Part shown: piece by piece, positions 1 to 64,000 of the stretch
How the letters are laid out: the number at the start of each line of letters is the position of its first letter
How positions within the stretch are numbered: the stretch's first letter is position 1
From: Candidatus Nitrosopumilus sp.
GTDB taxonomy: Archaea; Thermoproteota; Nitrososphaeria; Nitrososphaerales; Nitrosopumilaceae
DNA: 64,000 nt
NCBI RefSeq assembly: GCF_029882185.1
Contig: NZ_JAOULD010000003.1
Span: forward strand, 1 to 64,000
Reading direction: 5' to 3'
Notes under the pieces: generated by a model
Told to the model about the DNA's origin: nothing
Databases searched by the model: none
Seen by the model: only the letters and a program-made list of their open reading frames with translations
Translations under genes and position numbers: made by a program

Positions 1-450
1 AGAGAATATGGAGCAATTATTACTGAAAAAATGGTTGATGGGAAGCTAATAGTCAGTCATCATGCGATATCTGATGAACTATCAAAAGAGGACTATGAGA
101 AAAAATTGTCATTTAAGGGCCAGACATCATGGGCATATGTCAATTATAGTGCATATAATTCGGGGATTGTTATCTTTAATGGGAAAATAACTAAAATTGG
201 AGATGGTCTATTGAATATTTCAACTGACAAAAATATCTTTGAAGATCTAAGTTTCAAAGTGATATTTTCTGAAAAAAATGCTGAAATAGATCAAGAAAAT
301 GCATTTGTACTTTTTTTAATGAATTCAGTAATGAAATATCCTGAGATAACTCATGATATCAAAATACTACATACAGGAGAAATGGTCATAAATTCAGAAA
401 AATCAAATGGAATCAACCAAGAATTTAGAAATTCAGTATCAGTAAAATAA
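1..450 (+). CDS. Partial hypothetical protein (5' end outside the window)
   Basis: The reading frame is open from the first base to the TAA at 448-450, so the gene probably starts upstream of the window. An internal ATG at 31 is a possible start, but nothing favours it. The visible 149 residues are soluble, mixed alpha/beta in character and rather acidic, with no membrane segment, cysteine cluster or motif that I recognise. The last 20 residues are polar and probably disordered. The next gene on the same strand begins 96 bases later. Function unknown. Confidence 0.6.
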   Translation, partial: REYGAIITEKMVDGKLIVSHHAISDELSKEDYEKKLSFKGQTSWAYVNYSAYNSGIVIFNGKITKIGDGLLNISTDKNIFEDLSFKVIFSEKNAEIDQENAFVLFLMNSVMKYPEITHDIKILHTGEMVINSEKSNGINQEFRNSVSVK

Positions 451-546
451 TCACCATTTTTCTTTAATTGAATAAAAATCATTCACAAGGTCAGCTTTGA
501 GATGCAATGTAACTTTTTATTCCCATTTTGAAAAGTAAATCATAAA

Positions 547-1014
547 ATGTTTGATAAATTCAAAAATGATGAGGGTGGAGAAATGGTAGAAGAAAGAAAT
601 GAGGGAGTTGATTCTGAAGAATCTAGTTCCATAACTCATTCATCTAGTCAAATTGGAATTGGAGAATTAATGGGAAAGCGGGCAAAATTAGAAGAAGCCA
701 TAGATTATGTTGGTTTAATGATAAAGAATCTCAAAGATAAGAGAACTTTACTTGAAAAAGATATTGAAGAGGAGTCAGTCGATATTAAAAATCTAAAAGA
801 AAAGCTTCAGAAAGTTAGTGAATATATTGATGATGAAAATAGAGGAATAGAAGAACTAGTCAATAAAAGAAAACAAGTAGAAAACGAAGCTGATGAAGTA
901 GGCTCAATAATCAATAACCTAAGAGAAAAATTATCTAGTGTTGATAGAGTTATTGATGATGAGGGTAGTAGAGTTAAGAAAATTAAAGAATCAAGGGATT
1001 CTCTAGAAAGTTAG
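547..1014 (+). CDS. Coiled-coil protein, unknown function
   Basis: A 155-residue, highly charged protein with no signal peptide and no cysteine. The first 40 residues are acidic and rich in Ser and Glu and are likely disordered. From about residue 45 to the end the sequence is a continuous heptad-like helix. It contains an imperfect internal repeat: the pattern VG-x3-I-x-NL-x2-K occurs near residues 54 and 117, and YIDDE or VIDDE occurs near residues 94 and 134, suggesting duplication of a helical hairpin of about 40 residues. The adjacent convergent gene encodes a CdvB-like ESCRT-III protein, which is also helical, but no functional link is shown. I cannot assign a family. Confidence 0.7.
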   Translation: MFDKFKNDEGGEMVEERNEGVDSEESSSITHSSSQIGIGELMGKRAKLEEAIDYVGLMIKNLKDKRTLLEKDIEEESVDIKNLKEKLQKVSEYIDDENRGIEELVNKRKQVENEADEVGSIINNLREKLSSVDRVIDDEGSRVKKIKESRDSLES

Positions 1015-1069
1015 ATCTAAAAAATCAGATAATTCTTACAAATAAAAATAATTTTTCAAAATATTGTGT

Positions 1070-1717
1070 TTAATAAAACTTTGAGGTTGTTGCAACTGAT
1101 GAATTTGTATCAGAAGGAACTGATGGGAACATTTGTCCTGTAGAACTTTCTGCAACAGCAGCAGCCTCTTTAAGAATACTTTCAGATTCAGCGCTAGTAG
1201 TTGCATCATTTCCAAATGCTGTATCTCCAGAGAAACTATCTGTCATAAAGCCTCCAAGCATCTCAGCCATTTGACCAATTTCTTGTTCTGCTCCTGGCAT
1301 GATTTTTCCAAGGGATGATTTGAGATTTTTCATCAATCCCATTGTAGGCATTATTGCTACTACAGTATCTCCAAGATCACTACATGTAGTTAATCTTAAT
1401 TCGATTTGTTCTAAGGCTATTCTAGCACCACTCAGAATCTTTGTAACTTTTCTCACTTCTGCTAATTCATTTCCAAGAACTTTGGTAGTTTGAGTGTCAT
1501 GCTTTTGTGTTGCTTCTACAATTCGTTGAAATAATTTTGCATCACGGGCTTGTAGATTTGTCAACATAGAATCTAATTTTTTAATTTGTAATTGTAATTT
1601 TTTAATTCCTTCTTGAACTCTTGGTTTCAAGGCACCTTTAGGCTTGATTGTATCATTGAGTTTTTCAGTAATACTAGGTTTAGGCTGACTGGACCATTTA
1701 TCAGACAGATTAGGCAT
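1070..1717 (-). CDS. CdvB-like ESCRT-III (Snf7-type) protein
   Basis: A 215-residue protein with the ESCRT-III core layout: a basic N-terminal segment, then long amphipathic helices (about residues 35-110) with the pattern KLQLQIKKLDSML followed by RIVEA and a second helix ending in RLTT. A shorter helix containing the IMP and MGLMKNLKSSL segments follows, then an acidic, Ser-rich tail. In crenarchaea and thaumarchaea CdvB proteins polymerise on the inner membrane and drive division, with the Vps4-like ATPase CdvC remodelling the filaments. Thaumarchaea usually carry several cdvB copies; this one has no cdvA or cdvC beside it, so it is a stand-alone paralogue. I do not see a clear proline-rich CdvC-binding (MIM2) motif in the tail. 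Family assignment is good; the specific role is inferred. Confidence 0.8.
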   Translation of the reverse strand: MPNLSDKWSSQPKPSITEKLNDTIKPKGALKPRVQEGIKKLQLQIKKLDSMLTNLQARDAKLFQRIVEATQKHDTQTTKVLGNELAEVRKVTKILSGARIALEQIELRLTTCSDLGDTVVAIMPTMGLMKNLKSSLGKIMPGAEQEIGQMAEMLGGFMTDSFSGDTAFGNDATTSAESESILKEAAAVAESSTGQMFPSVPSDTNSSVATTSKFY

Positions 1718-1844
1718 GAGTTTAATTTTATAATATGTACTTAATTTCCTGTGTAAAGAATGGTTAACAGGACATTAAAAATTACTAACCAATATAGGAG
1801 ACGATAGGCTTTCGAGATAGATTTTTCTAATTTGAGATAAGGAA

Positions 1845-2288
1845 ATGCATGTAATAATGAATAAAAAATTGATGATAATTCCACTAGTTTTGATAATCAT
1901 ATTTGGGATAGCTGGTTTTTCAACAGATTCATCTGATAATGAAAATAATACTATTTTTCATGTAACATTTGCAGATCCTAATCTTTACAAAAATGGAGAG
2001 TACAATAATTCATTAATTCTTGAGAAAGGAGAATATTTTTTTAGATTTGTTCCAAATGGAAGTAGTCCTAAAATTTTGTCAATATCACTAAACGGAAATA
2101 CATTTGATTTTTCTGAAGATTTCAAACTTGTAGGCACGTTACACAAGACTACAATTTCTGAATATTTTACTTGGGATTATGATGGAGAAAAAGAATTTTC
2201 AATTTCTGAAATGCAAGAAATCGTAATTTCTATTAATCCAAATGGAGAAACTATGGGCTCAATATCAGTAGATATTTTAGAAAATTAA
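1845..2288 (+). CDS. Small exported protein, unknown function
   Basis: A 147-residue protein with a clear N-terminal signal: MNKK followed by a hydrophobic run of about 17 residues, then a polar Ser/Asp/Asn stretch. The remaining 110 residues are predicted beta-rich, with Asn and Gly turns, and look like an extracellular beta-sandwich facing the pseudoperiplasm. The ATG at 1857 (MNKK) would give a more conventional signal peptide than the ATG at 1845, and both remain possible. No cysteine or metal-binding motif is visible. It ends directly against the candidate ncRNA that runs toward it on the other strand. Confidence 0.65.
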   Translation: MHVIMNKKLMIIPLVLIIIFGIAGFSTDSSDNENNTIFHVTFADPNLYKNGEYNNSLILEKGEYFFRFVPNGSSPKILSISLNGNTFDFSEDFKLVGTLHKTTISEYFTWDYDGEKEFSISEMQEIVISINPNGETMGSISVDILEN

Positions 2289-2418
2289 AAGGCGTACACC
2301 CCTTTGTTACAGAACATTGAGAGATTTCCTCTCTTCGTCAACCGTTAACGGCTGATCACCTTTTTCGTTCTGCGGGGCTACGCAGTTTTAGTCGATAGTG
2401 ATTATATCTTTCGACATT
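2285..2418 (-). ncRNA. Candidate structured non-coding RNA
   Basis: A G+C-rich island in an intergenic region that is otherwise very AT-rich. A nested long-range stem is visible: 2292-2296 pairs with 2379-2383 (GCGTA/TACGC), 2299-2302 with 2374-2377 (CCCC/GGGG) and 2310-2315 with 2367-2372 (CAGAAC/GTTCTG). Inside it are a hairpin at 2320-2334 (AGAGA/TCTCT, loop GGAAA on the minus strand) and a palindromic hairpin at 2342-2351. A further 5-bp stem (2391-2395 with 2411-2415) lies at the minus-strand 5' end. The minus strand is favoured because a TTTAAATA box lies at 2440-2447, about 25 nt before the proposed start, a U-rich run follows the closing stem, and the 2342-2351 hairpin extends only on that strand. 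It does not match tRNA, 5S, SRP or RNase P signatures that I know. Ends are approximate. Confidence 0.5.
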
Positions 2419-2550
2419 GTTTACTATAAGAACTTCAAGTATTTAAAATTTAATATTAAAATTTATATAAAATTATCATTTTTAATGTAATTTTTAAAAT
2501 CTATCATAGACTAATGGATCTATAAATTACGAATTTGGCTTTGGACATTA

Positions 2551-3294
2551 TTGAAATTATCAGGTAAGATCGCACTAGTAACTGGTGGAAGTCGTGGTAT
2601 AGGATTAGCTACTGCAAAAATATTGTCAGAACATGGAGCAACTGTAATAATTACTGCAAAAAACAAAGAAAGATTAGAAAAAGCAGTGTTAGAAATTCCC
2701 AATACAATAGGTATTGCAGCTGACATTAGAAAAACAAATGATGTAAAAAATGTCATGAACAAAATTATTGAAAAATTTGGTAAATTAGATATTCTTGTAA
2801 ATAATGCTGGAATATTTCCAGAGATAAAAAAATTACATGAAATTGATGAAGACGAGTGGAATAAAGTATTAGATGTAAATCTCACAGGGCAGTTTAGATA
2901 TACAAAAGAGGCAATTCCTCATTTACAGAAAACATCTGGTTCAATAATCAACATTTCATCAGATGCAGGAATCAAGGCATATCAAGGATTTAATGCAGAT
3001 GCATATTCTGCATCAAAAGCTGCTTTGATATTATTAACAAAATGTTGGGCATTAGAATATTCTAAAGACAAAATTCGAGTCAATTGTATTTGTCCTGGAG
3101 TTGTAGATACGGATATGACTAAACCATTTTTGAAAACTGAGAAAGATAAAGAATTTATGAATAATGAACACCCTATTGGAAGAATTGGACAACCAGACGA
3201 AATAGGAAAAGCAGTGTTGTATTTTGTCTCAGATGATGCATCTTGGACTACGGGAGCGGTTCTCACTGTAGATGGAGGGGAATCAATTAAATGA
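2551..3294 (+). CDS. Short-chain dehydrogenase/reductase (FabG-like)
   Basis: A 247-residue classical SDR. The cofactor loop TGGSRGIG lies near residue 10, NNAG near residue 84, the catalytic Ser in INISS near 135, and Tyr/Lys in YSASK near 151-155. The C-terminal part (ICPGVVDTDM and TGAVLTVDGG) is typical of FabG-like 3-oxoacyl reductases, but SDR substrates cannot be read from sequence. The start is a TTG. A TATA-like TATAAATT begins at 2521, about 27 nt upstream, so a leaderless transcript starting near 2551 is plausible. Two small genes follow on the same strand with short gaps. The enzyme is cytoplasmic; its role is unassigned. Confidence 0.85.
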   Translation: MKLSGKIALVTGGSRGIGLATAKILSEHGATVIITAKNKERLEKAVLEIPNTIGIAADIRKTNDVKNVMNKIIEKFGKLDILVNNAGIFPEIKKLHEIDEDEWNKVLDVNLTGQFRYTKEAIPHLQKTSGSIINISSDAGIKAYQGFNADAYSASKAALILLTKCWALEYSKDKIRVNCICPGVVDTDMTKPFLKTEKDKEFMNNEHPIGRIGQPDEIGKAVLYFVSDDASWTTGAVLTVDGGESIK

Positions 3295-3334
3295 ATTCAC
3301 ATGAATTTAATACAACTCTAGAGATTGAAAGATT

Positions 3335-3541
3335 ATGAAAGATCGAAAAGCCAAGGCAAAATTGATTATTCTTTTAGGAATTATTTGGATAATTATCACT
3401 TTACCATTACCATGGGTAGTCAACAATCCCGATGTCTCGACTGCACAATTCAATACAATAATTGCGATTATAGGAGTAATGTCAATCCCATTCATTGTTT
3501 TAGGAGTTGCCTGGACACTAAAGCCAGAACTCACAACTTAG
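3335..3541 (+). CDS. Small two-helix membrane protein
   Basis: A 68-residue protein with a basic N-terminus (KDRKAKAK), one hydrophobic helix at about residues 10-29, a short polar loop with VNNPD, and a second hydrophobic helix at about residues 40-62. The layout predicts a hairpin in the cytoplasmic membrane. It sits between the SDR gene (40 nt upstream) and the CysQ-like gene (10 nt downstream) on the same strand, so it may be co-transcribed with them. No family recognised. Confidence 0.6.
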   Translation: MKDRKAKAKLIILLGIIWIIITLPLPWVVNNPDVSTAQFNTIIAIIGVMSIPFIVLGVAWTLKPELTT

Positions 3542-3551
3542 GTAATTTCTA

Positions 3552-4367
3552 TTGAAAGACATTCCAATTCCTGATAAGATTCCTGAATTAGATATTGCTA
3601 TCAAGGCAGCAAATGAAGCTGGGAAAGCTATTTTAGAAATTTATCAAGGAGATTATGAAACATCTACAAAAAATGATGATTCTCCTATTACAGATGCTGA
3701 TCTTAAGAGTAATGAAGTCATAAAGAAAATTCTTTCACAGTCAAAGCACCAAATTTTATCTGAAGAGGATAAAGATGATCTAAGTAGATTATCAAAGGAA
3801 ATAATTTGGATTGTAGATCCTCTTGATGGAACTTCAGATTTCATTGATAAGACAGGAGAATTTACAGTAATGATTTCATTAATTAAAAACAAAAAACCAA
3901 TTCTTGGTGTAATTGGGTGGCCTACAGAAAAAACATTGTTTGTGGCACAAAAAGGTAATGGTGCATTTAGATTTTCAAATGAAGAGTGGAAAAAAATATC
4001 AGTTACAAAAGTTTCAGAAATCTCAAAATGTAGAGCTGTTGGATCAAGACATCATTTATCAGATAAAGAAAAAGCATTCATTAAAAAATTAGGTATTGAG
4101 GATTTTACAAGTATTGGCAGCTCATTAAAAGTTGGAAAGATTAGTTCGGGTGAAGCAGAAGCATACATTACAACTACAAACAAAATGAAAGAGTGGGATT
4201 CGGCTGCATCATATTGTATAATTTTAGAAGCGGGGGGCAAGATGACTGACATGTCAGGAAATGATCTCATATACAACAACAAAGATGTGCATCACCAAAA
4301 TGGAATTCTAGTGACTAATGGATTAGTTCATAATAAAATAGTTGAAGAATTTAAAAAATTAGAGTAA
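3552..4367 (+). CDS. Inositol monophosphatase family, CysQ-like 3'(2'),5'-bisphosphate nucleotidase
   Basis: A 271-residue Mg2+-dependent, Li+-sensitive-type phosphatase. Metal-binding motifs are present: EE near residue 74, DPLDGT near residue 92, and WDSAA near residue 216. The family includes inositol monophosphatase, fructose bisphosphatase and CysQ, which hydrolyses PAP to AMP. The gene faces cysC (APS kinase) and their 3' ends overlap by 9 bases, which favours a role in clearing PAP made from PAPS, but phosphatase activity on inositol phosphate or fructose bisphosphate cannot be excluded. The start is a TTG at 3552. Confidence 0.8.
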   Translation: MKDIPIPDKIPELDIAIKAANEAGKAILEIYQGDYETSTKNDDSPITDADLKSNEVIKKILSQSKHQILSEEDKDDLSRLSKEIIWIVDPLDGTSDFIDKTGEFTVMISLIKNKKPILGVIGWPTEKTLFVAQKGNGAFRFSNEEWKKISVTKVSEISKCRAVGSRHHLSDKEKAFIKKLGIEDFTSIGSSLKVGKISSGEAEAYITTTNKMKEWDSAASYCIILEAGGKMTDMSGNDLIYNNKDVHHQNGILVTNGLVHNKIVEEFKKLE

Positions 4368-4874
4368 GTTTCTTCCCTTAAGGAAGTCCTTTACTTTGTT
4401 TGCACTATCTGAAAGCGAATCATGTTCTGTATCTATTACTAAATCAGCTTTTTCTGGAGCCTCATACGGATCATCAATTCCTGTAAATCCTTTGATCTCT
4501 CCTTTTCTTGCCTTAGCATACATACCTTTGACATCTCTTTCTTCACATTTTTTAAGTGAACATTTTACATAACATTCTGCAAATTGATCACCTGCATCGA
4601 TAATCTCTCTGGCATTTTCTCTGTTCTCAAGATATGGAGATACTAGAGAAACTGCACTTGGAACACCATGTTTTAGTAAAAGCTTTGCCAAATGAGCTAC
4701 TTTTTTGTTATGTTCATCACGTCCAGCTTTTGAAAAGTCTTTTGGAGAAAACCATTCTCTTAGTTCATCTCCATCAAGCATTGCCAAATTTGGAATATCT
4801 TTCTGCAAATCTTTTACGATTGTAGTCTTTCCTGAACAAGGAAGACCAGTCATCCAAAGAACGAAAGGTTTCAT
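4359..4874 (-). CDS. cysC: Adenylylsulfate (APS) kinase
   Basis: Phosphorylates adenylyl sulfate to 3'-phosphoadenylyl sulfate (PAPS) with ATP. The P-loop GLPCSGKTT lies near residue 10, followed by the family motifs LDGDELR, the FS(K)AGRDEHN region that binds APS, and KARKGEIKGFTGIDDPYEAP in the lid region. The length, about 171 residues, is normal for a stand-alone CysC. I chose the ATG at 4874 rather than a TTG two codons upstream. The gene is convergent with a CysQ-like phosphatase and shares its last bases. PAPS may serve sulfation reactions or assimilation; no PAPS reductase is seen in this window. Confidence 0.9.
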   Translation of the reverse strand: MKPFVLWMTGLPCSGKTTIVKDLQKDIPNLAMLDGDELREWFSPKDFSKAGRDEHNKKVAHLAKLLLKHGVPSAVSLVSPYLENRENAREIIDAGDQFAECYVKCSLKKCEERDVKGMYAKARKGEIKGFTGIDDPYEAPEKADLVIDTEHDSLSDSANKVKDFLKGRNLL

Positions 4875-4911
4875 GATCAAAAATATCGGAATAACCCATA
4901 AAGAGCTTACG

Positions 4912-5454
4912 TTAATTTTTTGCCCAAGGTTGGTTTTCTAAATAATCAATTTCAGCGATCATTTCATCTACTTTTTTCACTATTGCAAACACTGATCTGT
5001 ATTGCTCATACATCTCAATTTCTTCTTCTTTAGATAATACGTCTGCTTCAGCTTCATCAAAAAATTTGTTTTCCTTGTTGAGATGGTCATTTAGGAATAT
5101 ACCATAAGTTCTCAAATATCTTGATACTGGTTCTTGTGCATCTTCTCCATCTTTCCACCTTTTAAGATGATTTGATATTTGACGTGCAATGTTTCTTCCA
5201 AATTCATGTTCAATCATAAATTTTCGAATTTCTTCTTTCAATGAATCATAGCTTGCTACACAAGGAAAATACGAATCCTCTTCTCGTGAATGATGAATAG
5301 TGTCAACGAATTCTGAAATTATTATAGTAATTTTGGTTAGATCCGAAAATGGAATTTTAGTACCTTTGTATAGTTCGTCAGCACATTTGGCAACTAATTT
5401 TTCTAAACGACGAACTTGGATATGATCTGCACGTAGTTGATTTGTAGCACTCAT
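4912..5454 (-). CDS. Hemerythrin HHE-domain protein
   Basis: A 180-residue helical protein with the spaced His/Glu residues of the hemerythrin HHE family: ADH near residue 10, HHSREEDSYF near 54-63, EHEFGR near 84, and LNDHLNKENKFFDEAE near 126-140. Such proteins bind a di-iron centre and sense or carry O2, or take part in iron or nitrosative stress; the role here is not defined. It has no membrane segment and no fused signalling domain. The gene lies just upstream of cysC on the same strand with a 37-nt gap. Confidence 0.8.
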   Translation of the reverse strand: MSATNQLRADHIQVRRLEKLVAKCADELYKGTKIPFSDLTKITIIISEFVDTIHHSREEDSYFPCVASYDSLKEEIRKFMIEHEFGRNIARQISNHLKRWKDGEDAQEPVSRYLRTYGIFLNDHLNKENKFFDEAEADVLSKEEEIEMYEQYRSVFAIVKKVDEMIAEIDYLENQPWAKN

Positions 5455-5554
5455 AATGTTCTAATCAGTAATATGTTATTTAAAAATCAGTAAATAGCCT
5501 ATAATAGTGAATTAACCGAGTTTAACTTTAATCCAGAAATATTTACAATTATTC

Positions 5555-6937
5555 ATGAATTTTATAGTTTTATCAATCTTGAATTTGTTTCAAGGTCAAA
5601 TTGACAATATTCAGTTATCCAATTTTGATATTTCTATGATTTTTGACAAATTTACAGAATTGCAAGATTCCATAGGAGCATTATCAGCTCATGATGGACC
5701 CATTGCTGAAGCTCATATTATTTTACTTGCAGCAGGAGTGGTTATTTTCCTAGGAGTAGCTGGTGAAGCATTTTTCAAAAAAACTGGCATTCCAGATGTT
5801 GCTTTTTTAATGATTTTAGGTGTAGTTATTGGACCAGTACTTGGATTAATTCAGCCTGAAGCAGTAATCCAAGTTGTTCCATATTTTGCAGCACTTGCAT
5901 TAATTATAATCATGTTTGATGGTGGGTTAAATCTAGATATCAAACATGTCATAAAAACTGCTCATTTTTCAGTTACACTAGCAGTACTTGGTTTTATTTT
6001 ATCAGTTGTAATGATTACTCTTGCTGCTCATTTTGCTTTAGGATGGTTATGGTTAGAAAGTATTCTTTTAGGATCAATTGTTGGTGGTAGTAGCTCTGCA
6101 ATAGTTTTTGGTCTAGTCAGAAATGTAAAAATTTCAGAAGAGACTAAATCTATGTTAAGTTTTGAATCTGCGTTAACTGATATTTTAGCTACAATCATTG
6201 CATTCATTTTATTTGAGGCTGTATTAGCAGGTCATTTTGATATTCAAACATTACAAGAAACTATTGGAAGAGCTGTTGTTGTAGGTTTAGTTCTTGGATT
6301 TGGAGTGGGTATTCCATGGATGTATGTTTCAACAAAACTTGGAAATGCTCAACACGGCTATATGCTTACATTAGGTGTTTTGTTTGTTTTATTTTTCTTA
6401 GCAAATTCATTTGGAGAATCTGGTGCATTAACTGCATTGGTTTTTGGTTTGATGGTTGGAAACAAAAGCCATCTAGCAAAGGTACTCAGATTCAAATTAC
6501 CAAGAATTGAATTAGATGATCCTACACATAATCAATTGACATTTTTGGTAAGATCCTTTTTCTTTGTATTTGTAGGTTTGATGGCAAGTTTTGGCCAAAT
6601 CGAGTATTTGGTTTTTGGAGTCTTCATGACAATTGTTGTATACTTTGGAAGAGTGTTTGTTGGAAAGATTACATTGACAAAAAGATTTTCACATTTGGAT
6701 AGGGCTGTAACAAACTCAATGATTCCACGAGGTTTGGCTGCTGCTGTACTTGCAACATATCCTATAACTATGGGATTACCAAACGCAGAAGCGTATCCAC
6801 AACTTGTGTTCTTTATTATTTTATCATCAGTAGTTATTACAACAATAGGATTAGGAAAATCAAAGAAGATCCCCCCTCCAGAATCGGTTGAGGGTGGATT
6901 TGTAAAAAAAGAATTTGATAATTCTAAAAAAGAATAG
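5555..6937 (+). CDS. Na+/H+ antiporter (CPA1/NhaP type)
   Basis: A 460-residue integral membrane protein with about twelve hydrophobic segments between residues 65 and 430. The motif FDGGLNLD (near residue 125), the ESALTDILAT segment (near 205) with the Asp of the ion-binding ND/TD pair, and a conserved Arg in IPRGLAAAV are typical of the CPA1 antiporter fold. The protein exchanges Na+ for H+ across the cytoplasmic membrane to control pH and salt. The first 60 residues contain an additional hydrophobic start and a polar linker not needed for the core fold. The short C-terminal tail is charged and lacks a TrkA domain. The gene is convergent with tfb, with stops one base apart. Confidence 0.85.
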   Translation: MNFIVLSILNLFQGQIDNIQLSNFDISMIFDKFTELQDSIGALSAHDGPIAEAHIILLAAGVVIFLGVAGEAFFKKTGIPDVAFLMILGVVIGPVLGLIQPEAVIQVVPYFAALALIIIMFDGGLNLDIKHVIKTAHFSVTLAVLGFILSVVMITLAAHFALGWLWLESILLGSIVGGSSSAIVFGLVRNVKISEETKSMLSFESALTDILATIIAFILFEAVLAGHFDIQTLQETIGRAVVVGLVLGFGVGIPWMYVSTKLGNAQHGYMLTLGVLFVLFFLANSFGESGALTALVFGLMVGNKSHLAKVLRFKLPRIELDDPTHNQLTFLVRSFFFVFVGLMASFGQIEYLVFGVFMTIVVYFGRVFVGKITLTKRFSHLDRAVTNSMIPRGLAAAVLATYPITMGLPNAEAYPQLVFFIILSSVVITTIGLGKSKKIPPPESVEGGFVKKEFDNSKKE

Positions 6938-6938
6938 A

Positions 6939-7844
6939 TTATAGTTCTAGAGATTCTTTGAGACCTTTGTACCTATTTCGAATTGTAACTTCTGTAACAT
7001 TTGCAGCCTCTGCAATGTCACGCTGAGTCTTGTCTTCACCATTTTTCACACAAGATAGGTACAGTGCTGCAGCTGCCAATCCCATTGGATCTTTTCCTGC
7101 AGATACTTCGTTTTCTTGTGCCATTTTCAACACTTTGGTAGCATATCTTTTTGTTTTCTCAGCAATTCCAATCCTGCTTGCAATTCTTGCAACACATTGA
7201 ATTGAATCAGTTACAGGCATTTTCAAATCTAATTCTTTGATCAATAATCTGTAACATCTTGCAATATCTTTTCTTTTGATGTTAGCTGCTTGCTCTACGT
7301 CTTTTAGATTTCTTGGAGTTGATGTATCACGACATGCAGCATATAGTGCTGCAGCCATTAATGCTGAAATAGAACGACCTCTAACTAGTCCTTTTTCTAG
7401 TGCTTTTCTGTAAATGTAAGCTGCTTTCTCAATTACAGAGTCAGAAATTGCAAGTTTGTCTTTTAATCTGTTTAATTCACTGAATGCTTGTCTGAAATTT
7501 CTATCAACTGGCTCATGTACTTGGCTTCTACTATCCCAAGTTCGTAGTCTCTCAATGGTACTTTTCATAGATGCTGAAAGTGGTCTACCAGATGCATCCT
7601 TGTTGACAGGGTTGATAATTGTTGCAAGACCCATATCGTGCATTGTTAATGATGTTGGTGCCCCAGCTCTTGCTTTGTTGCCACCCTCATCTTGGGTAAA
7701 GGATCTCCATTCAGGGCCTGCTTCTTGTAGTTTTTCAGTAATTACAAATCCACATTTAGAGCAGAACATTTCTCCTGACTCATTATCAGTAACAAGCTTT
7801 CCCTGAGCACATCTAGGACACAGTTCTTTTGTTTTGCTTACCAT
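6939..7844 (-). CDS. tfb: Transcription initiation factor B (TFB)
   Basis: The archaeal TFIIB homologue, which recruits RNA polymerase to TBP-bound promoters and reads the BRE. The N-terminal zinc ribbon has CPRC near residue 9 and CSKCG near 28. A B-reader/linker with RAGAPTSLTMHDMGLAT follows, then two cyclin-like repeats (about 105-195 and 200-295) that each carry the LAISD or AGKDPMGLAAAALY type core motifs. Length 301 is standard. A second TFB gene lies 2.2 kb away at 10015, so the organism has at least two factors and may use them for different promoter sets. Confidence 0.95.
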   Translation of the reverse strand: MVSKTKELCPRCAQGKLVTDNESGEMFCSKCGFVITEKLQEAGPEWRSFTQDEGGNKARAGAPTSLTMHDMGLATIINPVNKDASGRPLSASMKSTIERLRTWDSRSQVHEPVDRNFRQAFSELNRLKDKLAISDSVIEKAAYIYRKALEKGLVRGRSISALMAAALYAACRDTSTPRNLKDVEQAANIKRKDIARCYRLLIKELDLKMPVTDSIQCVARIASRIGIAEKTKRYATKVLKMAQENEVSAGKDPMGLAAAALYLSCVKNGEDKTQRDIAEAANVTEVTIRNRYKGLKESLEL

Positions 7845-7940
7845 GAACGATTCTGGAGTTGTATGTTGTTTGGTATTTATGAATCAACAGGTTTTTTACA
7901 AATTAGCCATAAAAATAACTAAAAATTGTAGATTAGAAAG

Positions 7941-8240
7941 TTATGATTCGAGTTTTTCTTTAATTGATTGGATGTATTTTTGATTATATACATTGAACAT
8001 CTGAATTTTATCTTGAGCCAATGCCATGGCACCAGGTCTGCTGTTGATGTGGGTTTCAGCAATTTTTTGTTCATCTAAAAGTTTTTCAAGATTAATTTTT
8101 GGTTGTGACGATAATTCTGTAAGTAGTGTTGAGAGTTCTTTTTCAAAATTATCTCTGGTTTCAGGTATTGCCGGCGGATCTGCACCTATAATTTCTTTGG
8201 TTGTAATGTTTCCAAATACTTTTTTGTCTAATTCAATCAA
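7941..8240 (-). CDS. Small conserved-looking hypothetical protein
   Basis: A 99-residue soluble, mostly helical protein with no cysteines, membrane segment or known motif. The middle (residues 30-65) is rich in Glu, Leu and Lys and predicted helical; a Pro-containing segment (GADPPAIPETR) precedes it. It lies between tfb and a zinc-ribbon gene, on the minus strand, with its own upstream AT-rich region. Function unknown. Confidence 0.55.
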   Translation of the reverse strand: MIELDKKVFGNITTKEIIGADPPAIPETRDNFEKELSTLLTELSSQPKINLEKLLDEQKIAETHINSRPGAMALAQDKIQMFNVYNQKYIQSIKEKLES

Positions 8241-8351
8241 TAATGAAAAGTAGAATCAGTTCTATAAATTTAATTTCATTTTAAAAGAAATTTGAAAAAG
8301 TGAGTGCAGTGCAATCAAACTTTTTATCTTTGGATAATTTTATTTTATTTT

Positions 8352-8561
8352 ATGACATATTGTATAGGCGAATGCAAAAAATACAAGGCAATAAAACCAT
8401 CAGAAATAGGCAGATATGCTGCTGGACAAAAAAGATGTAATTATTGTGAGATTTTTGTTGAATATGAGGGAATTGTTTGTCCATGTTGTAATAGACAGTT
8501 AAGATGTCTGCCAAGAAGCAGAAAAGGTAAAGAAAAGTACATGACTCAAATCGTTAGATAA
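8352..8561 (+). CDS. Small zinc-ribbon protein
   Basis: 69 residues from the ATG at 8352; an upstream in-frame start at 8304 would add a hydrophobic leader that lies in the promoter region, so I reject it. Two cysteines at the N-terminus (CIGEC) and then CNYC and CPCC followed by a last Cys near residue 55 give six or seven potential zinc ligands. The C-terminal 15 residues are strongly basic. A small nucleic-acid-binding or protein-binding zinc ribbon is likely, but the partner is unknown. A conserved-looking 90-aa gene follows on the same strand 54 nt downstream. Confidence 0.7.
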   Translation: MTYCIGECKKYKAIKPSEIGRYAAGQKRCNYCEIFVEYEGIVCPCCNRQLRCLPRSRKGKEKYMTQIVR

Positions 8562-8615
8562 ATTCATGCCTAAGAATTAAAGTTCTGTTTATAAGAAGTC
8601 AATACAAGGATAGTT

Positions 8616-8888
8616 ATGGCAATACCTGCAGATGTTCAAGAATTTGTAGAGAAGCATATCAAATTAATGATTTCTCAGACTGAGACATATTTGCCATTTA
8701 TCAAAGTTGCATTTCCTTATTCAAATAATATTGCAGATGGAGTATACAATCTGATCATTGGAAGTGCATTATCTGTATTTGTTAATCAATTTGCTATGAA
8801 GATGAAATATCCAACAGCTGATGATTTTACAGATTTTGGAAAAATTGCCTTAAAGTATAGAGATCAAGTTGATCAGTTTTTCAAATAA
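8616..8888 (+). CDS. Hypothetical protein, small helical
   Basis: A 90-residue protein, mostly helical with moderate hydrophobicity in the centre (about residues 46-62), though this is too short and polar to be a confident membrane span. It contains no cysteine. The N-terminus MAIPADVQEFV and the C-terminus KYRDQVDQFFK are polar amphipathic helices. It converges with the 8895-9125 gene, leaving six bases between the stops. I do not recognise a family. Confidence 0.55.
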   Translation: MAIPADVQEFVEKHIKLMISQTETYLPFIKVAFPYSNNIADGVYNLIIGSALSVFVNQFAMKMKYPTADDFTDFGKIALKYRDQVDQFFK

Positions 8889-8894
8889 TCTATC

Positions 8895-9125
8895 TTAAGC
8901 TAATTCGCCTAGAAAATGAATAGTATGATTTGTAACAACAACGGTTCTGTCTTTTGGTACATGGTATAGTTTTTTGGAGCCGTTTGCAGATTGAACAATA
9001 AGTTTAGCAAAAGGATCCTTAAGTGATTTGTAAAGAATGCCTTTATCACCTACTGACTGAGACCAATGATTTCCTTGTACAAAAGAAATTGTTTGGAACT
9101 TTACAACTTGATATGAATAGACCAT
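8895..9125 (-). CDS. Hypothetical protein, small beta-rich
   Basis: A 76-residue soluble protein with alternating hydrophobic and polar residues, predicted to be mainly beta strands; HVPKDRTVVVTNHTIHFLG at the end contains several histidines but no recognised metal motif. It begins six bases after the stop of crcB and is on the same strand, so the two are probably one transcript. Function unknown. Confidence 0.55.
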   Translation of the reverse strand: MVYSYQVVKFQTISFVQGNHWSQSVGDKGILYKSLKDPFAKLIVQSANGSKKLYHVPKDRTVVVTNHTIHFLGELA

Positions 9126-9131
9126 TTCTAA

Positions 9132-9512
9132 TTAATTATTAATAATTGCACTCATTAATGACTTTCCTCCAATTAGTGCTGCAATAGATAATCCTACGTT
9201 AGCAATTAGGTTGATTGCAAATGCTCCATAATGGCTTTGTTCAAGAAAAGTATTGGATTCAAGTGCAAGACCAGACATTGTAGTAAGTGAACCACAGAAT
9301 CCTATAGCAGCAAAAAGAGAATATTTTCCATCAAGATGCCAGTGTTGAGACATTACAATAAATGCTCCCAGAATAAATGCCCCTAACACATTGACTACTA
9401 GAACATTAACAGGTAATGTATTGAAAAGCAAGGGCGATTCAATGACTTTGAATCTCAGATATGCCCCTAACAGAGATCCCACTGCAAGAAAAACAAATTC
9501 TAGACCTTTCAT
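9132..9512 (-). CDS. crcB: Fluoride ion channel/exporter CrcB (Fluc)
   Basis: A 126-residue four-helix membrane protein. The family signature is clear: a conserved G-R-like N-terminal turn (GAYLRFK), the NVLGAFILG segment in helix 2 with its pore Asn, and GFCGSLTTMSGLALE in helix 3, which holds the Na+-binding break and the TTxS motif. Fluc proteins form dual-topology dimers that let fluoride leave the cell. It is a single gene, so a homodimer is expected. No fluoride riboswitch motif was recognised upstream. Confidence 0.9.
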   Translation of the reverse strand: MKGLEFVFLAVGSLLGAYLRFKVIESPLLFNTLPVNVLVVNVLGAFILGAFIVMSQHWHLDGKYSLFAAIGFCGSLTTMSGLALESNTFLEQSHYGAFAINLIANVGLSIAALIGGKSLMSAIINN

Positions 9513-9646
9513 CTATACATTATAGAAATCAAATGACATTATTAGTGCTATTTGAATGAAATTTAGGTTCATTTTGTTCCTGTTATTGTTTAATTTAGAA
9601 AAATAAGTCTACAGTTTTTATAGGTTCAATATTTTTCCCAGACTGA

Positions 9647-9838
9647 ATGACATTAAAATTGAGATGTGATGACTATGGTTTTGAATGTGAATTTATCCTA
9701 GATGGAGAAAAAACCGTAGGACTAATCGAAGAATTAAGAAATCATTTTGAAGAAGAACATGGAATTGATTATACCATAGAGGCAGTAACTCAAATGATCC
9801 AAAACCGTGGCCATTCTTTAGAATCAATCAGAAAATAG
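9647..9838 (+). CDS. DUF1059 family small protein
   Basis: 63 residues matching the DUF1059 layout: a first strand with Cys-x-D-x-G-x-x-C (CDDYGFEC), then a helix EELRNHFEEEHGID with conserved His residues, and a short C-terminal helix. The spaced Cys/Cys and His/His suggest metal binding. The family is widespread in archaea and actinobacteria, and its function is unknown. It stands alone between crcB and the second TFB gene. Confidence 0.75.
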   Translation: MTLKLRCDDYGFECEFILDGEKTVGLIEELRNHFEEEHGIDYTIEAVTQMIQNRGHSLESIRK

Positions 9839-10014
9839 ATTTTTCAAAAAGTTATTTTCATTTTTAACATTTATTATAATGTGTGTTGTATAGGGATTAA
9901 GAATCAAGTTTTAACAAAAATTTAAGGAATTTTTAGTATGTAGAGAATAGTTTTGAATCTAAAATTACCTGAATCATATTATTTTTATTTTATAATCACT
10001 TATAGAAAATAATA

Positions 10015-10935
10015 GTGGTAGAAAATTATTCAAACGATTATGATGTAAAGTGTCAACTAGATACTTGCAAAACCTACCCTGCAATAACAGATTCTGAAAG
10101 AGGAGAAATTGTTTGTGGGGGTTGCGGTCTTATCTTATTGCAAAATATGGCTGACGCATCATATGAAAACAACGGTTACACCTCGGAAGACTTTATGAAA
10201 ATGTCAAGAACAGGTCCTGCATCATCACTAACAATGAATGATAGAGGATTATCAACTGTTATTGGCACGAATAAAGATTCTACTGGAAAAGCATTATCTA
10301 GCAAAACAAAATATGAGTTTAACAGACTACGAACTTGGGATCAAAGAAGTAAATCTAGAAAGACTGCCAGTTTGAGCAAGGCATTCACTTTACTTCACGG
10401 AATGAAAACAAAGTTAGCAATATCAGATAACGTAGTTGAAAATGCTGCATATATTTACAGAAAAGTGGTTGGTGTAAAACTGACCAGAGGAAGAACAATG
10501 GCCTCATTGATTTCAGCCTCACTTTACGCAGCATGTAGAGAGAACAATATTCCAAGAACATTAGACGATATTGCAAATGCTGGTAATGTAGAAAGAAGAA
10601 TACTTTCTCGAGATCTGAGAACCATAATCAAAAAGCTTGGAATGAATCTTAACCAATATGATACCACCTCATTCATCTCAAAAATTTCAAACAACATGAA
10701 TCTAAAAGAGAAAACAAAACGAGATGCGTTTGAAATCCTTAGAAGATGTGAAAAAGAGGGAATCACTGCTGGAAAACACCCTGTAGCACAGGCTGCAGCA
10801 TCATTATACATTTCATGTATAATGAATGGAGAAAAAATTAGTCAAAAGAAATTTTCAGTAGAATCTGGAGTAAGTGATGTCACAATCAGAAACAGAACTG
10901 TATTGATTAGGAAAACATTAAAGCTTGTTGAGTAG
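10015..10935 (+). CDS. Second TFB paralogue (transcription factor B)
   Basis: 306 residues from a GTG start. The order of domains is the same as in TFB: zinc ribbon, B-reader/linker (GPASSLTMNDRGLST near residue 65), and two cyclin-like repeats (about 105-195 and 200-300) with KLAISD and TAGKHPVAQAAASLY. The zinc ribbon is unusual: the first Cys pair is spaced C-x4-C (CQLDTC) instead of C-x2-C, while the second pair (CGGC) is normal. This may be an altered but working ribbon, or one that no longer contacts the polymerase dock in the usual way. It probably serves a subset of promoters. Confidence 0.9.
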   Translation: MVENYSNDYDVKCQLDTCKTYPAITDSERGEIVCGGCGLILLQNMADASYENNGYTSEDFMKMSRTGPASSLTMNDRGLSTVIGTNKDSTGKALSSKTKYEFNRLRTWDQRSKSRKTASLSKAFTLLHGMKTKLAISDNVVENAAYIYRKVVGVKLTRGRTMASLISASLYAACRENNIPRTLDDIANAGNVERRILSRDLRTIIKKLGMNLNQYDTTSFISKISNNMNLKEKTKRDAFEILRRCEKEGITAGKHPVAQAAASLYISCIMNGEKISQKKFSVESGVSDVTIRNRTVLIRKTLKLVE

Positions 10936-10950
10936 ATAACCCAAAAAATC

Positions 10951-11388
10951 CTACAATTTTATTGTAGGAGAAAATATTTTTTCAAAGATTGTTTCTTTTA
11001 GTTGATTTACTAAATCCATAATTATTCGAACTTGCTCTAATGTAATTTCTCTGAGTTTTTGAACTGAATCATTAAGTTCTGAAATTTCTTCTTGTAATCT
11101 TAATTTGTCATTTTTAAGAGAAGATATTTGATTATGTAGATCAGTATTTTGTTGTTTTAATTTGTTATTTTCTTCAGTTAATCGTTTTACTTTTTCTGAA
11201 TCAATTTCTCCTGGAAAAGGATCTGGTGCAGGCGGAGGTTCTGGTATTCTTATTGGTTCTGGAGGTGGACTAGGTTCTGGTATTTGTGGTGGTTCTGGTT
11301 CTTGTTCTGTTTCAAATGCTAATGTAATTTGAAAAAAACTGACAGATGCAAGTAAGGTAATGATACCAAAAAGTAGGATAGATTTCAT
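10951..11388 (-). CDS. Exported proline-rich and coiled-coil protein
   Basis: 145 residues: a signal peptide (about residues 1-24, cleavage likely near LAFET), then a segment of about 35 residues dominated by Pro and Glu (PEPPQIPEP and PEPPPAPDPFPG), then a heptad-repeat coiled coil at about residues 62-120 with Leu/Ile spacing. The end is a short amphipathic helix. The design, an extended Pro-rich spacer joined to a trimeric or dimeric coil, suggests a cell-surface or pseudoperiplasmic structural part. No known family. Base use is like that of its neighbours. Confidence 0.65.
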   Translation of the reverse strand: MKSILLFGIITLLASVSFFQITLAFETEQEPEPPQIPEPSPPPEPIRIPEPPPAPDPFPGEIDSEKVKRLTEENNKLKQQNTDLHNQISSLKNDKLRLQEEISELNDSVQKLREITLEQVRIIMDLVNQLKETIFEKIFSPTIKL

Positions 11389-11462
11389 TTTAAAACCTCA
11401 CAAAAATATTAGAGCAGTTTTGTATATGAATATAATTACTAATTTCTAAGAATGAAAAAGGA

Positions 11463-11681
11463 TTATTTGTAGAAATCAGGTTCTTGATCTCTTTTTTGTT
11501 TTGGAAGATCTTCCATAACTGCTTGAACAACTTCATTGTGATTGTATGTTAGATGTCTGAGAAACTTTGCTGATTCATCAGCTCTAGTTTTGTCATCAGC
11601 AAATAACATCTCAGGACTGCTCAATTCAGTCATCATTGTATTGCATTCTTTGCATGGTTCAAAGTCAAGATAGAGTTTCAT
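11463..11681 (-). CDS. Small hypothetical protein with a CxxC motif
   Basis: A 72-residue acidic protein. One CKEC motif lies near residue 10 and no second Cys pair is present, while one His near residue 44 (LRHLTYNHNEVV) might complete a metal site. A helix covers about residues 34-60. The tail is charged. It lies 34 nt downstream of the cdc48 stop, but on the same strand and after it, so it could be the last gene of the hsp20-cdc48 transcript. Function unknown. Confidence 0.55.
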   Translation of the reverse strand: MKLYLDFEPCKECNTMMTELSSPEMLFADDKTRADESAKFLRHLTYNHNEVVQAVMEDLPKQKRDQEPDFYK

Positions 11682-11715
11682 GATTTTTCCACATTTTCTT
11701 AGTATTTAGACTATT

Positions 11716-13851
11716 TTATGGATTAGGTATTGGTGCCTCTTTCTTTCGAGGCTTTACCTTATCCACAGCGTCAATAAGATCTTGTTGAGTAATCTTGATC
11801 TCCTTGACATTCTTTGATTTACCAGCAACATATCTTTTCAAAGCTGCAATAGCTGCTCTGTTTGTAACTGCTTCAATCTCAGCACCGCTAAAGTCATGAG
11901 TCAATTTCACAATTTCTGGGATTTTTACATCAGTTGCAAGAGGCTTTTTCTTTGTATGAATCTCAAAGATATGTTGTCTTCCTTTTTCATCAGGATTTGG
12001 AACTTTTATGATTCTATCAAATCTGCCTGGTCTGAGAAGTGCTTCATCTACAATGTCTAATCGGTTTGTTGCGCCAATAATCAACACGTTGTGTAGTTCT
12101 TCTAATCCATCAATTTCTGTTAGGATCTGAGATACTACATTTTCTGTAACATGTGAATCAGAGCCACCACTTCCTCTTCTTGGAACAAGTGCATCAACTT
12201 CATCTAGGAATATGATACATGGAGCTGCTTGTCGTGCCTTTCTGAATATTTCTCTGACTCCTTTTTCAGACTCTCCAACCCATTTTGAAAGTAGTTCAGG
12301 ACCCTTGATGCTAATAAAATTAGACTCTGTCATTTTTGCAAGAGCTTTTGCTATCAATGTTTTGCCGGTTCCTGGAGGACCATGAAGTAGAATTCCTTTT
12401 GGTGCTTCCACATCAACATAATCATAGGCATCCTTGTATTTGATTGGCCATTCAACTGCTTCTTTGAGTTCTTCTTTTAATTCATCTAAACCACCAACAT
12501 CATCCCAGCTTACATTAGGAATTTGGACTTGTACTTCTCTAAGTGCACTTGGTCTGACTTCTTTTAATGCATCTCTAAAGTCATCGCTGGTGATTTGGAT
12601 CTTTTGAAGAATTTCTGTTGAAATCTTTTCTTCATCAAGATCAATTTCAGGAAGAATTCTACGAAGAGATCTCATTGCAGCTTCTTTAGATAATACTTCT
12701 AAATCAGCTCCTACAAATCCATGTGTAGTTTTTGAGATTTGTTTCAGATCTACTTTTTCATCAATGGGCATACCACGTGTATGAATTGAAAGAATATCGA
12801 ATCTACCTTCATCATCAGGAATTCCAATTTCAATTTCCCTATCAAATCTACCTGGTCTTCTTAGTGCAGGATCGATTGAATCTGGTCTGTTAGTAGCTGC
12901 AATAACTACAACTTTACCTCTAGATTTCATTCCGTCCATTAGAGTAAGTAATTGTGAAACAATTCTTTTCTCTAGCTCACCAGAAACTTCGTCTCGTTTT
13001 GGAGCAATAGAATCAATCTCATCGATGAAAATTATGCTAGGAGCATTTTCTTCAGCCTGAGTAAAGATTTCTCTGATTCTTTCTTCACTTTCTCCATAAT
13101 GCTTTCCCATTATTTCAGGACCGCTTAAGGAGATAAAGTGAGCATTTGTTTCTCCAGCTACTGCCTTTGCCAGTAGTGTTTTACCAGTACCTGGAGGACC
13201 ATACAAAAGAACACCCTTTGGTGCTTCCACGCCTATTTTATCAAATAATTCTGGATGTCTCATTGGTAGTTCTACCATTTCGCGAATTTTTTGAACTTCA
13301 TTTTTTAAACCTCCAAGTTCATCATATGTAATTCTTGGAACAGAAGAATCAACAGCTTTGGTCATTGCTCCAAGTTTGAATACAGTATTTTCTGTAACTA
13401 AAACTGGCTTTGACGGTTTTGTACTTGTTACAATAAACTGAACTCTTCCGCCCATCTGTGTGTTAAGAGATATTGAATCTCCTGTTGTAAATACATGATT
13501 AAGATAGTTGTAAATCATATATTCTTGCAATCCTTCTGCAGAAATCTTTTCAGTTGGAGACAAAACAATTTGTTCAGCATTTACAGCTTCTACTGATTTT
13601 AGTGAAATTTTATCACCAATTCCAGCTCCAATGTTTTGCCTTGTCATTCCGTCTATTTTGATAATACCTGAACCATATTCTTCAGGTGCACCTGGCCAAA
13701 GTTTTACATGTGTTTTTTTATTATATGTTAATTCTAGTATTTGTCCAGTATTCCATTTTTGATCCTCAATAGTTTTTGGATCAACTATAGCTCTTCCTCG
13801 TCCAACATGTTGTTGTGGACTCTCCTCAATTTTTAAAACTATTTCACTCAT
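11716..13851 (-). CDS. CDC48/p97-type AAA+ ATPase
   Basis: 711 residues: N-domain (about 1-185, a double-psi barrel and a second subdomain), D1 ring (Walker A GPPGTGKT near 218, Walker B IIFIDEID) and D2 ring (Walker A near 492, Walker B IIFLDEVD). Both rings have arginine-finger-bearing RPGRFDR segments. The protein forms a hexamer and unfolds substrates by threading them, often in front of the proteasome. The C-terminus ends in PIPNP and lacks the HbYX motif that docks many archaeal unfoldases to the 20S core, so proteasome coupling through that route is not supported. It follows hsp20 by 27 nt, which suggests a protein-quality-control operon. Confidence 0.95.
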
Positions 13852-13878
13852 ATTATTACCTCAAAAATAAAGAGGGGT

Positions 13879-14385
13879 TTATTCAACCTCCACTGTTTTA
13901 CCTTTTGGTTTTTCCTCTTCAATTAACTTGAAGGTAATTTGCAAAACCCCGTTTTTGTAAGAAGCTTTTGCTGAGTCTTCATCAACTTTGTGTTGTACAG
14001 GAACTTTTACATGATATTTCTTGTCACCGTGTTGTGCTGAAAGATCAACTGTCTTGTTTTCAACAACAATTTTGACATCAGACTTTTCAACTCCTGGCAT
14101 CTCAGCTATGAGTTTTACTACTTTTTCTTTTTCGTCGACAATTGTGTCAACTATTGGTTCTCGTGTATCAGAAGTTGGTAAAAGTCCTGGTTTGACATTT
14201 CCATACTCCTTTACAACAGGTTTTCCATCAGGACCAACGGTCATTGTATAACCATAATAATATGGACCAGATTCAGAACCATTTCCCTTGAATTCCTCAA
14301 AAATGTCATCTATATCAAAAAAAGAGCTTGACATTCTTTTGAAAATTCTATCAAATTCACTATCAAAGAACATTGTCATATTCAC
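13879..14385 (-). CDS. Small heat-shock protein (Hsp20/alpha-crystallin)
   Basis: 168 residues. The N-terminal 60 residues are Phe- and Gly-rich, as is usual for the variable sHsp arm. The alpha-crystallin domain runs from about 75 to 160 and includes the motif AEMPGVEKSDVKI, strands around TVDLSAQHG, and the GVLQITF segment. sHsps form oligomers that hold unfolding proteins without ATP. The typical C-terminal IxI/V motif is only weakly present (KTVEVE). It is directly upstream of the cdc48 gene on the same strand. The promoter region 14386-14480 has a TATA-like run but no palindrome like that before the thermosome. Confidence 0.9.
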   Translation of the reverse strand: MNMTMFFDSEFDRIFKRMSSSFFDIDDIFEEFKGNGSESGPYYYGYTMTVGPDGKPVVKEYGNVKPGLLPTSDTREPIVDTIVDEKEKVVKLIAEMPGVEKSDVKIVVENKTVDLSAQHGDKKYHVKVPVQHKVDEDSAKASYKNGVLQITFKLIEEEKPKGKTVEVE

Positions 14386-14480
14386 CTATGTTATGTAATA
14401 TGTATGACATTATATAAAGATTATTGATATTAATTTGATTTCTTACATAATCCTATTATAACTGACATATTATAATAATT

Positions 14481-15149
14481 TTGATGAGGACTGCAAATAT
14501 GTCCATACCAGAAATTGTAAGAGAAATCATCACCAGAAATCGTTCGATTTATGATTGTATGAAGATGGATTTGATTAACTATACAGCTCTGGCAGTAAAA
14601 ATCCAACCAGAGATTGAAAAAATTCTGGGAAATTCTGTGAATCTCAATACTGTAGTTGTTGCAATCAAAAGATATGCTGATTCATTTGAGATTAAAGACG
14701 AAGTAAGAGAAGAATCAGTTTTGAAAAATGCAAGATTGGCTTTGACTGATGGTATAATGGATATCAAATTTTCAGTAAAGGATTCAAACGAAATAGATCC
14801 TATGATAATTTTAGACAAATTCTCCAAGGTAACGAATAACTATGATTTTTTCAGACTATCTGATTCGTTTAGATTTCTAACAGAGGATATGGATGATATT
14901 AGACAGATTTTCAGTAATGTATCAAAAAATAATGAAATGTTTAGTACGGGTCTTGCAAAAATTAGAATTTCAATTCCCAATTCCCAAAATCAATCAGACG
15001 TAGTATCTTATGTTGCTGAAGTTTTACATACAAATGGGGTAGAACTAGTTAATGCATTTTTCAGTCAGGATAGCATTACAATCATTCTAAACGAAAGGGA
15101 TTCATCCAGAGCCTATGATATTTTACATTCAGATATTATGAGAACCTGA
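14481..15149 (+). CDS. ACT-domain-like regulatory protein
   Basis: 222 residues. Residues 1-70 are a helical domain (start possibly at the internal Met in NMSIPEIV). Two beta-alpha-beta regions follow; the last (about 160-220) has the ACT pattern, with KIRISIPNS opening strand, a helix, GVELVNAFFS and then SITIILNERD leading to a final helix. ACT domains bind amino acids and other small ligands. There is no fused enzyme, so this is probably a free-standing regulator. It is divergent from hsp20 and followed 54 nt later by an NDH-2 gene. Ligand and target unknown. Confidence 0.65.
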   Translation: MMRTANMSIPEIVREIITRNRSIYDCMKMDLINYTALAVKIQPEIEKILGNSVNLNTVVVAIKRYADSFEIKDEVREESVLKNARLALTDGIMDIKFSVKDSNEIDPMIILDKFSKVTNNYDFFRLSDSFRFLTEDMDDIRQIFSNVSKNNEMFSTGLAKIRISIPNSQNQSDVVSYVAEVLHTNGVELVNAFFSQDSITIILNERDSSRAYDILHSDIMRT

Positions 15150-15203
15150 GGCTAATAAGGGACATATTGAAAATTGTTCTTATAGCATATATTCACCCAA
15201 TTT

Positions 15204-16577
15204 GTGAAGAAAACACAATTGGCAAGAAATAAAAAAAAAATTGTAATTTTAGGGGGAGGATTTGCAGGTGTGGAATGTGCAAGACAATTAGAATCAGAGT
15301 TTGGAACTGATTCAGAAATAGAACTAGTTATGGTAAGTGAAGATAATTTTCTATTATTTACACCAATGTTACCACAAGTTGCTTCTGGAATGATTGAAAC
15401 CAGACATATTGTTTTACCAATCAGAACTATTTGTAAAAAAACAAAATTCTATGAAGGCAGAGTCAAAAATATTGATCCTTATGGAAAATTAGTAACATTA
15501 TGGGGAACTGGAGATAAAAGAAGTATTTCAATACATTATGATTTTCTAGTGGTTGCACTTGGCAGTGAGACGAATTTTTTTGGGATGGCTGATGTTGAAA
15601 AAAATGCTTACACTATGAAGACGCTCAATGATGCTGTAATGTTAAGAAATAGAGTAATTGATATGCTTGAACAGGCAGAAAATGAAACTAATCCAATACT
15701 AAGAAAAAGTTTTTTGAATTTTGTTGTTGTTGGTGGAGGATTTGCAGGAATTGAGACTGCAGGAGAATTAATGGATCTTCTTTTAGATGCAAGAAAACAT
15801 TATCCAACAATTCACAAAGAAGATCTCAAAGTAATTGTATTAGAAGCTCTGGGAATGATTTTGCCTGGATTTAATACGAAATTGGCAGACTTTGCAAAAG
15901 ACAAGATGGTAGAAAGAGGAATCGATATCAGATTAAAAACTGCGGTAACAAGTTTTGATGGAAATGAAGTCACTATCAAACCATTAGATGAACATCCAAA
16001 AGATTCAGTAGATACTTCTAAAATTGATTCAATAGTGACAAAGACTTTGATTTGGACTGCAGGTGTTACACCAGTTAATACAATTAAGAGATCTATGTTC
16101 AAAACTGATAAAGGAAAAGTTATTGTAAATGATTATTTGGAAGTTTCAGATTTTCCAGGAGTATTTGCTATTGGTGATTGTGCATTACATTTAGATCCTG
16201 AAACACAAAGACCATTACCTCCAACTGCTCAAATTGCAGAAGCTCAAGCAAAAATTGCAGCTAAAAATTTGATTGCAATAATTAAAAATTCTAAAAAAGA
16301 AAAATTTGTTTATCATTCAAAAGGACAAATGGCAATTATTGGAAAAAGATCAGGAATTGCTACATTTTTGGGAATGAATATTTCAGGATTTTGGGCTTGG
16401 CTAATTTGGCGAAATGTATACCTCTCAAAAATCACAACATTTGATAAAAAAACTCGTGTGTTTCTTGATTGGACAATAGATTTGTTCTTTGATAGAGATA
16501 TTTCTAGACTAAAATTAATGAAACGTGAAACCGAGAAAGAATACAAACTACTTGATGAAGTAGATGATGTTTGGTAA
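15204..16577 (+). CDS. Type II NADH dehydrogenase-like FAD oxidoreductase
   Basis: 457 residues, starting at a GTG. Two dinucleotide-binding folds are visible: FAD site VILGGGFAGVE near residue 15 and NAD(P)H site VVVGGGFAGIE near residue 175. The late FAD motif VFAIGDCA near residue 320 and the PPTAQIAEAQA region are typical of single-subunit NDH-2 enzymes, which pass electrons from NAD(P)H to quinone without pumping protons. The C-terminal 60 residues (Trp-rich GFWAWLIWRNVYL) form the membrane-associating amphipathic helices. Sulfide:quinone reductase is less likely because the redox cysteines are not apparent. Confidence 0.85.
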   Translation: MKKTQLARNKKKIVILGGGFAGVECARQLESEFGTDSEIELVMVSEDNFLLFTPMLPQVASGMIETRHIVLPIRTICKKTKFYEGRVKNIDPYGKLVTLWGTGDKRSISIHYDFLVVALGSETNFFGMADVEKNAYTMKTLNDAVMLRNRVIDMLEQAENETNPILRKSFLNFVVVGGGFAGIETAGELMDLLLDARKHYPTIHKEDLKVIVLEALGMILPGFNTKLADFAKDKMVERGIDIRLKTAVTSFDGNEVTIKPLDEHPKDSVDTSKIDSIVTKTLIWTAGVTPVNTIKRSMFKTDKGKVIVNDYLEVSDFPGVFAIGDCALHLDPETQRPLPPTAQIAEAQAKIAAKNLIAIIKNSKKEKFVYHSKGQMAIIGKRSGIATFLGMNISGFWAWLIWRNVYLSKITTFDKKTRVFLDWTIDLFFDRDISRLKLMKRETEKEYKLLDEVDDVW

Positions 16578-16582
16578 AAAAA

Positions 16583-18091
16583 TTATTTTCTAATTTTATA
16601 GATAATTATTGTAGGTGCTATAAAATACATTCCAATGTTAAGAATAATCAGACTAATTCCATAACCTAGAACTGATTCTTCTGAATTTACATCTACATAA
16701 TTAAGAATTGATAGGGATGTAAGTAGTGGTGTTAGGGTAATCTTTACTGCTTCCTTGAAAAGAGGGTTTTCACGTTCTAAATCTGCAATCATAGGTGAAA
16801 ATGAGTAATAGAATTGATTAAATCCGCTCATAAATGCAGTACCTGATTTTGTTGATAAGATGAGATTATCTCTAATCTCTCTTAATTGTTGAACTTGAGG
16901 AGCTAATTCTGAACCATATGTTGCAGTTGCAATTAGACAGCCACCACCTTCTTTATTTTGTGATAATATTTCAAATGAATCAATTGTTTCTTCAAATCTT
17001 GGAAGTTGTGAATCAAATTCGTTAACTCCATTGCTATATGCAAATGTGTAAACTTTTTCCGTATCAAAAATCATAATTTCTCTGAATTTTACATCAAAAC
17101 TTTCATTATTTGAAAAGAATGTACCTATTGCATTTATCGCATAAGCTTGATTTCCATTAACAGAAATTTTTTCTTGTGAAATTATGTCTAGGTTACCTGC
17201 CTCTACAACTTGCTTAATTGTTTCAGTTTTATTGAAAATAAGATCATCCATAGTTCTTTGATTGGTTTCTTCTACTGTTAATGAAATCACAGGATTTATG
17301 GCTCCAATTTTTGGTCCTACTGCTACTACGTCAGGAGAATTTGGTGTTGTTTTATTTGGAGTTTGTAATAACCACCCTTCAGGTACACTAAATCCTATTT
17401 CATGCTCAGTGCTTTCATATTTTTGATTACCAGTAGATGGAGTAATGGTTGATTCAGTACGTTCTGGTTCTTGTAATTCAAGAATATTTGAGACTTCTGA
17501 ACGATTAACTATTGTAACTTTAGTAATTCGTACTTGTTCAGGATCTTGTGGTCTGTCTTGAGTAGTTTCCACTGATGCAATTTTATCTAATGTTTCAAAA
17601 CTTTCTTCAGTTATAATTCTACCAAATACAGTATATTGTTCATCAAGAAAATTTGAGTCAGCATGCACGATAAAGAATTGTGAGCCACCACTGTTTGGAT
17701 CAGCAGATCTTGCCATTGAAACAATTCCTCGATTATGTTTTATTGTGTTAAATTCAGCATCCACACTTGTTTTTGGGCCACCAGTTCCCCAAGTACTAGG
17801 ATCACCTTCTATTGTGTTTGGATCGCCTCCCTGAATCATAAATCCAGGAATAATTCTATGGAAAAGAGTTCCATCATAAAATCCAGATTGAGATAATTTA
17901 ATAAAATTTTCAACGTGTTTTGGTGCATCATTATAAAAAAATTCTATTGTAATGTTTCCAAGATTGGTCTCTAAAACTACTACAGGATCTACAAAGTTAA
18001 TTTTGTTAATCTCATTTTCTTGCGCAAATGTATAGTTTCCAAAACTAACTAAAAGTAATGAAATTGTCAAAATTAGGAAGATTTTATTCAA
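16583..18091 (-). CDS. Exported cyclophilin with CFI-box C-terminal anchor
   Basis: 502 residues. A signal peptide (about 1-23) is followed by a cyclophilin-type peptidyl-prolyl isomerase domain (about 33-195) with the sequences GTLFHRIIPGFMIQGGDP and GGSQFFI carrying catalytic residues. A linker leads to a second domain (about 220-380) that is beta-rich and resembles lipid- or surface-binding modules. At about 387-400 the CLIATATYGSE motif marks a CFI-box, followed by helices with a last transmembrane segment at about 475-497. This layout places the isomerase outside the membrane, anchored at the C-terminus. It probably assists folding of exported proteins. It is convergent with NDH-2, six bases from it. 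Confidence 0.85.
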   Translation of the reverse strand: MNKIFLILTISLLLVSFGNYTFAQENEINKINFVDPVVVLETNLGNITIEFFYNDAPKHVENFIKLSQSGFYDGTLFHRIIPGFMIQGGDPNTIEGDPSTWGTGGPKTSVDAEFNTIKHNRGIVSMARSADPNSGGSQFFIVHADSNFLDEQYTVFGRIITEESFETLDKIASVETTQDRPQDPEQVRITKVTIVNRSEVSNILELQEPERTESTITPSTGNQKYESTEHEIGFSVPEGWLLQTPNKTTPNSPDVVAVGPKIGAINPVISLTVEETNQRTMDDLIFNKTETIKQVVEAGNLDIISQEKISVNGNQAYAINAIGTFFSNNESFDVKFREIMIFDTEKVYTFAYSNGVNEFDSQLPRFEETIDSFEILSQNKEGGGCLIATATYGSELAPQVQQLREIRDNLILSTKSGTAFMSGFNQFYYSFSPMIADLERENPLFKEAVKITLTPLLTSLSILNYVDVNSEESVLGYGISLIILNIGMYFIAPTIIIYKIRK

Positions 18092-18163
18092 TATTTTTTT
18101 CCATAAATTCTTACTTAAAAGCTAATTGTATTGATTTTTAACAAAGTCAAATAAATCAAGTAC

Positions 18164-18655
18164 ATGGAACCTGAAGAAAAGATTCAGGCACACATAGTTT
18201 CAGTGTGGAGAGAATCCAAGAAATTCTTTTCAATTGGTGGGAAAGAAGGTATGTTGGTATTAACTGACAAACATTTGATGTTTATTCATAAGACAGAAGC
18301 TAAAATGAATTGGTGGAAAGCTATTACTCAAAGACAAGTAATCAATTTTATTAAATCAAAAAATACAATGATCCGCCATGATGGGTATAATGAAGAAGAT
18401 TTGATGAATGATTGCGAAGATGACAGGAATATTGAGTTAGGGTTTGATGATATTTCCAGTATTAGTTTTACAGAAAAAGATTGGGGAAATTCATTACAAC
18501 TAGAATATCAAAAGAATGGAAAAGATGAGAAATTTCAGTATTCAATAGCCCAAGACTGGGTGAAATATCCTGTAAAAGAGCCTACAAAATACATGAAAGT
18601 GGATTGGAAGCCTTTTGTGCAATATATTAAAGACAGACAGAAATTTACAAAATAA
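18164..18655 (+). CDS. Conserved hypothetical, PH-like fold possible
   Basis: 163 residues, soluble. The pattern of strands (GMLVLTDKHLMFIHK, LGFDDISSISF, LQLEYQ) followed by a C-terminal helix with FVQYIKDRQ is like bacterial pleckstrin-homology/GRAM-type domains. A Trp-rich stretch (MNWWKAI near residue 48) and an acidic loop are present. Such domains bind lipids or proteins, but neither is shown here. The gene ends two bases before the TTG start of cbiE, so the two are probably co-transcribed and translated together. Confidence 0.6.
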   Translation: MEPEEKIQAHIVSVWRESKKFFSIGGKEGMLVLTDKHLMFIHKTEAKMNWWKAITQRQVINFIKSKNTMIRHDGYNEEDLMNDCEDDRNIELGFDDISSISFTEKDWGNSLQLEYQKNGKDEKFQYSIAQDWVKYPVKEPTKYMKVDWKPFVQYIKDRQKFTK

Positions 18656-18657
18656 AA

Positions 18658-19371
18658 TTGAAGGTTTATGCTGTAGGTGTCGGGCCTGGTTCTCCAAAAT
18701 ATGTGACAGAAATAGTGAAAGAGATTATTCAAAATTGTGATGTAGTTATCGGTTACAAATACACTCTAAAAACTATTGAAGAGTTGATTGTAGGAAAAGA
18801 AATCTATGAAATTACTATGAATGATCAAGAAGATTCCTATCAAAAGATTCTGCCAGAGCTTGGTGACAGAACATTAGTGATTCCATTTACAGGCGATGTA
18901 AATTTTTCAGAATCAGAAGTAGTTGACAGATTAATAGAAATTTTTGGCGAAGTAGAAATTATTCCAGGCATTAGTTCAATTCAAGTTGCTGCATCAAGAG
19001 CAAAGGTTCCTCTTGATAAATCAAAAGTAATTACAATGCATGTAACTACTCCAATTGAAGATAAAAAATTAGAATTACAAAAGGCATTGATTGATGGTTT
19101 TAGTGTTGTTTTGGTTCCAAGACCTTGGCCAAAACAACCAGATAAGCATTTTATGCCTTCTGAAATAGCCATTTATCTTCGAGAATATGGTTTTGATACT
19201 GAAAAGATGAAGGTTCATGTTTTTGAGGCAATAACCACTGAGAATGAAATATGTTTTGAAGGTACGGTAAAAGATTTGGAAGAGAAAGAATTTTCTGATT
19301 TGTCGGTAATGGTGTTCAACCAAGTAAGTCTTGATTCATATATGAATTATAGATGGCAGTGGGAGAGTTAA
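18658..19371 (+). CDS. cbiE: Cobalt-precorrin-7 C5-methyltransferase
   Basis: 237 residues, start TTG. The tetrapyrrole methylase fold is shown by VGVGPGSPKYVT at the N-terminus (SAM-binding loop), the IPFTGDVNFSES segment, the PGISSIQVAASR motif near residue 100, and a C-terminal region with VFEAIT. This fits CbiE, which methylates C5 of cobalt-precorrin-7 in corrin-ring synthesis; CbiT is not fused here. Ammonia-oxidising archaea are known to make cobalamin, and no other cobalamin gene lies in this window. The 3' end overlaps the following convergent gene by four bases. Confidence 0.85.
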   Translation: MKVYAVGVGPGSPKYVTEIVKEIIQNCDVVIGYKYTLKTIEELIVGKEIYEITMNDQEDSYQKILPELGDRTLVIPFTGDVNFSESEVVDRLIEIFGEVEIIPGISSIQVAASRAKVPLDKSKVITMHVTTPIEDKKLELQKALIDGFSVVLVPRPWPKQPDKHFMPSEIAIYLREYGFDTEKMKVHVFEAITTENEICFEGTVKDLEEKEFSDLSVMVFNQVSLDSYMNYRWQWES

Positions 19372-20261
19372 TTTCCTTGTTTATTTTTTGATGTACCAAA
19401 CGAAACATTATCCACGTTAGGGAAACTTGCTACTTCAATTTTCATATAATTATAGTCTGGATCATATAATTTGTAAATTCCTATACCATCAAATGTAATA
19501 TTAGCAGATTCGCCAGGTGCAATATATCCAGTTAAAATTCTTCCATCAGGTGTAAATGGATTGTATCGATCACCATACTTTTCTTTTCCACTAATTATGC
19601 TATGTTGTACTACATCATCATTTACTAAAGTAATAGTAGTACCTGGCTGTACTGAAAGTCTATCAATAGAAAAGAATCTAAGATAACTTGAGCTGTCAAA
19701 TCCAGGAACAGTGTTATCAGTTTTTTGTGCAGATGAACCTCTAAGAATGTGAATAATTAGATTTGATTTTTCAGTGTCTGTTGAAGTTGGTGTGATTTTA
19801 GAAAAAGTTGACAGTTTTGTTGTGTAAATAATCTTATATGTTTCATCAGATGTCGTAATTCTTCCAGTAAAACCATAAATTGATGCATCTTTACTTTCTT
19901 CAACTAGTCTTCCAAAAAAGCTAATTGATGTATCAAAACCAGTTGAACTTTCAACTAGACCATTTATTCGAATATATTTTCCTTCACGTAAAAATTTTCC
20001 TTGTAAATTGGAAATTACAAATTCTTCATCATTTAATGTGATAAAACCATCATGTACAAGAAAATTAATCGTACTTCCACTCTGTTTTTGAGAAGATAGA
20101 CCAAGATCAATTTCCGATATTTTGATAATTTCCTCAGTTACAGCAAATCCAGATCCTTCTAAAAGAAATGCTTGATTTTCAGAAATTTCCGCAAATGAGG
20201 TATTTGCAAAATATCCAGATGAAATCAAAAGTAAAACTAATAGTGAAATGGTTGCTTTCAT
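19368..20261 (-). CDS. Exported protein with cupredoxin-like C-terminal domain lacking copper ligands
   Basis: 297 residues. A signal peptide covers about 1-24. The middle part (about 30-170) is beta-rich with repeated strands and resembles an extracellular beta-sandwich. The C-terminal 100 residues have the cupredoxin layout: LSVQPGTTITLVNDDVVQHS with the first His, then APGESANITFDGIGIYKLYD. Where blue-copper proteins carry a Cys and second His before the Met, this protein has DPDYNYM. The type 1 centre therefore cannot form in the normal way. It may have lost copper or bind another ligand. It overlaps cbiE at its 3' end. Confidence 0.7.
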   Translation of the reverse strand: MKATISLLVLLLISSGYFANTSFAEISENQAFLLEGSGFAVTEEIIKISEIDLGLSSQKQSGSTINFLVHDGFITLNDEEFVISNLQGKFLREGKYIRINGLVESSTGFDTSISFFGRLVEESKDASIYGFTGRITTSDETYKIIYTTKLSTFSKITPTSTDTEKSNLIIHILRGSSAQKTDNTVPGFDSSSYLRFFSIDRLSVQPGTTITLVNDDVVQHSIISGKEKYGDRYNPFTPDGRILTGYIAPGESANITFDGIGIYKLYDPDYNYMKIEVASFPNVDNVSFGTSKNKQGN

Positions 20262-20350
20262 GATTAAATTCTCATCTAATTTGGTTTATAATTTGCTACT
20301 AAATTATTTTAGACTGATTAGGCAAAACGAGAGGAATTAAAGATCAGAAT

Positions 20351-20884
20351 TCAGGCATTGTTCATTAGACCTTCTTTTTGAGCTATTTCTATCATGTAAA
20401 ATTCAATATATCCACCAGCTAAAAGAAGACCCGTAACAATTCCAATTTCAATTAATGTTGGTTTGATAAATGGCATCAAATCAAATTTTTTGAGAATTGC
20501 TCTGATCAAAATAAAACTCCTAGAAATTCCAAGAGAATATGCTACTAGTTCGATTAAACCAAACGGAGAAAAGAAAAGAATTGACAGTGGTGGAATCTCA
20601 CCAATTTCTGGTGCAGTAAAGGCTATTGATGCAAATGCAAATCCTGTAGACCATGAAGCAAATAATCCCCATACAATCCCAAATCCAGGAATAAACATTG
20701 GAAGAGCTATGGTCAAATTATGTGTAAATATTCCAAATGCATCAATATCCAAAACAAGTGCTTCAAATTCTGCCATAAATGCATCTGCTTCCTCTTCAGT
20801 AACAGTAGATAATGAGCCGATTTGAAATAAAGCTGCAAAAAGCCCTAAAAATACAAAGAATGAGATAATTCTAAGTTTATTCAC
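20351..20884 (-). CDS. SpoIIM-like (stage II sporulation protein M family) membrane protein
   Basis: From a GTG at 20884, 177 residues; a TTG at 20905 is an alternative start. Four or five hydrophobic helices are visible. A helix-turn with HNLTIALPMFIPGFGIVWGLFASWSTGFAF and a later PFGLIELVAYSLGISRS match the archaeal SpoIIM/DUF95 family, in which an Asn-bearing helix and a second E-containing helix are conserved. Family members are membrane proteins that may be transport subunits; the name comes from Bacillus and implies nothing about sporulation here. It is divergent from the PolD small subunit gene. Confidence 0.75.
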   Translation of the reverse strand: MNKLRIISFFVFLGLFAALFQIGSLSTVTEEEADAFMAEFEALVLDIDAFGIFTHNLTIALPMFIPGFGIVWGLFASWSTGFAFASIAFTAPEIGEIPPLSILFFSPFGLIELVAYSLGISRSFILIRAILKKFDLMPFIKPTLIEIGIVTGLLLAGGYIEFYMIEIAQKEGLMNNA

Positions 20885-20960
20885 ACAGCATAATATTATG
20901 AACAATATTTGAGGGTTGGTGCAGGCGCAGATTTAATTAAACCAGATTGTACTTTTTGAT

Positions 20961-22406
20961 ATGAAAAAGGAACTTACTTTTGCATTAAATTATGCGTTAA
21001 ACAAGGGATTCCAGATTCATCCGGACGCTTTTAAAATTTTAGAAGATATAGATGTAAAAAAATTGGAGAAGATAATAAAAGAAATAGTCAGAGAGAAAAC
21101 TAGACAAAAATTATTCCAGATTAATCAAGATGATTTAGAAACATATCTTGGAATTAAAGACGATCTTTCATTACAAAATGAAATTAAAATATTATCAGAT
21201 CCTACAAGTAAGATAACTTCAGGTGAAGGGGTAAAAGGATACAATGCATTATTTTCTAGTCGTTTTAACAAACTTAAACGAATTATTTCAGACAGACCAG
21301 AGTCAAAAATGCTCAAATCTGCAGCATCTCTAAAAAATACAAAAATTGAAGATGATTTGTATGTTTGTGGATTAGTTTCAGTTAGAAGTTCTGAGAGAAA
21401 CATCACAAAAATCGTTCTTGAAGACCCATCAGGCTCATTTGAAGGCATTATTTTTGATGAGGAATTACAAAAAACTGCTGGTACTTTGTTATTGGATCAA
21501 TTTGTAATGGCAAGAGTAGGTTCGGCTAAAAACTCTGGATATATCATCAAGGATTTAATTTTGCCAGATATTCCAGAACAGGCTAAAAACAAGTCAGAAA
21601 GTGAAGCATATGCCGTATTTCTTTCTGATTTGCATATAGGAAGCAGATATTTCATGGAAGAAGAGTTTTCAGATTTTGTATCATGGATCTCTAGTCCTGA
21701 TCCAATTGCAAAGAAAATTAGGTTTGTCTTGATTGGAGGTGATGTTGTAGATGGAGTAGGAATCTATCCAAATCAGAATAAAGAACTGGTATGTCAGACA
21801 ATCCAAGAACAGTTAAAAAAAGCAGAGGATTTGATTGACAAAATCCCAAAAAATGTAAAGATCATCATAATGCCTGGAAATCATGATCCTGGAAGAAGAG
21901 CACTACCACAGCCAGCCATACCTCAAAAATATAATTCTGGTTTGTGGGAAAGGGAAAATGTGTTTATGGTGGGTAATCCTGCCGTAGTCTCATTAAATGG
22001 AGTTAAGGTTTCAATGTTTCACGGACAAAGTATAGATGATATTGTAAAGACCACCCCAGGTCTAAGTTATGATAGACCTACAGATGTGATGAGACATCTT
22101 CTTAGAGCAAGACATTTGAGTCCAATTTATGGTAACCAGACACCGATAGCACCTGAGATGGAAGATCTTATGGTAATTCAAGATATTCCAGATATTTTTC
22201 ACGTCGGTCATGTCCATAGAGCACAACTAGACATGTACAAGGGAATTTTATTGATAAACTCAGGTTCATGGCAAAAGCAAACACCATTTCAAGCCAGTGT
22301 TGGGATGACACCAAATCCAGGAATTGCTATTTTAGTAAATCTCAAAACTTTCCAAGTTTTCCATCAAAACTATAGTTCTAATTTAGATAATATCTTGCAA
22401 AGTTAG
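20961..22406 (+). CDS. DNA polymerase D small subunit (DP1)
   Basis: 481 residues. The N-terminal 95 residues are helical, then an OB fold (about 125-215), and a calcineurin-like phosphoesterase domain (about 225-460). Metal-binding motifs are all present: FLSDLHIGS near 222, GGDVVDG near 260, PGNHDPG near 305, MFHGQS near 353 and HVGHVHR near 415. DP1 is the proofreading 3'-5' exonuclease of PolD, so this copy looks catalytically complete. It pairs with the large subunit encoded 4.3 kb downstream. The 3' end overlaps the convergent orc1/cdc6 gene by 24 bases. Confidence 0.95.
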   Translation: MKKELTFALNYALNKGFQIHPDAFKILEDIDVKKLEKIIKEIVREKTRQKLFQINQDDLETYLGIKDDLSLQNEIKILSDPTSKITSGEGVKGYNALFSSRFNKLKRIISDRPESKMLKSAASLKNTKIEDDLYVCGLVSVRSSERNITKIVLEDPSGSFEGIIFDEELQKTAGTLLLDQFVMARVGSAKNSGYIIKDLILPDIPEQAKNKSESEAYAVFLSDLHIGSRYFMEEEFSDFVSWISSPDPIAKKIRFVLIGGDVVDGVGIYPNQNKELVCQTIQEQLKKAEDLIDKIPKNVKIIIMPGNHDPGRRALPQPAIPQKYNSGLWERENVFMVGNPAVVSLNGVKVSMFHGQSIDDIVKTTPGLSYDRPTDVMRHLLRARHLSPIYGNQTPIAPEMEDLMVIQDIPDIFHVGHVHRAQLDMYKGILLINSGSWQKQTPFQASVGMTPNPGIAILVNLKTFQVFHQNYSSNLDNILQS

Positions 22407-23585
22407 ATCGTCTTTGAATGTTTTTTTTATCATTTCAGACGATATTGTAAGTTTGTATTTTTTTGTCCTGCCATGAATTCCTTGATGAATTAGTCTTCCT
22501 GAAATTATTCCAGATAATTCAATTTCACTGAGCATTTGTGTTATTCTTCTTTGAGTTAGCTCGTCTTTTCCAACTGCCTTACAGAGATTTTTGTAAGATG
22601 AATAAATCTCGCCTGTAGAAGAACCATTTGCCTTCATTATTGCAATAAGGACTAGTTTTTCATGTAGTGGAAATGATTTGAGAGATTTTTCCTCTTTATT
22701 TTCTTCCATTTTTTGAGAGGCTTCTCTCACATGTTCAACAGTGACTTTCTCTGATTGTTGACGTTCAGCAAGTTCTCCTGATACTCGAAGTAAATCTATT
22801 GCTCGTCTGGCATCACCGTGTTCTCCTCCAGCAAGTGCGGCAATGAGATTTAGTGCGGGTTCATCTACTGAATTTGCAACAAATGATTCATTGATTCTTT
22901 CTTCAAGAATTTTTTTTATTTGTTCAACATCATAGTTTGTAAATACAATCTCCTCTTCTCCTAGGCTGCTGATTACCCTAGGATCCAATCTTTCTTTAAA
23001 TGTCAAATCATTTGAAATTCCAACCAAAGTTAGAGAACCTTGTGTTAGACGTTCATTTGCTCTAGTGAGTTGATAGAGTATATCCTTGCCTGTTTTTGCT
23101 ACTAATTGGGCTAAATAATCAATTTCGTCAATCACAAAAATTGCGTTAAGTTTTTCTTCATCTATTTTTGTTAGTAATCTTTTGAATACCACGCTGATTG
23201 CCAGTCCATTTGAGGGTAATTCCTTCTCATTTAGGCCTAATTGCCTGCCTAGACTCACTAATAATCCATAAAGGGTTGTTTCTTCTTTAGAATTAGAATA
23301 TATTAATTTAATTGGAAAGTTTGATTTCTCTACCCTTTCTTGAATTTTTGAAAGAACTTTTTTCACAACCAAGGTTTTGCCTGTACCTGGTTTTCCATAT
23401 ACTAGAAGATTTGATGGTCTGGATTTTTTCAAAATAGGTAACAATGATTGAGTAACTTGTTCTTGTTCAGATTTTCTATGTAAAATAATTTCTGGAATAT
23501 ATGTATAATGAAGAATATCTCGATTTTTTATTATTGATTTTCCTGATTCTGCAGCATCTAACATATCATCTATAGGATCAGACAT
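22383..23585 (-). CDS. Origin-recognition ATPase Orc1/Cdc6
   Basis: About 400 residues from the ATG at 23585 (a GTG lies two codons upstream). AAA+ domain: Walker A GKPGTGKT near residue 65, Walker B FVIDEIDYL near 155, and sensor 1 VGISND near 192. The sensor 2 region GDARRAIDLLR lies near 257. A winged helix follows from about 310 and binds origin DNA. The gene sits directly beside the ORB-like repeats at 23829-23914, as is typical for an archaeal initiator next to its own origin. The gene reads away from the origin. Confidence 0.95.
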   Translation of the reverse strand: MSDPIDDMLDAAESGKSIIKNRDILHYTYIPEIILHRKSEQEQVTQSLLPILKKSRPSNLLVYGKPGTGKTLVVKKVLSKIQERVEKSNFPIKLIYSNSKEETTLYGLLVSLGRQLGLNEKELPSNGLAISVVFKRLLTKIDEEKLNAIFVIDEIDYLAQLVAKTGKDILYQLTRANERLTQGSLTLVGISNDLTFKERLDPRVISSLGEEEIVFTNYDVEQIKKILEERINESFVANSVDEPALNLIAALAGGEHGDARRAIDLLRVSGELAERQQSEKVTVEHVREASQKMEENKEEKSLKSFPLHEKLVLIAIMKANGSSTGEIYSSYKNLCKAVGKDELTQRRITQMLSEIELSGIISGRLIHQGIHGRTKKYKLTISSEMIKKTFKDDLTLQDII

Positions 23586-23828
23586 ACTCACACACCTTTG
23601 TTTCCTCTCAACACTAACACAATCATATCTGAATTAAGAGAGTATAGAATAGAATAGTAATTGTAGTTTAGTTTGTAATTAATTATTTTTAGTTAGTTTT
23701 AGATTTTCTAATAAAAAAATTAAAGAAAAAGATAGAGTGGAAATATTGGTGTGTGGGTTGTCCTTGATTGAAATTAAGTTAACATTTGTGTTAAGTTGGT
23801 GTTAAAAAAAACCAAAAAAACCCAATTT

Positions 23829-23852
23829 AACCCCTTTATTTCCATTCCAGGC
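23829..23852 (-). promoter_or_regulatory. ORB-like origin recognition box 1
   Basis: The element on the plus strand carries CCCCTTTATTTCCATTCC followed by AGGC. On the minus strand this reads as a GGAATGGAAATAAAGGGG core, which resembles the archaeal ORB consensus with its terminal G-string. A copy with the same core and orientation begins 62 bp downstream. Confidence 0.75.
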
Positions 23853-23890
23853 GTTAAGGTGAATGTTAACACTGTGAATATCATCAAAAT

Positions 23891-23914
23891 AACCCCTTTA
23901 TTTCCATTCCAGGC
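23891..23914 (-). promoter_or_regulatory. ORB-like origin recognition box 2
   Basis: Same 24-bp sequence as the element at 23829, in the same orientation and 62 bp away. The two identical copies with a G-run are the strongest origin signal in the window. An AAAGGGTT fragment at 23934-23940 may be the remains of a third copy. Confidence 0.75.
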
Positions 23915-24073
23915 ATGAAAATCTATTAAATTAAAGGGTTTATTGAGAGTTAACTGTTAACAACAAAAAATAGGTTAGGCACGGGTTAGGCAGTCAATGT
24001 TAACAAACCATTTAGTTAACAAACATTCTTGGATCATTTGAACTGTTAACATTCGATCCATTAGATCTCAAAG

Positions 24074-24460
24074 ATGGCTAAAAAAAGGATTAGAATAGAC
24101 ATGGAAGATTCTGATGGAGCTCGTTATGATATTAAATTAGAAGGTAATGTTACCAGAGACAAAGTCCTCAAAATCTTTGAAATGATGGACTTGATGAATA
24201 TTGAAGAAGAACAAGAGGTTACAAATATGGATTCTGTAGGTTCTAAAATTTGGAATATAGTGGATAAATTCTTCCCAATGGGCAAATTTACCTCTACAAA
24301 CATTCTTGAAAAATATGAAGATGAATATAATGAACCTGTAAAACTCAGTGTAATTTCCACATATTTGTCAAGATTTTCCACAAAAGGTAGGGTAAATAGG
24401 ACCAGAACAGGCCGAGAATGGACATATCAAACCATTAAACTAGCGCAAAAACAACAATAA
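24074..24460 (+). CDS. Origin-flanking conserved small protein, possibly winged-helix
   Basis: 128 residues, charged, without membrane segment. The N-terminal 50 residues alternate strand and helix and include an acidic IEEEQEV segment. Residues 55-120 have a helix-turn-helix-like pattern: KIWNIVDKFFPMGKFTSTNI, then an EPVKLSVISTYLSRF helix and a basic NRTRTGREWTYQ beta-turn, resembling a winged helix. It sits immediately after the origin palindromes and could bind them. I recognise no named family. Start ATG at 24074 with the palindrome cluster just upstream. Confidence 0.65.
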   Translation: MAKKRIRIDMEDSDGARYDIKLEGNVTRDKVLKIFEMMDLMNIEEEQEVTNMDSVGSKIWNIVDKFFPMGKFTSTNILEKYEDEYNEPVKLSVISTYLSRFSTKGRVNRTRTGREWTYQTIKLAQKQQ

Positions 24461-24464
24461 CTAA

Positions 24465-24626
24465 TCAAGAAATAGTAACTTTTCTAATCAATAATCGATC
24501 TTTTCCCAAAATTACTTTGACATATTCCCCTTTTTGAATATCCATATACTTTCTAAACTGTTTTGGAATAGAAATTGTTCCCGCAGAAGTGATTTTTACC
24601 AACACTTCATTGTCTTGGACTGACAT
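24465..24626 (-). CDS. AbrB/SpoVT-type small DNA-binding protein (53 aa)
   Basis: A 53-residue gene too short for a 60-residue ORF cut-off. It encodes the swapped-hairpin AbrB fold: the motif VKITSAGTISIPKQFRKYM (residues 10-28) followed by KGEYVKVILGKDRLLIRKV. MazE, AbrB and SpoVT share this two-fold DNA-binding domain. No toxin gene lies beside it, so it is more likely a regulator than an antitoxin. Its end faces the 24074-24460 gene, with four bases between the stops. AT-rich DNA with a TATA-like run upstream (24640-24660) would serve as its promoter. Confidence 0.75.
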   Translation of the reverse strand: MSVQDNEVLVKITSAGTISIPKQFRKYMDIQKGEYVKVILGKDRLLIRKVTIS

Positions 24627-24748
24627 AATACCACTATAAATTAATAATATATATAATTTATTAAATTATCTAATTATATTTTCATTATAAAATATGGCTA
24701 AATTACTCAAAATATTGTAAATTTACTATAAAAAATTCTTAAATTATT

Positions 24749-25351
24749 CTAATCTGAAATTGGATTGACTTCTAATTCTCCAACTTTTGCCATTCCTTTT
24801 TCAGTAATTGAATAAGTATATGGTTTTGATTCTGTGTTTCTTTGTACATATCCATCTTCAAACAACTTTTTCATCAGGCGTGAAGTATGTTCCCTACTTT
24901 TCTTTAATGTGATTTGTATGTCACGTGATGTCATAGCCTTGTTTGTGATTAGATGCAACACATAATCAATTGGGTTTGCAGGCGTAATAGTTGGTATTTT
25001 TGGTGTTGAAATCACTTTTTCAGGTACAACTTCTGGTTTGCTAACAACCTCAACAGGTCTTTCAGGAGCCTCATTCTTTGCCAATTTTTCTAAGAATTTT
25101 TTTAATTCCAAATTAGGATCCTCTGCTTTTTGTTCTATACCTTGAATTTCTAATGCATCTAGGCGTATTTTCATATCTATCAACTGCCTTTCGTAATATT
25201 CTAATCGTTCAGTTTGGGTTGCATCAAATACTTCCTTCTTAATTTTCACGAATGGACTTATCTTGAAATATGCATACAAACCTAAAATCCCCACAATAAA
25301 TGCTAAAATCACAGACAAAATCACTTCAGGTTCAGGAATTTCCACTAACAT
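24749..25351 (-). CDS. Membrane-anchored winged-helix regulator
   Basis: 200 residues from the ATG at 25351 (a GTG precedes it). One transmembrane helix at about 11-30 with few residues outside, a coiled-coil at about 42-75 (ERLEYYERQLIDMKIRLDALE), a Pro/Val/Lys-rich linker, and a C-terminal winged helix (about 128-195) with TSRDIQITLKKSREHTSRLMKKL as recognition helices and EKGMAKVG as the wing. This is a membrane-tethered DNA-binding protein, likely responding to a membrane signal. The upstream DNA carries TTGTGAT motifs that could be its own operator. Confidence 0.75.
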   Translation of the reverse strand: MLVEIPEPEVILSVILAFIVGILGLYAYFKISPFVKIKKEVFDATQTERLEYYERQLIDMKIRLDALEIQGIEQKAEDPNLELKKFLEKLAKNEAPERPVEVVSKPEVVPEKVISTPKIPTITPANPIDYVLHLITNKAMTSRDIQITLKKSREHTSRLMKKLFEDGYVQRNTESKPYTYSITEKGMAKVGELEVNPISD

Positions 25352-25370
25352 CACAACATCTATGCCTGCA

Positions 25371-25473
25371 TTGTGATTTATTGTGATAGAACAACATTAT
25401 TTCACACTTTAGATTAACAAACCACACATAATCACAAACAAAATCATTTTGTTACTTTACTAGATAATCACAT
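25371..25473. promoter_or_regulatory. TTGTGAT motif cluster upstream of the membrane winged-helix gene
   Basis: TTGTGAT occurs at 25371-25377 and 25381-25387 (10 bp apart, the same helical face), and its inverse ATCACAA occurs at 25431-25437, with a shorter ATCACA at 25468-25473. All lie between the start of the winged-helix gene (25351) and the end of the upstream gene (25477). The spacing suits dimeric regulators. Function inferred only. Confidence 0.35.
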
Positions 25474-25476
25474 ACA

Positions 25477-25839
25477 TCATATATTACATGCCTGACGAAT
25501 GAGCCTATCTATCACACTTATCACTTCATCTTCTCTTTCAGGAAAAATATCACTCTCATTTATCACACTAATTTGCTCAGAAAGTTTTGAAATCACATCT
25601 ATATCATCAGGTAAAAGTATGCCTAAACCACGAAAAAGTATGATTGAATAGAATAATCCGATTAATTTGTCTCTAGATTGACCAACCTGTCTATAATACG
25701 CACCTTTACTAATAGGAAAACTTGATTCTAGAAGATCTTTCTGATTTAAAATAATTTCAACTTGTCGCTCTGTAAACAGTGATTTTTTGATAATTTTACG
25801 TATAATATTGTTAAAATTAGATCCTTCAGACTTGTTCAT
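25477..25839 (-). CDS. Hypothetical helical protein, possible DNA-binding
   Basis: About 120 residues if started at the ATG at 25839; a further 10 residues upstream in frame contain several cysteines but would start inside the likely promoter (a TTTAAAG box lies at about 25880), so the later start fits a leaderless transcript. The protein is mostly helical with a possible helix-turn-helix in FTERQVEIILNQKDLLE. No membrane segment. It is divergent from GGGP synthase, sharing a short upstream region with the GTATAC palindrome. Unknown function. Confidence 0.55.
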   Translation of the reverse strand: MNKSEGSNFNNIIRKIIKKSLFTERQVEIILNQKDLLESSFPISKGAYYRQVGQSRDKLIGLFYSIILFRGLGILLPDDIDVISKLSEQISVINESDIFPEREDEVISVIDRLIRQACNI

Positions 25840-25903
25840 AGCTATACAAATCTGTATACAGTATTCCAATTAAACTTTAAAGAGACATCTACAGACATTC
25901 TTT

Positions 25904-26656
25904 ATGACTGAAAACAAAGTAGAATCATTCCTAAAATCAGAATTAAAAAAGAAAAATGCATTATTGTTTGTATTAATCGACTCTGAAGTGTCAAATCTAG
26001 AGGCATCAAGCAAGCTTGCTAAAGATGTGGAGAAGATTGGGGCTTCAGCAATTTTAGTAGGAGGCTCATCAGCAACTGATCAAATTGAAATGGCTCAGGT
26101 AGTAAAAGGAATCAAAAAAGGTCTAAAAATTCCAACTATTCTATTTCCAGGTAATGTTACAGGTGTTGTACCAGATGCTGATGCAATCTTATTTAGTTCA
26201 CTAATGAACTCTGAAAATCCATATTTTATAACACAAGCACAGGCTTTAGGAGCTCCAAGTGTCCTTAAATTTGGATTAGAACCACTTCCAACTGCATATT
26301 TAGTGATTGGAGATGGAACTTCTGCCTGGTTTGTTGGTTCAGCAAGAGGAATTCCATTTGAAAAACCAAAAATTGCTGCAGCCTATGCTCTTGCAGCTCA
26401 ATTCCTTGGCATGAGATTTGTATATCTTGAAGCAGGTTCTGGTGCAAAGACTAACGTTACTCCTGAAATGGTAAAGACAGTCAGACATGTATTTAATGGA
26501 TTTTTGATTGTAGGTGGAGGAATTAAAGATGAAAAAACTGCTGAAAGTCTAGTTAAAGCGGGAGCAGATGCTCTAGTAATAGGAACCTTCCTAGAAAAGG
26601 GAGGAAGTATCAAAAAACTCGAAAAAATAGCAAAAGCAATTCAAAGAAGTAAGTAA
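25904..26656 (+). CDS. Geranylgeranylglyceryl phosphate synthase
   Basis: Joins geranylgeranyl diphosphate to sn-glycerol-1-phosphate, the first step that commits carbon to archaeal ether lipids. The 250-residue protein has the PcrB/GGGPS TIM-barrel pattern: VLIDSE (residues 23-28), VGGSSATD near 48, ILFPGN, YLEAGSGA near 165, and the phosphate-binding end with VGGGIKDEKTAE and ADALVIGTFLEKGG. It starts a two-gene transcription unit with the PolD large subunit gene 12 nt downstream. It is cytoplasmic or membrane-peripheral. Confidence 0.9.
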   Translation: MTENKVESFLKSELKKKNALLFVLIDSEVSNLEASSKLAKDVEKIGASAILVGGSSATDQIEMAQVVKGIKKGLKIPTILFPGNVTGVVPDADAILFSSLMNSENPYFITQAQALGAPSVLKFGLEPLPTAYLVIGDGTSAWFVGSARGIPFEKPKIAAAYALAAQFLGMRFVYLEAGSGAKTNVTPEMVKTVRHVFNGFLIVGGGIKDEKTAESLVKAGADALVIGTFLEKGGSIKKLEKIAKAIQRSK

Positions 26657-26668
26657 AAAGACTGTATT

Positions 26669-29600
26669 ATGTCCAAAAATGATTCAACATCTCGAATTAG
26701 TAATACCGAGATGCCTGATTACTATCTTAATTACTATTCTAGCCTCTCAGATGAGGTATATTCAATTTTTGAGCATGCGGCATCAGCTAAATCTAGTCTT
26801 ACAGATTCCTCAGGTAATATTGAGCCTAAAATAGCATTTGATTTGGCTGATAGAGTTGCAAAAATGCACGAAATCGATATCGCCGAACCATTAAGAGAAA
26901 TTCTAAAAATCAATGGAAAAGAACTCTCGGCATTAATTTTAGCAAAAGAGATTGCTTTAGGCAAATATTGTCTTCCAGACGCTACTTTAGAAGACAAATT
27001 AGATCTTGCAGTCCGTGTAGGATTAGCGATAATTACTGAAGGAGTAACTATTGCACCATTACAAGGAATTAGTGAAGTAAAAATAAAAAAAAATAAAGAT
27101 GGAACAGAATATCTTTCTGTTTCTATTGCAGGACCAATGCGTTCAGCGGGTGGAACTGAATCTGCAGTTACTCTACTAATTGCAGATCATGTTAGAAAGA
27201 TTGCTGGCCTTTCAAAATTTCAAGCAAATTCTTTTGATGATGAAACTGGCAGATTTGTTGAGGAATTAAGAATCTATGAAAGAGAAGCTAGTAGCTTTCA
27301 ATTCCATATTTTAGATGAAGATATTGAACATGTAATTTCTAATCTTCCAGTTGAACTAGCTGGTGTTGACACTGATCCATATGAGGTTGTAAATCATAAA
27401 TCTATGGCTAGAATCCAAACAGACCGAGTAAGGGGAGGTGCCTTACGTGTTTTAAATGATGGATTGATTGGAAGATCAAAAAAACTCCTCAAAAGAATCG
27501 AATTGTATAATCTGGATGGCTGGGAATGGCTTAATGATCTTAAAGGAGCAGTTCAGACTGGGGAAAATCAGGAAGATGCAGCTGCAAAAAGAATGCGTGA
27601 AGTGATTACAGGCAGATCTGTATTATCAATGCCTAACAAATTAGGTGGATTTAGACTGAGATATGGAAGAGCATGTAATACGGGTTTTGCAGCAGTAGGA
27701 ATACACCCAGTAATTGCAGAAATTCTTGATCATACTGTAGCAGTAGGTACTCAAATCAAAATTGACATTCCTGGTAAAGGAGCAACTATAGCATTTGTTG
27801 ATTCAATTGATACCCCAACTGTTCGTCTCAATAACGGAAATGTTGTAAAGATTCTAGATGTAAAACATGGATTAGAAATCAAAAATGACATTGAAAAAAT
27901 TCTACATTTAGGTGATATTTTAATTTCATTTGGTGATTTTTTAGAAAATAACGCACAATTAATACCCTCAGCATATGTAGAAGAATTTTGGATAGAGGAA
28001 CTAAAACAAAAAATTGAAAAATATGAACCAAATGATCAGTACCTAAATCAATTTCTAAATAGAATTCCAACAATTGATGAAGCACTAAAAATTTCACTTG
28101 ATTTTAAAATTCCACTTCATCCACATTATCTATATTTCTGGGATAAAATATCGTCTAAAGAACTCCTCAAACTTTTAGAACCTAAAAATGTCAATGAAAC
28201 ATCAATCGAATATTCAAATGATGTAAAAAAAATTCTTGAAGATTTAGGTACTCCTCATAAAATTGAAAACGATTCAATTATTCTTGAACACCAAGAAGCA
28301 AAAATTTTCTTTAATGTTTTATTTAAAAAGAAACCATCTATTGATGATTTATCAGTACCAAAAATTCTAACTAAATCATCTGGCATTAAAATTAATAATA
28401 AATTCTCAACAAGCATTGGAGTTAGAATAGGAAGACCAGAAAAAGCAGCAGCTAGACAAATGAAACCTGCAACACATGTATTGTTTCCAGTTGGTGAGAA
28501 AGGTGGACCTACTAGAGATCTTCTTAAAGCTTCTAGAACTGAACATTTTTTTGCTAATATTTACAATCGACATTGTAAAAAATGCAATCAACCATCTATT
28601 GGAATTAAATGCTCTATTTGTGGCACAAAAACTTCTATCACATACAGATGCACAAATTGCAGAGATACTCTTAAAGAACCATTTTGCGAAAAATGCAAGC
28701 GTAAATCCCCTGCTCATTCACATAAAGAATTTCCATTAAAAACTAGGTTACTTTTAGCTCAGGAAAAAATGGGACTTCGTGCTAAAGAACCATTCAAAGG
28801 AGTAAAAGAACTCATCAATCAAGATAAAATTGCAGAACCTCTTGAAAAAGGACTTGTACGACAAAACTTTGGATTAACCACTTTCAAGGATGGAACCGTA
28901 AGATTTGATGCAACAAATTCTCCATTAACACAATTTAGACCATCATGGATTGGTACATCAATTGAAAAACTAAAAGAACTTGGGTATACTCATGACATTG
29001 ACGGAAATCCAATTGAGTCTGAAGAACAAACTATAGAACTTCGTATGCAAGATGTGATTATACCATATGAAAGTGGAAATTATCTAGTCTCAACTTGTAA
29101 ATACATTGATGTCTTATTAGAAAAATTCTATGGCAAATCTGCATTTTATAATGTAAAGAATTCAAAAGAGCTTATTGGACATTTGATAATTGGTTTAGCT
29201 CCTCACACGTCTGTAGGAATAGTAGGCAGAATCATAGGATATACTGAAACTCATGTTTGTTTTGGAACTCCTAATTGGCATTCTGCAAAAAGAAGAGATG
29301 CTGATGGTGATGCTGATTCAATAATGCTATTAATGGATAGCCTACTTAATTTCTCAAGACAATTTCTATCTGATAGAATAGGTGGATTGATGGATGCACC
29401 ATTACTTGTTCAACCACATGTTTTACCACATGAATCTCAACCACAAGCACATAATCTTGAAGTCACAAAAATACTTCCTTTGGAATTCTTTGAATCTACA
29501 TTTAAACAAGTAAAAGCTTCTGATGTGACCTCAATTGAAATTATTAAATCTCGGCTTGAAACTAAAAGACAATTTTATGATTATCATTTTACGCACAAAA

Positions 29601-30046
29601 CTTCATCATTAACAACTTCAAAATCAAGAAGTGCATATTCCACACTTGGTTCAATGCTTGATAAATTTGACATGCAAGTTAAAAATGCTGAATTAATCAA
29701 CGCTGTAAATACATCAGAGATTGTTTCGAATGTAATTTCAACACATCTTGTTCCAGATCTAATGGGAAACTTAAGAGCATATGCTAGACAGAGCTTTAGA
29801 TGTACTGCATGTGGAAAATCATTTCGTAGAATGCCTCTTATCCAAACTTGCGTTTGTGGTCACAAATTAATTGCCACAATTACTAGGGGCTCAGTAGAGA
29901 AATATCTAAAACTTGCAAAAAGATTAGTTGAAAAATATGATGTGGGTGAATATCAACAAGGAAGAATTCTTGCTTTATCAGATGAAATAGAATTAGTGTT
30001 TGGTAAAAGTAGAGGAGATCAATCCTTATTGACAGATTATTCGTAA
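26669..30046 (+). CDS. DNA polymerase D large subunit (DP2)
   Basis: 1125 residues, the catalytic subunit of the archaeal replicative polymerase PolD. The catalytic core has DADGDAD near residue 876 with its two metal-binding Asp residues, and the KRRDADGDAD context. A multi-cysteine zinc region near residues 637-680 (CNQP, CSIC, CTNC, CEKC) and a C-terminal zinc finger with CTACGKS and CVCG near 1055-1075 are present. The C-terminus QSLLTDYS is close to a PCNA-interacting (PIP) motif, but the last aromatic is missing. No intein is seen. DP1 is encoded 4 kb upstream. Confidence 0.95.
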   Translation: MSKNDSTSRISNTEMPDYYLNYYSSLSDEVYSIFEHAASAKSSLTDSSGNIEPKIAFDLADRVAKMHEIDIAEPLREILKINGKELSALILAKEIALGKYCLPDATLEDKLDLAVRVGLAIITEGVTIAPLQGISEVKIKKNKDGTEYLSVSIAGPMRSAGGTESAVTLLIADHVRKIAGLSKFQANSFDDETGRFVEELRIYEREASSFQFHILDEDIEHVISNLPVELAGVDTDPYEVVNHKSMARIQTDRVRGGALRVLNDGLIGRSKKLLKRIELYNLDGWEWLNDLKGAVQTGENQEDAAAKRMREVITGRSVLSMPNKLGGFRLRYGRACNTGFAAVGIHPVIAEILDHTVAVGTQIKIDIPGKGATIAFVDSIDTPTVRLNNGNVVKILDVKHGLEIKNDIEKILHLGDILISFGDFLENNAQLIPSAYVEEFWIEELKQKIEKYEPNDQYLNQFLNRIPTIDEALKISLDFKIPLHPHYLYFWDKISSKELLKLLEPKNVNETSIEYSNDVKKILEDLGTPHKIENDSIILEHQEAKIFFNVLFKKKPSIDDLSVPKILTKSSGIKINNKFSTSIGVRIGRPEKAAARQMKPATHVLFPVGEKGGPTRDLLKASRTEHFFANIYNRHCKKCNQPSIGIKCSICGTKTSITYRCTNCRDTLKEPFCEKCKRKSPAHSHKEFPLKTRLLLAQEKMGLRAKEPFKGVKELINQDKIAEPLEKGLVRQNFGLTTFKDGTVRFDATNSPLTQFRPSWIGTSIEKLKELGYTHDIDGNPIESEEQTIELRMQDVIIPYESGNYLVSTCKYIDVLLEKFYGKSAFYNVKNSKELIGHLIIGLAPHTSVGIVGRIIGYTETHVCFGTPNWHSAKRRDADGDADSIMLLMDSLLNFSRQFLSDRIGGLMDAPLLVQPHVLPHESQPQAHNLEVTKILPLEFFESTFKQVKASDVTSIEIIKSRLETKRQFYDYHFTHKTSSLTTSKSRSAYSTLGSMLDKFDMQVKNAELINAVNTSEIVSNVISTHLVPDLMGNLRAYARQSFRCTACGKSFRRMPLIQTCVCGHKLIATITRGSVEKYLKLAKRLVEKYDVGEYQQGRILALSDEIELVFGKSRGDQSLLTDYS

Positions 30047-30048
30047 AT

Positions 30049-31371
30049 CTATCTTAATTTGACGTACTCGTAAGCACCTAATTTATTATCAAAACAGAAC
30101 TTAACTTTCTGATAATCTTTTCTGAATGTTTTAACTTTAGAAAGAATTTTCTTTGGATCCTTTTTATCAATTACAACTTGTTTGATATATGATGCAATTT
30201 CTTGCATCTCGTTCTTTTTCATTCCTAGTCTTGTAATTTCAGAAACTCCCAATCTAATTCCACCTGGATGGAAATAGTTTCTTCCAGCTTTAATATCTCC
30301 TGGAATTAACTGTCTATTTACTATGATGTTTGCTTTTTCTAAATCAGCTTCTACTTTCCCTCCATCTGAATAATCTAAAACATTAACTGCAATTTGGTGC
30401 GATTGTGTAAATCCTCTGCTCTCTCCTAATACTTTAAATCCCATATCGCTTAATGCTTCGGCAAATGCTTTTGCATTTTTGATCACTGCAGTAGCATAAT
30501 CTTTACCAAACTCTAAAGCTTCGGCAAATGCAACTGCTTTTCCTGCCATATGATGAATGTGGTGACTACTTGTGAGTCCAGGGAAAGTTGCTTTTTTGAT
30601 TACTTCTTCATGTTCTTTCGAACCTAAAACAAGTCCACCTTGAGGGCCAAACAAAGTCTTGTGAGTACTCATAGTCATGGTATCTGCACCTTCTCGAAGA
30701 GGATCTTGGAATTTTCCACCTGCAATTAATCCCGCAACATGTGCCGCATCATAATTAATATGCATATCATAGCTTTTGAGAAAATCTGATAATTCTTTCA
30801 CAGGATGAGGAAACAAAAATAATGAACCACCAAACATTGCCATTTTTGGTAAACGGTTTTCATTTTTGAGATCTTTTACTTTTTGTTTTGTCTTATCTAC
30901 ATCAATTGTCATTTCTTCTGCATCAAATGGATAGAATTCAATTTCTAATCCATGAACTAAACCTGCAGTTCCAAAATGTTCCTTTTTCCCATGTGAAATA
31001 TGTCCACCAGCTGGAATTGAAGGTGCTAACATGATATCTCCAGGATTAGTAAATGCAGAATATATTGCCAAATTTGCAACAACTCCTGAAATTGGTCTGA
31101 CATCAGCAAATTTTGCTTTGTATAATTTCTTAGCTAATTTCATACATTCAAACTCTACATCATCAATGTAGACACAACCCGCATAGACTCTTTCTCCAGG
31201 CCATCCTTCAGCATATCTATTTCCAAAATCAGAAATTATTGCTTCTCTGACTGCAGGACTAGGAATATTTTCACTTGCAATTAATGGAATTGAATTCTCA
31301 AACCATTTATGATGATCCTTTAATTTTGTAAATATTTTATCATAAGCTTCTCTATTTTGTGATTTAGCCAT
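30049..31371 (-). CDS. glyA: Serine hydroxymethyltransferase
   Basis: Interconverts serine and glycine with a tetrahydropterin one-carbon carrier. 440 residues. The PLP lysine lies in STHKTLFGPQGG near residue 225, and the PLP-binding Asp/His in NYDAAHVAG near 205. The protein ends shorter than bacterial GlyA and matches the archaeal form. I prefer the ATG at 31371; one at 31380 adds three residues but falls within the distance from a TTTAAATT box (centre about 31397) expected for a leaderless start at the inner ATG. It is divergent from the thermosome gene. Confidence 0.9.
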   Translation of the reverse strand: MAKSQNREAYDKIFTKLKDHHKWFENSIPLIASENIPSPAVREAIISDFGNRYAEGWPGERVYAGCVYIDDVEFECMKLAKKLYKAKFADVRPISGVVANLAIYSAFTNPGDIMLAPSIPAGGHISHGKKEHFGTAGLVHGLEIEFYPFDAEEMTIDVDKTKQKVKDLKNENRLPKMAMFGGSLFLFPHPVKELSDFLKSYDMHINYDAAHVAGLIAGGKFQDPLREGADTMTMSTHKTLFGPQGGLVLGSKEHEEVIKKATFPGLTSSHHIHHMAGKAVAFAEALEFGKDYATAVIKNAKAFAEALSDMGFKVLGESRGFTQSHQIAVNVLDYSDGGKVEADLEKANIIVNRQLIPGDIKAGRNYFHPGGIRLGVSEITRLGMKKNEMQEIASYIKQVVIDKKDPKKILSKVKTFRKDYQKVKFCFDNKLGAYEYVKLR

Positions 31372-31425
31372 ATTTTGCATCTTGATTTTCCCAATTTAAA
31401 AACACCGATATGATCTCAAAAATAT

Positions 31426-31443
31426 CCTTCCTGATCTGGAAGG
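31426..31443. promoter_or_regulatory. CCTTCC-N6-GGAAGG palindrome at the thermosome promoter
   Basis: A perfect inverted repeat, CCTTCC then six bases then GGAAGG, sits directly before the TATAAAA box at 31444-31450. It therefore covers the BRE position of the thermosome promoter and lies between the divergent glyA and thermosome promoters. It is a candidate operator for a heat-shock or stress regulator. Confidence 0.5.
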
Positions 31444-31474
31444 TATAAAAGGGGAATCTGGAGTTTTGGCATCT

Positions 31475-33169
31475 ATGGGAATGCAAGCAACCTCAAAGGG
31501 AACTATGCCCGTTGTTTTGCTAAAAGAGGGTGGTTCTGAAACTAAAGGACGAGAAGCCCAAAAAAATAACATAGCAGCAGCTAAAATTATCTCTGAAATT
31601 GTTCATACCAGCCTTGGACCTCGAGGTATGGATAAAATGCTAGTCGATTCATTAGGTGACGTTACAATTACCAATGATGGTGCAACCATCCTAAAAGAAA
31701 TTGATGTACAACATCCAGCAGCAAAAATGCTAGTTGAAATCTCAAAAACTACAGATAACGAAGTTGGTGACGGTACAACATCTGCTGTAATTCTAGCTGG
31801 TGCTTTATTATCACAAGCAGAATCATTAATTGATTCAGATGTACATCCAACAATTATTGTTGATGGATATAGAAAGGCTGCAAGAAAAGCAAAAGAATTC
31901 TTGGAAGAAATTGCTGATACAATTTCTGCAAATGATAAAAATATTTTAAATAAAATTGCAAAAACTTCAATGCAAACAAAACTTGTTAGAAAGGATTCTG
32001 ATCTTCTTGCAGATATTATTGTAAAATCAGTGCTTGCTGTTTCAGAAAAAACTGGCGAATCTTTCGATGTTGATATTGATGATATCAAGGTTGAAAAGAA
32101 AGCTGGTGGTTCAATTAAAGATTCTACGATTATACAAGGCATTGTTCTTGACAAAGAAATTGTTCATGGTGGAATGCCTAGAAAAATTACAGATGCTAAA
32201 ATTGCATTAATCAATACCGCATTAGAAATTAGTAAAACTGAAACTGATGCAAAAATCAATATTTCAAATCCTCAACAATTAAAATCATTTTTAGATGAAG
32301 AAAATAGAATGCTAAAAACAATGGTTGACAAAGTTATCGGTTCTGGTGCTAATGTAGTCTTATGTCAAAAAGGATTGGATGATATGGCTCAACATTATCT
32401 TGCAAAAGCAGGAATTATTGCTGTTAGAAGAATTAAAGAAAGTGATCTTACAAAATTAGCAAAAGCAACAGGTGCTCGAATAGTTACAAATCTTGATGAT
32501 CTTTTTGAAAAAGATCTTGGTTCTGCTGAGGTTGTTGAAGAGAAAAAAATTGAAGAAGACAAATGGGTATTTGTTGAAGGATGTAAACATCCAAAATCTG
32601 TAACATTACTTCTTCGTGCAGGTTCACAAAGAGTTGTTGATGAAGTTGAACGCTCTGTTCATGATGCTTTAATGGTTGTAAAAGACGTAATGTTAAAACC
32701 ACAAATAGTTGCAGGTGGAGGAGCTCCTGAAACATTTGCTGCAACCAAAATTAGAGGTTGGGCAAAGTCTTTGGAAGGTAGAGAACAACTTGCAGCAGAA
32801 AAATTTGCAGATGCTCTAGAAGAAATTCCAATGGCACTTGCTGACAATGCTGGAATGGATCCAATTGATACACTTACACTTCTTCGTTCAAAGCAACAGA
32901 AAGGAGAGAAATGGACTGGAATTGATGTAATGAAGGCAAAGATTGGTAATATGAAATCAAGTGATATTATTGAACCACTTGCAGTCAAACTTCAAATTGT
33001 TTCAGCAGCTGCCGAGGCTGCATGTATGATTCTTAGAATAGATGATATTATTGCTACTCAAAAATCTGCAGGTGGACCACCTAGTGGTGAAGGCGGAATG
33101 GGTGGAATGCCTGGAATGGGTGGAATGCCTGGAATGGGTGGAATGCCTGACATGGGTGGAATGATGTAA
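31475..33169 (+). CDS. Thermosome (group II chaperonin) subunit
   Basis: 564 residues from ATG 31475; a TTG three codons upstream is possible but the TATA box at 31444 points to the ATG as a leaderless start. The group II chaperonin motifs are present: TSLGPRGMDKML near residue 44, GDGTTSAVILAG near 90, and GGGAPE near 405. The tail is a run of GGM-PGMGG repeats, typical of CCT/thermosome subunits. It forms a double ring that folds proteins with ATP. Only one subunit gene is seen here. Confidence 0.95.
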   Translation: MGMQATSKGTMPVVLLKEGGSETKGREAQKNNIAAAKIISEIVHTSLGPRGMDKMLVDSLGDVTITNDGATILKEIDVQHPAAKMLVEISKTTDNEVGDGTTSAVILAGALLSQAESLIDSDVHPTIIVDGYRKAARKAKEFLEEIADTISANDKNILNKIAKTSMQTKLVRKDSDLLADIIVKSVLAVSEKTGESFDVDIDDIKVEKKAGGSIKDSTIIQGIVLDKEIVHGGMPRKITDAKIALINTALEISKTETDAKINISNPQQLKSFLDEENRMLKTMVDKVIGSGANVVLCQKGLDDMAQHYLAKAGIIAVRRIKESDLTKLAKATGARIVTNLDDLFEKDLGSAEVVEEKKIEEDKWVFVEGCKHPKSVTLLLRAGSQRVVDEVERSVHDALMVVKDVMLKPQIVAGGGAPETFAATKIRGWAKSLEGREQLAAEKFADALEEIPMALADNAGMDPIDTLTLLRSKQQKGEKWTGIDVMKAKIGNMKSSDIIEPLAVKLQIVSAAAEAACMILRIDDIIATQKSAGGPPSGEGGMGGMPGMGGMPGMGGMPDMGGMM

Positions 33170-33197
33170 ATTATTTTGAAATTTTTTAAAACTTTAA

Positions 33198-33500
33198 TTG
33201 TTAATCAAATTACAAACAACATTGAATCAAATTACCTCTAAAGCACTCACTGGTTTCAAATACATTTACCTGATTGTATTTTTTGCATTACTAGCAGGAT
33301 TCTTTCATCCTCTTATCACAAATACAAGTTTTGATGGAGTTGTTATTGGAGTGTTGGTATTATTTGCAGGACTTGCAGGAGGCGTTTTACTATACAGAGC
33401 TGCAACATCTGAAAGTAAAAGAGCAATATTTCTTGGAAGTGGATTTGCCTTAATGTCTATTTCATTATATTATATTTTTCAGTTAACTGGAAGAACCTAG
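33198..33500 (+). CDS. Small membrane protein with three helices
   Basis: 100 residues from a TTG start. Three hydrophobic helices at about residues 22-38, 45-65 and 76-95 with short loops (EIR- and Ser/Glu-bearing TSESKRA). No conserved motif. It follows the thermosome gene after 28 nt on the same strand and overlaps the convergent glutamine synthetase stop by four bases. Function unknown. Confidence 0.55.
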   Translation: MLIKLQTTLNQITSKALTGFKYIYLIVFFALLAGFFHPLITNTSFDGVVIGVLVLFAGLAGGVLLYRAATSESKRAIFLGSGFALMSISLYYIFQLTGRT

Positions 33501-34969
33501 ACATCAAAATAAAGATAAAATTCATGTGGATGCGGTCTAATTGCAATCTCACGTTGATCTCTTCTTTCTAGTTCAATAATTTTATCAATAACATCGTTTG
33601 TATAGATTGGACTAAGGAACTTTCTATCACTTTCTAATTCATCTAATGCTTCACCAAGACTTTTTGGAAGAACTCCAATTCCTCTCTTAGCTCTATCTGA
33701 TTTTGTCATTTTGAAAATATCATCACGAACTTGATCACCGGGATCAATCTTTTTCTTTATTCCATCCATTCCTGCTGCTGTTACAGCTGCAAATACAAGA
33801 TATGGATTTGATGAAGGATCTGGTGCTCTAAATTCAAGTCTTTTAAGATTAGAATAATTTCTGCCCTTGAGATGTTTTGGAACTCTCACTATTGCAGAAC
33901 GATTTCCAGAACTCCAAGCAATATATGCAGGAGCTTCATATCCAGGTACTAATCTGTGATATGAATTAGTTGTTGGATTACCAATTGCTGATAGTGCTTT
34001 TGCATGATTAATTATACCGCCACAGAAATATCTTCCAACTTGACTTAATTCAATTTCATCATCTGGATCATAAAATGCATTTTCAGTTCCTTTCCATAAA
34101 CTAACATTAACATGCATACCGGAACCAGAATCCATTGCAATTGGTTTTGGCATCATTGTTGCAACTTTTCCATATTTTTGTGCAACATTTCTAATTACAT
34201 ACTTGTAAGATTGTGCAGCATCTGCGGCATTTGTCATATAATCATATTTGATATCTATCTCACATTGTCCTGCTGTTGCAACTTCGTGATGATGATTATC
34301 ACATAAGATGCCAAAATTTTTGTTTAAAATATTTACACATTCATTTCTATATGGTGTAAGAGTATCTGCTGGAGTACTTGGATAGTATCCTTCTTGTAGT
34401 CCCATAGGATATCCATCTCCTGATTGACTCCATGGAGCTTCTTTTGATTCAATTGAATATGATTGGCCTTTATAAGGTGTCAAAACATCCCAATGTACTT
34501 TATCAAATACAAAAAATTCAACTTCTGGACCCCATGTACTAAAGTCAAATCCTTGAGACTTGATATACTGTTCAGCTTTCTGAGAAATTCCTCTTGGATC
34601 TCTTGACAGTCTTCCTCTGTTTTCACCCCAATAAACATCACATAGAAGTCTGGCAGTTTTATTTTCAGTTAACCAAGGAATAATTGCAAAAGTGTTTGGA
34701 TCTGGTTTTAAAAGCAAATCAGAATCATCGATACTGGCAAATCCAATAATTGATGAACCATCTAATTTTGGTAATCCATCTCGCATTTGTTCTGGAGTAA
34801 ATGTATTTGCTGAAATTGTAGTATGGTGAAAATGTCCTGTTAGGCCTGTAAATTGCAGATCAATAAATTGAATTCCTTCATGTTGAATTCTTGAAAAAAC
34901 TTCGTCTGGTGAATATGTTACTTGGATTGCTTTACCGTGACTGACTTTATATGGCAATTTGTTCTTCAA
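33497..34969 (-). CDS. glnA: Glutamine synthetase (first copy, canonical motifs)
   Basis: 490 residues; makes glutamine from glutamate, ammonia and ATP. Canonical residues: LDGSSI near residue 66 (ammonium site Asp), EVEFFVF near 145, HHHEVATAGQCEID near 220-233, SGMHVN near 280, NPTTNSYHRLVPGYEAP near 325-341, and RLEFRAPDPSSNPYL near 370. This copy keeps the G-S-S and S-G-M-H residues that the second copy at 49680 has changed, so it is likely the main ammonium-assimilation enzyme. Start TTG at 34969. Confidence 0.9.
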   Translation of the reverse strand: MKNKLPYKVSHGKAIQVTYSPDEVFSRIQHEGIQFIDLQFTGLTGHFHHTTISANTFTPEQMRDGLPKLDGSSIIGFASIDDSDLLLKPDPNTFAIIPWLTENKTARLLCDVYWGENRGRLSRDPRGISQKAEQYIKSQGFDFSTWGPEVEFFVFDKVHWDVLTPYKGQSYSIESKEAPWSQSGDGYPMGLQEGYYPSTPADTLTPYRNECVNILNKNFGILCDNHHHEVATAGQCEIDIKYDYMTNAADAAQSYKYVIRNVAQKYGKVATMMPKPIAMDSGSGMHVNVSLWKGTENAFYDPDDEIELSQVGRYFCGGIINHAKALSAIGNPTTNSYHRLVPGYEAPAYIAWSSGNRSAIVRVPKHLKGRNYSNLKRLEFRAPDPSSNPYLVFAAVTAAGMDGIKKKIDPGDQVRDDIFKMTKSDRAKRGIGVLPKSLGEALDELESDRKFLSPIYTNDVIDKIIELERRDQREIAIRPHPHEFYLYFDV

Positions 34970-35010
34970 TCAAACACAAATACATCAGTCATTTAAGGAT
35001 TAGGTAAGAA

Positions 35011-35568
35011 ATGTCAGAAGAAAATCAAATTGATATTACCTCATTACATCATACAGTTTTACGTGAAACTGAAAGTGATTCACTTTTAGAAATTACTCCT
35101 AATTTTTATAGAAATCTAGCTGATTTCATAGGAAATTTACAAAAACAAGAATTTGATGGAATTGAAAATAAAATTAAAGATGCTATGATAGAAATGGTTA
35201 CAGAACTAACATCATTATTGATAGAAATTAGATTAGATAAAATTTCAAGTTCCTCTGATTTAGAAATAAGTAATTTGTTAGATGAAGAAAAATTCATCCT
35301 TGATTCTCAAGAGAAACAAAAAGAAAGAACTGAAATGATTCTTTCAGCTACACTAAATGGAAAATCAAAATTTTTAGAGTCATTATCTCAGAGTCACAAA
35401 ACTAAGAAAATTGTAATTAGATTCCTTCACGAAGTAGATGAAATTGTCGGTGCTGATCTTGAAAAATATGGACCTTTTAAAACTGAAGATATTGCTACAA
35501 TCCCATATGAAAATGCCCAGGCTTTAATTGTCAAAAATATTGCAACTAAGGTTCATTTAGAAGATTAG
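35011..35568 (+). CDS. GINS complex subunit (Gins51/15 type)
   Basis: 185 residues. The A domain is helical (about 25-120) and the B domain lies at the C-terminus, where KIVIRFLHEVDEIVGADLEKYGPF and EDIATIPYENAQALI carry the small beta domain pattern of archaeal GINS. GINS joins MCM and Cdc45/GAN to form the replicative helicase. It lies 42 nt after the divergent first GS gene and is one of several replication genes in this part of the window. Confidence 0.8.
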   Translation: MSEENQIDITSLHHTVLRETESDSLLEITPNFYRNLADFIGNLQKQEFDGIENKIKDAMIEMVTELTSLLIEIRLDKISSSSDLEISNLLDEEKFILDSQEKQKERTEMILSATLNGKSKFLESLSQSHKTKKIVIRFLHEVDEIVGADLEKYGPFKTEDIATIPYENAQALIVKNIATKVHLED

Positions 35569-35599
35569 ATAGAAATTATACCTTTTATCATCATAATAC

Positions 35600-35884
35600 A
35601 TGTCTCATACAGGTGTTGATGTGATTGATTTTCTTTTTTATACAATTTATCCTGTAATTGGAATTTTTATGATAGAAATTATTAGCAGAGTTGTAAAATC
35701 TCCAAAATGGATAAAATTGTGGATACAAGCAATTGTATCAATTGGTTTTGGAGTTTACTATTGGTTTATTTTACCTGCACCACAAAATTTTCCGTTAACT
35801 GCTATGGTAATGTTTGCACTTGCTATTGCCCTGATTTATCAAGGAAGACGTGCAAAAATTTCTCCTGATAAAAGTCCTTATTGA
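35600..35884 (+). CDS. Small three-helix membrane protein
   Basis: 94 residues with three hydrophobic segments (about 8-27, 39-55, 66-82) and a charged tail. It lies 31 nt downstream of the GINS gene on the same strand and ends two bases before the convergent AN1 zinc-finger gene. I do not recognise a family. Confidence 0.6.
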   Translation: MSHTGVDVIDFLFYTIYPVIGIFMIEIISRVVKSPKWIKLWIQAIVSIGFGVYYWFILPAPQNFPLTAMVMFALAIALIYQGRRAKISPDKSPY

Positions 35885-35886
35885 TT

Positions 35887-36108
35887 TTAAAATCTTCCAA
35901 AAATTCGTTTTAAAATATTTGGTTTGTTACGCCCACCATCCCGAATAACTTTTTTTTCACCAAATCTTTTTGCCCTGATCTGGCTGAGTTTCACACATCT
36001 ATGTTCCTCAGGAAGTCTGTGTTCAGAACAAAAAGGATCCTTACAATAATTACATTGAAACGGCATATCCGTCAGATCTCCACAATATGCACATTTTTCT
36101 GATTGCAT
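35887..36108 (-). CDS. AN1-type zinc-finger protein
   Basis: 73 residues. The AN1 pattern is C-x2-C ... C-x2-C-x4-C-x2-H ... H-x-C: CAYCGD near residue 6, CNYCKDPFCSEHRLPEEHRC near 19-38. A basic tail (about residues 40-73) follows. AN1 fingers occur in proteins linked to protein quality control; here the finger stands alone with a positively charged tail that could bind RNA or the ribosome. Function in archaea is not defined. Confidence 0.8.
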   Translation of the reverse strand: MQSEKCAYCGDLTDMPFQCNYCKDPFCSEHRLPEEHRCVKLSQIRAKRFGEKKVIRDGGRNKPNILKRIFGRF

Positions 36109-36217
36109 ATTTTCAATTACTATTTTTCTTTTAATAAAGGTGCTAGTTTTTATTCTAAAATTACTAAATGACTAAACGTTTTTACGATGTTCAAATTTAG
36201 ATTGATTCAGATATCAA

Positions 36218-36958
36218 ATGATCAAAGACAAAGTTGCAATAATTACTGGAGCTAGTAGCGGAATTGGATTTGCCACTGCATTGGCCTTATCAAAAGCGGG
36301 AGCAAAAGTTGCAATAGGTGCTAGACGAGTTGACAGATTAGAAGAACTTGCAAAAAAAATATCTGCAGAAGGTGGACAAGTATTTTATCAAAAATTAGAT
36401 GTGACACAAAGATCTGAATGTGAAAATTTTGCTAAAGCTGTTTTGGACAAATGGGGCTCTATTGATATTCTTGTGAATAATGCAGGACTGATGCCATTAA
36501 GTTTCTTCAAAAGCCTAAAGGTTGATGAATGGGATAGAATGGTTGATGTGAATATTAAAGGCGTTTTGTATTCTACAGCTGCTGTAATTTCTCATATGAA
36601 AGAAAAAAAATCTGGTCATATAGTTAACCTTTCATCTGTAGCTGGAAGAATTGTTTTTCCTGCTGGCAGCGTTTACTGTGCAACAAAACATGCAGTTGCT
36701 GCATTTAGTGAAGGATTAAGACAGGAATTTAGTGTTCGTTCTAATATTAGAGTAACTAGTATTGAGCCAGGAGTAGTTGCAACAGAACTTAATGATACCA
36801 TTACTGATGAATCTCTAAAAGGATTTGTAGAAAATACAAAGAAAATGGAAGCTTTACAAGCAGAAGATATTGCAAATGCAATTTTGTATGCAGTTGATTC
36901 ACCATCATATGTCAATGTGAATGAGATTCTAATTCGACCTACAACACAAGAACGCTAA
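36218..36958 (+). CDS. Short-chain dehydrogenase/reductase
   Basis: 246 residues. Cofactor loop TGASSGIG near residue 10, an Arg-rich GARRVDRL that suggests NADP preference, NNAG near 87, active-site LSSVAG near 137, and catalytic YCATK near 150. The pattern is that of broad oxidoreductases of the YdfG/clavulanate-like SDR group. It is followed two bases later by an FAD oxidoreductase gene, so the two probably act in one pathway. Substrate unknown. Confidence 0.85.
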   Translation: MIKDKVAIITGASSGIGFATALALSKAGAKVAIGARRVDRLEELAKKISAEGGQVFYQKLDVTQRSECENFAKAVLDKWGSIDILVNNAGLMPLSFFKSLKVDEWDRMVDVNIKGVLYSTAAVISHMKEKKSGHIVNLSSVAGRIVFPAGSVYCATKHAVAAFSEGLRQEFSVRSNIRVTSIEPGVVATELNDTITDESLKGFVENTKKMEALQAEDIANAILYAVDSPSYVNVNEILIRPTTQER

Positions 36959-36959
36959 A

Positions 36960-38108
36960 TTGGTAAATATTCCTCATGTTGTTATTTTAGGGGGAGGATT
37001 TGGTGGACTCTCAGCTGCAAATGAATTAAGAAACACACTATCATCATCTCAAGTAAAAATTACTGTAATTGATAAAAAAGACTGGTTTATGGTTGGATTT
37101 GCAAAATTATGGATAATGAATGGGACACGAACTTTTGAAAATTCTATTGGTTCATTAAAAGAACTAGAAAAAAAAGAAATTGATTTTGTTAAAGATGAAA
37201 TTACATCAATAAATTTTGAAAGTAATCATGTTGAAACTAAATCACAAAAATTTTCTTTTGATTTTCTAATTATTTCAATGGGTGCAGTTTTAGCTCCCCA
37301 AAAAATTCCTGGATTGGTAAAAAACGGATTCAATCTATATGATCATGAACAGCTTTCAGAAATTCATGACAAACTTCAGAATATCACATCTGGAAAAATA
37401 GCAATTTGTATTATGGGGATGCCTTACAAATGCCCTCCAGCACCATTTGAGGCTAGCTTACTGATAAATTCCATGCTTAGAAAACGTGGTATTCGTGATT
37501 CTGTTCAAATTGACTTTTACAGTCCTGCCCCAATAACACTACCTGCGGCTGGACCTGAAGTTAGCAAACGAATTCTTGAATTAGTGAATTCTGAAAAAAT
37601 TGTTTTTCATAACTCATCCAAAATAAAATCTGTTGAGCCAAAGAAATTAATTTTTGAAAACAGTGAAGCTGATTTTGATCTACTTTTAGCTATACCTCCA
37701 CATATTGCTCCAAAAGTAATTTATGATTCTAGATTAGCTAAAGAATCTGAGTTTATTCCAATAGATAGATCTTGCAAGACATCTTTTGAAAATGTCTTTG
37801 CAGTAGGTGATGTTACTAATTTAACTGTTACAGAAAAAATAACAGTTCCAAAGGCTGGAGTTTTTGCAGAAGGGGAAGGAACTACAGTTGCAAAAAATAT
37901 TATCTCAAAAATTCAATCAAAAGAAGACTCTGCATTATTTGATGGAAAAGGTGGATGTTTTATTGAATCTGGAAGAGGTACTGCATCTGTAATTGAGGTC
38001 GATATGTTCACAAATGATAAACCATCAACAAATCTCACAGAATTAACAGCTGATAATCTTTCTAAAAAAATTGAATTTGAAAAAGAAAGACTATCAAAAT
38101 GGCTCTAA
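36960..38108 (+). CDS. FAD-dependent pyridine-nucleotide/sulfide-quinone-type oxidoreductase
   Basis: 382 residues from a TTG immediately after the SDR stop. FAD motif VILGGGFGGLSAANEL at the N-terminus, a second conserved region IMGMPYKCPPAPFEASLL near residue 155 with a Cys in MPYKCPPAP, and FAVGDVTNL near 275. The CPPAP pattern is found in SQR/flavocytochrome c sulfide dehydrogenase-like proteins. Two reactive cysteines are not both obvious, so sulfide activity is not shown. The C-terminal part is membrane-associated in family members; here it is short and polar. Confidence 0.75.
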   Translation: MVNIPHVVILGGGFGGLSAANELRNTLSSSQVKITVIDKKDWFMVGFAKLWIMNGTRTFENSIGSLKELEKKEIDFVKDEITSINFESNHVETKSQKFSFDFLIISMGAVLAPQKIPGLVKNGFNLYDHEQLSEIHDKLQNITSGKIAICIMGMPYKCPPAPFEASLLINSMLRKRGIRDSVQIDFYSPAPITLPAAGPEVSKRILELVNSEKIVFHNSSKIKSVEPKKLIFENSEADFDLLLAIPPHIAPKVIYDSRLAKESEFIPIDRSCKTSFENVFAVGDVTNLTVTEKITVPKAGVFAEGEGTTVAKNIISKIQSKEDSALFDGKGGCFIESGRGTASVIEVDMFTNDKPSTNLTELTADNLSKKIEFEKERLSKWL

Positions 38109-38109
38109 T

Positions 38110-38319
38110 TTATTCATCCGAATTTTTATTTTTTGAAATATGTTCTAAAATGGCTCTAATCTCAACACTTAATTCATGATTGTTATTTGATAGATTAAGT
38201 TTTTCTGGAAGGCCATTTTTAAAATCTTCAGATTCTGTTTCTATACTTCTTTTTTGAATACAATCTAAATGATCTTCATCTGTTGCAGAAATTTTGTGAC
38301 AAATCTTACAAAGTTTCAT
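38110..38319 (-). CDS. Small hypothetical protein with CxxC motif
   Basis: 69 residues. CKIC near residue 4 and a Cys near 20 (HLDCIQKR) with nearby His could hold a zinc ion, followed by acidic helices. It lies between the FAD oxidoreductase and the tRNA-Pro gene. No family recognised. Confidence 0.55.
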   Translation of the reverse strand: MKLCKICHKISATDEDHLDCIQKRSIETESEDFKNGLPEKLNLSNNNHELSVEIRAILEHISKNKNSDE

Positions 38320-38375
38320 TACTTTTCTTTATTGATAGGACGATTTAATAATTTCATTTTGTGCCTCTGAAGCAA

Positions 38376-38449
38376 GGGAACGTAGTCTAGCTTGGTATGA
38401 TACTAGTCTGGGGGACTAGTGGTCGCAGGTTCAATTCCTGCCGTTCCCA
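38376..38449 (+). tRNA. tRNA-Pro (anticodon GGG)
   Basis: Acceptor GGGAACG at 38376-38382 pairs with CGTTCCC at 38442-38448 and discriminator A is 38449. The anticodon stem CTAGT/ACTAG encloses the loop CTGGGGG with anticodon GGG (Pro). The T arm GCAGG-TTCAATT-CCTGC is intact. No intron and no encoded CCA, since TTA follows the discriminator. A CCA-adding enzyme gene lies 740 bp away. The gene is convergent with the kinase gene, leaving no gap. Confidence 0.92.
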
Positions 38450-39211
38450 TTACAATTTTAGATTTTTAAGCAACTGTTCAAAATTTTTTTGAGATTTGTC
38501 TTGTTTGTATAATTGTAAAGCCTGAATAATTTTTTCTTTAGATGGAATTTTGATAATTTTTTGAGTTTTTTTGGAAATCCCTGATCCAATAAAAAATGCT
38601 TGGGTAATTGATGTAACGTTAGATGGTTTTCTCTTAGTACTAGAACTTTCAAAATCAATTATGGAAGCCTTTGTCTTGCCTACAATAACATGTTTTGAAA
38701 TATTGCTTAATTCACCATGATCAAATCCAATTTGATCTAATCTATAACAATCTTCCAAAATACTTTTAATTGTTGATTTTAATTTTTTTGCGCTACCAGT
38801 ACCTTTCAATGAATTGATCCATTCGCTAAATTTTTCTCCTTCTAGATACTCCATCACTAAAAAATTTTTACTAACATCAATTATTTTTGGACCAACTTTT
38901 ACAAAATTCACTAATTTCAAAAACTCTGATTCATTTTTCATGTTTTTTCTTTGAGAATCAGTTCTTCTAATTTTTAGAGCAACTTCTTTGTTTCCTCTTT
39001 TTGCAATAACTACAACGCCAACGTATCCCTTTCCTAAAATTGCTAAATTTCCAAGTGTAGTAGGACCTGTTAAAGAAATTGATTTAATTTTTAATTTTTC
39101 CAATTCATTAATTCTTAATTTAATCTGATGATCAGTTGCTTTTGGATACCCTAAAATATTTGAATAAGGTTTTTCTGAAAATTTTTTAATTGAAATGAAT
39201 GAGTGTGCCAT
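38450..39211 (-). CDS. Predicted Ser/Thr protein kinase, COG2112-like
   Basis: 253 residues. A glycine-rich loop (LGKGYVGVVV), VALKIRR with the ATP-binding Lys, VMEYLEG as hinge, and the catalytic loop HGELSN (His-Gly-Glu in place of the usual HRD or HGD) are seen. IIDFESS replaces the DFG motif, as in other archaeal COG2112-type kinases. Target unknown. It overlaps the CCA-adding enzyme gene by 26 bases and is the last gene of the ThpR-CCA-kinase operon. Whether the HGE change still permits phosphotransfer is not certain. Confidence 0.7.
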   Translation of the reverse strand: MAHSFISIKKFSEKPYSNILGYPKATDHQIKLRINELEKLKIKSISLTGPTTLGNLAILGKGYVGVVVIAKRGNKEVALKIRRTDSQRKNMKNESEFLKLVNFVKVGPKIIDVSKNFLVMEYLEGEKFSEWINSLKGTGSAKKLKSTIKSILEDCYRLDQIGFDHGELSNISKHVIVGKTKASIIDFESSSTKRKPSNVTSITQAFFIGSGISKKTQKIIKIPSKEKIIQALQLYKQDKSQKNFEQLLKNLKL

Positions 39212-40517
39212 CTACTGAGATTAATTCAGCGGCTTCCTCTTTAATTGATTTGCTTAGGGCTTTATTTCCTATAGATATCTTGAAACCTTTTTTGAAATCA
39301 TTTTGAAGACCTTTTGGTATTCCTGTCTGAAGATTTTTTTTCAAAAATTCTTTCAAGAAATTTATTGCATCAGTATGAATTCTTTTTTCTAATGAAATTA
39401 TCTTTCTTTCATCTCCAACCCATACTAATTCTGCATTTCTAAGATTTTTAGAAATGAAACTATGAGAGCTGTCTTCTCTGAAGAATTCTGGTCCTTTTTT
39501 TTGATATACTTGACTGATTTTTATAGATTCTAAAAAGAAGAAAAGATAAGCTTCTTTTTGCTGATCAGTATAAGATTTACTTCTTAATACTGTAAATCCT
39601 CCCAATTCTAACTGTGTACTTATTGTAGATGTAGCTCTTTTGATTTGTCCCCAAATGATATCAGGACTTCTAGCTTTGAAATCAAATTTGATAACTAGTA
39701 AATTATTCCAAAACTTGTTTGCGATTCTAGGTTTTTTATTTTTAAAAAACCCTAAACTTGGTTTATTCTTAAATGCTCTGGAAATTAGAATAAACTTTCC
39801 AATATTCTCGTTGGAAATAGCAGCTGCCAAATTTCTGTTACTGTCAATTGGATCAATTACTACAATTGAAGTATCAAATGATCTTGATGTTTTTCCAATT
39901 ATTTGATTCTCTTTGATTTTTGAAATTGATTTAATTAAATTTTCAAAACTTCCAAATTCAAAAATCAAAACTTCTGAAATATAACCACTAAACCCTTGTT
40001 TTGCAATTTCTGCACCATAAATTTTATTTGATTTTAAAAATGTCTTCAAAACTCTGACTTCATTTTTCATTTTTAATGTCAATGATTTCTTCATAAATTC
40101 TGTATGAAATGATGATCTATCCGCAGCGCTTTTCCATTCTCCAATTTTTACATCATAACATGGTACTACATTGATTTTTGTGTTTTTGATTTTAGCTTCA
40201 ACATATGGGTGCTGAGAAAATCTTACATACGGTGAATATTTTTTTAAAGAATCAAAACCAATTTTTTGCGAAATTTTTTTAAACTTTTCTTCAGATGTAT
40301 TCTTTTTAAATTTGATAAAAATATCAATATCTGCATCTTTTGATAACCATGTACCTTTAGCAAAAGAACCTCCAAATTCTAACCCAATCGCTTCAGAATA
40401 CTTTTTAATTTCTTTTTCTACCAAAGAAAAAGCTATATCTGCAATTTCTTTTTTTGATCTTTCTATTGTTTTTGGAGGAACTACGAATTTAGACACTATA
40501 GAAATTATTTGTTTCAT
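39186..40517 (-). CDS. cca: CCA-adding tRNA nucleotidyltransferase (archaeal class I)
   Basis: 443 residues. Adds or repairs the 3'-CCA end of tRNA. Catalytic motif GSFAKGTWLSKDADIDIF near residue 50-68 holds the two Asp residues. Helical regions with conserved RVLKTFLK follow, and later the tail domain that grips the tRNA T arm. The nearest tRNA here lacks encoded CCA, consistent with need for the enzyme. It overlaps ThpR upstream by four bases (ATGA) and the kinase downstream by 26 bases, so the three are translated together. Confidence 0.9.
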   Translation of the reverse strand: MKQIISIVSKFVVPPKTIERSKKEIADIAFSLVEKEIKKYSEAIGLEFGGSFAKGTWLSKDADIDIFIKFKKNTSEEKFKKISQKIGFDSLKKYSPYVRFSQHPYVEAKIKNTKINVVPCYDVKIGEWKSAADRSSFHTEFMKKSLTLKMKNEVRVLKTFLKSNKIYGAEIAKQGFSGYISEVLIFEFGSFENLIKSISKIKENQIIGKTSRSFDTSIVVIDPIDSNRNLAAAISNENIGKFILISRAFKNKPSLGFFKNKKPRIANKFWNNLLVIKFDFKARSPDIIWGQIKRATSTISTQLELGGFTVLRSKSYTDQQKEAYLFFFLESIKISQVYQKKGPEFFREDSSHSFISKNLRNAELVWVGDERKIISLEKRIHTDAINFLKEFLKKNLQTGIPKGLQNDFKKGFKISIGNKALSKSIKEEAAELISVDGTLIHFN

Positions 40518-41059
40518 TTTTTTGCACTAACCTCCATCAAATCTGAATAAATTGATCCATTAGAAGTAAGCTCACTTTTTTTTAATTTAATACTAGATAC
40601 GTGTTGCAATCCAAAATTAATCATTTTTCCATTCTCCAATTCTTTTAATATGTCACCAATCTGCTTTTTAATTCTAAATACTGTGATATGAGGTTTGAAT
40701 GGTTTATCAGGAAAAAATCCAAGTGGTTCTAATATCTCGTTTACTTTTTTTGATAGTTGAATGAGCATATTGCCACCATGTTCATCTGTACCAATCCAAA
40801 TCACTCTTGGAAATTTGGGTTTTGGAAATGCTCCTACTCCTTTTAAAAATACATCAAAACTTGAAAACTCAATTTTTTGAAGAGATTGACTGATTTTACT
40901 ATTCATTTTTTCTGATACGTCACCAATAAATTGTAAAGTGAAATGAAAATTTTTTGATTCAACTGGTTTTGCATCAATTTTGCTTTCATTCTGGAACTTT
41001 TTGATTGATTCAACGATTTCATCATTTGTTATTTCAATCGCAATAAAAACACGCATCAT
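40514..41059 (-). CDS. thpR: RNA 2',3'-cyclic phosphodiesterase (ThpR/LigT-like)
   Basis: 181 residues of the 2H phosphoesterase fold. Two H-x-T motifs are visible, HFTL near residue 43 and HITV near residue 128, which form the active site. ThpR opens 2',3'-cyclic phosphates on RNA, and LigT members ligate tRNA halves weakly. First gene of the operon with cca and a kinase, so a tRNA end-processing or repair role is likely. Confidence 0.85.
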   Translation of the reverse strand: MMRVFIAIEITNDEIVESIKKFQNESKIDAKPVESKNFHFTLQFIGDVSEKMNSKISQSLQKIEFSSFDVFLKGVGAFPKPKFPRVIWIGTDEHGGNMLIQLSKKVNEILEPLGFFPDKPFKPHITVFRIKKQIGDILKELENGKMINFGLQHVSSIKLKKSELTSNGSIYSDLMEVSAKK

Positions 41060-41125
41060 GATATTTTTTAAATAATGTTTATAATTATTTCCGGTAACTT
41101 CATAGACTTGCTTTATTTTTGATAT

Positions 41126-41677
41126 ATGTTGACAAAATTAATTGTATGTTTAACGGGAATGCCTGGTGCTGGCAAGTCCACAATTGCAGATGGACTCAAA
41201 TCTAAAGGGTATGAGATTATCAATATGGGAAACGCTGTAAGAGAGGAAGCAAAAAAACGAAATCTAGAATCTACTAGAGAAAATCTTGGAAAATTAATGT
41301 TAGAATTAAGAGAAAATAACGGACCTGGTGCAATTGCAGAATTGGTAAAACCCCAAATCGAGTCTTCTAGATCAAATGTAATTCTAATAGATGGTGTAAG
41401 ATCAAATGATGAAATTAATGTATTAAAAAAATTTGGTACTGTAAAATTATTAGCCGTTCATGCATCTACTGATACAAGATTTAATTTTTTACAAAAAAGA
41501 GGAAGATCTGATGATCCACAAACCAAAGAACATTTTGAAGAAAGAGATAATCGTGAATTAGGTGTTGGTATAAGCAATTCAATTGCATTATCTGATTATG
41601 CAATATCAAATGTTGGTTTAACAAAGGAAGAATTAATTGAACAAACTTTCAAAATCATTCAAAGTTGGATAGAATGA
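41126..41677 (+). CDS. UPF0200 family P-loop kinase-like protein
   Basis: 183 residues. P-loop GMPGAGKST at residue 11, then LIDGVRSNDE near residue 90 and a lid region with RGRSDDPQT. These resemble dephospho-CoA kinase and adenylate kinase-like proteins. The archaeal UPF0200 family has no agreed substrate. The next gene starts inside its stop codon region (ATGA) and encodes a UPF0201 protein, a common pairing in archaea. Confidence 0.85.
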   Translation: MLTKLIVCLTGMPGAGKSTIADGLKSKGYEIINMGNAVREEAKKRNLESTRENLGKLMLELRENNGPGAIAELVKPQIESSRSNVILIDGVRSNDEINVLKKFGTVKLLAVHASTDTRFNFLQKRGRSDDPQTKEHFEERDNRELGVGISNSIALSDYAISNVGLTKEELIEQTFKIIQSWIE

Positions 41678-42072
41678 AAATTCCTAACATAAATTGTAAA
41701 ATTGAAATGATCTGTCCAGTAAATCTATCTGAAGATCCAAAAAAAGTCGAATTAGCAATCTCTAATATTCTTCCATTTTCAGATATAAAAAATGAAAATT
41801 TTTCAATAAAGGCACAATCAAATGAATTAAGATCATTGGAAAAAATTTATGAAACAATCACATCGACACAATCTCATAAAAGTTATACCAGAAATCTAGA
41901 AAATAATCTGGAAAATAACAAAACTTGGTTTTTTCTAAATAAACAAGCAGCTTTTGTTGAAAAAGTAGCTATTTGTGACGAGGCAGAAGAATCTCCACTA
42001 GGCCCAATCAAAGTAATTCTAACATCGTCAAATATTAATGAAATAATAGATTGGATTGCATTTCCAAATTGA
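41674..42072 (+). CDS. UPF0201 family protein
   Basis: 132 residues from the ATG at 41674, which overlaps the stop of the upstream UPF0200 gene. The C-terminal motif SPLGPIKVILTSSN followed by IDWIAFPN is the UPF0201 hallmark. The fold is suspected to bind RNA, with some members described as exosome-linked, but no activity is proven. The pairing with UPF0200 is seen here as elsewhere. Confidence 0.85.
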   Translation: MKIPNINCKIEMICPVNLSEDPKKVELAISNILPFSDIKNENFSIKAQSNELRSLEKIYETITSTQSHKSYTRNLENNLENNKTWFFLNKQAAFVEKVAICDEAEESPLGPIKVILTSSNINEIIDWIAFPN

Positions 42073-42156
42073 TGAAAATTAGCTAAGAAAATTAACTCTT
42101 TTTTGACTATTTTTTTTAGTTTGAATCTAAAATCTATTTTTTTAAATTATTGATTA

Positions 42157-42867
42157 ATGTTCATTAAACTAGGCATAATTGTAAGTATTGTAATTTTAGG
42201 AGGCATGATATTTTCTAATGAAATTGATACTTTATTCCCTTCAACATCTGCAACCGTATTTGATTACTTAAAAAATGACGTTAGTAATTTTGGATCTAAG
42301 GCTTCTGATTCTGTTGAGCAAAGAATTGATGAATCTATTAATAAAATTACAGATAAGACAACTGAATCTATATCTGAAGAAATTAGTGAAGCTGGAAATA
42401 AAGTGACAAATGAAATTTCTCAAGTAAAGGAATCTTCTCAAAAAATGATAAAAAAAGAAATTTCAAATTTTAATCCTATAGAGTCAATTCAAAATATTTT
42501 TACAGGTGATTCTAATTCAATAACTCAATCACAAAATAATATTTCTACACAAGATTCTATTTCAATACCTTCTGAAACTTTGTCTTTATCAACTAAACAA
42601 TCTGATGAAAATATCATTCTTCAATATATTGATACAAGTGGAAAAACAAAAAGTGTAAACGTTGTAATTAGAACTATAGACAAAGAAATTTTTACGGGAA
42701 CATTTCACACTTCAATATTTGAGACAAATGTTAATGATACAACTGGAACTCCATATTATATTGATATGATCGTTGATCATGAGGATTATGGAACTGTAAC
42801 ATCATCAGTTTATAATCCTGGTGACTCATATGATACAAAAATTAATGGCATATTTTATCAATCATGA
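42157..42867 (+). CDS. Membrane-anchored protein with Ser-rich coil
   Basis: 236 residues. One hydrophobic segment near residues 3-21 acts as signal or anchor. The next 110 residues are Ser/Thr/Glu-rich and helical (repeated DESINKITDKTTESISEEIS pattern), and the last 90 are beta-rich (about 150-236). It is likely outside the membrane, and its role is not known. It is convergent with sir2 and overlaps it by six bases. Confidence 0.6.
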   Translation: MFIKLGIIVSIVILGGMIFSNEIDTLFPSTSATVFDYLKNDVSNFGSKASDSVEQRIDESINKITDKTTESISEEISEAGNKVTNEISQVKESSQKMIKKEISNFNPIESIQNIFTGDSNSITQSQNNISTQDSISIPSETLSLSTKQSDENIILQYIDTSGKTKSVNVVIRTIDKEIFTGTFHTSIFETNVNDTTGTPYYIDMIVDHEDYGTVTSSVYNPGDSYDTKINGIFYQS

Positions 42868-43587
42868 TTTATTTTTAAATAAAGAAACTAGTTTTGGTAT
42901 TGACTCTGCACTAGTGTTTCTAATTATAATATCCATATTTTCTGACATAACTGTATGTTCTGGATTAATTTCTACTAATGTAGCATTATTTTGTTTTGCA
43001 TAGATTGGAAGTGTGTTTACTGGAGATACAACAAGCGATGTTCCTACAATAATCATTAAATCACAGTTATTTGCAAAATTAATGGCATTTTTCCATACCT
43101 CTTGAGGTAATAATTCTCCAAACCAAACAACATCTGGTCTGAGTACATTACCACATTTACACAAAGGCGGTAATTTAGAAATCTCTCTGAAGATTTCTTC
43201 TTTATAGTCACAAACTGAGCACTTGATCTTTACAATACTTCCATGGAGTTCTAAAACTCTTGAGCTACCAGATTTTTGATGTAATCCATCAATATTCTGT
43301 GTTAAAACTACAACTTCAGCATATTTTTCTAATTCAGCTATTGCTTTATGACCCGCATTTGGATGTGCCTGAAAAATATTCTCTCTTCTCTCATTATACC
43401 ACTCCCAAACTAATTTTGGATTATCATAAAATGCATCAATTGTGGCTAATCTCATTGCATCATGATTTCTCCATAATCCATCTTTTCCTCTAAATGTAGG
43501 AATTCCACTTTCTTGTGAAATTCCAGCTCCAGTAACAAAAACTATTTTTTTAAATCTATGAATATTATCTTCAATTAAATCAAACAT
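42862..43587 (-). CDS. Sir2-type NAD-dependent protein deacylase
   Basis: 241 residues. NAD-binding GAGISQESGIPTFRG near residue 20, TQNIDGLHQ near 103, catalytic His in LELHGS near 120, and zinc Cys pairs at CSVC and CKCG. WYNERR near residue 62 carries the Tyr and Arg pair typical of class III sirtuins that remove succinyl groups, as CobB does. Last gene of the prs-trmG10-rnz-sir2 operon. Confidence 0.92.
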   Translation of the reverse strand: MFDLIEDNIHRFKKIVFVTGAGISQESGIPTFRGKDGLWRNHDAMRLATIDAFYDNPKLVWEWYNERRENIFQAHPNAGHKAIAELEKYAEVVVLTQNIDGLHQKSGSSRVLELHGSIVKIKCSVCDYKEEIFREISKLPPLCKCGNVLRPDVVWFGELLPQEVWKNAINFANNCDLMIIVGTSLVVSPVNTLPIYAKQNNATLVEINPEHTVMSENMDIIIRNTSAESIPKLVSLFKNKS

Positions 43588-43588
43588 A

Positions 43589-44488
43589 TTACTTAATTTT
43601 TACTTCTAAAAAATCTCTAGCTGTAATCACTGAATCGTGTATTTCTTGTGCTTCTTTCAAATGTCCAATTTCATCTTTATATCTCGCTGAAAAGTGTGTC
43701 AAAATCAAATTTTTTACTTTAGCATTCTTACCTAATGTTGCAGCCTGTTTTGCAGTGGAGTGACATGTTTCTTTTGCTCTTAGTTTTTCTTCATCCAAAA
43801 ATGTAGAATCAAATACTAAATAATCACAATCTTCAAAGAATTTTTCTAGATATTGTGTAGGCATTGTATCTCCAGAAATTCCAATCTTTTTACCTGGTCG
43901 TCTTTCACCTAAAACTTCTTCAGGTTTTATTGTTTTTTCATTAATTTTTATTTCATGACCTTTTTGTAATTCACTCCATAACTTTCCTTCAGGAATTCCC
44001 AATTGTTTTGCTTTTTCTAGATTGAATCTACCTGGCTTATCCTTTTCTTTAAATAAATATGAAAATGCATCTATTGAATGATTTGCTTTACCTACATGTA
44101 TAGAAAATTTTTCATCTTCAAAAATTTTACCTTCGGTGATGGTTGTAATCATTACAGGAAATGATAATCCAAAATTTAATACTTTGATGTTAGAACCAAT
44201 AAATTCATCAATACCATTAGGCCCAAAAATTTCTAATTTTTCAGTTCTATTTTGCATAGACATTGTTTGCAATAATCCTAAGATTCCTACACAATGATCT
44301 CCGTGCAAATGTGTAACAAATATCTTCATTTTTTTATTCCATCCTAAACCTGATTTCATAAATGATATCTGTGCAGATTCACCTGCATCAAACATTAAGA
44401 TCTCTCCATCTTTTTCCAAACAGATACATGATAATCCTCTATTTTCAGTAGGCTGGGCTGCTGATGTTCCTAAGAATACTAGTTTCAT
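43589..44488 (-). CDS. rnz: Ribonuclease Z (tRNA 3' endonuclease)
   Basis: 299 residues of the metallo-beta-lactamase fold. Metal-binding HLHGDH near residue 60, GISGDT near 208, and THFSARY near 266. It cuts tRNA precursors after the discriminator so that CCA can be added. The sir2 gene begins one base after its stop. The start overlaps the trmG10 stop by four bases. Confidence 0.93.
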   Translation of the reverse strand: MKLVFLGTSAAQPTENRGLSCICLEKDGEILMFDAGESAQISFMKSGLGWNKKMKIFVTHLHGDHCVGILGLLQTMSMQNRTEKLEIFGPNGIDEFIGSNIKVLNFGLSFPVMITTITEGKIFEDEKFSIHVGKANHSIDAFSYLFKEKDKPGRFNLEKAKQLGIPEGKLWSELQKGHEIKINEKTIKPEEVLGERRPGKKIGISGDTMPTQYLEKFFEDCDYLVFDSTFLDEEKLRAKETCHSTAKQAATLGKNAKVKNLILTHFSARYKDEIGHLKEAQEIHDSVITARDFLEVKIK

Positions 44489-45432
44489 TTTATCAAAATT
44501 GTTCTTGTTAAGCTTTTATGCCTATAGATATGGTACTTTTTTAATCCAGTCAATTTTAAATTGAAATCTAATTCTTTTTTGTACATTATTGCCACTCTTT
44601 TTCGTTTAGGCAGAATTGAAATGAATTTCTTTAGTATTTCTTGAGGTTTATCTGATGTTTTTGAGGCTATTCCATATGGTAAATCAGTCACAATTCCATC
44701 AAATTTTTCTGATATTTTTGATAATCCTTGAAATTCTGATTTTATAATTTCAGAATGATATTTGTTAGCTTTTAGATTTTCTTTGGCTATCTCACACATT
44801 TTTTCATCAAAATCAAGACCAATACCATGAATTCCCATTGATTCTGCCTCTAGAAGTGTAGTTCCTGTCCCACAAAATGGGTCACAAACAGTTTCTCCTT
44901 TCTTTAATCCTATCAAATTTATCATCAGTCTTGTTAATTTCCAATCTAATTCATGAGGAAATGTTTTGATCTTTTTGGGCCTTATTTGATTTTTGACACG
45001 TTTTGAAAATCCAAAAAAATTTTCATTATTTGTAAAAATCAAATACACTGTAATATCTGGATTATCTAATTTTACTTTTGCATGAGAAAATTTTGATATC
45101 ATATCTCCCATGGAACTTTCTAATTCTGGAATGTTAAATTGATTTGATGACAAGTTTATTACTCTACAAACAAATGTTTTTGCATTTTTTAATACTCCTA
45201 CATTTTCTTCATCCAAAAACAATCCTGACATTTTTCTTAAAACTTGCCCTGAAATTTTTACAAATGTTACTCGTTTTGTTATTTCATTCCAATTTGTTTT
45301 AGATTGAACAATGACTAAATTAGAAATCACTTTAATTTTTGAAAATTTGTCATACATTTTTGCAATTGCTGTAATTTCATCTATTGCAAGTTCTAAATAA
45401 TCTTTAGATAAGACAAAAAAACTTTCTGGCAT
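44485..45432 (-). CDS. tRNA (guanine-N2) methyltransferase, TrmG10/Trm11-like
   Basis: 315 residues. The N-terminal half (about 1-160) resembles a THUMP-type RNA-binding domain. The catalytic half has DPFCGTGT near 192, GLDFDEKM, and the N2-G motif DLPYG near 250. Members methylate guanine 10 or 6 of tRNA. Its start codon overlaps the prs stop (TAATG). The operon context with rnz supports tRNA maturation. Confidence 0.85.
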   Translation of the reverse strand: MPESFFVLSKDYLELAIDEITAIAKMYDKFSKIKVISNLVIVQSKTNWNEITKRVTFVKISGQVLRKMSGLFLDEENVGVLKNAKTFVCRVINLSSNQFNIPELESSMGDMISKFSHAKVKLDNPDITVYLIFTNNENFFGFSKRVKNQIRPKKIKTFPHELDWKLTRLMINLIGLKKGETVCDPFCGTGTTLLEAESMGIHGIGLDFDEKMCEIAKENLKANKYHSEIIKSEFQGLSKISEKFDGIVTDLPYGIASKTSDKPQEILKKFISILPKRKRVAIMYKKELDFNLKLTGLKKYHIYRHKSLTRTILIK

Positions 45433-46313
45433 TATGAAATTGCCTTTACAATGATATTAGAAATATCAACAATGGATGTTTTACCTGGAATAGTATTTGT
45501 ACTAATAATTTTTGTTACTCCTGCTTTTCTAATTTTTTCTTCTGCATTATTCATTAATAATGCATGTGTACATGCAACATACACTTTTTTACATTTTTGT
45601 TTTTTGAGAAATTGAGTAGCTTTTACAATACTACCTCCAGTACTAATCATATCGTCAACTAAAATTAAATCTCTATTAGCAACTTCATCAAGATTCTTTG
45701 TTTTTATCTGAACCTTTCCTGTTTTTCTATCTCTTTTTTTTTCCAAGGTGATATACTCCGAACCTAATTCTCTTGCAAACTCTTTTGCTCTTTCTTTTCC
45801 TCCTTGATCAGGTGATACAACAAAAGGATCTTTTAGGCTCAATTTCTTAACAAATCGTACAAGTTCAGGAATTGCAGATACATTCTCTGTTTTTATTGTA
45901 AAATGTCTGAATCCCATCATACTATGAATATCGACAGCAATAATTTTTGATGCACCAGCTCCTTTGAATAATTTGCCAAGAACCTTCATTGTAATAATTT
46001 CTCCTGGTAAAAACTCTCTATCTTGCCTTGCATAGCCCATATATGGTATCACAGCAATAACCTCAGATGATGTCTCTTTGGCTTTTGAAATTAATGATAA
46101 CGCTTGAATTAGATTTGTATCAACTGGAGGATAAATTGATTGCACAACAATAGATTTCCCCTTTGAAATTTTTCCACTAAGAGTAATTTTGCTTTCTCCG
46201 TCCTCAAATACCCTTACCTGTGATTTTACAAAATTTGCCTTCATTTTTTTAGATAATCTTTTTGCTATGTCCTCAGAAGATTTACCTGCAATTACTGATA
46301 ATTTACTCAACAA
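45432..46313 (-). CDS. prs: Ribose-phosphate pyrophosphokinase
   Basis: 293 residues. Makes PRPP from ribose 5-phosphate and ATP. Motifs: DGESKI near residue 36, SIYPPVDTNL near 60, a regulatory-loop region with GYARQDREF near 97, DQGGKERA near 165, and the PRPP loop VDDMISTGGSIVKA near 210. The length fits archaeal Prs. It opens an operon with trmG10, rnz and sir2. Confidence 0.93.
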   Translation of the reverse strand: MLSKLSVIAGKSSEDIAKRLSKKMKANFVKSQVRVFEDGESKITLSGKISKGKSIVVQSIYPPVDTNLIQALSLISKAKETSSEVIAVIPYMGYARQDREFLPGEIITMKVLGKLFKGAGASKIIAVDIHSMMGFRHFTIKTENVSAIPELVRFVKKLSLKDPFVVSPDQGGKERAKEFARELGSEYITLEKKRDRKTGKVQIKTKNLDEVANRDLILVDDMISTGGSIVKATQFLKKQKCKKVYVACTHALLMNNAEEKIRKAGVTKIISTNTIPGKTSIVDISNIIVKAIS

Positions 46314-46351
46314 GAAATGTCAATTAATGGGATTCTTAAGTTTTGAGAAGA

Positions 46352-48100
46352 TCATTCTTCTGCAGCTCCACCACGACCTAAGTCACCAAGACCAAATTCA
46401 TCAATGACTCTATTTCTTTCTCCATCAAGCTTTCGAATCTCCTCGTCTTCTCTCTTTTCATCACCTTGATACACGGTTCTAATTGGCCATGGAATTCTAA
46501 TATCATATTTTTTAAATTCTTCATACATGATCATCCTGATACCTGTTTTAATCTTGAATTGTGAACCATAATCCCTAACAAATACCCACAAGGAAAAATC
46601 AAGGGATGAATCATTAAATTTGTTAAATCTCACAACTGGTTGATTCAAGTCAACATGAATATCTTTATCACATCCACAACTAGGTTTATTTTGATTTAAG
46701 TAAGGACATCTATGTTGTACAACCATATGTCTTCCTCTATCATCTAAGACTTCTTCCATAGCACGCTTACCGATCTTTACTAAAATTCCAGCTACTTGTT
46801 TTGGATTGTTTAGATAAGAAACTCCTACTTCAACAACTGCAGGCACCATTTTGAGCTCTTTTGAATAATTAATAATTTGAGCAGTAACAAGCTGTCTAGT
46901 TGGAATTATGGCAAATGACTCATTTAATGCATCTCGTATGAAAGTCACTCTAGGAGTAATTTTGTGCACATAGCCATTATATCCAGAATCTAATTGAATA
47001 CGCTCCCCCTCTGAAAAAATCTTGTCTTTTCTAATCAAAATATATGCAAAATAATTTTGCATAGTTTCCTGTAATGCTAATCCAATACCTATAGCTAATC
47101 CTCCTGTAGCAGTTGCAAGTATTATCAAATCTATTCCCCACCAACTAATTACCCCAAGTATTACTGAAACAAATATTCCCAATGGTAAAATTTGAGAAAT
47201 TGATTTTGGAAGATCTTTTCTTTTTCTTTTAGCATGACCTGGAGGTTTTGATCCAGGAATTATTGGATCAAAACTGGAAAACCTTCTCTCTTCTCTCCAT
47301 GTATCTATAGGATAAATTTCCTCAACATCTTGTCCTGGCATTAATTCTTTTCCAGATTCATTATTTCCAGAAATACAATCCTCATAATATTTTAGATATT
47401 TACTTCTTTCAGACTTCTTCCATTTTTCAAATGGATCTTCTACTAGTTGTTTAAAACTTCCAATAGGTAGTCCTTTTGAGGTTCTAAACTCTTCGAGGAA
47501 TTTTATTCCCTCATTAGTCATTAATTTTTCTTCATATTCTTCCTTAGTCAATTCATCTGGAATGTGTTTTGGAGGTACCCATTTGTAGAATTTATGGAAA
47601 AGATCACCTTCATCATCTTGGAATCCACGTAGTTCTTTCCATGACTCAAAATCTTCTTTTTCTAATTTTGATTTTTCTTTTTTACTAAGTATTATTGGAA
47701 TTATATGCGAAACTGAATACCCAATAACAAGAATGTTTATTGTATTGAGAATTTTTGCAAATGTTTCCTCAGGAGTTAATTCCCCATCTGCATAATATGA
47801 AACATCATTATCAAACAGTTCAAATGATTGTATGTACAAATTCACTGATGTAATTAATATGATGGCAAAAATTGGTAATACTATTACCCTGACAAATCTT
47901 GAAAAATGAGGTCGTACATAATTTAATTTTTGTTTCTTTACCCATTTTGAAAATGTACGATAAACAATAACAATTCCAATTATACCTACAATTAATACAA
48001 TAAATGCCGCACGAAGGGATTCAGATGAGTCTAGAAGCTGAGATATGCCTTGAAACTGGTCTACTTGATTTGATACTGCATCAATTACTTCTTCAGCCAT
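46352..48100 (-). CDS. Mechanosensitive channel, MscS family, with large N-terminal extension
   Basis: 582 residues. Membrane helices at about 30-50, 65-85, 112-130, and 310-350. The MscS core starts at about 320 with TATGGLAIGIGLALQETMQNYFAYILI (pore helix) and GYNGYVHKITPRVTFIRD (beta domain). The first 300 residues include a hydrophilic domain of 170 residues (about 145-305), which is unusual for the family and may sense signals. The C-terminal region includes a zinc-type segment with CPYL, CGCDK. The channel releases solutes on osmotic down-shock. Confidence 0.85.
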   Translation of the reverse strand: MAEEVIDAVSNQVDQFQGISQLLDSSESLRAAFIVLIVGIIGIVIVYRTFSKWVKKQKLNYVRPHFSRFVRVIVLPIFAIILITSVNLYIQSFELFDNDVSYYADGELTPEETFAKILNTINILVIGYSVSHIIPIILSKKEKSKLEKEDFESWKELRGFQDDEGDLFHKFYKWVPPKHIPDELTKEEYEEKLMTNEGIKFLEEFRTSKGLPIGSFKQLVEDPFEKWKKSERSKYLKYYEDCISGNNESGKELMPGQDVEEIYPIDTWREERRFSSFDPIIPGSKPPGHAKRKRKDLPKSISQILPLGIFVSVILGVISWWGIDLIILATATGGLAIGIGLALQETMQNYFAYILIRKDKIFSEGERIQLDSGYNGYVHKITPRVTFIRDALNESFAIIPTRQLVTAQIINYSKELKMVPAVVEVGVSYLNNPKQVAGILVKIGKRAMEEVLDDRGRHMVVQHRCPYLNQNKPSCGCDKDIHVDLNQPVVRFNKFNDSSLDFSLWVFVRDYGSQFKIKTGIRMIMYEEFKKYDIRIPWPIRTVYQGDEKREDEEIRKLDGERNRVIDEFGLGDLGRGGAAEE

Positions 48101-48240
48101 TTAGAATCCCTTATTCTTATTATAATACATAGGTTAACCCTCTTTTTCCTAACAGAATTTTTAATAAAACTGAATGAAATATAAAATTTAGCCATAAAAA
48201 TTCTGTAATCCTTATCAAGGGTAACATCACTAATTATACA

Positions 48241-49605
48241 ATGACATATCAAGAATCAGCATGGGATAATTCTCCATCACTAAAATCTTATACATTATCA
48301 AATTTCAGAACTCTCCCTCAAATTCAAAAATTAAGTGAAAAAACTCAATTTGAAATGGAAGTTGTAGGAAATGTTTTACCGTTTAAAGCAAATAATTATG
48401 TTGTAGAACAATTAATTGATTGGAATAATATCCCTAATGATCCTATCTTTGTACTGACATTTCCTCAAAAAGGAATGTTAAAGCCAGAACATTATGAAAA
48501 AATGGCTAATGCATTAAAAAATAATTTAGATAAAAAAGAAATCACATCTATTGCAAATGAAATACGTTTACAACTTAATCCACATCCTGCAGGTCAAATG
48601 GAACTTAATGTTCCAACTCTAAAAGATGGGACAAAACTTTATGGAATGCAACACAAATACAAAGAAACTTGTCTTTTTTTCCCCAGTCAAAGTCAAACAT
48701 GTCATGCATATTGCAGCTTTTGTTTTAGATGGCCACAATTTGTAGGAATGGATGAAATGAAATTTGCAATGCAAGAAGGAGAACAACTAGTTCAATATGT
48801 TAGAGAACATCCAGAAATCTCTGATGTCTTATTCACAGGTGGTGATCCGATGATTATGAAAGCAAAAATTTTCTCAAAATATGTTGATACATTAATTGAT
48901 GCAAAATTACCTAATCTCAAAACAATTAGAATTGGAACAAAATCCCTTGCCTATTGGCCTTACAAATTTTTAACAGATTCTGATTCTCAGGAAATGTTAG
49001 ACATATTCAAAAAAATTACAGATAATGGATTACACCTTGCATTCATGGCGCATTTTAATCATCTAAATGAATTATCAACGGACGCTGTAAAAGATGCAAT
49101 CAAAGCTGTAAGAAACACAGGTGCAGAAATTAGAACACAATCTCCATTATTGGCACACATTAATGATGATTCAGAAATGTGGGCAAAAATGTGGACTAAA
49201 CAAGTTCAGCTTGGATGTATCCCATACTATATGTTTGTTGTAAGAGATACAGGTGCACAACACTACTTTGGAGTTCCACTGGTAAAAGCATACAAAATTT
49301 TTAGAAAAGCATATTCTTCAGTTAGTGGATTAGCAAGAACTGTTCGTGGACCTAGCATGTCTGCTACTCCAGGCAAAGTACACGTTATTGGAACCGCAAA
49401 CCTAAATGATCAAAAAGTAATTGTTTTGAGATTTTTGCAGGGCAGAAATCCTGACTGGGTACAAGTGCCATTCTTTGCAAAATATGATGAAAATGCAATT
49501 TGGTTAGATGATCTAAAGCCTGCATTGACTGAAAAATTCTTTTTTGATGATGAAATGAAAAATTTCAAAACAAAACATCCAATTGAAGATTATCCTGAAT
49601 CTTAG
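48241..49605 (+). CDS. KamA-family radical SAM aminomutase
   Basis: 454 residues. The iron-sulfur motif CHAYCSFC lies near residues 154-161, SAM-binding TGGDPM near 201, and a PLP-lysine candidate in TPGKVHVIG near 380. KamA enzymes move an amino group between carbons 2 and 3 of lysine or glutamate. The gene is followed 74 nt later by a divergent glutamine synthetase on the same strand, so a beta-amino-acid pathway is worth considering. Lysine or glutamate as substrate cannot be decided from sequence alone. Confidence 0.8.
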   Translation: MTYQESAWDNSPSLKSYTLSNFRTLPQIQKLSEKTQFEMEVVGNVLPFKANNYVVEQLIDWNNIPNDPIFVLTFPQKGMLKPEHYEKMANALKNNLDKKEITSIANEIRLQLNPHPAGQMELNVPTLKDGTKLYGMQHKYKETCLFFPSQSQTCHAYCSFCFRWPQFVGMDEMKFAMQEGEQLVQYVREHPEISDVLFTGGDPMIMKAKIFSKYVDTLIDAKLPNLKTIRIGTKSLAYWPYKFLTDSDSQEMLDIFKKITDNGLHLAFMAHFNHLNELSTDAVKDAIKAVRNTGAEIRTQSPLLAHINDDSEMWAKMWTKQVQLGCIPYYMFVVRDTGAQHYFGVPLVKAYKIFRKAYSSVSGLARTVRGPSMSATPGKVHVIGTANLNDQKVIVLRFLQGRNPDWVQVPFFAKYDENAIWLDDLKPALTEKFFFDDEMKNFKTKHPIEDYPES

Positions 49606-49679
49606 AATTAACCTGACTAACTTGACAACTCTAACTTACAAGACCATATTAGTAAAATAAGAAATAACAAATATCAAAA

Positions 49680-51125
49680 TTGAATGTAGAACAAGTATTA
49701 CAAGCTATTAAAAATGAAAATATTTCATTCATTGATTTTTGGTTTGTAGATATTTTTGGTGAATTACATAATGTTGGAATGCCAAGTTATGCCATTGACG
49801 AAAACAGTTTTGTAAACGGTCTTGAAAAATTAGATGCAAGTTCAATTGTTGGATTCAAATCTGTTAATAATTCTGATATGATTTTAATGCCTGATCCAAC
49901 TTCATTTAAAATTCTTCCAAATGATTATGATCCTGGCAATAGAAAAAATGCAAGAATCTTTTGTGATCTTTATGACGGAAACATAAACAAAGAATCTCGA
50001 TACAATCGAGATTCAAGAGGAATTGCACAAAAGGCATCAGAAAAACTCCATGATTTTGGTTTAACTCATACTAATTGGGGACCTGAAATAGAATTTTTTG
50101 TATTTGACGCTATCAATGTTTATCCTTCTCCCTATGGTGCAACCCATTCTGGAGGTGGTTCTGGATATTCCATAGAATCTAAAGAATCTCCTTGGGCAAA
50201 AGGAAATGTAAGTACTGCAATAGATATCAAAGAAGGGTATTATCCAGCACAACCAAAGGATACTCTTGAAGGATTTAGAAAAGATGTATGTGATGATTTG
50301 TATAATTATTTTGGAATAAAAATTGAAGCAGAACATCATGAAGTAGCAACTTCTGGTCAATGTGAAATCAATCTAGTCTATGATGAAATGGTTTCTATGG
50401 CTGATAATGTAATTGCAGTTAAAAATTTGGTAAAGGTAAAAGCAAAAAGAAAAAATAAAGTAGCAACTTTTATGCCAAAACCAATTTTTGGCGATAATGC
50501 ATCTGCAATGCATACACATCAAAGTTTATGGAAAGAAAATTCAAATATAATGTACGATAAAGATGATGATGTAGCTCAAATGAGCCAAACTGGAAGGTAT
50601 TATGTCGGAGGAATTCTAGATCATGCATCAGCATTATGTGCAATTTCAAATCCTACAACAAATTCTTACAAACGTCTTGTTCCTGGATTTGAGGCCCCTG
50701 TCAATGTATGTTGGGGATTAGCAAATCGCTCAACTGCTATTAGGGTTCCTATGTATAATAGAAATCAAGAAAAAAGTAAAAGGATTGAATATCGTGTACC
50801 TGATCCAACTGCAAATATCTATCTTTTAGAAGCTGCATTATTGTTAGCAGGATTAGATGGAATCAAAAACAAAACTGATCCTGGTGATCCTATTGAAGAA
50901 AATGTCTACAAACTTTCTTCAGAAAAGAAGCGAGAGTATAAGATTGGATCTTTACCAGTGTCATTGAAAGATTCACTTGATTCTTTAGCAAGCGATTCAA
51001 ATTTCTTAAAAGAAACTTTTACAAAAGATTTCCTCGATGCTTATTCTGAATTAAAATACAAAGAATATACTGCATTTGCACAAACTCCTACAGCCTGGGA
51101 GGTTTCAATGTATGCTGATGCTTAA
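49680..51125 (+). CDS. Second, divergent glutamine synthetase-like ligase
   Basis: 481 residues from a TTG start. The GS fold is clear: EIEFFVF near 140, HHEVATSGQCEIN near 222, NPTTNSYKRLVPGFEAP near 325, and RIEYRVPDPTANIYL near 365. Differences from the first copy are LDASSI instead of LDGSSI, SAMHTH instead of SGMHVN, and NIYLLEA instead of NPYLVFA. They lie near the ammonium and glutamate sites, so the substrate may differ. It follows the KamA-type gene on the same strand and probably shares its transcript. Confidence 0.85.
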   Translation: MNVEQVLQAIKNENISFIDFWFVDIFGELHNVGMPSYAIDENSFVNGLEKLDASSIVGFKSVNNSDMILMPDPTSFKILPNDYDPGNRKNARIFCDLYDGNINKESRYNRDSRGIAQKASEKLHDFGLTHTNWGPEIEFFVFDAINVYPSPYGATHSGGGSGYSIESKESPWAKGNVSTAIDIKEGYYPAQPKDTLEGFRKDVCDDLYNYFGIKIEAEHHEVATSGQCEINLVYDEMVSMADNVIAVKNLVKVKAKRKNKVATFMPKPIFGDNASAMHTHQSLWKENSNIMYDKDDDVAQMSQTGRYYVGGILDHASALCAISNPTTNSYKRLVPGFEAPVNVCWGLANRSTAIRVPMYNRNQEKSKRIEYRVPDPTANIYLLEAALLLAGLDGIKNKTDPGDPIEENVYKLSSEKKREYKIGSLPVSLKDSLDSLASDSNFLKETFTKDFLDAYSELKYKEYTAFAQTPTAWEVSMYADA

Positions 51126-51213
51126 TTGGTACAAGTGTCAAAATATTCTAAAAATCAGTATTTTTGATGAAAATTAGTAGAACATTTTTAAAATTAGATT
51201 TGTTTTTTTTAGT

Positions 51214-51873
51214 ATGAAATTAAAATTATTGATGCTATTTTTGTTAATTATACCTAGCTTGGCTGGAATTGCTCATGGACATACAATTGATTCTGTAGGA
51301 GAATATAGAGTAGAAATTGGATGGATGAATGAACCTGTTGTATCTGGAGAAACCAATGCAATTGAATTTTATGTTAGCCCGTTAATCCAATGTCCAAATA
51401 TTCCTAAACCAATTAAATGTGCAGAATCACAAGAATTTCAAAATGGAATTTCTGATTTAAACAAAACAATCAAAATGAAATTGATCTATAAAGATCAAAG
51501 TATTACACTTCCTTTTTCCCCTGATCATGATATTCCAGGAAAATATTATGCATTTGTAAATCCAACTGTTTCTGGATTTTATCAAGCAAATATTTTAGGA
51601 ACAATAATAGATACCCCAATTAGCATATCAATGCATCCACCAAAAGTAGAAGAGCGCTCATACATTGAATTTCCTGAACCATCAGATATTACAATAACAC
51701 AAATGATTGATGGACATACTGCATTGATTGAAGATGTAAGTGATCTTAAAGAAACAGTGAGTAATCTTAAAGAAACACAATCAGATGATGTAGGATATAC
51801 AGGTATTGGAGTTGGATTGATTGGAATTGCAATTGCGATAATAGCATTTGTAAAGTCTAACAAAACTAATTAG
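51214..51873 (+). CDS. Exported, C-terminally anchored protein, unknown function
   Basis: 219 residues. A signal peptide covers about 1-22, ending AHGH. A beta-rich domain of about 150 residues follows, including the pair CPNIPKPIKC that may form a disulfide. A coiled segment (SDLKETVSNLKETQ) leads to a final transmembrane helix at about 196-214. Such a protein would face outside the membrane. I do not assign a family. It overlaps the end of the antiporter gene by eight bases. Confidence 0.65.
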   Translation: MKLKLLMLFLLIIPSLAGIAHGHTIDSVGEYRVEIGWMNEPVVSGETNAIEFYVSPLIQCPNIPKPIKCAESQEFQNGISDLNKTIKMKLIYKDQSITLPFSPDHDIPGKYYAFVNPTVSGFYQANILGTIIDTPISISMHPPKVEERSYIEFPEPSDITITQMIDGHTALIEDVSDLKETVSNLKETQSDDVGYTGIGVGLIGIAIAIIAFVKSNKTN

Positions 51874-53092
51874 AATTTGATATTTCATTTTTTTTAAAGG
51901 AATATCTCAATAATATAGGACCAACAAATATTGTGCCTAAAATTACAAAAATCAATGTTGAGAAAATACTGTCAGAAATTATTCCATAAGACAATCCTAC
52001 TCCAGAAGTTATGAATGCGATTTCTCCCCTGACAATCATTCCACAACCAATTCTCAAGCCTTTGTTTTTATTTTTTAGTAAAATGATTGCTGGAATTCCA
52101 GAACCTAAGATTTTACTAATAATTGCAATTATCAAAATTACAAAAAATAAGATAAAATCTATATCCAAAATATTTGAGATATCTACATTTGCACCAAGTA
52201 TTGCAAAGAAAAATGGCGCAAAAATAATTTGCAATTCTCCTACAAACTCTCTAACCTGTCTTGCTAATTTTGAGCCTGCAAGTCCCATTCCTGCTGCAAA
52301 TGCTCCTACTATAGGATTGAGACCTATAATTGAAGCAATAGCTGCTATACCAAATGCTGAACCTAATGCAGTTGCTTGTTTTGTTCCACGAGATTCAAGA
52401 GATGTAGGTCTTGATGCTGCAACCACATGTACTATTTTTGGAAGTAAAAATACAGCCCCTAATAACAGAATAAACCATAGAATTAACGATTCTGATACTT
52501 CAAAAATTATTGTCTCCAATGACGGGAGAGTATGTGCAATTACTATAGAAATTATTGAAGATAGAATGGCTAATCCTATCACATCATCAAGTACTGCTGC
52601 ATTGACCAAAATGTTTCCTTCTTTTGTTTTTTCTTTTCCCATTTCTCCCAAAATTGTTACAGCTGCTGTAATACTTGTTGCACTCAATGTTGCACCAATA
52701 ATCATTGCAACCATCCAATTGATTCCAAATAAAATAGAAATTCCATATCCAAGTCCTAATGGAACAATTACTCCTGCAATACCAATAATCATAGCATGAA
52801 TTCCTACATGCTTTAAACTAGAAAAAGTGAAATGTAATCCTGCTGAAAATAATATTATGATTCCAGCAATTTGCCAAAATGACATCATCAGATCATTTAG
52901 ATCAACTAATGGTCTATCAAAGAAAAATGTAATTCCTCCTAATACAAATGGACCCAAAATTATTCCACCAATTACAAAACCGACTATCTCAGAAATTCCA
53001 AAATGTTTACAAATTCTACCAAAAAGCATTGATGGAATTACCAAAACTAGGATTCCAACTAAAGTTGGAATAACATCAATTTCTGTGACCAT
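51866..53092 (-). CDS. Cation:proton antiporter (CPA2 family)
   Basis: 408 residues with about eleven to twelve membrane helices. The family pattern is seen in FSAGLHFTFSSLK (near 80), the helix-break with LVNAAVLDDVIGLAILS (near 160) that holds the ion-binding Asp pair, and ASIIGLNPIVGAFAAGMG (near 250). No KTN/TrkA domain follows. It exchanges Na+ or K+ for H+. A gene with a different antiporter family lies at 5555. Confidence 0.85.
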   Translation of the reverse strand: MVTEIDVIPTLVGILVLVIPSMLFGRICKHFGISEIVGFVIGGIILGPFVLGGITFFFDRPLVDLNDLMMSFWQIAGIIILFSAGLHFTFSSLKHVGIHAMIIGIAGVIVPLGLGYGISILFGINWMVAMIIGATLSATSITAAVTILGEMGKEKTKEGNILVNAAVLDDVIGLAILSSIISIVIAHTLPSLETIIFEVSESLILWFILLLGAVFLLPKIVHVVAASRPTSLESRGTKQATALGSAFGIAAIASIIGLNPIVGAFAAGMGLAGSKLARQVREFVGELQIIFAPFFFAILGANVDISNILDIDFILFFVILIIAIISKILGSGIPAIILLKNKNKGLRIGCGMIVRGEIAFITSGVGLSYGIISDSIFSTLIFVILGTIFVGPILLRYSFKKNEISNSN

Positions 53093-53153
53093 TCACGATT
53101 AAATCTAATTCTATTAATTAAAACTAATTTTTAAAATCAAATTTGATATTTTA

Positions 53154-54440
53154 TTAAAATTTGAGCCTAGGATTTTTCCAAATTTTATAGAAAACTGCCC
53201 CAATTCCTATTATTGTAATTCCTGCAAGAATTATTTCAACTTGAAATTGTAATGCCATGTAAACTGTTGTTCCAAATCCAACTAATGGTAAAATTGGAAA
53301 TTTCCCAATATTGATTGGAACTCTAAATGGTCTTTTTAAAACAGGTTCTGTATATCGTAAAACTATAACTGCTAAATTAATTGCTGCAAATGTTATGACG
53401 ATAGCAAAAACTACGATGTTGGCTATAATTACAATATCTCCTATAAATGAAAATCCTACTGAAGTGATCAAAATAACAATTACTGCAATCCATGGTGTCT
53501 TAGTTTTAGGATGAACTCTGCCCAAAAACTGTGGTAACGAATTACTTTTTGCCATTCCATATAGTATTCTTGCTCCTGCTACAAGTGTGATTAAAACAGT
53601 ACTTGCTGTAGCAAATAATGCAATTATTGATAATGTAACACTACCATTAGTACCTAAGACCTTATGTGCAACATCAGCAAGTGGGGCAGATGATACTGAT
53701 AATTCTTGCCAATCTAAAATTTTTACAACCGATAATGAAACTAGAACATAAATTACTCCAGTTATAAGAATTGATAAAATAATAGCTCGAGGAATTGTTT
53801 TGTGAGGTCTTCTGACCTCTTCAGCAACATTTGCCATATCTTCAAATCCAATAAATGCAAAGAAAATTAAAACAAATGCAAGAATTATTCCTGAAAATCC
53901 ATTTGGTGCTTCAAAATAATCTATTGATTCTACAGGTTCAACAGTAAGTCCAAGAAAAATAATTAATGCTAATCCTCCAGCAGTTATAATTGCAAAAATA
54001 GTATTTGCCCATGCAGACTCTTTAATACCAATAAAATTTACCAAGGATAAAATTACAATTAGAACAATTGCTCCGATAGTTATTGGTATTTCAATAAACT
54101 GAATTAGATAACCTCCAAACCCTAAAGATACAGTGGCAGCAACTATGATGGATGTAATTGCAGTTAACCATCCAATTATAAAACCAAAAAAATTACTTTT
54201 GAATGCATTTTTAACAAAAGTATATTCTGCTGCTGCTTTTGGATATAATGCTGCAAGTTCAGAGTAACTCAACCCAGCAAATACTGCAACTATCGCACCT
54301 AGCAAAAAAGAAATCCACATTGAATTTCCAGCAAAACCTGCAGCCTCTCCAATTAGAACATAAATTCCAGCACCAAGAATCAAACCCACTCCATACATGG
54401 TAAGATGAAAAAGACCCATGTGGCGCTTTAATTCATACAT
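53154..54440 (-). CDS. APC-family amino acid permease
   Basis: 428 residues, twelve hydrophobic segments. The first helix has GLILGAGIYVLIGEAAGFAG with the unwound GxG substrate site, and the segment AFIGFEDMANVAEEVRRPHK at about 195-215 is typical of APC transporters. Uptake of an amino acid or amine with H+ or Na+ is expected; the substrate is not determined. Six bases separate it from the VIT1-like gene, which is upstream on the same strand. Confidence 0.85.
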   Translation of the reverse strand: MYELKRHMGLFHLTMYGVGLILGAGIYVLIGEAAGFAGNSMWISFLLGAIVAVFAGLSYSELAALYPKAAAEYTFVKNAFKSNFFGFIIGWLTAITSIIVAATVSLGFGGYLIQFIEIPITIGAIVLIVILSLVNFIGIKESAWANTIFAIITAGGLALIIFLGLTVEPVESIDYFEAPNGFSGIILAFVLIFFAFIGFEDMANVAEEVRRPHKTIPRAIILSILITGVIYVLVSLSVVKILDWQELSVSSAPLADVAHKVLGTNGSVTLSIIALFATASTVLITLVAGARILYGMAKSNSLPQFLGRVHPKTKTPWIAVIVILITSVGFSFIGDIVIIANIVVFAIVITFAAINLAVIVLRYTEPVLKRPFRVPINIGKFPILPLVGFGTTVYMALQFQVEIILAGITIIGIGAVFYKIWKNPRLKF

Positions 54441-54446
54441 ATACCA

Positions 54447-55133
54447 TCAACCTGTAACCAAGAAATTTAATCCAAATCCTATCAAATATGCGACAATTGC
54501 AGCAATTCCACCAATAATTAATGTATTAACTCCTGAGCGTATCATTGATTTCTTTACAATTTTTCCTTTAATCATTCCAACAAGAAAGAACGCAAAACAT
54601 ACAGATACAATAGAATAAACAAAAGCTTCAGAATTCAATTCAATTCCAACAATCATGAAAATCATAAACGGAATCAATGGAATTAATCCTACAAGATTGA
54701 AACCAACAAATGTGCTGACAGAACTATCTAATGGGTTTTTTTCATCCTCCATCAATCCTAATTCTTCTTTCATCATTGTATCTATCCATACTTTTCTTCT
54801 TGATGTTATAATTCGCACAACATCTTCTAACAATTGATCCTTGAAACCTTTTTTTCTATAAATTTCTCTGATTTCTTCAATTTCTTGTTCTTCTAAATTA
54901 TCAATTTCCCATTCTTCCTGTTTTCTTTTCATCTCCATAAACTCATTTCGTGCTTTTGATGCTTGATAATTTGAGGCAGCCATAGAAAGCCCATCTGCAA
55001 ACAAATTTGCAAAACCCAAAATTAAGATAATTGTTGAAGGTAATGAGGCACCCATTACTCCTGCAACAATAGCAAAAGTTGTGACAGCACCGTCTATAGA
55101 ACCATAAATAAAATCATCAAAATGCCATTTCAT
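54447..55133 (-). CDS. VIT1/CCC1 family membrane protein (iron/manganese transporter-like)
   Basis: 228 residues. Two N-terminal helices with DGAVTTFAIVAGVMGA and FANLFADGLSMAASNY carry the Asp and Met residues of the CCC1 metal site. A cytoplasmic helical insert (about 60-120) with KRKQEEWEIDNLEEQEIEEI is highly acidic and could bind metal. Three more helices end the protein. The family moves Fe2+ or Mn2+ out of the cytoplasm. It is co-directional with the APC permease. Confidence 0.8.
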   Translation of the reverse strand: MKWHFDDFIYGSIDGAVTTFAIVAGVMGASLPSTIILILGFANLFADGLSMAASNYQASKARNEFMEMKRKQEEWEIDNLEEQEIEEIREIYRKKGFKDQLLEDVVRIITSRRKVWIDTMMKEELGLMEDEKNPLDSSVSTFVGFNLVGLIPLIPFMIFMIVGIELNSEAFVYSIVSVCFAFFLVGMIKGKIVKKSMIRSGVNTLIIGGIAAIVAYLIGFGLNFLVTG

Positions 55134-55180
55134 TATATCACAATGATTTTCTGTTTGTTGTTTTAATGTATTTAGAATTA

Positions 55181-56008
55181 TTATTTTGCAATTGCCTTCG
55201 TAATGTCTGTCTTGCCAATTATTCCTGCAATTGATTCATTCCCATCTAGTACCACTAAACCACTAATATTGTTTTGTAAAATTAGTTTGCATGCATCTGA
55301 CAAGCTTTGATTGAATTTGATAGTAATCAATCCTTCAGTCATAACTTCTCTTGCTAATGAAATATTTCCAAATCCTTCTTTTGAAAGAAATCCTTTTCTA
55401 ATTTGATCTGATATCCCATATCCCAGGTCATCTTTCTCATCTCCAAGCTCAATTGCAATTCTAAACAAATCTCTAAATGAAATAATTCCGACTGGTTCTT
55501 CATTTTGATTTTTTACAACAAGTCTGGAGATTTTCTTTTCTAGCATTTTTCGTACAACTTTGTATAATGGTGCAGCTGTATGAGTAAATTCATAATCATG
55601 AGTCATAAAATCTACAACTTTTTTTCCATCTGTAATGTTTTCAGCATAATAATTAACAAGATCACTTTTTGTGAAAATTCTTTTCACTTCATCCTTTTCG
55701 CCAATAGCTAATGAACTAATACCTTTTTTAATCATTATTTTTGCCGAGTTTTCAGGAGTAATTTTTTGATTTACAAATTCTATTGGTTTCATTATTTTTG
55801 TTATAGGAATTTCATCTAATCCCTGTTTTGTATTCTCTGAAAATAAAAATAATCCAATATCTTTTTCAGTAATTATTCCAATATGCTTTCCGTTTTCTAC
55901 AACAACTAATCTACTAATTTTTGTGTTTAATAGCATTCTAATAGCATCTGAAATTGTTGATTTCTTCATAATGGAAATAGGTTTTTTTGAAATATTGTTA
56001 ATTGACAA
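55181..56008 (-). CDS. Four-CBS-domain protein
   Basis: 275 residues built of four CBS motifs in tandem (about 5-60, 70-120, 135-190, 215-273), each with a pattern such as ISRLVVVENGKHIGIITEKDI. CBS pairs bind adenosine nucleotides. No catalytic domain is fused, so it could regulate a transporter or enzyme. It is divergent from the universal stress protein gene. Target unknown. Confidence 0.85.
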   Translation of the reverse strand: MSINNISKKPISIMKKSTISDAIRMLLNTKISRLVVVENGKHIGIITEKDIGLFLFSENTKQGLDEIPITKIMKPIEFVNQKITPENSAKIMIKKGISSLAIGEKDEVKRIFTKSDLVNYYAENITDGKKVVDFMTHDYEFTHTAAPLYKVVRKMLEKKISRLVVKNQNEEPVGIISFRDLFRIAIELGDEKDDLGYGISDQIRKGFLSKEGFGNISLAREVMTEGLITIKFNQSLSDACKLILQNNISGLVVLDGNESIAGIIGKTDITKAIAK

Positions 56009-56132
56009 TTGTCTATTTTTCAGATTTTTTCTATAAAAATTAGAGTTATAATTTCCAACTTTGATTGCAATTTAGTTTTCAACTTTGGAAATTAATAGTC
56101 ATTTTATATTAGAATAACTGTAATTTTTGTAC

Positions 56133-56555
56133 ATGGCTAAATTTAAAAAAATTCTTGTTCCTCTTGATGGTTCTGCAAATGCTACTCGTGGTTTAGATAG
56201 AGCAATTGAGATTGCTAAAGGTACTGGTGCTGAAATTACTGGATTTTATGTATTCCATTTACCTCTAACTGCAGGAATAAAATATACAGCAAAAATGAAA
56301 GAAGATGCACAAAGAAAAGCTGTCAAAGCTATTGGCCCTGCTATGAACAAAGCACAAAAAGCTGGTGCAATTTTCAAATACAAAACAAGTGGAGGAAATA
56401 CTGGTTCTGAAATTGTCAAATTTGCTAAAAATGGAAAATTTGACATGATTGTAATAGGGGCAAGAGGATTAGGCGGTGCAAAAGAAGCATTTCTTGGCAG
56501 TACATCCAATTATGTAATGCACAAAACCAACATTCCAGTTTTAGTAGTGAAATAG
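56133..56555 (+). CDS. Universal stress protein (UspA family)
   Basis: 140 residues from ATG 56133; a TTG two codons upstream is in frame but not preferred. Strand 1 KKILVPLDGSANATR, then helices, and the ATP-binding end DMIVIGARGLGGAKEAFLGSTSNYV, close to the G-x2-G-x9-G-S/T motif of ATP-binding Usps. Small cytoplasmic dimeric protein that responds to stress. It lies between the CBS protein and the J-domain gene. Confidence 0.9.
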   Translation: MAKFKKILVPLDGSANATRGLDRAIEIAKGTGAEITGFYVFHLPLTAGIKYTAKMKEDAQRKAVKAIGPAMNKAQKAGAIFKYKTSGGNTGSEIVKFAKNGKFDMIVIGARGLGGAKEAFLGSTSNYVMHKTNIPVLVVK

Positions 56556-56650
56556 TGTAATCTCACTATTATATTTTTCAATATTCTTGATATTTTATGT
56601 GTGATAACGTAAAAGTATAAGACTTTGAAAAAATAATTTTGGTATAGTTT

Positions 56651-57799
56651 ATGGTTGAAAATAATTATGATATTCTAGGGATTTTAGAAGGTTCAACAGA
56701 AAAAGAAATTCGAGATGCTTTTAGAAGATTAGCTCTCCAATTTCATTCAGATCGTGGAGGTGAAAATGAACAATTTATCAAAATTAAACAAGCATACGAT
56801 GATCTAAAAATTGGAAAAAAATATCCAGAAACTGATCATGAAAAATTAAAAAATTCCAAAGTATATTCTGAAGATTCTGAGGCTGATGTTAGGAGGAAAA
56901 ATCAGATTTTAGGTCAAGAATTATCCAAAGAAATGAAAACTGCTGAAGATTGGGCTTCATCTCTAAATAACACAAACACTACAGGAACTAGATTATTTGG
57001 TTCGAAAACTCTTGGCGAAATTGAACTAGAAAGAAAAGCAACTGGCGCATTATCAATTAAAGGAAATTTCATGGCTGGAAAATTTACTTATGATGGTCCG
57101 ATTATAATGCAAGGAAGTATTACTAGTCCATCATGGACGCAAGAATACCAAACAAACATTCGAGTAACTAATGGAGATTTTAAATTTGTAAATCCGTTAG
57201 AAAATAAATACAAAATTGATAACGGTGCTAAAATTATTGTTGACAATGGTGATGTTATAGTCGGAAATGTTTATGGTAGGAAATTTCGAATTGAAGATCC
57301 TGTACGTGTAGGAGTTTTCCAAATTCAAGAACACAGAACTCAAATCTTAGCTCCTAAAGGAAAAATTATCGTAGAAAATCTTGTTAACACGGTATCACTT
57401 GAAGCAGATTCAGTCATTGTTTTGAATGTAGAAGATGATGTAATAATCTCTGCAAGAGAGATTTTATTTTATGGTGGAAAACTCACTTATGATTCTGTAA
57501 TTGAGCTAAAAAAAGGTGGAATAATCAGATTTTTTGAAAATTTTTCTATTCAGGGTTTAAGCGGTGACGCAATTATCAAACTTGAAAATGGTAAAAAAAT
57601 TAGATTGTTTGATCTAAAAACTAAAAAAATCAAAGACTTGGCAGACGAATTTGTACAAAATAAAGAAAATTACAACAAAGATGCTACAATGGTTGGACAT
57701 GGATTTACAATCACATATGAAATGCTAGATAATCTATCTCTGAAACCTGCAAAACAAAAACAGGGATGGGGATCAAAATTTAGTTTTTTTAAAAAATAA
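56651..57799 (+). CDS. J-domain protein with HSD in place of HPD, fused to beta-rich domain
   Basis: 382 residues. A J-domain is found at about 4-60: YDILGILEGSTEKEIRDAFRRLALQFH. The key loop reads HSD instead of HPD (HSDRGG), which in classical J proteins abolishes stimulation of DnaK. A beta-rich region at about 115-330 with many short strands, repeated GKIIV-, VIVL- and IIRFF-type segments follows and resembles beta-helix or AIM24-like folds. No zinc finger. The protein could be a scaffold with a dead J-domain. No DnaK gene is seen in this window. Confidence 0.75.
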   Translation: MVENNYDILGILEGSTEKEIRDAFRRLALQFHSDRGGENEQFIKIKQAYDDLKIGKKYPETDHEKLKNSKVYSEDSEADVRRKNQILGQELSKEMKTAEDWASSLNNTNTTGTRLFGSKTLGEIELERKATGALSIKGNFMAGKFTYDGPIIMQGSITSPSWTQEYQTNIRVTNGDFKFVNPLENKYKIDNGAKIIVDNGDVIVGNVYGRKFRIEDPVRVGVFQIQEHRTQILAPKGKIIVENLVNTVSLEADSVIVLNVEDDVIISAREILFYGGKLTYDSVIELKKGGIIRFFENFSIQGLSGDAIIKLENGKKIRLFDLKTKKIKDLADEFVQNKENYNKDATMVGHGFTITYEMLDNLSLKPAKQKQGWGSKFSFFKK

Positions 57800-57860
57800 T
57801 TTCCCCCAAAATCAAATTTTAGGCGTAAAAATGACCCTTTCTCATAAATAAGCCTCTTTT

Positions 57861-58472
57861 TTGAAAATAATAATGAAAAAGATAGAGGCTGTAATCAAAC
57901 GAAGAAATTTTCCTACAATTAAAACAGATTTGAACATACTTGGAACATACATTATTGATAAACGAAACTTGGATGACAGTCAAATTTATGACGAATCACA
58001 AGGTTCTCGCGCAGGAGCAACTGGATTAAAGTCAGTACCTCTTGCAAAAATCGAAATGGTAGTTTCTGACAAAGATGCTAGAAAAGTCGTTGAAATGATT
58101 TCAAAAAATTCTGGTTTACCATCATTTCATGGAGGAAAAATCTTTGTTTCTGAAATGGAAGAGGTTGTAGACATGGAAACTCTTGATGCACAACAAGATC
58201 TTGAAATGACTACGCAACCAAAAACAGAACCAAAAAAATCATCTAAACGAAGCAGATTTGTTCCTTTACAAAAATTCATTTTAAACAAATTACAAATCAT
58301 TTATGAAGAAAATAAAGAAACACTTCATGATGATTACAGAATAAAATCATTTAGTGACTTTGTAAACTATTGTATCATGAAATCGTTACCAACTCTAGAA
58401 AAGCAACTAAAGAATCCTACAATGATATATGAAAATAATTTTGGCGAGATTACTAATTACACAAAAATATAA
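57861..58472 (+). CDS. Divergent PII-like protein with C-terminal extension
   Basis: 203 residues; initiation at MKKIE (about residue 5) is likely. Residues 5-115 have the PII layout: KKIEAVIKRRN, a short T-loop region containing GSRAGATGLK, then KIEMVVSDKDARKVVEMI and GKIFVSEMEEVV. The T-loop lacks the standard Tyr and the length of GlnK. The C-terminal 85 residues are a new domain with a basic linker (KSSKRSR) and helices (FVPLQKFILNKL). It is transcribed toward the glnK operon, tail to tail. A role in nitrogen sensing is inferred from the context. Confidence 0.65.
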   Translation: MKIIMKKIEAVIKRRNFPTIKTDLNILGTYIIDKRNLDDSQIYDESQGSRAGATGLKSVPLAKIEMVVSDKDARKVVEMISKNSGLPSFHGGKIFVSEMEEVVDMETLDAQQDLEMTTQPKTEPKKSSKRSRFVPLQKFILNKLQIIYEENKETLHDDYRIKSFSDFVNYCIMKSLPTLEKQLKNPTMIYENNFGEITNYTKI

Positions 58473-58555
58473 TCGCTGAAAAGATATAATCCAATTAATG
58501 TCATTCCGATAGCTGCCATTGCTAGTTTAGCGATAACAATTTTTGATACTTTCAT
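58457..58555 (-). CDS. Tiny membrane protein, 32 aa
   Basis: 32 codons from ATG at 58555 to TAA at 58457-58459. A short basic start (MKVSKIVIAK) leads to one hydrophobic helix ending near SDYIFV. Its start overlaps the stop of the upstream small gene (ATGA), so translation is probably coupled. The gene is the third of the glnK transcription unit. It was found from the sequence itself since it is well below common size limits. Confidence 0.6.
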   Translation of the reverse strand: MKVSKIVIAKLAMAAIGMTLIGLYLFSDYIFV

Positions 58556-58689
58556 ACAACTAAACCCACAACTAGTGGTACAATAATTATTCCTGACATG
58601 ATAATAATCTTAAGAAAATCATTACGACTTAATGGTTTCATCTCTTCTCTATGAAACAATTTGTTCTTACGATAAGAGTCGATTTTCAT
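58552..58689 (-). CDS. Tiny membrane protein, 45 aa, downstream of glnK
   Basis: 45 codons from ATG at 58689 to TGA at 58552-58554. The first 28 residues are basic and polar (KIDSYRKNKLFHREEMK), and one hydrophobic helix covers the last 18 residues (IIIMSGIIIVPLVVGLVV). It begins four bases after the stop of glnK and its stop overlaps the next start. It could be a membrane partner of GlnK or Amt. No family recognised. Confidence 0.65.
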   Translation of the reverse strand: MKIDSYRKNKLFHREEMKPLSRNDFLKIIIMSGIIIVPLVVGLVV

Positions 58690-58693
58690 ATCT

Positions 58694-59023
58694 TTAGATT
58701 GTTTTGTCCCCTTCTTCACCTGTAGCAATATCTACTGCACGTAATATTTGTGAAACAAAGATTTTACCAACTCTACCATGTTCTTTAATGATATTTATGA
58801 CTTGATCTTCTTTTGCTTCTGAAATTATGGCTTCTAATCTATATTTATCATTGAATTGTGGTACGAAAATCTCACTTCCCTTTGATGCGTGAATCTCAGA
58901 ACCTGGTTTCTTTCCTCTTCCTCTTACTTTAGAGACAGTTAGACCGCCAATACCAATTTCTTTTAATCCTTCACTAATTGCCATTACGTCATTTTCTCCT
59001 AGAATTACTTCTATTTTGAGCAT
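58694..59023 (-). CDS. glnK: PII signal protein GlnK
   Basis: 109 residues of the PII fold. LKIEVILGENDVMAISEGLKEIGIGGLTV, the T-loop region with VRGRGKKPGSEI and FVPQFNDKYRLE, and the end GRVGKIFVSQILRAVDIATGEEG (ATP/2-oxoglutarate-binding region) are typical. PII trimers sense ATP/ADP and 2-oxoglutarate and block the pore of Amt channels. The T-loop has no Tyr in the usual place, so uridylylation is unlikely. It is divergent from amt, with the repeat array in between. Confidence 0.92.
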   Translation of the reverse strand: MLKIEVILGENDVMAISEGLKEIGIGGLTVSKVRGRGKKPGSEIHASKGSEIFVPQFNDKYRLEAIISEAKEDQVINIIKEHGRVGKIFVSQILRAVDIATGEEGDKTI

Positions 59024-59067
59024 TTAGATATTATATGACAATTTACACAAATATAATTTCTGATTTT

Positions 59068-59188
59068 GATAATCATTTGATAATCATTTGATAATCATTT
59101 GATAATCATTTGATAATCATTTGATAATCATTTGATAATCATTTGATAATCATTTGATAATCATTTGATAATCATTTGATAATCAAAT
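59068..59188. repeat. Array of eleven 11-bp tandem repeats between glnK and amt
   Basis: The unit GATAATCATTT is repeated head to tail from 59068: ten perfect copies (starts at 59068, 59079 and so on to 59167) and a final variant at 59178 (GATAATCAAAT). The unit contains the near palindrome TGATAATCA. A period of 11 bp is close to one helical turn, so all sites would face one side of the DNA. The array fills most of the space between the divergent glnK (59023) and amt (59227) starts. Confidence 0.95.
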
Positions 59189-59226
59189 TTAGACATTGTT
59201 ATTAATTTAAAATCAAATTTTTTATC
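59189..59226 (+). promoter_or_regulatory. Probable amt promoter
   Basis: An AATTTAAAAT TATA-like box at about 59205-59213 lies roughly 20 nt before the ATG at 59227. This fits a leaderless or nearly leaderless transcript. The tandem array begins immediately upstream, at the distance expected for an activator or repressor to affect BRE/TATA use. Confidence 0.5.
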
Positions 59227-60555
59227 ATGGTACTGGATTCTGGAGATACAGCATGGATGCTTGTCGCTGGTAGTCTCGTACTTTTAATGATCCCTGCATT
59301 AGGTCTCTTTGAATCTGGCCTTTTGAGAAAGAAGAATGCGGCATCAATTTTTATGCAGATCTTCTTTGGTTTGGCACTTTTGAGTGTCATGTGGTTTGTA
59401 TTTGGATTTAGTTTATCATTTGGTGAATCCACTATGGGTTTTATTGGTAACAATGAATGGGTATTCCTTAAAGGAGTTCCATCTGATGCTCCACTGGAAC
59501 AATATGCCCCAACAATTCCAGGTGTGTTATTTGTCAAATTCCAATTGATGTTCGCAGCAATTACTCCACTTTTACTAACAGGAACAATTGCTGAAAGAAT
59601 GAAATTTAGCTCATTTATCATCTTCATCGCTGCATGGTCCATGCTAATCTATTATCCTCTCGTACACTGGGTATGGGGTGGCGGTTGGTTAGCACAATTA
59701 GGTGTTGTTGACTTTGCTGGTGGTATTGTAATTCATACAAGTGTCGGTATGGCAGCACTTGCTGCAGCAATAGTACTTGGTAAAAGAAGAAATTATGGTC
59801 CTGCCATTATGATTCCTCACAGTATTCCACTTGCTGTCCTAGGTTCTTCATTACTGTGGCTTGGATGGTTTGGATTTAATGCTGGTAGTGCTCTATCTGC
59901 ATCTGGTGGTGTTGCAGGTAACACTGTAATTGTAACTCACATGGCATCTTCTGTTTCTGCTTTAATTTGGGCTGGTCTTTCTTGGATTAGAACTGGAAAA
60001 CCATCTGTTGTAGCAACAATTAATGGTGCAATTGCAGGTTTGGCAGGTATTACTCCAGCATCTGGATTCGTTAGTGCCGAACATGCTTTTGTCATAGGAA
60101 TTGCAATCGGTGCAATCTCATACTCTGGTGTGGTATTATTCAAAGAAAAATTAAAGATTGATGATGCACTTGATGTAAGCTCTGTTCACGGGGTTGCTGG
60201 TATTGTTGGTGCATTAGCTATAGGAATTTTTGCAAGTACCGCAATTAATCCTGGAGGCGTTGATGGTTTACTCTTTGGAAATTCTGATCAGCTCTGGATA
60301 CAAGCAGTAGGTGTTGCTGTTGCAGCTGTAATGGGCTTTGGTGGAACTTGGATAATTTTACAAATACTTAAGCGTCTTATTGGAATTAGGGTCTCACCCG
60401 AAGTGGAAGATATTGGATTGGATATTAGCGAACATGCTGAATCTGCATATTCTGATGAAGAGGAGTTCTTGTTAGGCATGGATGAATATACAGATGATTT
60501 GCAGGAAAAGGATGAAATACTATTCAAGAAGAAGTCAACTAGCGCTGAAAAATGA
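59227..60555 (+). CDS. amt: Ammonium transporter (Amt)
   Basis: 442 residues with eleven membrane helices. The pore histidines lie in GGIVIHTSVG (about 165) and DVSSVHGVAG (about 320). The cytoplasmic C-terminal region GIRVSPEVEDIGLDISEHAESAY is the regulatory segment that PII contacts, followed here by an acidic extra tail of about 35 residues (EEEFLLGMDEY...), longer than in many Amts. For an ammonia oxidiser it supplies the substrate, and it is next to glnK. The stop overlaps the next gene (ATGA). Confidence 0.95.
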   Translation: MVLDSGDTAWMLVAGSLVLLMIPALGLFESGLLRKKNAASIFMQIFFGLALLSVMWFVFGFSLSFGESTMGFIGNNEWVFLKGVPSDAPLEQYAPTIPGVLFVKFQLMFAAITPLLLTGTIAERMKFSSFIIFIAAWSMLIYYPLVHWVWGGGWLAQLGVVDFAGGIVIHTSVGMAALAAAIVLGKRRNYGPAIMIPHSIPLAVLGSSLLWLGWFGFNAGSALSASGGVAGNTVIVTHMASSVSALIWAGLSWIRTGKPSVVATINGAIAGLAGITPASGFVSAEHAFVIGIAIGAISYSGVVLFKEKLKIDDALDVSSVHGVAGIVGALAIGIFASTAINPGGVDGLLFGNSDQLWIQAVGVAVAAVMGFGGTWIILQILKRLIGIRVSPEVEDIGLDISEHAESAYSDEEEFLLGMDEYTDDLQEKDEILFKKKSTSAEK

Positions 60556-60917
60556 CAATCAATTACGACCAATTAACAAAACAAGTCCTTGAATTAGATA
60601 ATAAAGTAAGATTTGCAGGTGTTGCAAATAGTAAAGGCGAAATGATTGCTGGTGGGCAAAAAGATGGTGTTGCAAAGATTTTAGACGGTGATAATGTCAA
60701 AATGTCAATTCATTATGCATTACAAAAACGGGATCTTTATACCAATCTAGCATACAAAATTGGTTCAGAATTATCATCAATAACAGAATACGAAAAAGTT
60801 ACAATGATTAGTATTCCCATAAATTCCAACGACTTGTTTATGATCAGTACTGAACCAAGAGCAGACTATTTGAAAATTATTGATTTTGTTCATTCAGAAC
60901 TTAATTCCCAAAAATAA
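60552..60917 (+). CDS. Small conserved protein (DUF6659-like), translationally coupled to amt
   Basis: 121 residues, alpha/beta. The order helix, strand (VRFAGVANSKGEMIAGG), long helix, strands (YEKVTMISIPINSNDLFMIST), helix resembles Roadblock/LC7 folds, which form regulatory platforms for nucleotide-binding proteins. The DUF6659 assignment is from memory of thaumarchaeal proteins and is tentative. It overlaps the amt stop by four bases and is 62 nt before the cyclase gene. Confidence 0.65.
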   Translation: MTINYDQLTKQVLELDNKVRFAGVANSKGEMIAGGQKDGVAKILDGDNVKMSIHYALQKRDLYTNLAYKIGSELSSITEYEKVTMISIPINSNDLFMISTEPRADYLKIIDFVHSELNSQK

Positions 60918-60979
60918 CTACTGTAGGCATAATATTCTAGGAAGAGTTGATATTAACATAAAATCAAATTAGAATAAAA

Positions 60980-62737
60980 ATGTCAACCAAATTCAATCTT
61001 GGAAAAAAACTCGTTTTACTTGTAATGTTAGTTACAATTACTGCATTAGGAATTACATCATACATGAGCACTGATTATGCATCTGAAACTCTCAAAGAAA
61101 GAGGTGGAGAATTATTAATTGGAGAATCTTCTATTAGAGGAGAATCTCTGAGATTATCTTTTGAATCAAGAATTGAACAAAATAATATTCTTGCAAACGA
61201 TCCTATGATTCAATCATTAGTTTTAGAATTGAACAAAATTCCAAATAACAAACTAAAGGAATTCCAAGAGAATAATCGTAGAGACTTTTTAATTCAGGTT
61301 CAAGCATTTCAAGAATTAATTGGTTTTTCAATTGGATTTGAGGATACAAAGATAATTGGCAATAACGGCAAAGTTTTCTTTTCTCTTAGCGGTAATGCAG
61401 ATGAAGATTATATTCAAAATGAATTATTTCAAAAAGGTCTAAAAAAATCATTTATTGTATTTGAACCGACAGAATCTGGTAAAAGATTGGTTGTTGTTTC
61501 TCCAATATTTGCAGATGATAGTAAAAAAGGAGATGAGCCAATTGGAGTGATTATTTCAAAAACTAGAACTACATCAATTGATAATATTTTGCTTAATAGA
61601 AGTGGACTGGGTGAAACTGGCGAAGTTTACATTGTAAATGATGATTATCTGATGTTATCTGAATCTAGATTCTTTGAAAATGCAGTATTTCATCAAAAAG
61701 TAGATACAATTGGTGTACAGAAATGTTTCAATGAAAAAGAAAACCATGTAGGATTCTATCCAGATTATAGAAATGTTCCAATATATGGTGCATCTAACTG
61801 TATGCCTGAATTTGGAATTGTTTTACTTGCAGAAATTGATGAAAAAGAACTCGTCGAACCAATCAAAATTTTACAAACTAGAATTTTGCTAACCAGTTTA
61901 TTCATAACAATGTTAATGGGATTGCTTGCATACTTTGCTGCAGAATCATTATCACATCCATTAAAAGCCCTCAAAAATGCTGCAAACAAAATTGCAAATG
62001 GTAAGTTTGATGTAAGAACAAACATCACAACCGGTGATGAAATTGGTGAATTATCTCGTGCGTTTGATTCAATGGCACAAAAACTAGAAGAGTCATTAAT
62101 TGAAATCAAAGAGAAAGAAGAAGTTATTAAGCAACTTGAGGGAGGCATGCTTCTAAAGTTTTCCCAACATGAAGAAAATGATTGTGTGGGTGTAATTGAC
62201 ATGAGTGATTCCACTAGAATATCATCTAAACTTTCAGATAGCGATGTTAGTAAAATGTATGAAATCTTTCTAAATTTTATGGCTAAAATCATTCTCAAAT
62301 ACAATGGTGAAGTTGTAAAAAATATTGGAGATGCATTGATGTTCAGATTTGCAAATATTGATTCCAAGGATTCTGCAGCAATGAAGAATGTAATAGAATG
62401 TTGTTTTTCTATGATTGAATCTCATGCTGAACTAAAAAAAGAACTTAATGCAGAAAATATAGATGCACTAGATTACAAAATTAGTGCAACATATGGTTCT
62501 GTTAAGGTAGCTGAAAGTACAACCTCGAAAATTTCAGATATTTTTGGCCCTACAGTTAATAGATGTTTTAAAATTAATTCATTTTGCCCAAAAAACAGTA
62601 TAGTAGTTGACAATAACACGTATGAAAGTCTAAAAGACTGTAAAGAATACGAATTTATGCAATTCTGTTCAATTGAAATCAAACAAAAATACGGTTATAG
62701 TATTTTTGAAATTAAAAGAAAAGAATCCAAAACATGA
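60980..62737 (+). CDS. Membrane sensor with Cache-like, HAMP and class III cyclase domains
   Basis: 585 residues. TM1 at about 10-27, an extracellular sensor domain at about 35-290 that resembles double Cache, TM2 at about 300-320, HAMP at about 322-375, a short coiled coil, and a class III nucleotide cyclase domain at about 400-575. The metal-binding Asp residues are in VIDMSDST near 410 and NIGDALMFRF near 452. Whether it makes cAMP or another product is not clear from sequence. Placed after amt, it may couple an external signal to ammonium use. Confidence 0.8.
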   Translation: MSTKFNLGKKLVLLVMLVTITALGITSYMSTDYASETLKERGGELLIGESSIRGESLRLSFESRIEQNNILANDPMIQSLVLELNKIPNNKLKEFQENNRRDFLIQVQAFQELIGFSIGFEDTKIIGNNGKVFFSLSGNADEDYIQNELFQKGLKKSFIVFEPTESGKRLVVVSPIFADDSKKGDEPIGVIISKTRTTSIDNILLNRSGLGETGEVYIVNDDYLMLSESRFFENAVFHQKVDTIGVQKCFNEKENHVGFYPDYRNVPIYGASNCMPEFGIVLLAEIDEKELVEPIKILQTRILLTSLFITMLMGLLAYFAAESLSHPLKALKNAANKIANGKFDVRTNITTGDEIGELSRAFDSMAQKLEESLIEIKEKEEVIKQLEGGMLLKFSQHEENDCVGVIDMSDSTRISSKLSDSDVSKMYEIFLNFMAKIILKYNGEVVKNIGDALMFRFANIDSKDSAAMKNVIECCFSMIESHAELKKELNAENIDALDYKISATYGSVKVAESTTSKISDIFGPTVNRCFKINSFCPKNSIVVDNNTYESLKDCKEYEFMQFCSIEIKQKYGYSIFEIKRKESKT

Positions 62738-62838
62738 TTAAAAAATCATTTGTGCCTAAATTAGACTCATTAAAAGAATGATTCTTTGTGATGAAAATAA
62801 CATCAAGTATTTAATTAACATAGTAACGTCTTTAGAAT

Positions 62839-63831
62839 ATGAAATTTTTGGTATTGTTTACAATATTTACAATTTTAGTATCTTCATCATTTGCTTATGC
62901 TGATGAATATGTCATTGATATTCCACATGGAGCATATAATCCTGAATTAAATACTCCTGCAGAGGTATGGTATGACCCTCCTCAATTGTTTGTAACTGTT
63001 GGAGATACTATTACATGGTATAATGATGACAAAGAAGGTCACACAGTTACAAGTGGTGAAGGTTCTGGAAGATTTGGTTGGATGAGTGATAACTTTGGAA
63101 AAGCAAATGGAATTTTTGACAGTGGTAGATTTATGCCAGGAGAGTCATGGTCATACAAATTTGAGGAATCTGGAACATTTTCTTATTATTGCACAATTCA
63201 TCCATGGATGGAAGGAATTGTAATTGTTGAAAAACTTATTCCTGATTATCCACATGATGCAACTGGTAAAAAATTAGAATTCCCATTATTACAATATACT
63301 CCAGATAGAAGTATAGAAGTAAATCTGGCATGGGATCCGCCTGTAATTAAAACTCATGAAAAAATTCAATTTGTTTATCAATTCTATGATCCACAAACAA
63401 ATTCAAATTTAGCTGAAATGAAATATGATTTTATCATTTTTCAAAATGGACAAGAAATTTTTCGTGATGAGGGTCTGAGTCAAATTGGTGGAGATTACCG
63501 CAATTTTGTTTTTAGTGATTCTGGATCAATTATAATAAGAATAGAAGGAATTCAATCACCTTCAATTTTTGCTGAGGAAAGTGTTACTGTTTTTGGTGAT
63601 ATACAAACTAAAGAACAACGTTCTGTTGATTTTACTAGTGCAGTTTATGATAATCCTGAAAAAACATCTCATGAAACTTATCATATAAAACCCGCCCAAA
63701 GACTAACAACTTATTACGAATTAATGTTGTTCATCATTTTGATTCCTGGCATAATGTTCATCATTGCATTGCTTTGGTTAAAGCAAAAACCAAAAATCCC
63801 TGATGAAAAACCTGGTGCTGTTAAAATCTAA
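62839..63831 (+). CDS. Exported blue-copper protein with C-terminal anchor
   Basis: 330 residues. Signal peptide (about 1-20), then a plastocyanin-type domain (about 40-135). All four copper ligands are visible: His in KEGHTVTSG near 70, Cys and His in YYCTIHPWM near 117-122, and the Met of that motif. A second beta-sandwich domain (about 165-265) and a transmembrane helix near 300-318 follow. Ammonia-oxidising archaea use many such proteins as electron carriers in place of cytochrome c. It is the intact counterpart to the ligand-less protein at 19368. Confidence 0.85.
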   Translation: MKFLVLFTIFTILVSSSFAYADEYVIDIPHGAYNPELNTPAEVWYDPPQLFVTVGDTITWYNDDKEGHTVTSGEGSGRFGWMSDNFGKANGIFDSGRFMPGESWSYKFEESGTFSYYCTIHPWMEGIVIVEKLIPDYPHDATGKKLEFPLLQYTPDRSIEVNLAWDPPVIKTHEKIQFVYQFYDPQTNSNLAEMKYDFIIFQNGQEIFRDEGLSQIGGDYRNFVFSDSGSIIIRIEGIQSPSIFAEESVTVFGDIQTKEQRSVDFTSAVYDNPEKTSHETYHIKPAQRLTTYYELMLFIILIPGIMFIIALLWLKQKPKIPDEKPGAVKI

Positions 63832-63867
63832 AATAATAAAAAGAAATTAAAAATTGATTGAACTAAT

Positions 63868-64000
63868 CTAATCGATTAATTCAGTCCAACCTTTGACGAA
63901 GACTGAGTTCTTGTAGAGTGGAACTGGTTGTCCAACAGTAAAGTCCATTGGTCTCATCCAGAAGATTGCTTTTGTTGGGCATACACCGATGCATGCACCA
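63868..64000 (-). CDS. Ferredoxin, C-terminal part (start outside the window)
   Basis: The last 43 codons of a minus-strand gene that continues beyond the right edge. It reads GACIGVCPTKAIFW, the closing C-x3-C-P of a [4Fe-4S] cluster, then a tail of about 30 residues with several aromatics (WMRPMDF, FVKGWTELID). It is likely a bacterial-type ferredoxin with an extended C-terminus. The cluster cysteines upstream are not visible. Confidence 0.8.
   Translation of the reverse strand, partial: GACIGVCPTKAIFWMRPMDFTVGQPVPLYKNSVFVKGWTELID

Follow-up and report, generated by a model that had tools for sequence, protein, structure and literature searches.

MetJ and Arc are ribbon-helix-helix (RHH) repressors with tandem operator arrays. 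The RHH protein omega of pSM19035 binds 7-10 consecutive 7-bp WATCACW repeats that overlap promoters, with low affinity for a single repeat and one dimer on each (PMC9499535). The locus described here, a repeat array between the divergent genes glnK and amt, resembles these RHH operators in its short contiguous sub-sites, of which it has at least two, set at a fixed pitch beside promoters. It differs from them in its unit of 11 bp rather than 7 or 8, in that two to three copies are its normal state, in its setting at an archaeal nitrogen locus, and in that its binder is a candidate protein whose RHH nature is suggested by sequence comparison.

Other known systems share further features with the locus. 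Control of glnK-amt by nitrogen status is found in other archaea, namely methanogens, whose NrpR binds sites of the form GGAA-N6-TTCC; this operator is absent here, and the 203-bp intergenic region (59024-59226) is free of GGAA. Known PII proteins (GlnB/GlnK) act on partner proteins. The locus encodes a protein, PII-X, that likewise has a PII domain scoring above the Pfam cut-off and aligning with archaeal GlnK structures, but that adds a conserved C-terminal domain common to small RHH-like proteins. Promoters tuned or phase-varied by VNTRs also carry perfect short repeats, likely slippage-prone, between promoter elements, whereas the repeats here are amplified putative regulator sites outside the core promoter. 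Likeness to a Fur box is limited to the TGATAATCAT core: the array contains neither the GATAATGATAATCATTATC 19-mer nor the GATAAT hexamer array, and its period is 11 rather than 6.

In the window, by which we mean the whole 64-kb stretch of DNA analysed, the strongest tandem array found by TRF consists of eleven perfect copies of TTTGATAATCA at 59065-59185 (121 bp, assigned to neither strand; period 11, 11.0 copies, 100% matches, score 242). The initial annotation had counted ten perfect copies and one variant. This is the same array in another register, with ten perfect copies of GATAATCATTT at 59068-59177 followed by GATAATCAAAT at 59178-59188, and TRF confirms its eleven units. The longest run in which every base equals the base 11 positions further on is 110 bases in the window; in thirty first-order Markov sequences of 64 kb it never exceeds 14. 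The core of the unit, TGATAATCA, is a palindrome except for its central base. No exact three-copy match was found in viral contigs. A hairpin or cruciform role was considered and rejected, strand self-pairing being weak (z -1.8). Elsewhere in the window, an 18-bp repeat, GGAATGGGTGGAATGCCT, is present in 3.8 copies at 33095-33163, where it is likely coding (a Gly/Met-rich tail).

The array occupies the middle of the intergenic region. On one side lies glnK, encoding an ordinary PII protein of 109 aa (58694-59023, minus strand; Pfam P-II, E 9.3e-16), and on the other amt, encoding an ammonium transporter of 442 aa (59227-60555, plus strand; PF00909, E 1.5e-117; TIGR00836 above cut-off), the two flanking genes being those named from the sequence at the outset. 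The presumed glnK TATA box (59052-59057, minus strand; TATAAT on the plus strand, ATTATA on the minus) lies some 30 nt ahead of the glnK start, and ACAAATATAATTTCTG is almost invariant there in 24 relatives. The presumed amt TATA box, TTATTAAT (59199-59206, plus strand), has its centre some 25 nt before the amt ATG, with GTTATTAaTT kept in the 24 relatives; this spacing would imply a leaderless or nearly leaderless amt transcript. Between the outermost copies and the presumed TATA boxes lie 7 and 13 bp, which puts the copies near where TFB contacts the BRE; protein bound along the whole array would thus reach both promoters. Downstream, a DUF6659 gene (60552-60917) overlaps the amt stop codon by 4 bp; because of this overlap it is probably co-transcribed with amt, and it may be part of ammonium signalling.

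A search with the amt protein covered 100 relatives, and the region upstream of amt was read in 29 of them. The window amt is of an accessory type, and many genus genomes without it retain a second amt; the closest amt gene found, that of L277, has 89% DNA identity to it. All 29 relatives have glnK divergent to amt together with a short form of the array, and the comparison that the initial annotation had proposed thus finds the array present in relatives in a short version. In the nearest group, exactly 48 bp separate the presumed TATA boxes (ATATAATTTCT and GTTATTA elements) in 23 of 24 relatives; the twenty-fourth, L029, has an altered flank base and misses the flank pattern, yet it has three copies and was counted in the column conservation. 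The corresponding block in the window measures 136 bp, which is 48 bp plus 8 x 11 bp, or eight added units. Throughout the nearest group there are three units at an unbroken 11-bp pitch. Across the 24 relatives, the G of TGAT (columns 37, 48 and 59) is conserved at 100% in every unit, as is the C of ATCA in the second and third (columns 54 and 65), whereas the spacers (AAA, ATT, TTT) and the centre bases vary.

Four good copies are absent from the 94 other genomes of the genus (95 including the window's own; one genome per species). The genome G108 has three perfect copies and a weak fourth, upstream of the gene for PII-X rather than of amt. Three sites, spaced 11 and 10 bp, occur in a second clade of the genus. 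Motif sites with at most one mismatch in 36 genus genomes all lie at amt-glnK or PII-X, with one exception: a near-perfect 11-bp motif pair within coding sequence (G010:C28:292-311, L065), which is probably due to chance. The array in the window is a lineage-specific expansion of what appears to be an old three-site operator. Since the unit is perfect and the relatives have three copies, a recent expansion from three to eleven, through slippage or unequal exchange, is supported, in line with the recent slippage suggested from the window alone.

The same sites can be followed beyond the genus. Other genera of the family have two to three sites at the same place, as in L269, with TTTGATAATCATTTGATAATCATTTTTAG, and L275, with three perfect units. 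More remote scans used a weight matrix built from the 24 relatives only. In Nitrosocaldaceae, which have PII-X, this matrix detects a pair at 11-bp pitch ahead of amt (p 0.001-0.003, from genomes that are not mutually independent); PII-X there is preceded by a weaker pair (p 0.008-0.021). Most amt genes of families without PII-X have no phased pair (L103, L104, L105, L112, L113 and L115; p 0.4-0.94), the exception being a weak pair at L102 (p 0.03); nor is there a phased pair upstream of the second amt at L109/L114. In a Nitrosocaldaceae genome with PII-X (G060), a further amt, L116, has a weaker 11-bp pair about 218 bp upstream (p 0.009), making it a possible third member of the regulon.

That the phased sites at amt form an operator, and an old one, is well supported by their presence across the family and in Nitrosocaldaceae. 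Because the site is old and conserved, the array reads as an amplified operator rather than as a repeat that may have gained a function. The conserved G/C positions and the pitch in relatives also support the earlier suggestion of a repeated regulator site at the divergent amt-glnK promoter, and the array is very probably bound by a protein. In the window's own genome (1.66 Mb), the unit pair is absent outside the array at up to two mismatches in a pattern search, and a looser pattern with up to three mismatches occurs at five places outside it, the same number as for a reversed-pattern control. As the motif pair elsewhere stays at control level, the regulator looks dedicated and local.

A candidate for this regulator adjoins glnK on the side away from amt. 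PII-X (57873-58472, plus strand) is a protein of 199 aa in which a PII domain (residues 1 to about 105; Pfam P-II, E 8.2e-10; PF00543, 39.4 bits against a cut-off of 25) is followed by a C-terminal extension. PII structures in the PDB are its best fold matches. By eye, PII-X keeps the Lys of LxKIE and GKIFV, while the RTGE-like segment and the C-terminal ATP-site residues of classical PII are lost, and this loss makes ligand sensing by PII-X uncertain. In the second clade of the genus, PII-X lies beyond amt, with a phased array of its own (for example TGATTATCAAATGATTATCATCTGATAATCA in L093); in another genus, L273 likewise has PII-X with such an array. No phased array is present at the PII-X promoter in the window's own group. 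What is conserved there, directly ahead of the PII-X start (57743-57872 in the window, and L070-L091), is another element, TGATAATGACCATTTCTGATAAATA or one like it, which may be a further regulator site plus a TATA box.

The PII-X C-terminal domain goes with the window-type amt in nearly every genus genome, and most genomes lacking that amt lack the domain too; G004 and G035, among the exceptions, are assemblies that are fragmented or incomplete. Linkage accounts for part of this co-occurrence, since in most genomes PII-X lies next to amt-glnK. In L274 and L276, PII-X has no adjoining amt, and the 5 kb read there contain no array. A PII search of wider genome contigs returned mostly bacterial PII, and only two Nitrosocaldus loci were useful. 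In L096 and L097 (G029 and G027), the linker of PII-X between its PII and C-terminal domains contains ESEIESEIESEIESE, repeated in frame; this is a further spot in the system that is prone to slippage.

The C-terminal domain of PII-X (residues about 124-184; 58242-58424, plus strand) is the part of the protein that suggests contact with DNA. The window's genus and Nitrosocaldus have almost the same sequence in this domain (RSRFVPLQKxTLxKL...YRIKSFSDFVNYCI), while the whole proteins share only about 38%. Relatives of the domain occur across the phylum as standalone and multi-domain proteins of 57-209 aa, with the pattern 'KGFKTVTLREKV...SFSDFLNFIL', a strand and then two helices. Ten diverse members were combined in a profile, which, compared by hhalign with an RHH reference of Arc, CopG and NikR only (sequences checked against the PDB), gave E 0.0017 and a probability of 16%, with the strand and both helices in register; against a LacI-type HTH control the same profile gave E 0.66 and 0.1%. 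An hhalign profile of PII-X alone gave no RHH signal. In Pfam, standalone relatives of the domain have weak RHH_5 and RHH_1 matches (E 0.04 and 0.035), and the domain of PII-X itself has nothing above cut-off: DUF1599 and RepB_C score far below it and were taken as chance. PHROGs has no family for the domain. Its structure model is helical with a confident core (pLDDT >90 for 29 residues) and finds no fold match in the PDB or BFVD; a lone RHH monomer model could not display the intermolecular sheet. The full-length AlphaFold model, made from three input sequences only, is poor (pLDDT 58). On these comparisons, we hold that the domain is fairly probably RHH-like, and DNA binding by it is probable. 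An archaeal family of 175-209 aa (L258, L259, L267, L268, L225 and L278-L283) is related to this domain and has up to three tandem RHH-like domains (MPxxGYxTIGLKPxI...); no Pfam family matches it.

We propose, as a moderately probable explanation of the whole, that the array is an amplified conserved operator of both the amt and the glnK promoters, with PII-X as the most likely regulator. Each 11-bp unit would offer a 9-bp pseudo-palindrome, TGATNATCA, to one regulator dimer, a natural arrangement given that the unit is near-palindromic, and the pitch would place neighbouring dimers side by side. PII-X is the likely binder of the array, at a strength somewhat below that of the explanation as a whole: its PII domain would sense nitrogen or energy status and its RHH-like domain would contact the DNA. 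Ligand control of PII-X is a tentative part of this picture. Because PII proteins are trimers, two of them would bring together six chains and thus three DNA-binding dimers, which fits the three sites of most relatives; a strict three-dimer rule is poorly fitted by some genera, in which only two sites are recognisable. As the sites end just outside the presumed BRE/TATA of both promoters, bound protein could exclude or recruit TFB/TBP.

In the same explanation, slippage or unequal exchange would have added eight units while leaving the distances from the outermost copies to the TATA boxes unchanged. Eleven sites could bind at least three dimer-of-trimers complexes, raise occupancy or titrate a scarce regulator. 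Copy number may also, as the initial annotation suggested, differ from strain to strain and adjust ammonium uptake. The period had been taken at first to be near one helical turn, with binding on one DNA face as a possibility. At 10.5 bp per turn the 11-bp pitch drifts by 34 degrees over three copies, for which the idea stands, but by about 171 degrees over eleven, for which it does not. With a drift of about half a turn, the eleven sites would not all share one face unless the DNA or the protein absorbs the twist. An effect of the extra copies, eleven compared with three, is a tentative suggestion. It is as tentative a suggestion that PII-X is a one-component factor (PII plus RHH) acting as a dimer of trimers on three phased sites, a switch that the eleven-site amplification re-tunes or titrates.

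Alternatively, the expansion from three to eleven could be neutral, a minisatellite that grew by slippage within a functional operator and changes little there. Such a reading bears on the added copies alone and can stand beside PII-X acting at an amplified operator. The identity of all units, which points to a recent origin, the lack of such an expansion in the 94 other genus genomes, and the intact terminal flanks with unaltered copies next to the TATA boxes are what a neutral expansion would leave. Nevertheless, with 88 bp and eight sites added between two promoters, occupancy could change or a scarce local regulator be titrated, and we regard neutral growth and a functional effect of eleven copies as about equally possible.

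A different doubt concerns the protein. The three-copy operator could be real and be read by another factor, of Lrp/AsnC, DtxR/Fur or TrmB type, with PII-X lying nearby and acting otherwise. Archaea have many Lrp and DtxR regulators, the assignment of PII-X to RHH is weak, and the PII-X promoter of the window's group carries no array. A global regulator, however, would ill suit a site pair that is unique to the amt-glnK locus in its genome and nearly so across 36 genomes. Further, the motif does occur at PII-X promoters in the second clade, in L273 and in Nitrosocaldaceae, and to our knowledge Lrp and Fur sites have no repetition at 11 bp. We therefore consider another factor rather unlikely.

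An assembly artefact in the copy number is very unlikely: the genome is in 102 contigs and the 121-bp array is near short-read length, but short-read assembly tends to collapse repeats rather than expand them, and the array passes cleanly into the conserved flank on each side, its terminal copies in place. Also very unlikely is a DNA-shape element for bending or histone/Alba positioning, for which the AAA/TTT spacers every 11 bp, the weak self-pairing (z -1.8) and the chromatin proteins possessed by archaea of this group might speak, since conservation peaks at the G and C of TGAT/ATCA while the A/T spacers vary.

Ammonia-oxidising archaea are among the most abundant cells in the ocean, and we know of no account of the transcriptional setting of their ammonium transporters. 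A literature search with most subscription journals outside its scope yielded no described operator or regulator for amt in these archaea and no PII-RHH fusion, and Red Sea transcription-start data (PMC5069720) contain nothing on the amt-glnK promoter. In N. maritimus, expression of the low-affinity amt is lowered under ammonia starvation, and this amt type has a patchy distribution (PMC7490402). The window amt is patchy too, a likeness in distribution alone and not an assignment of orthology. For amt control in ammonia-oxidising archaea, the analysis yields a conserved putative operator and a single candidate protein. The expansion from three to eleven units provides a natural experiment on operator number. 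If the proposed role of PII-X is true, a PII protein fused to its own DNA-binding domain would represent a new wiring, leading from nitrogen sensing to transcription without a partner factor.
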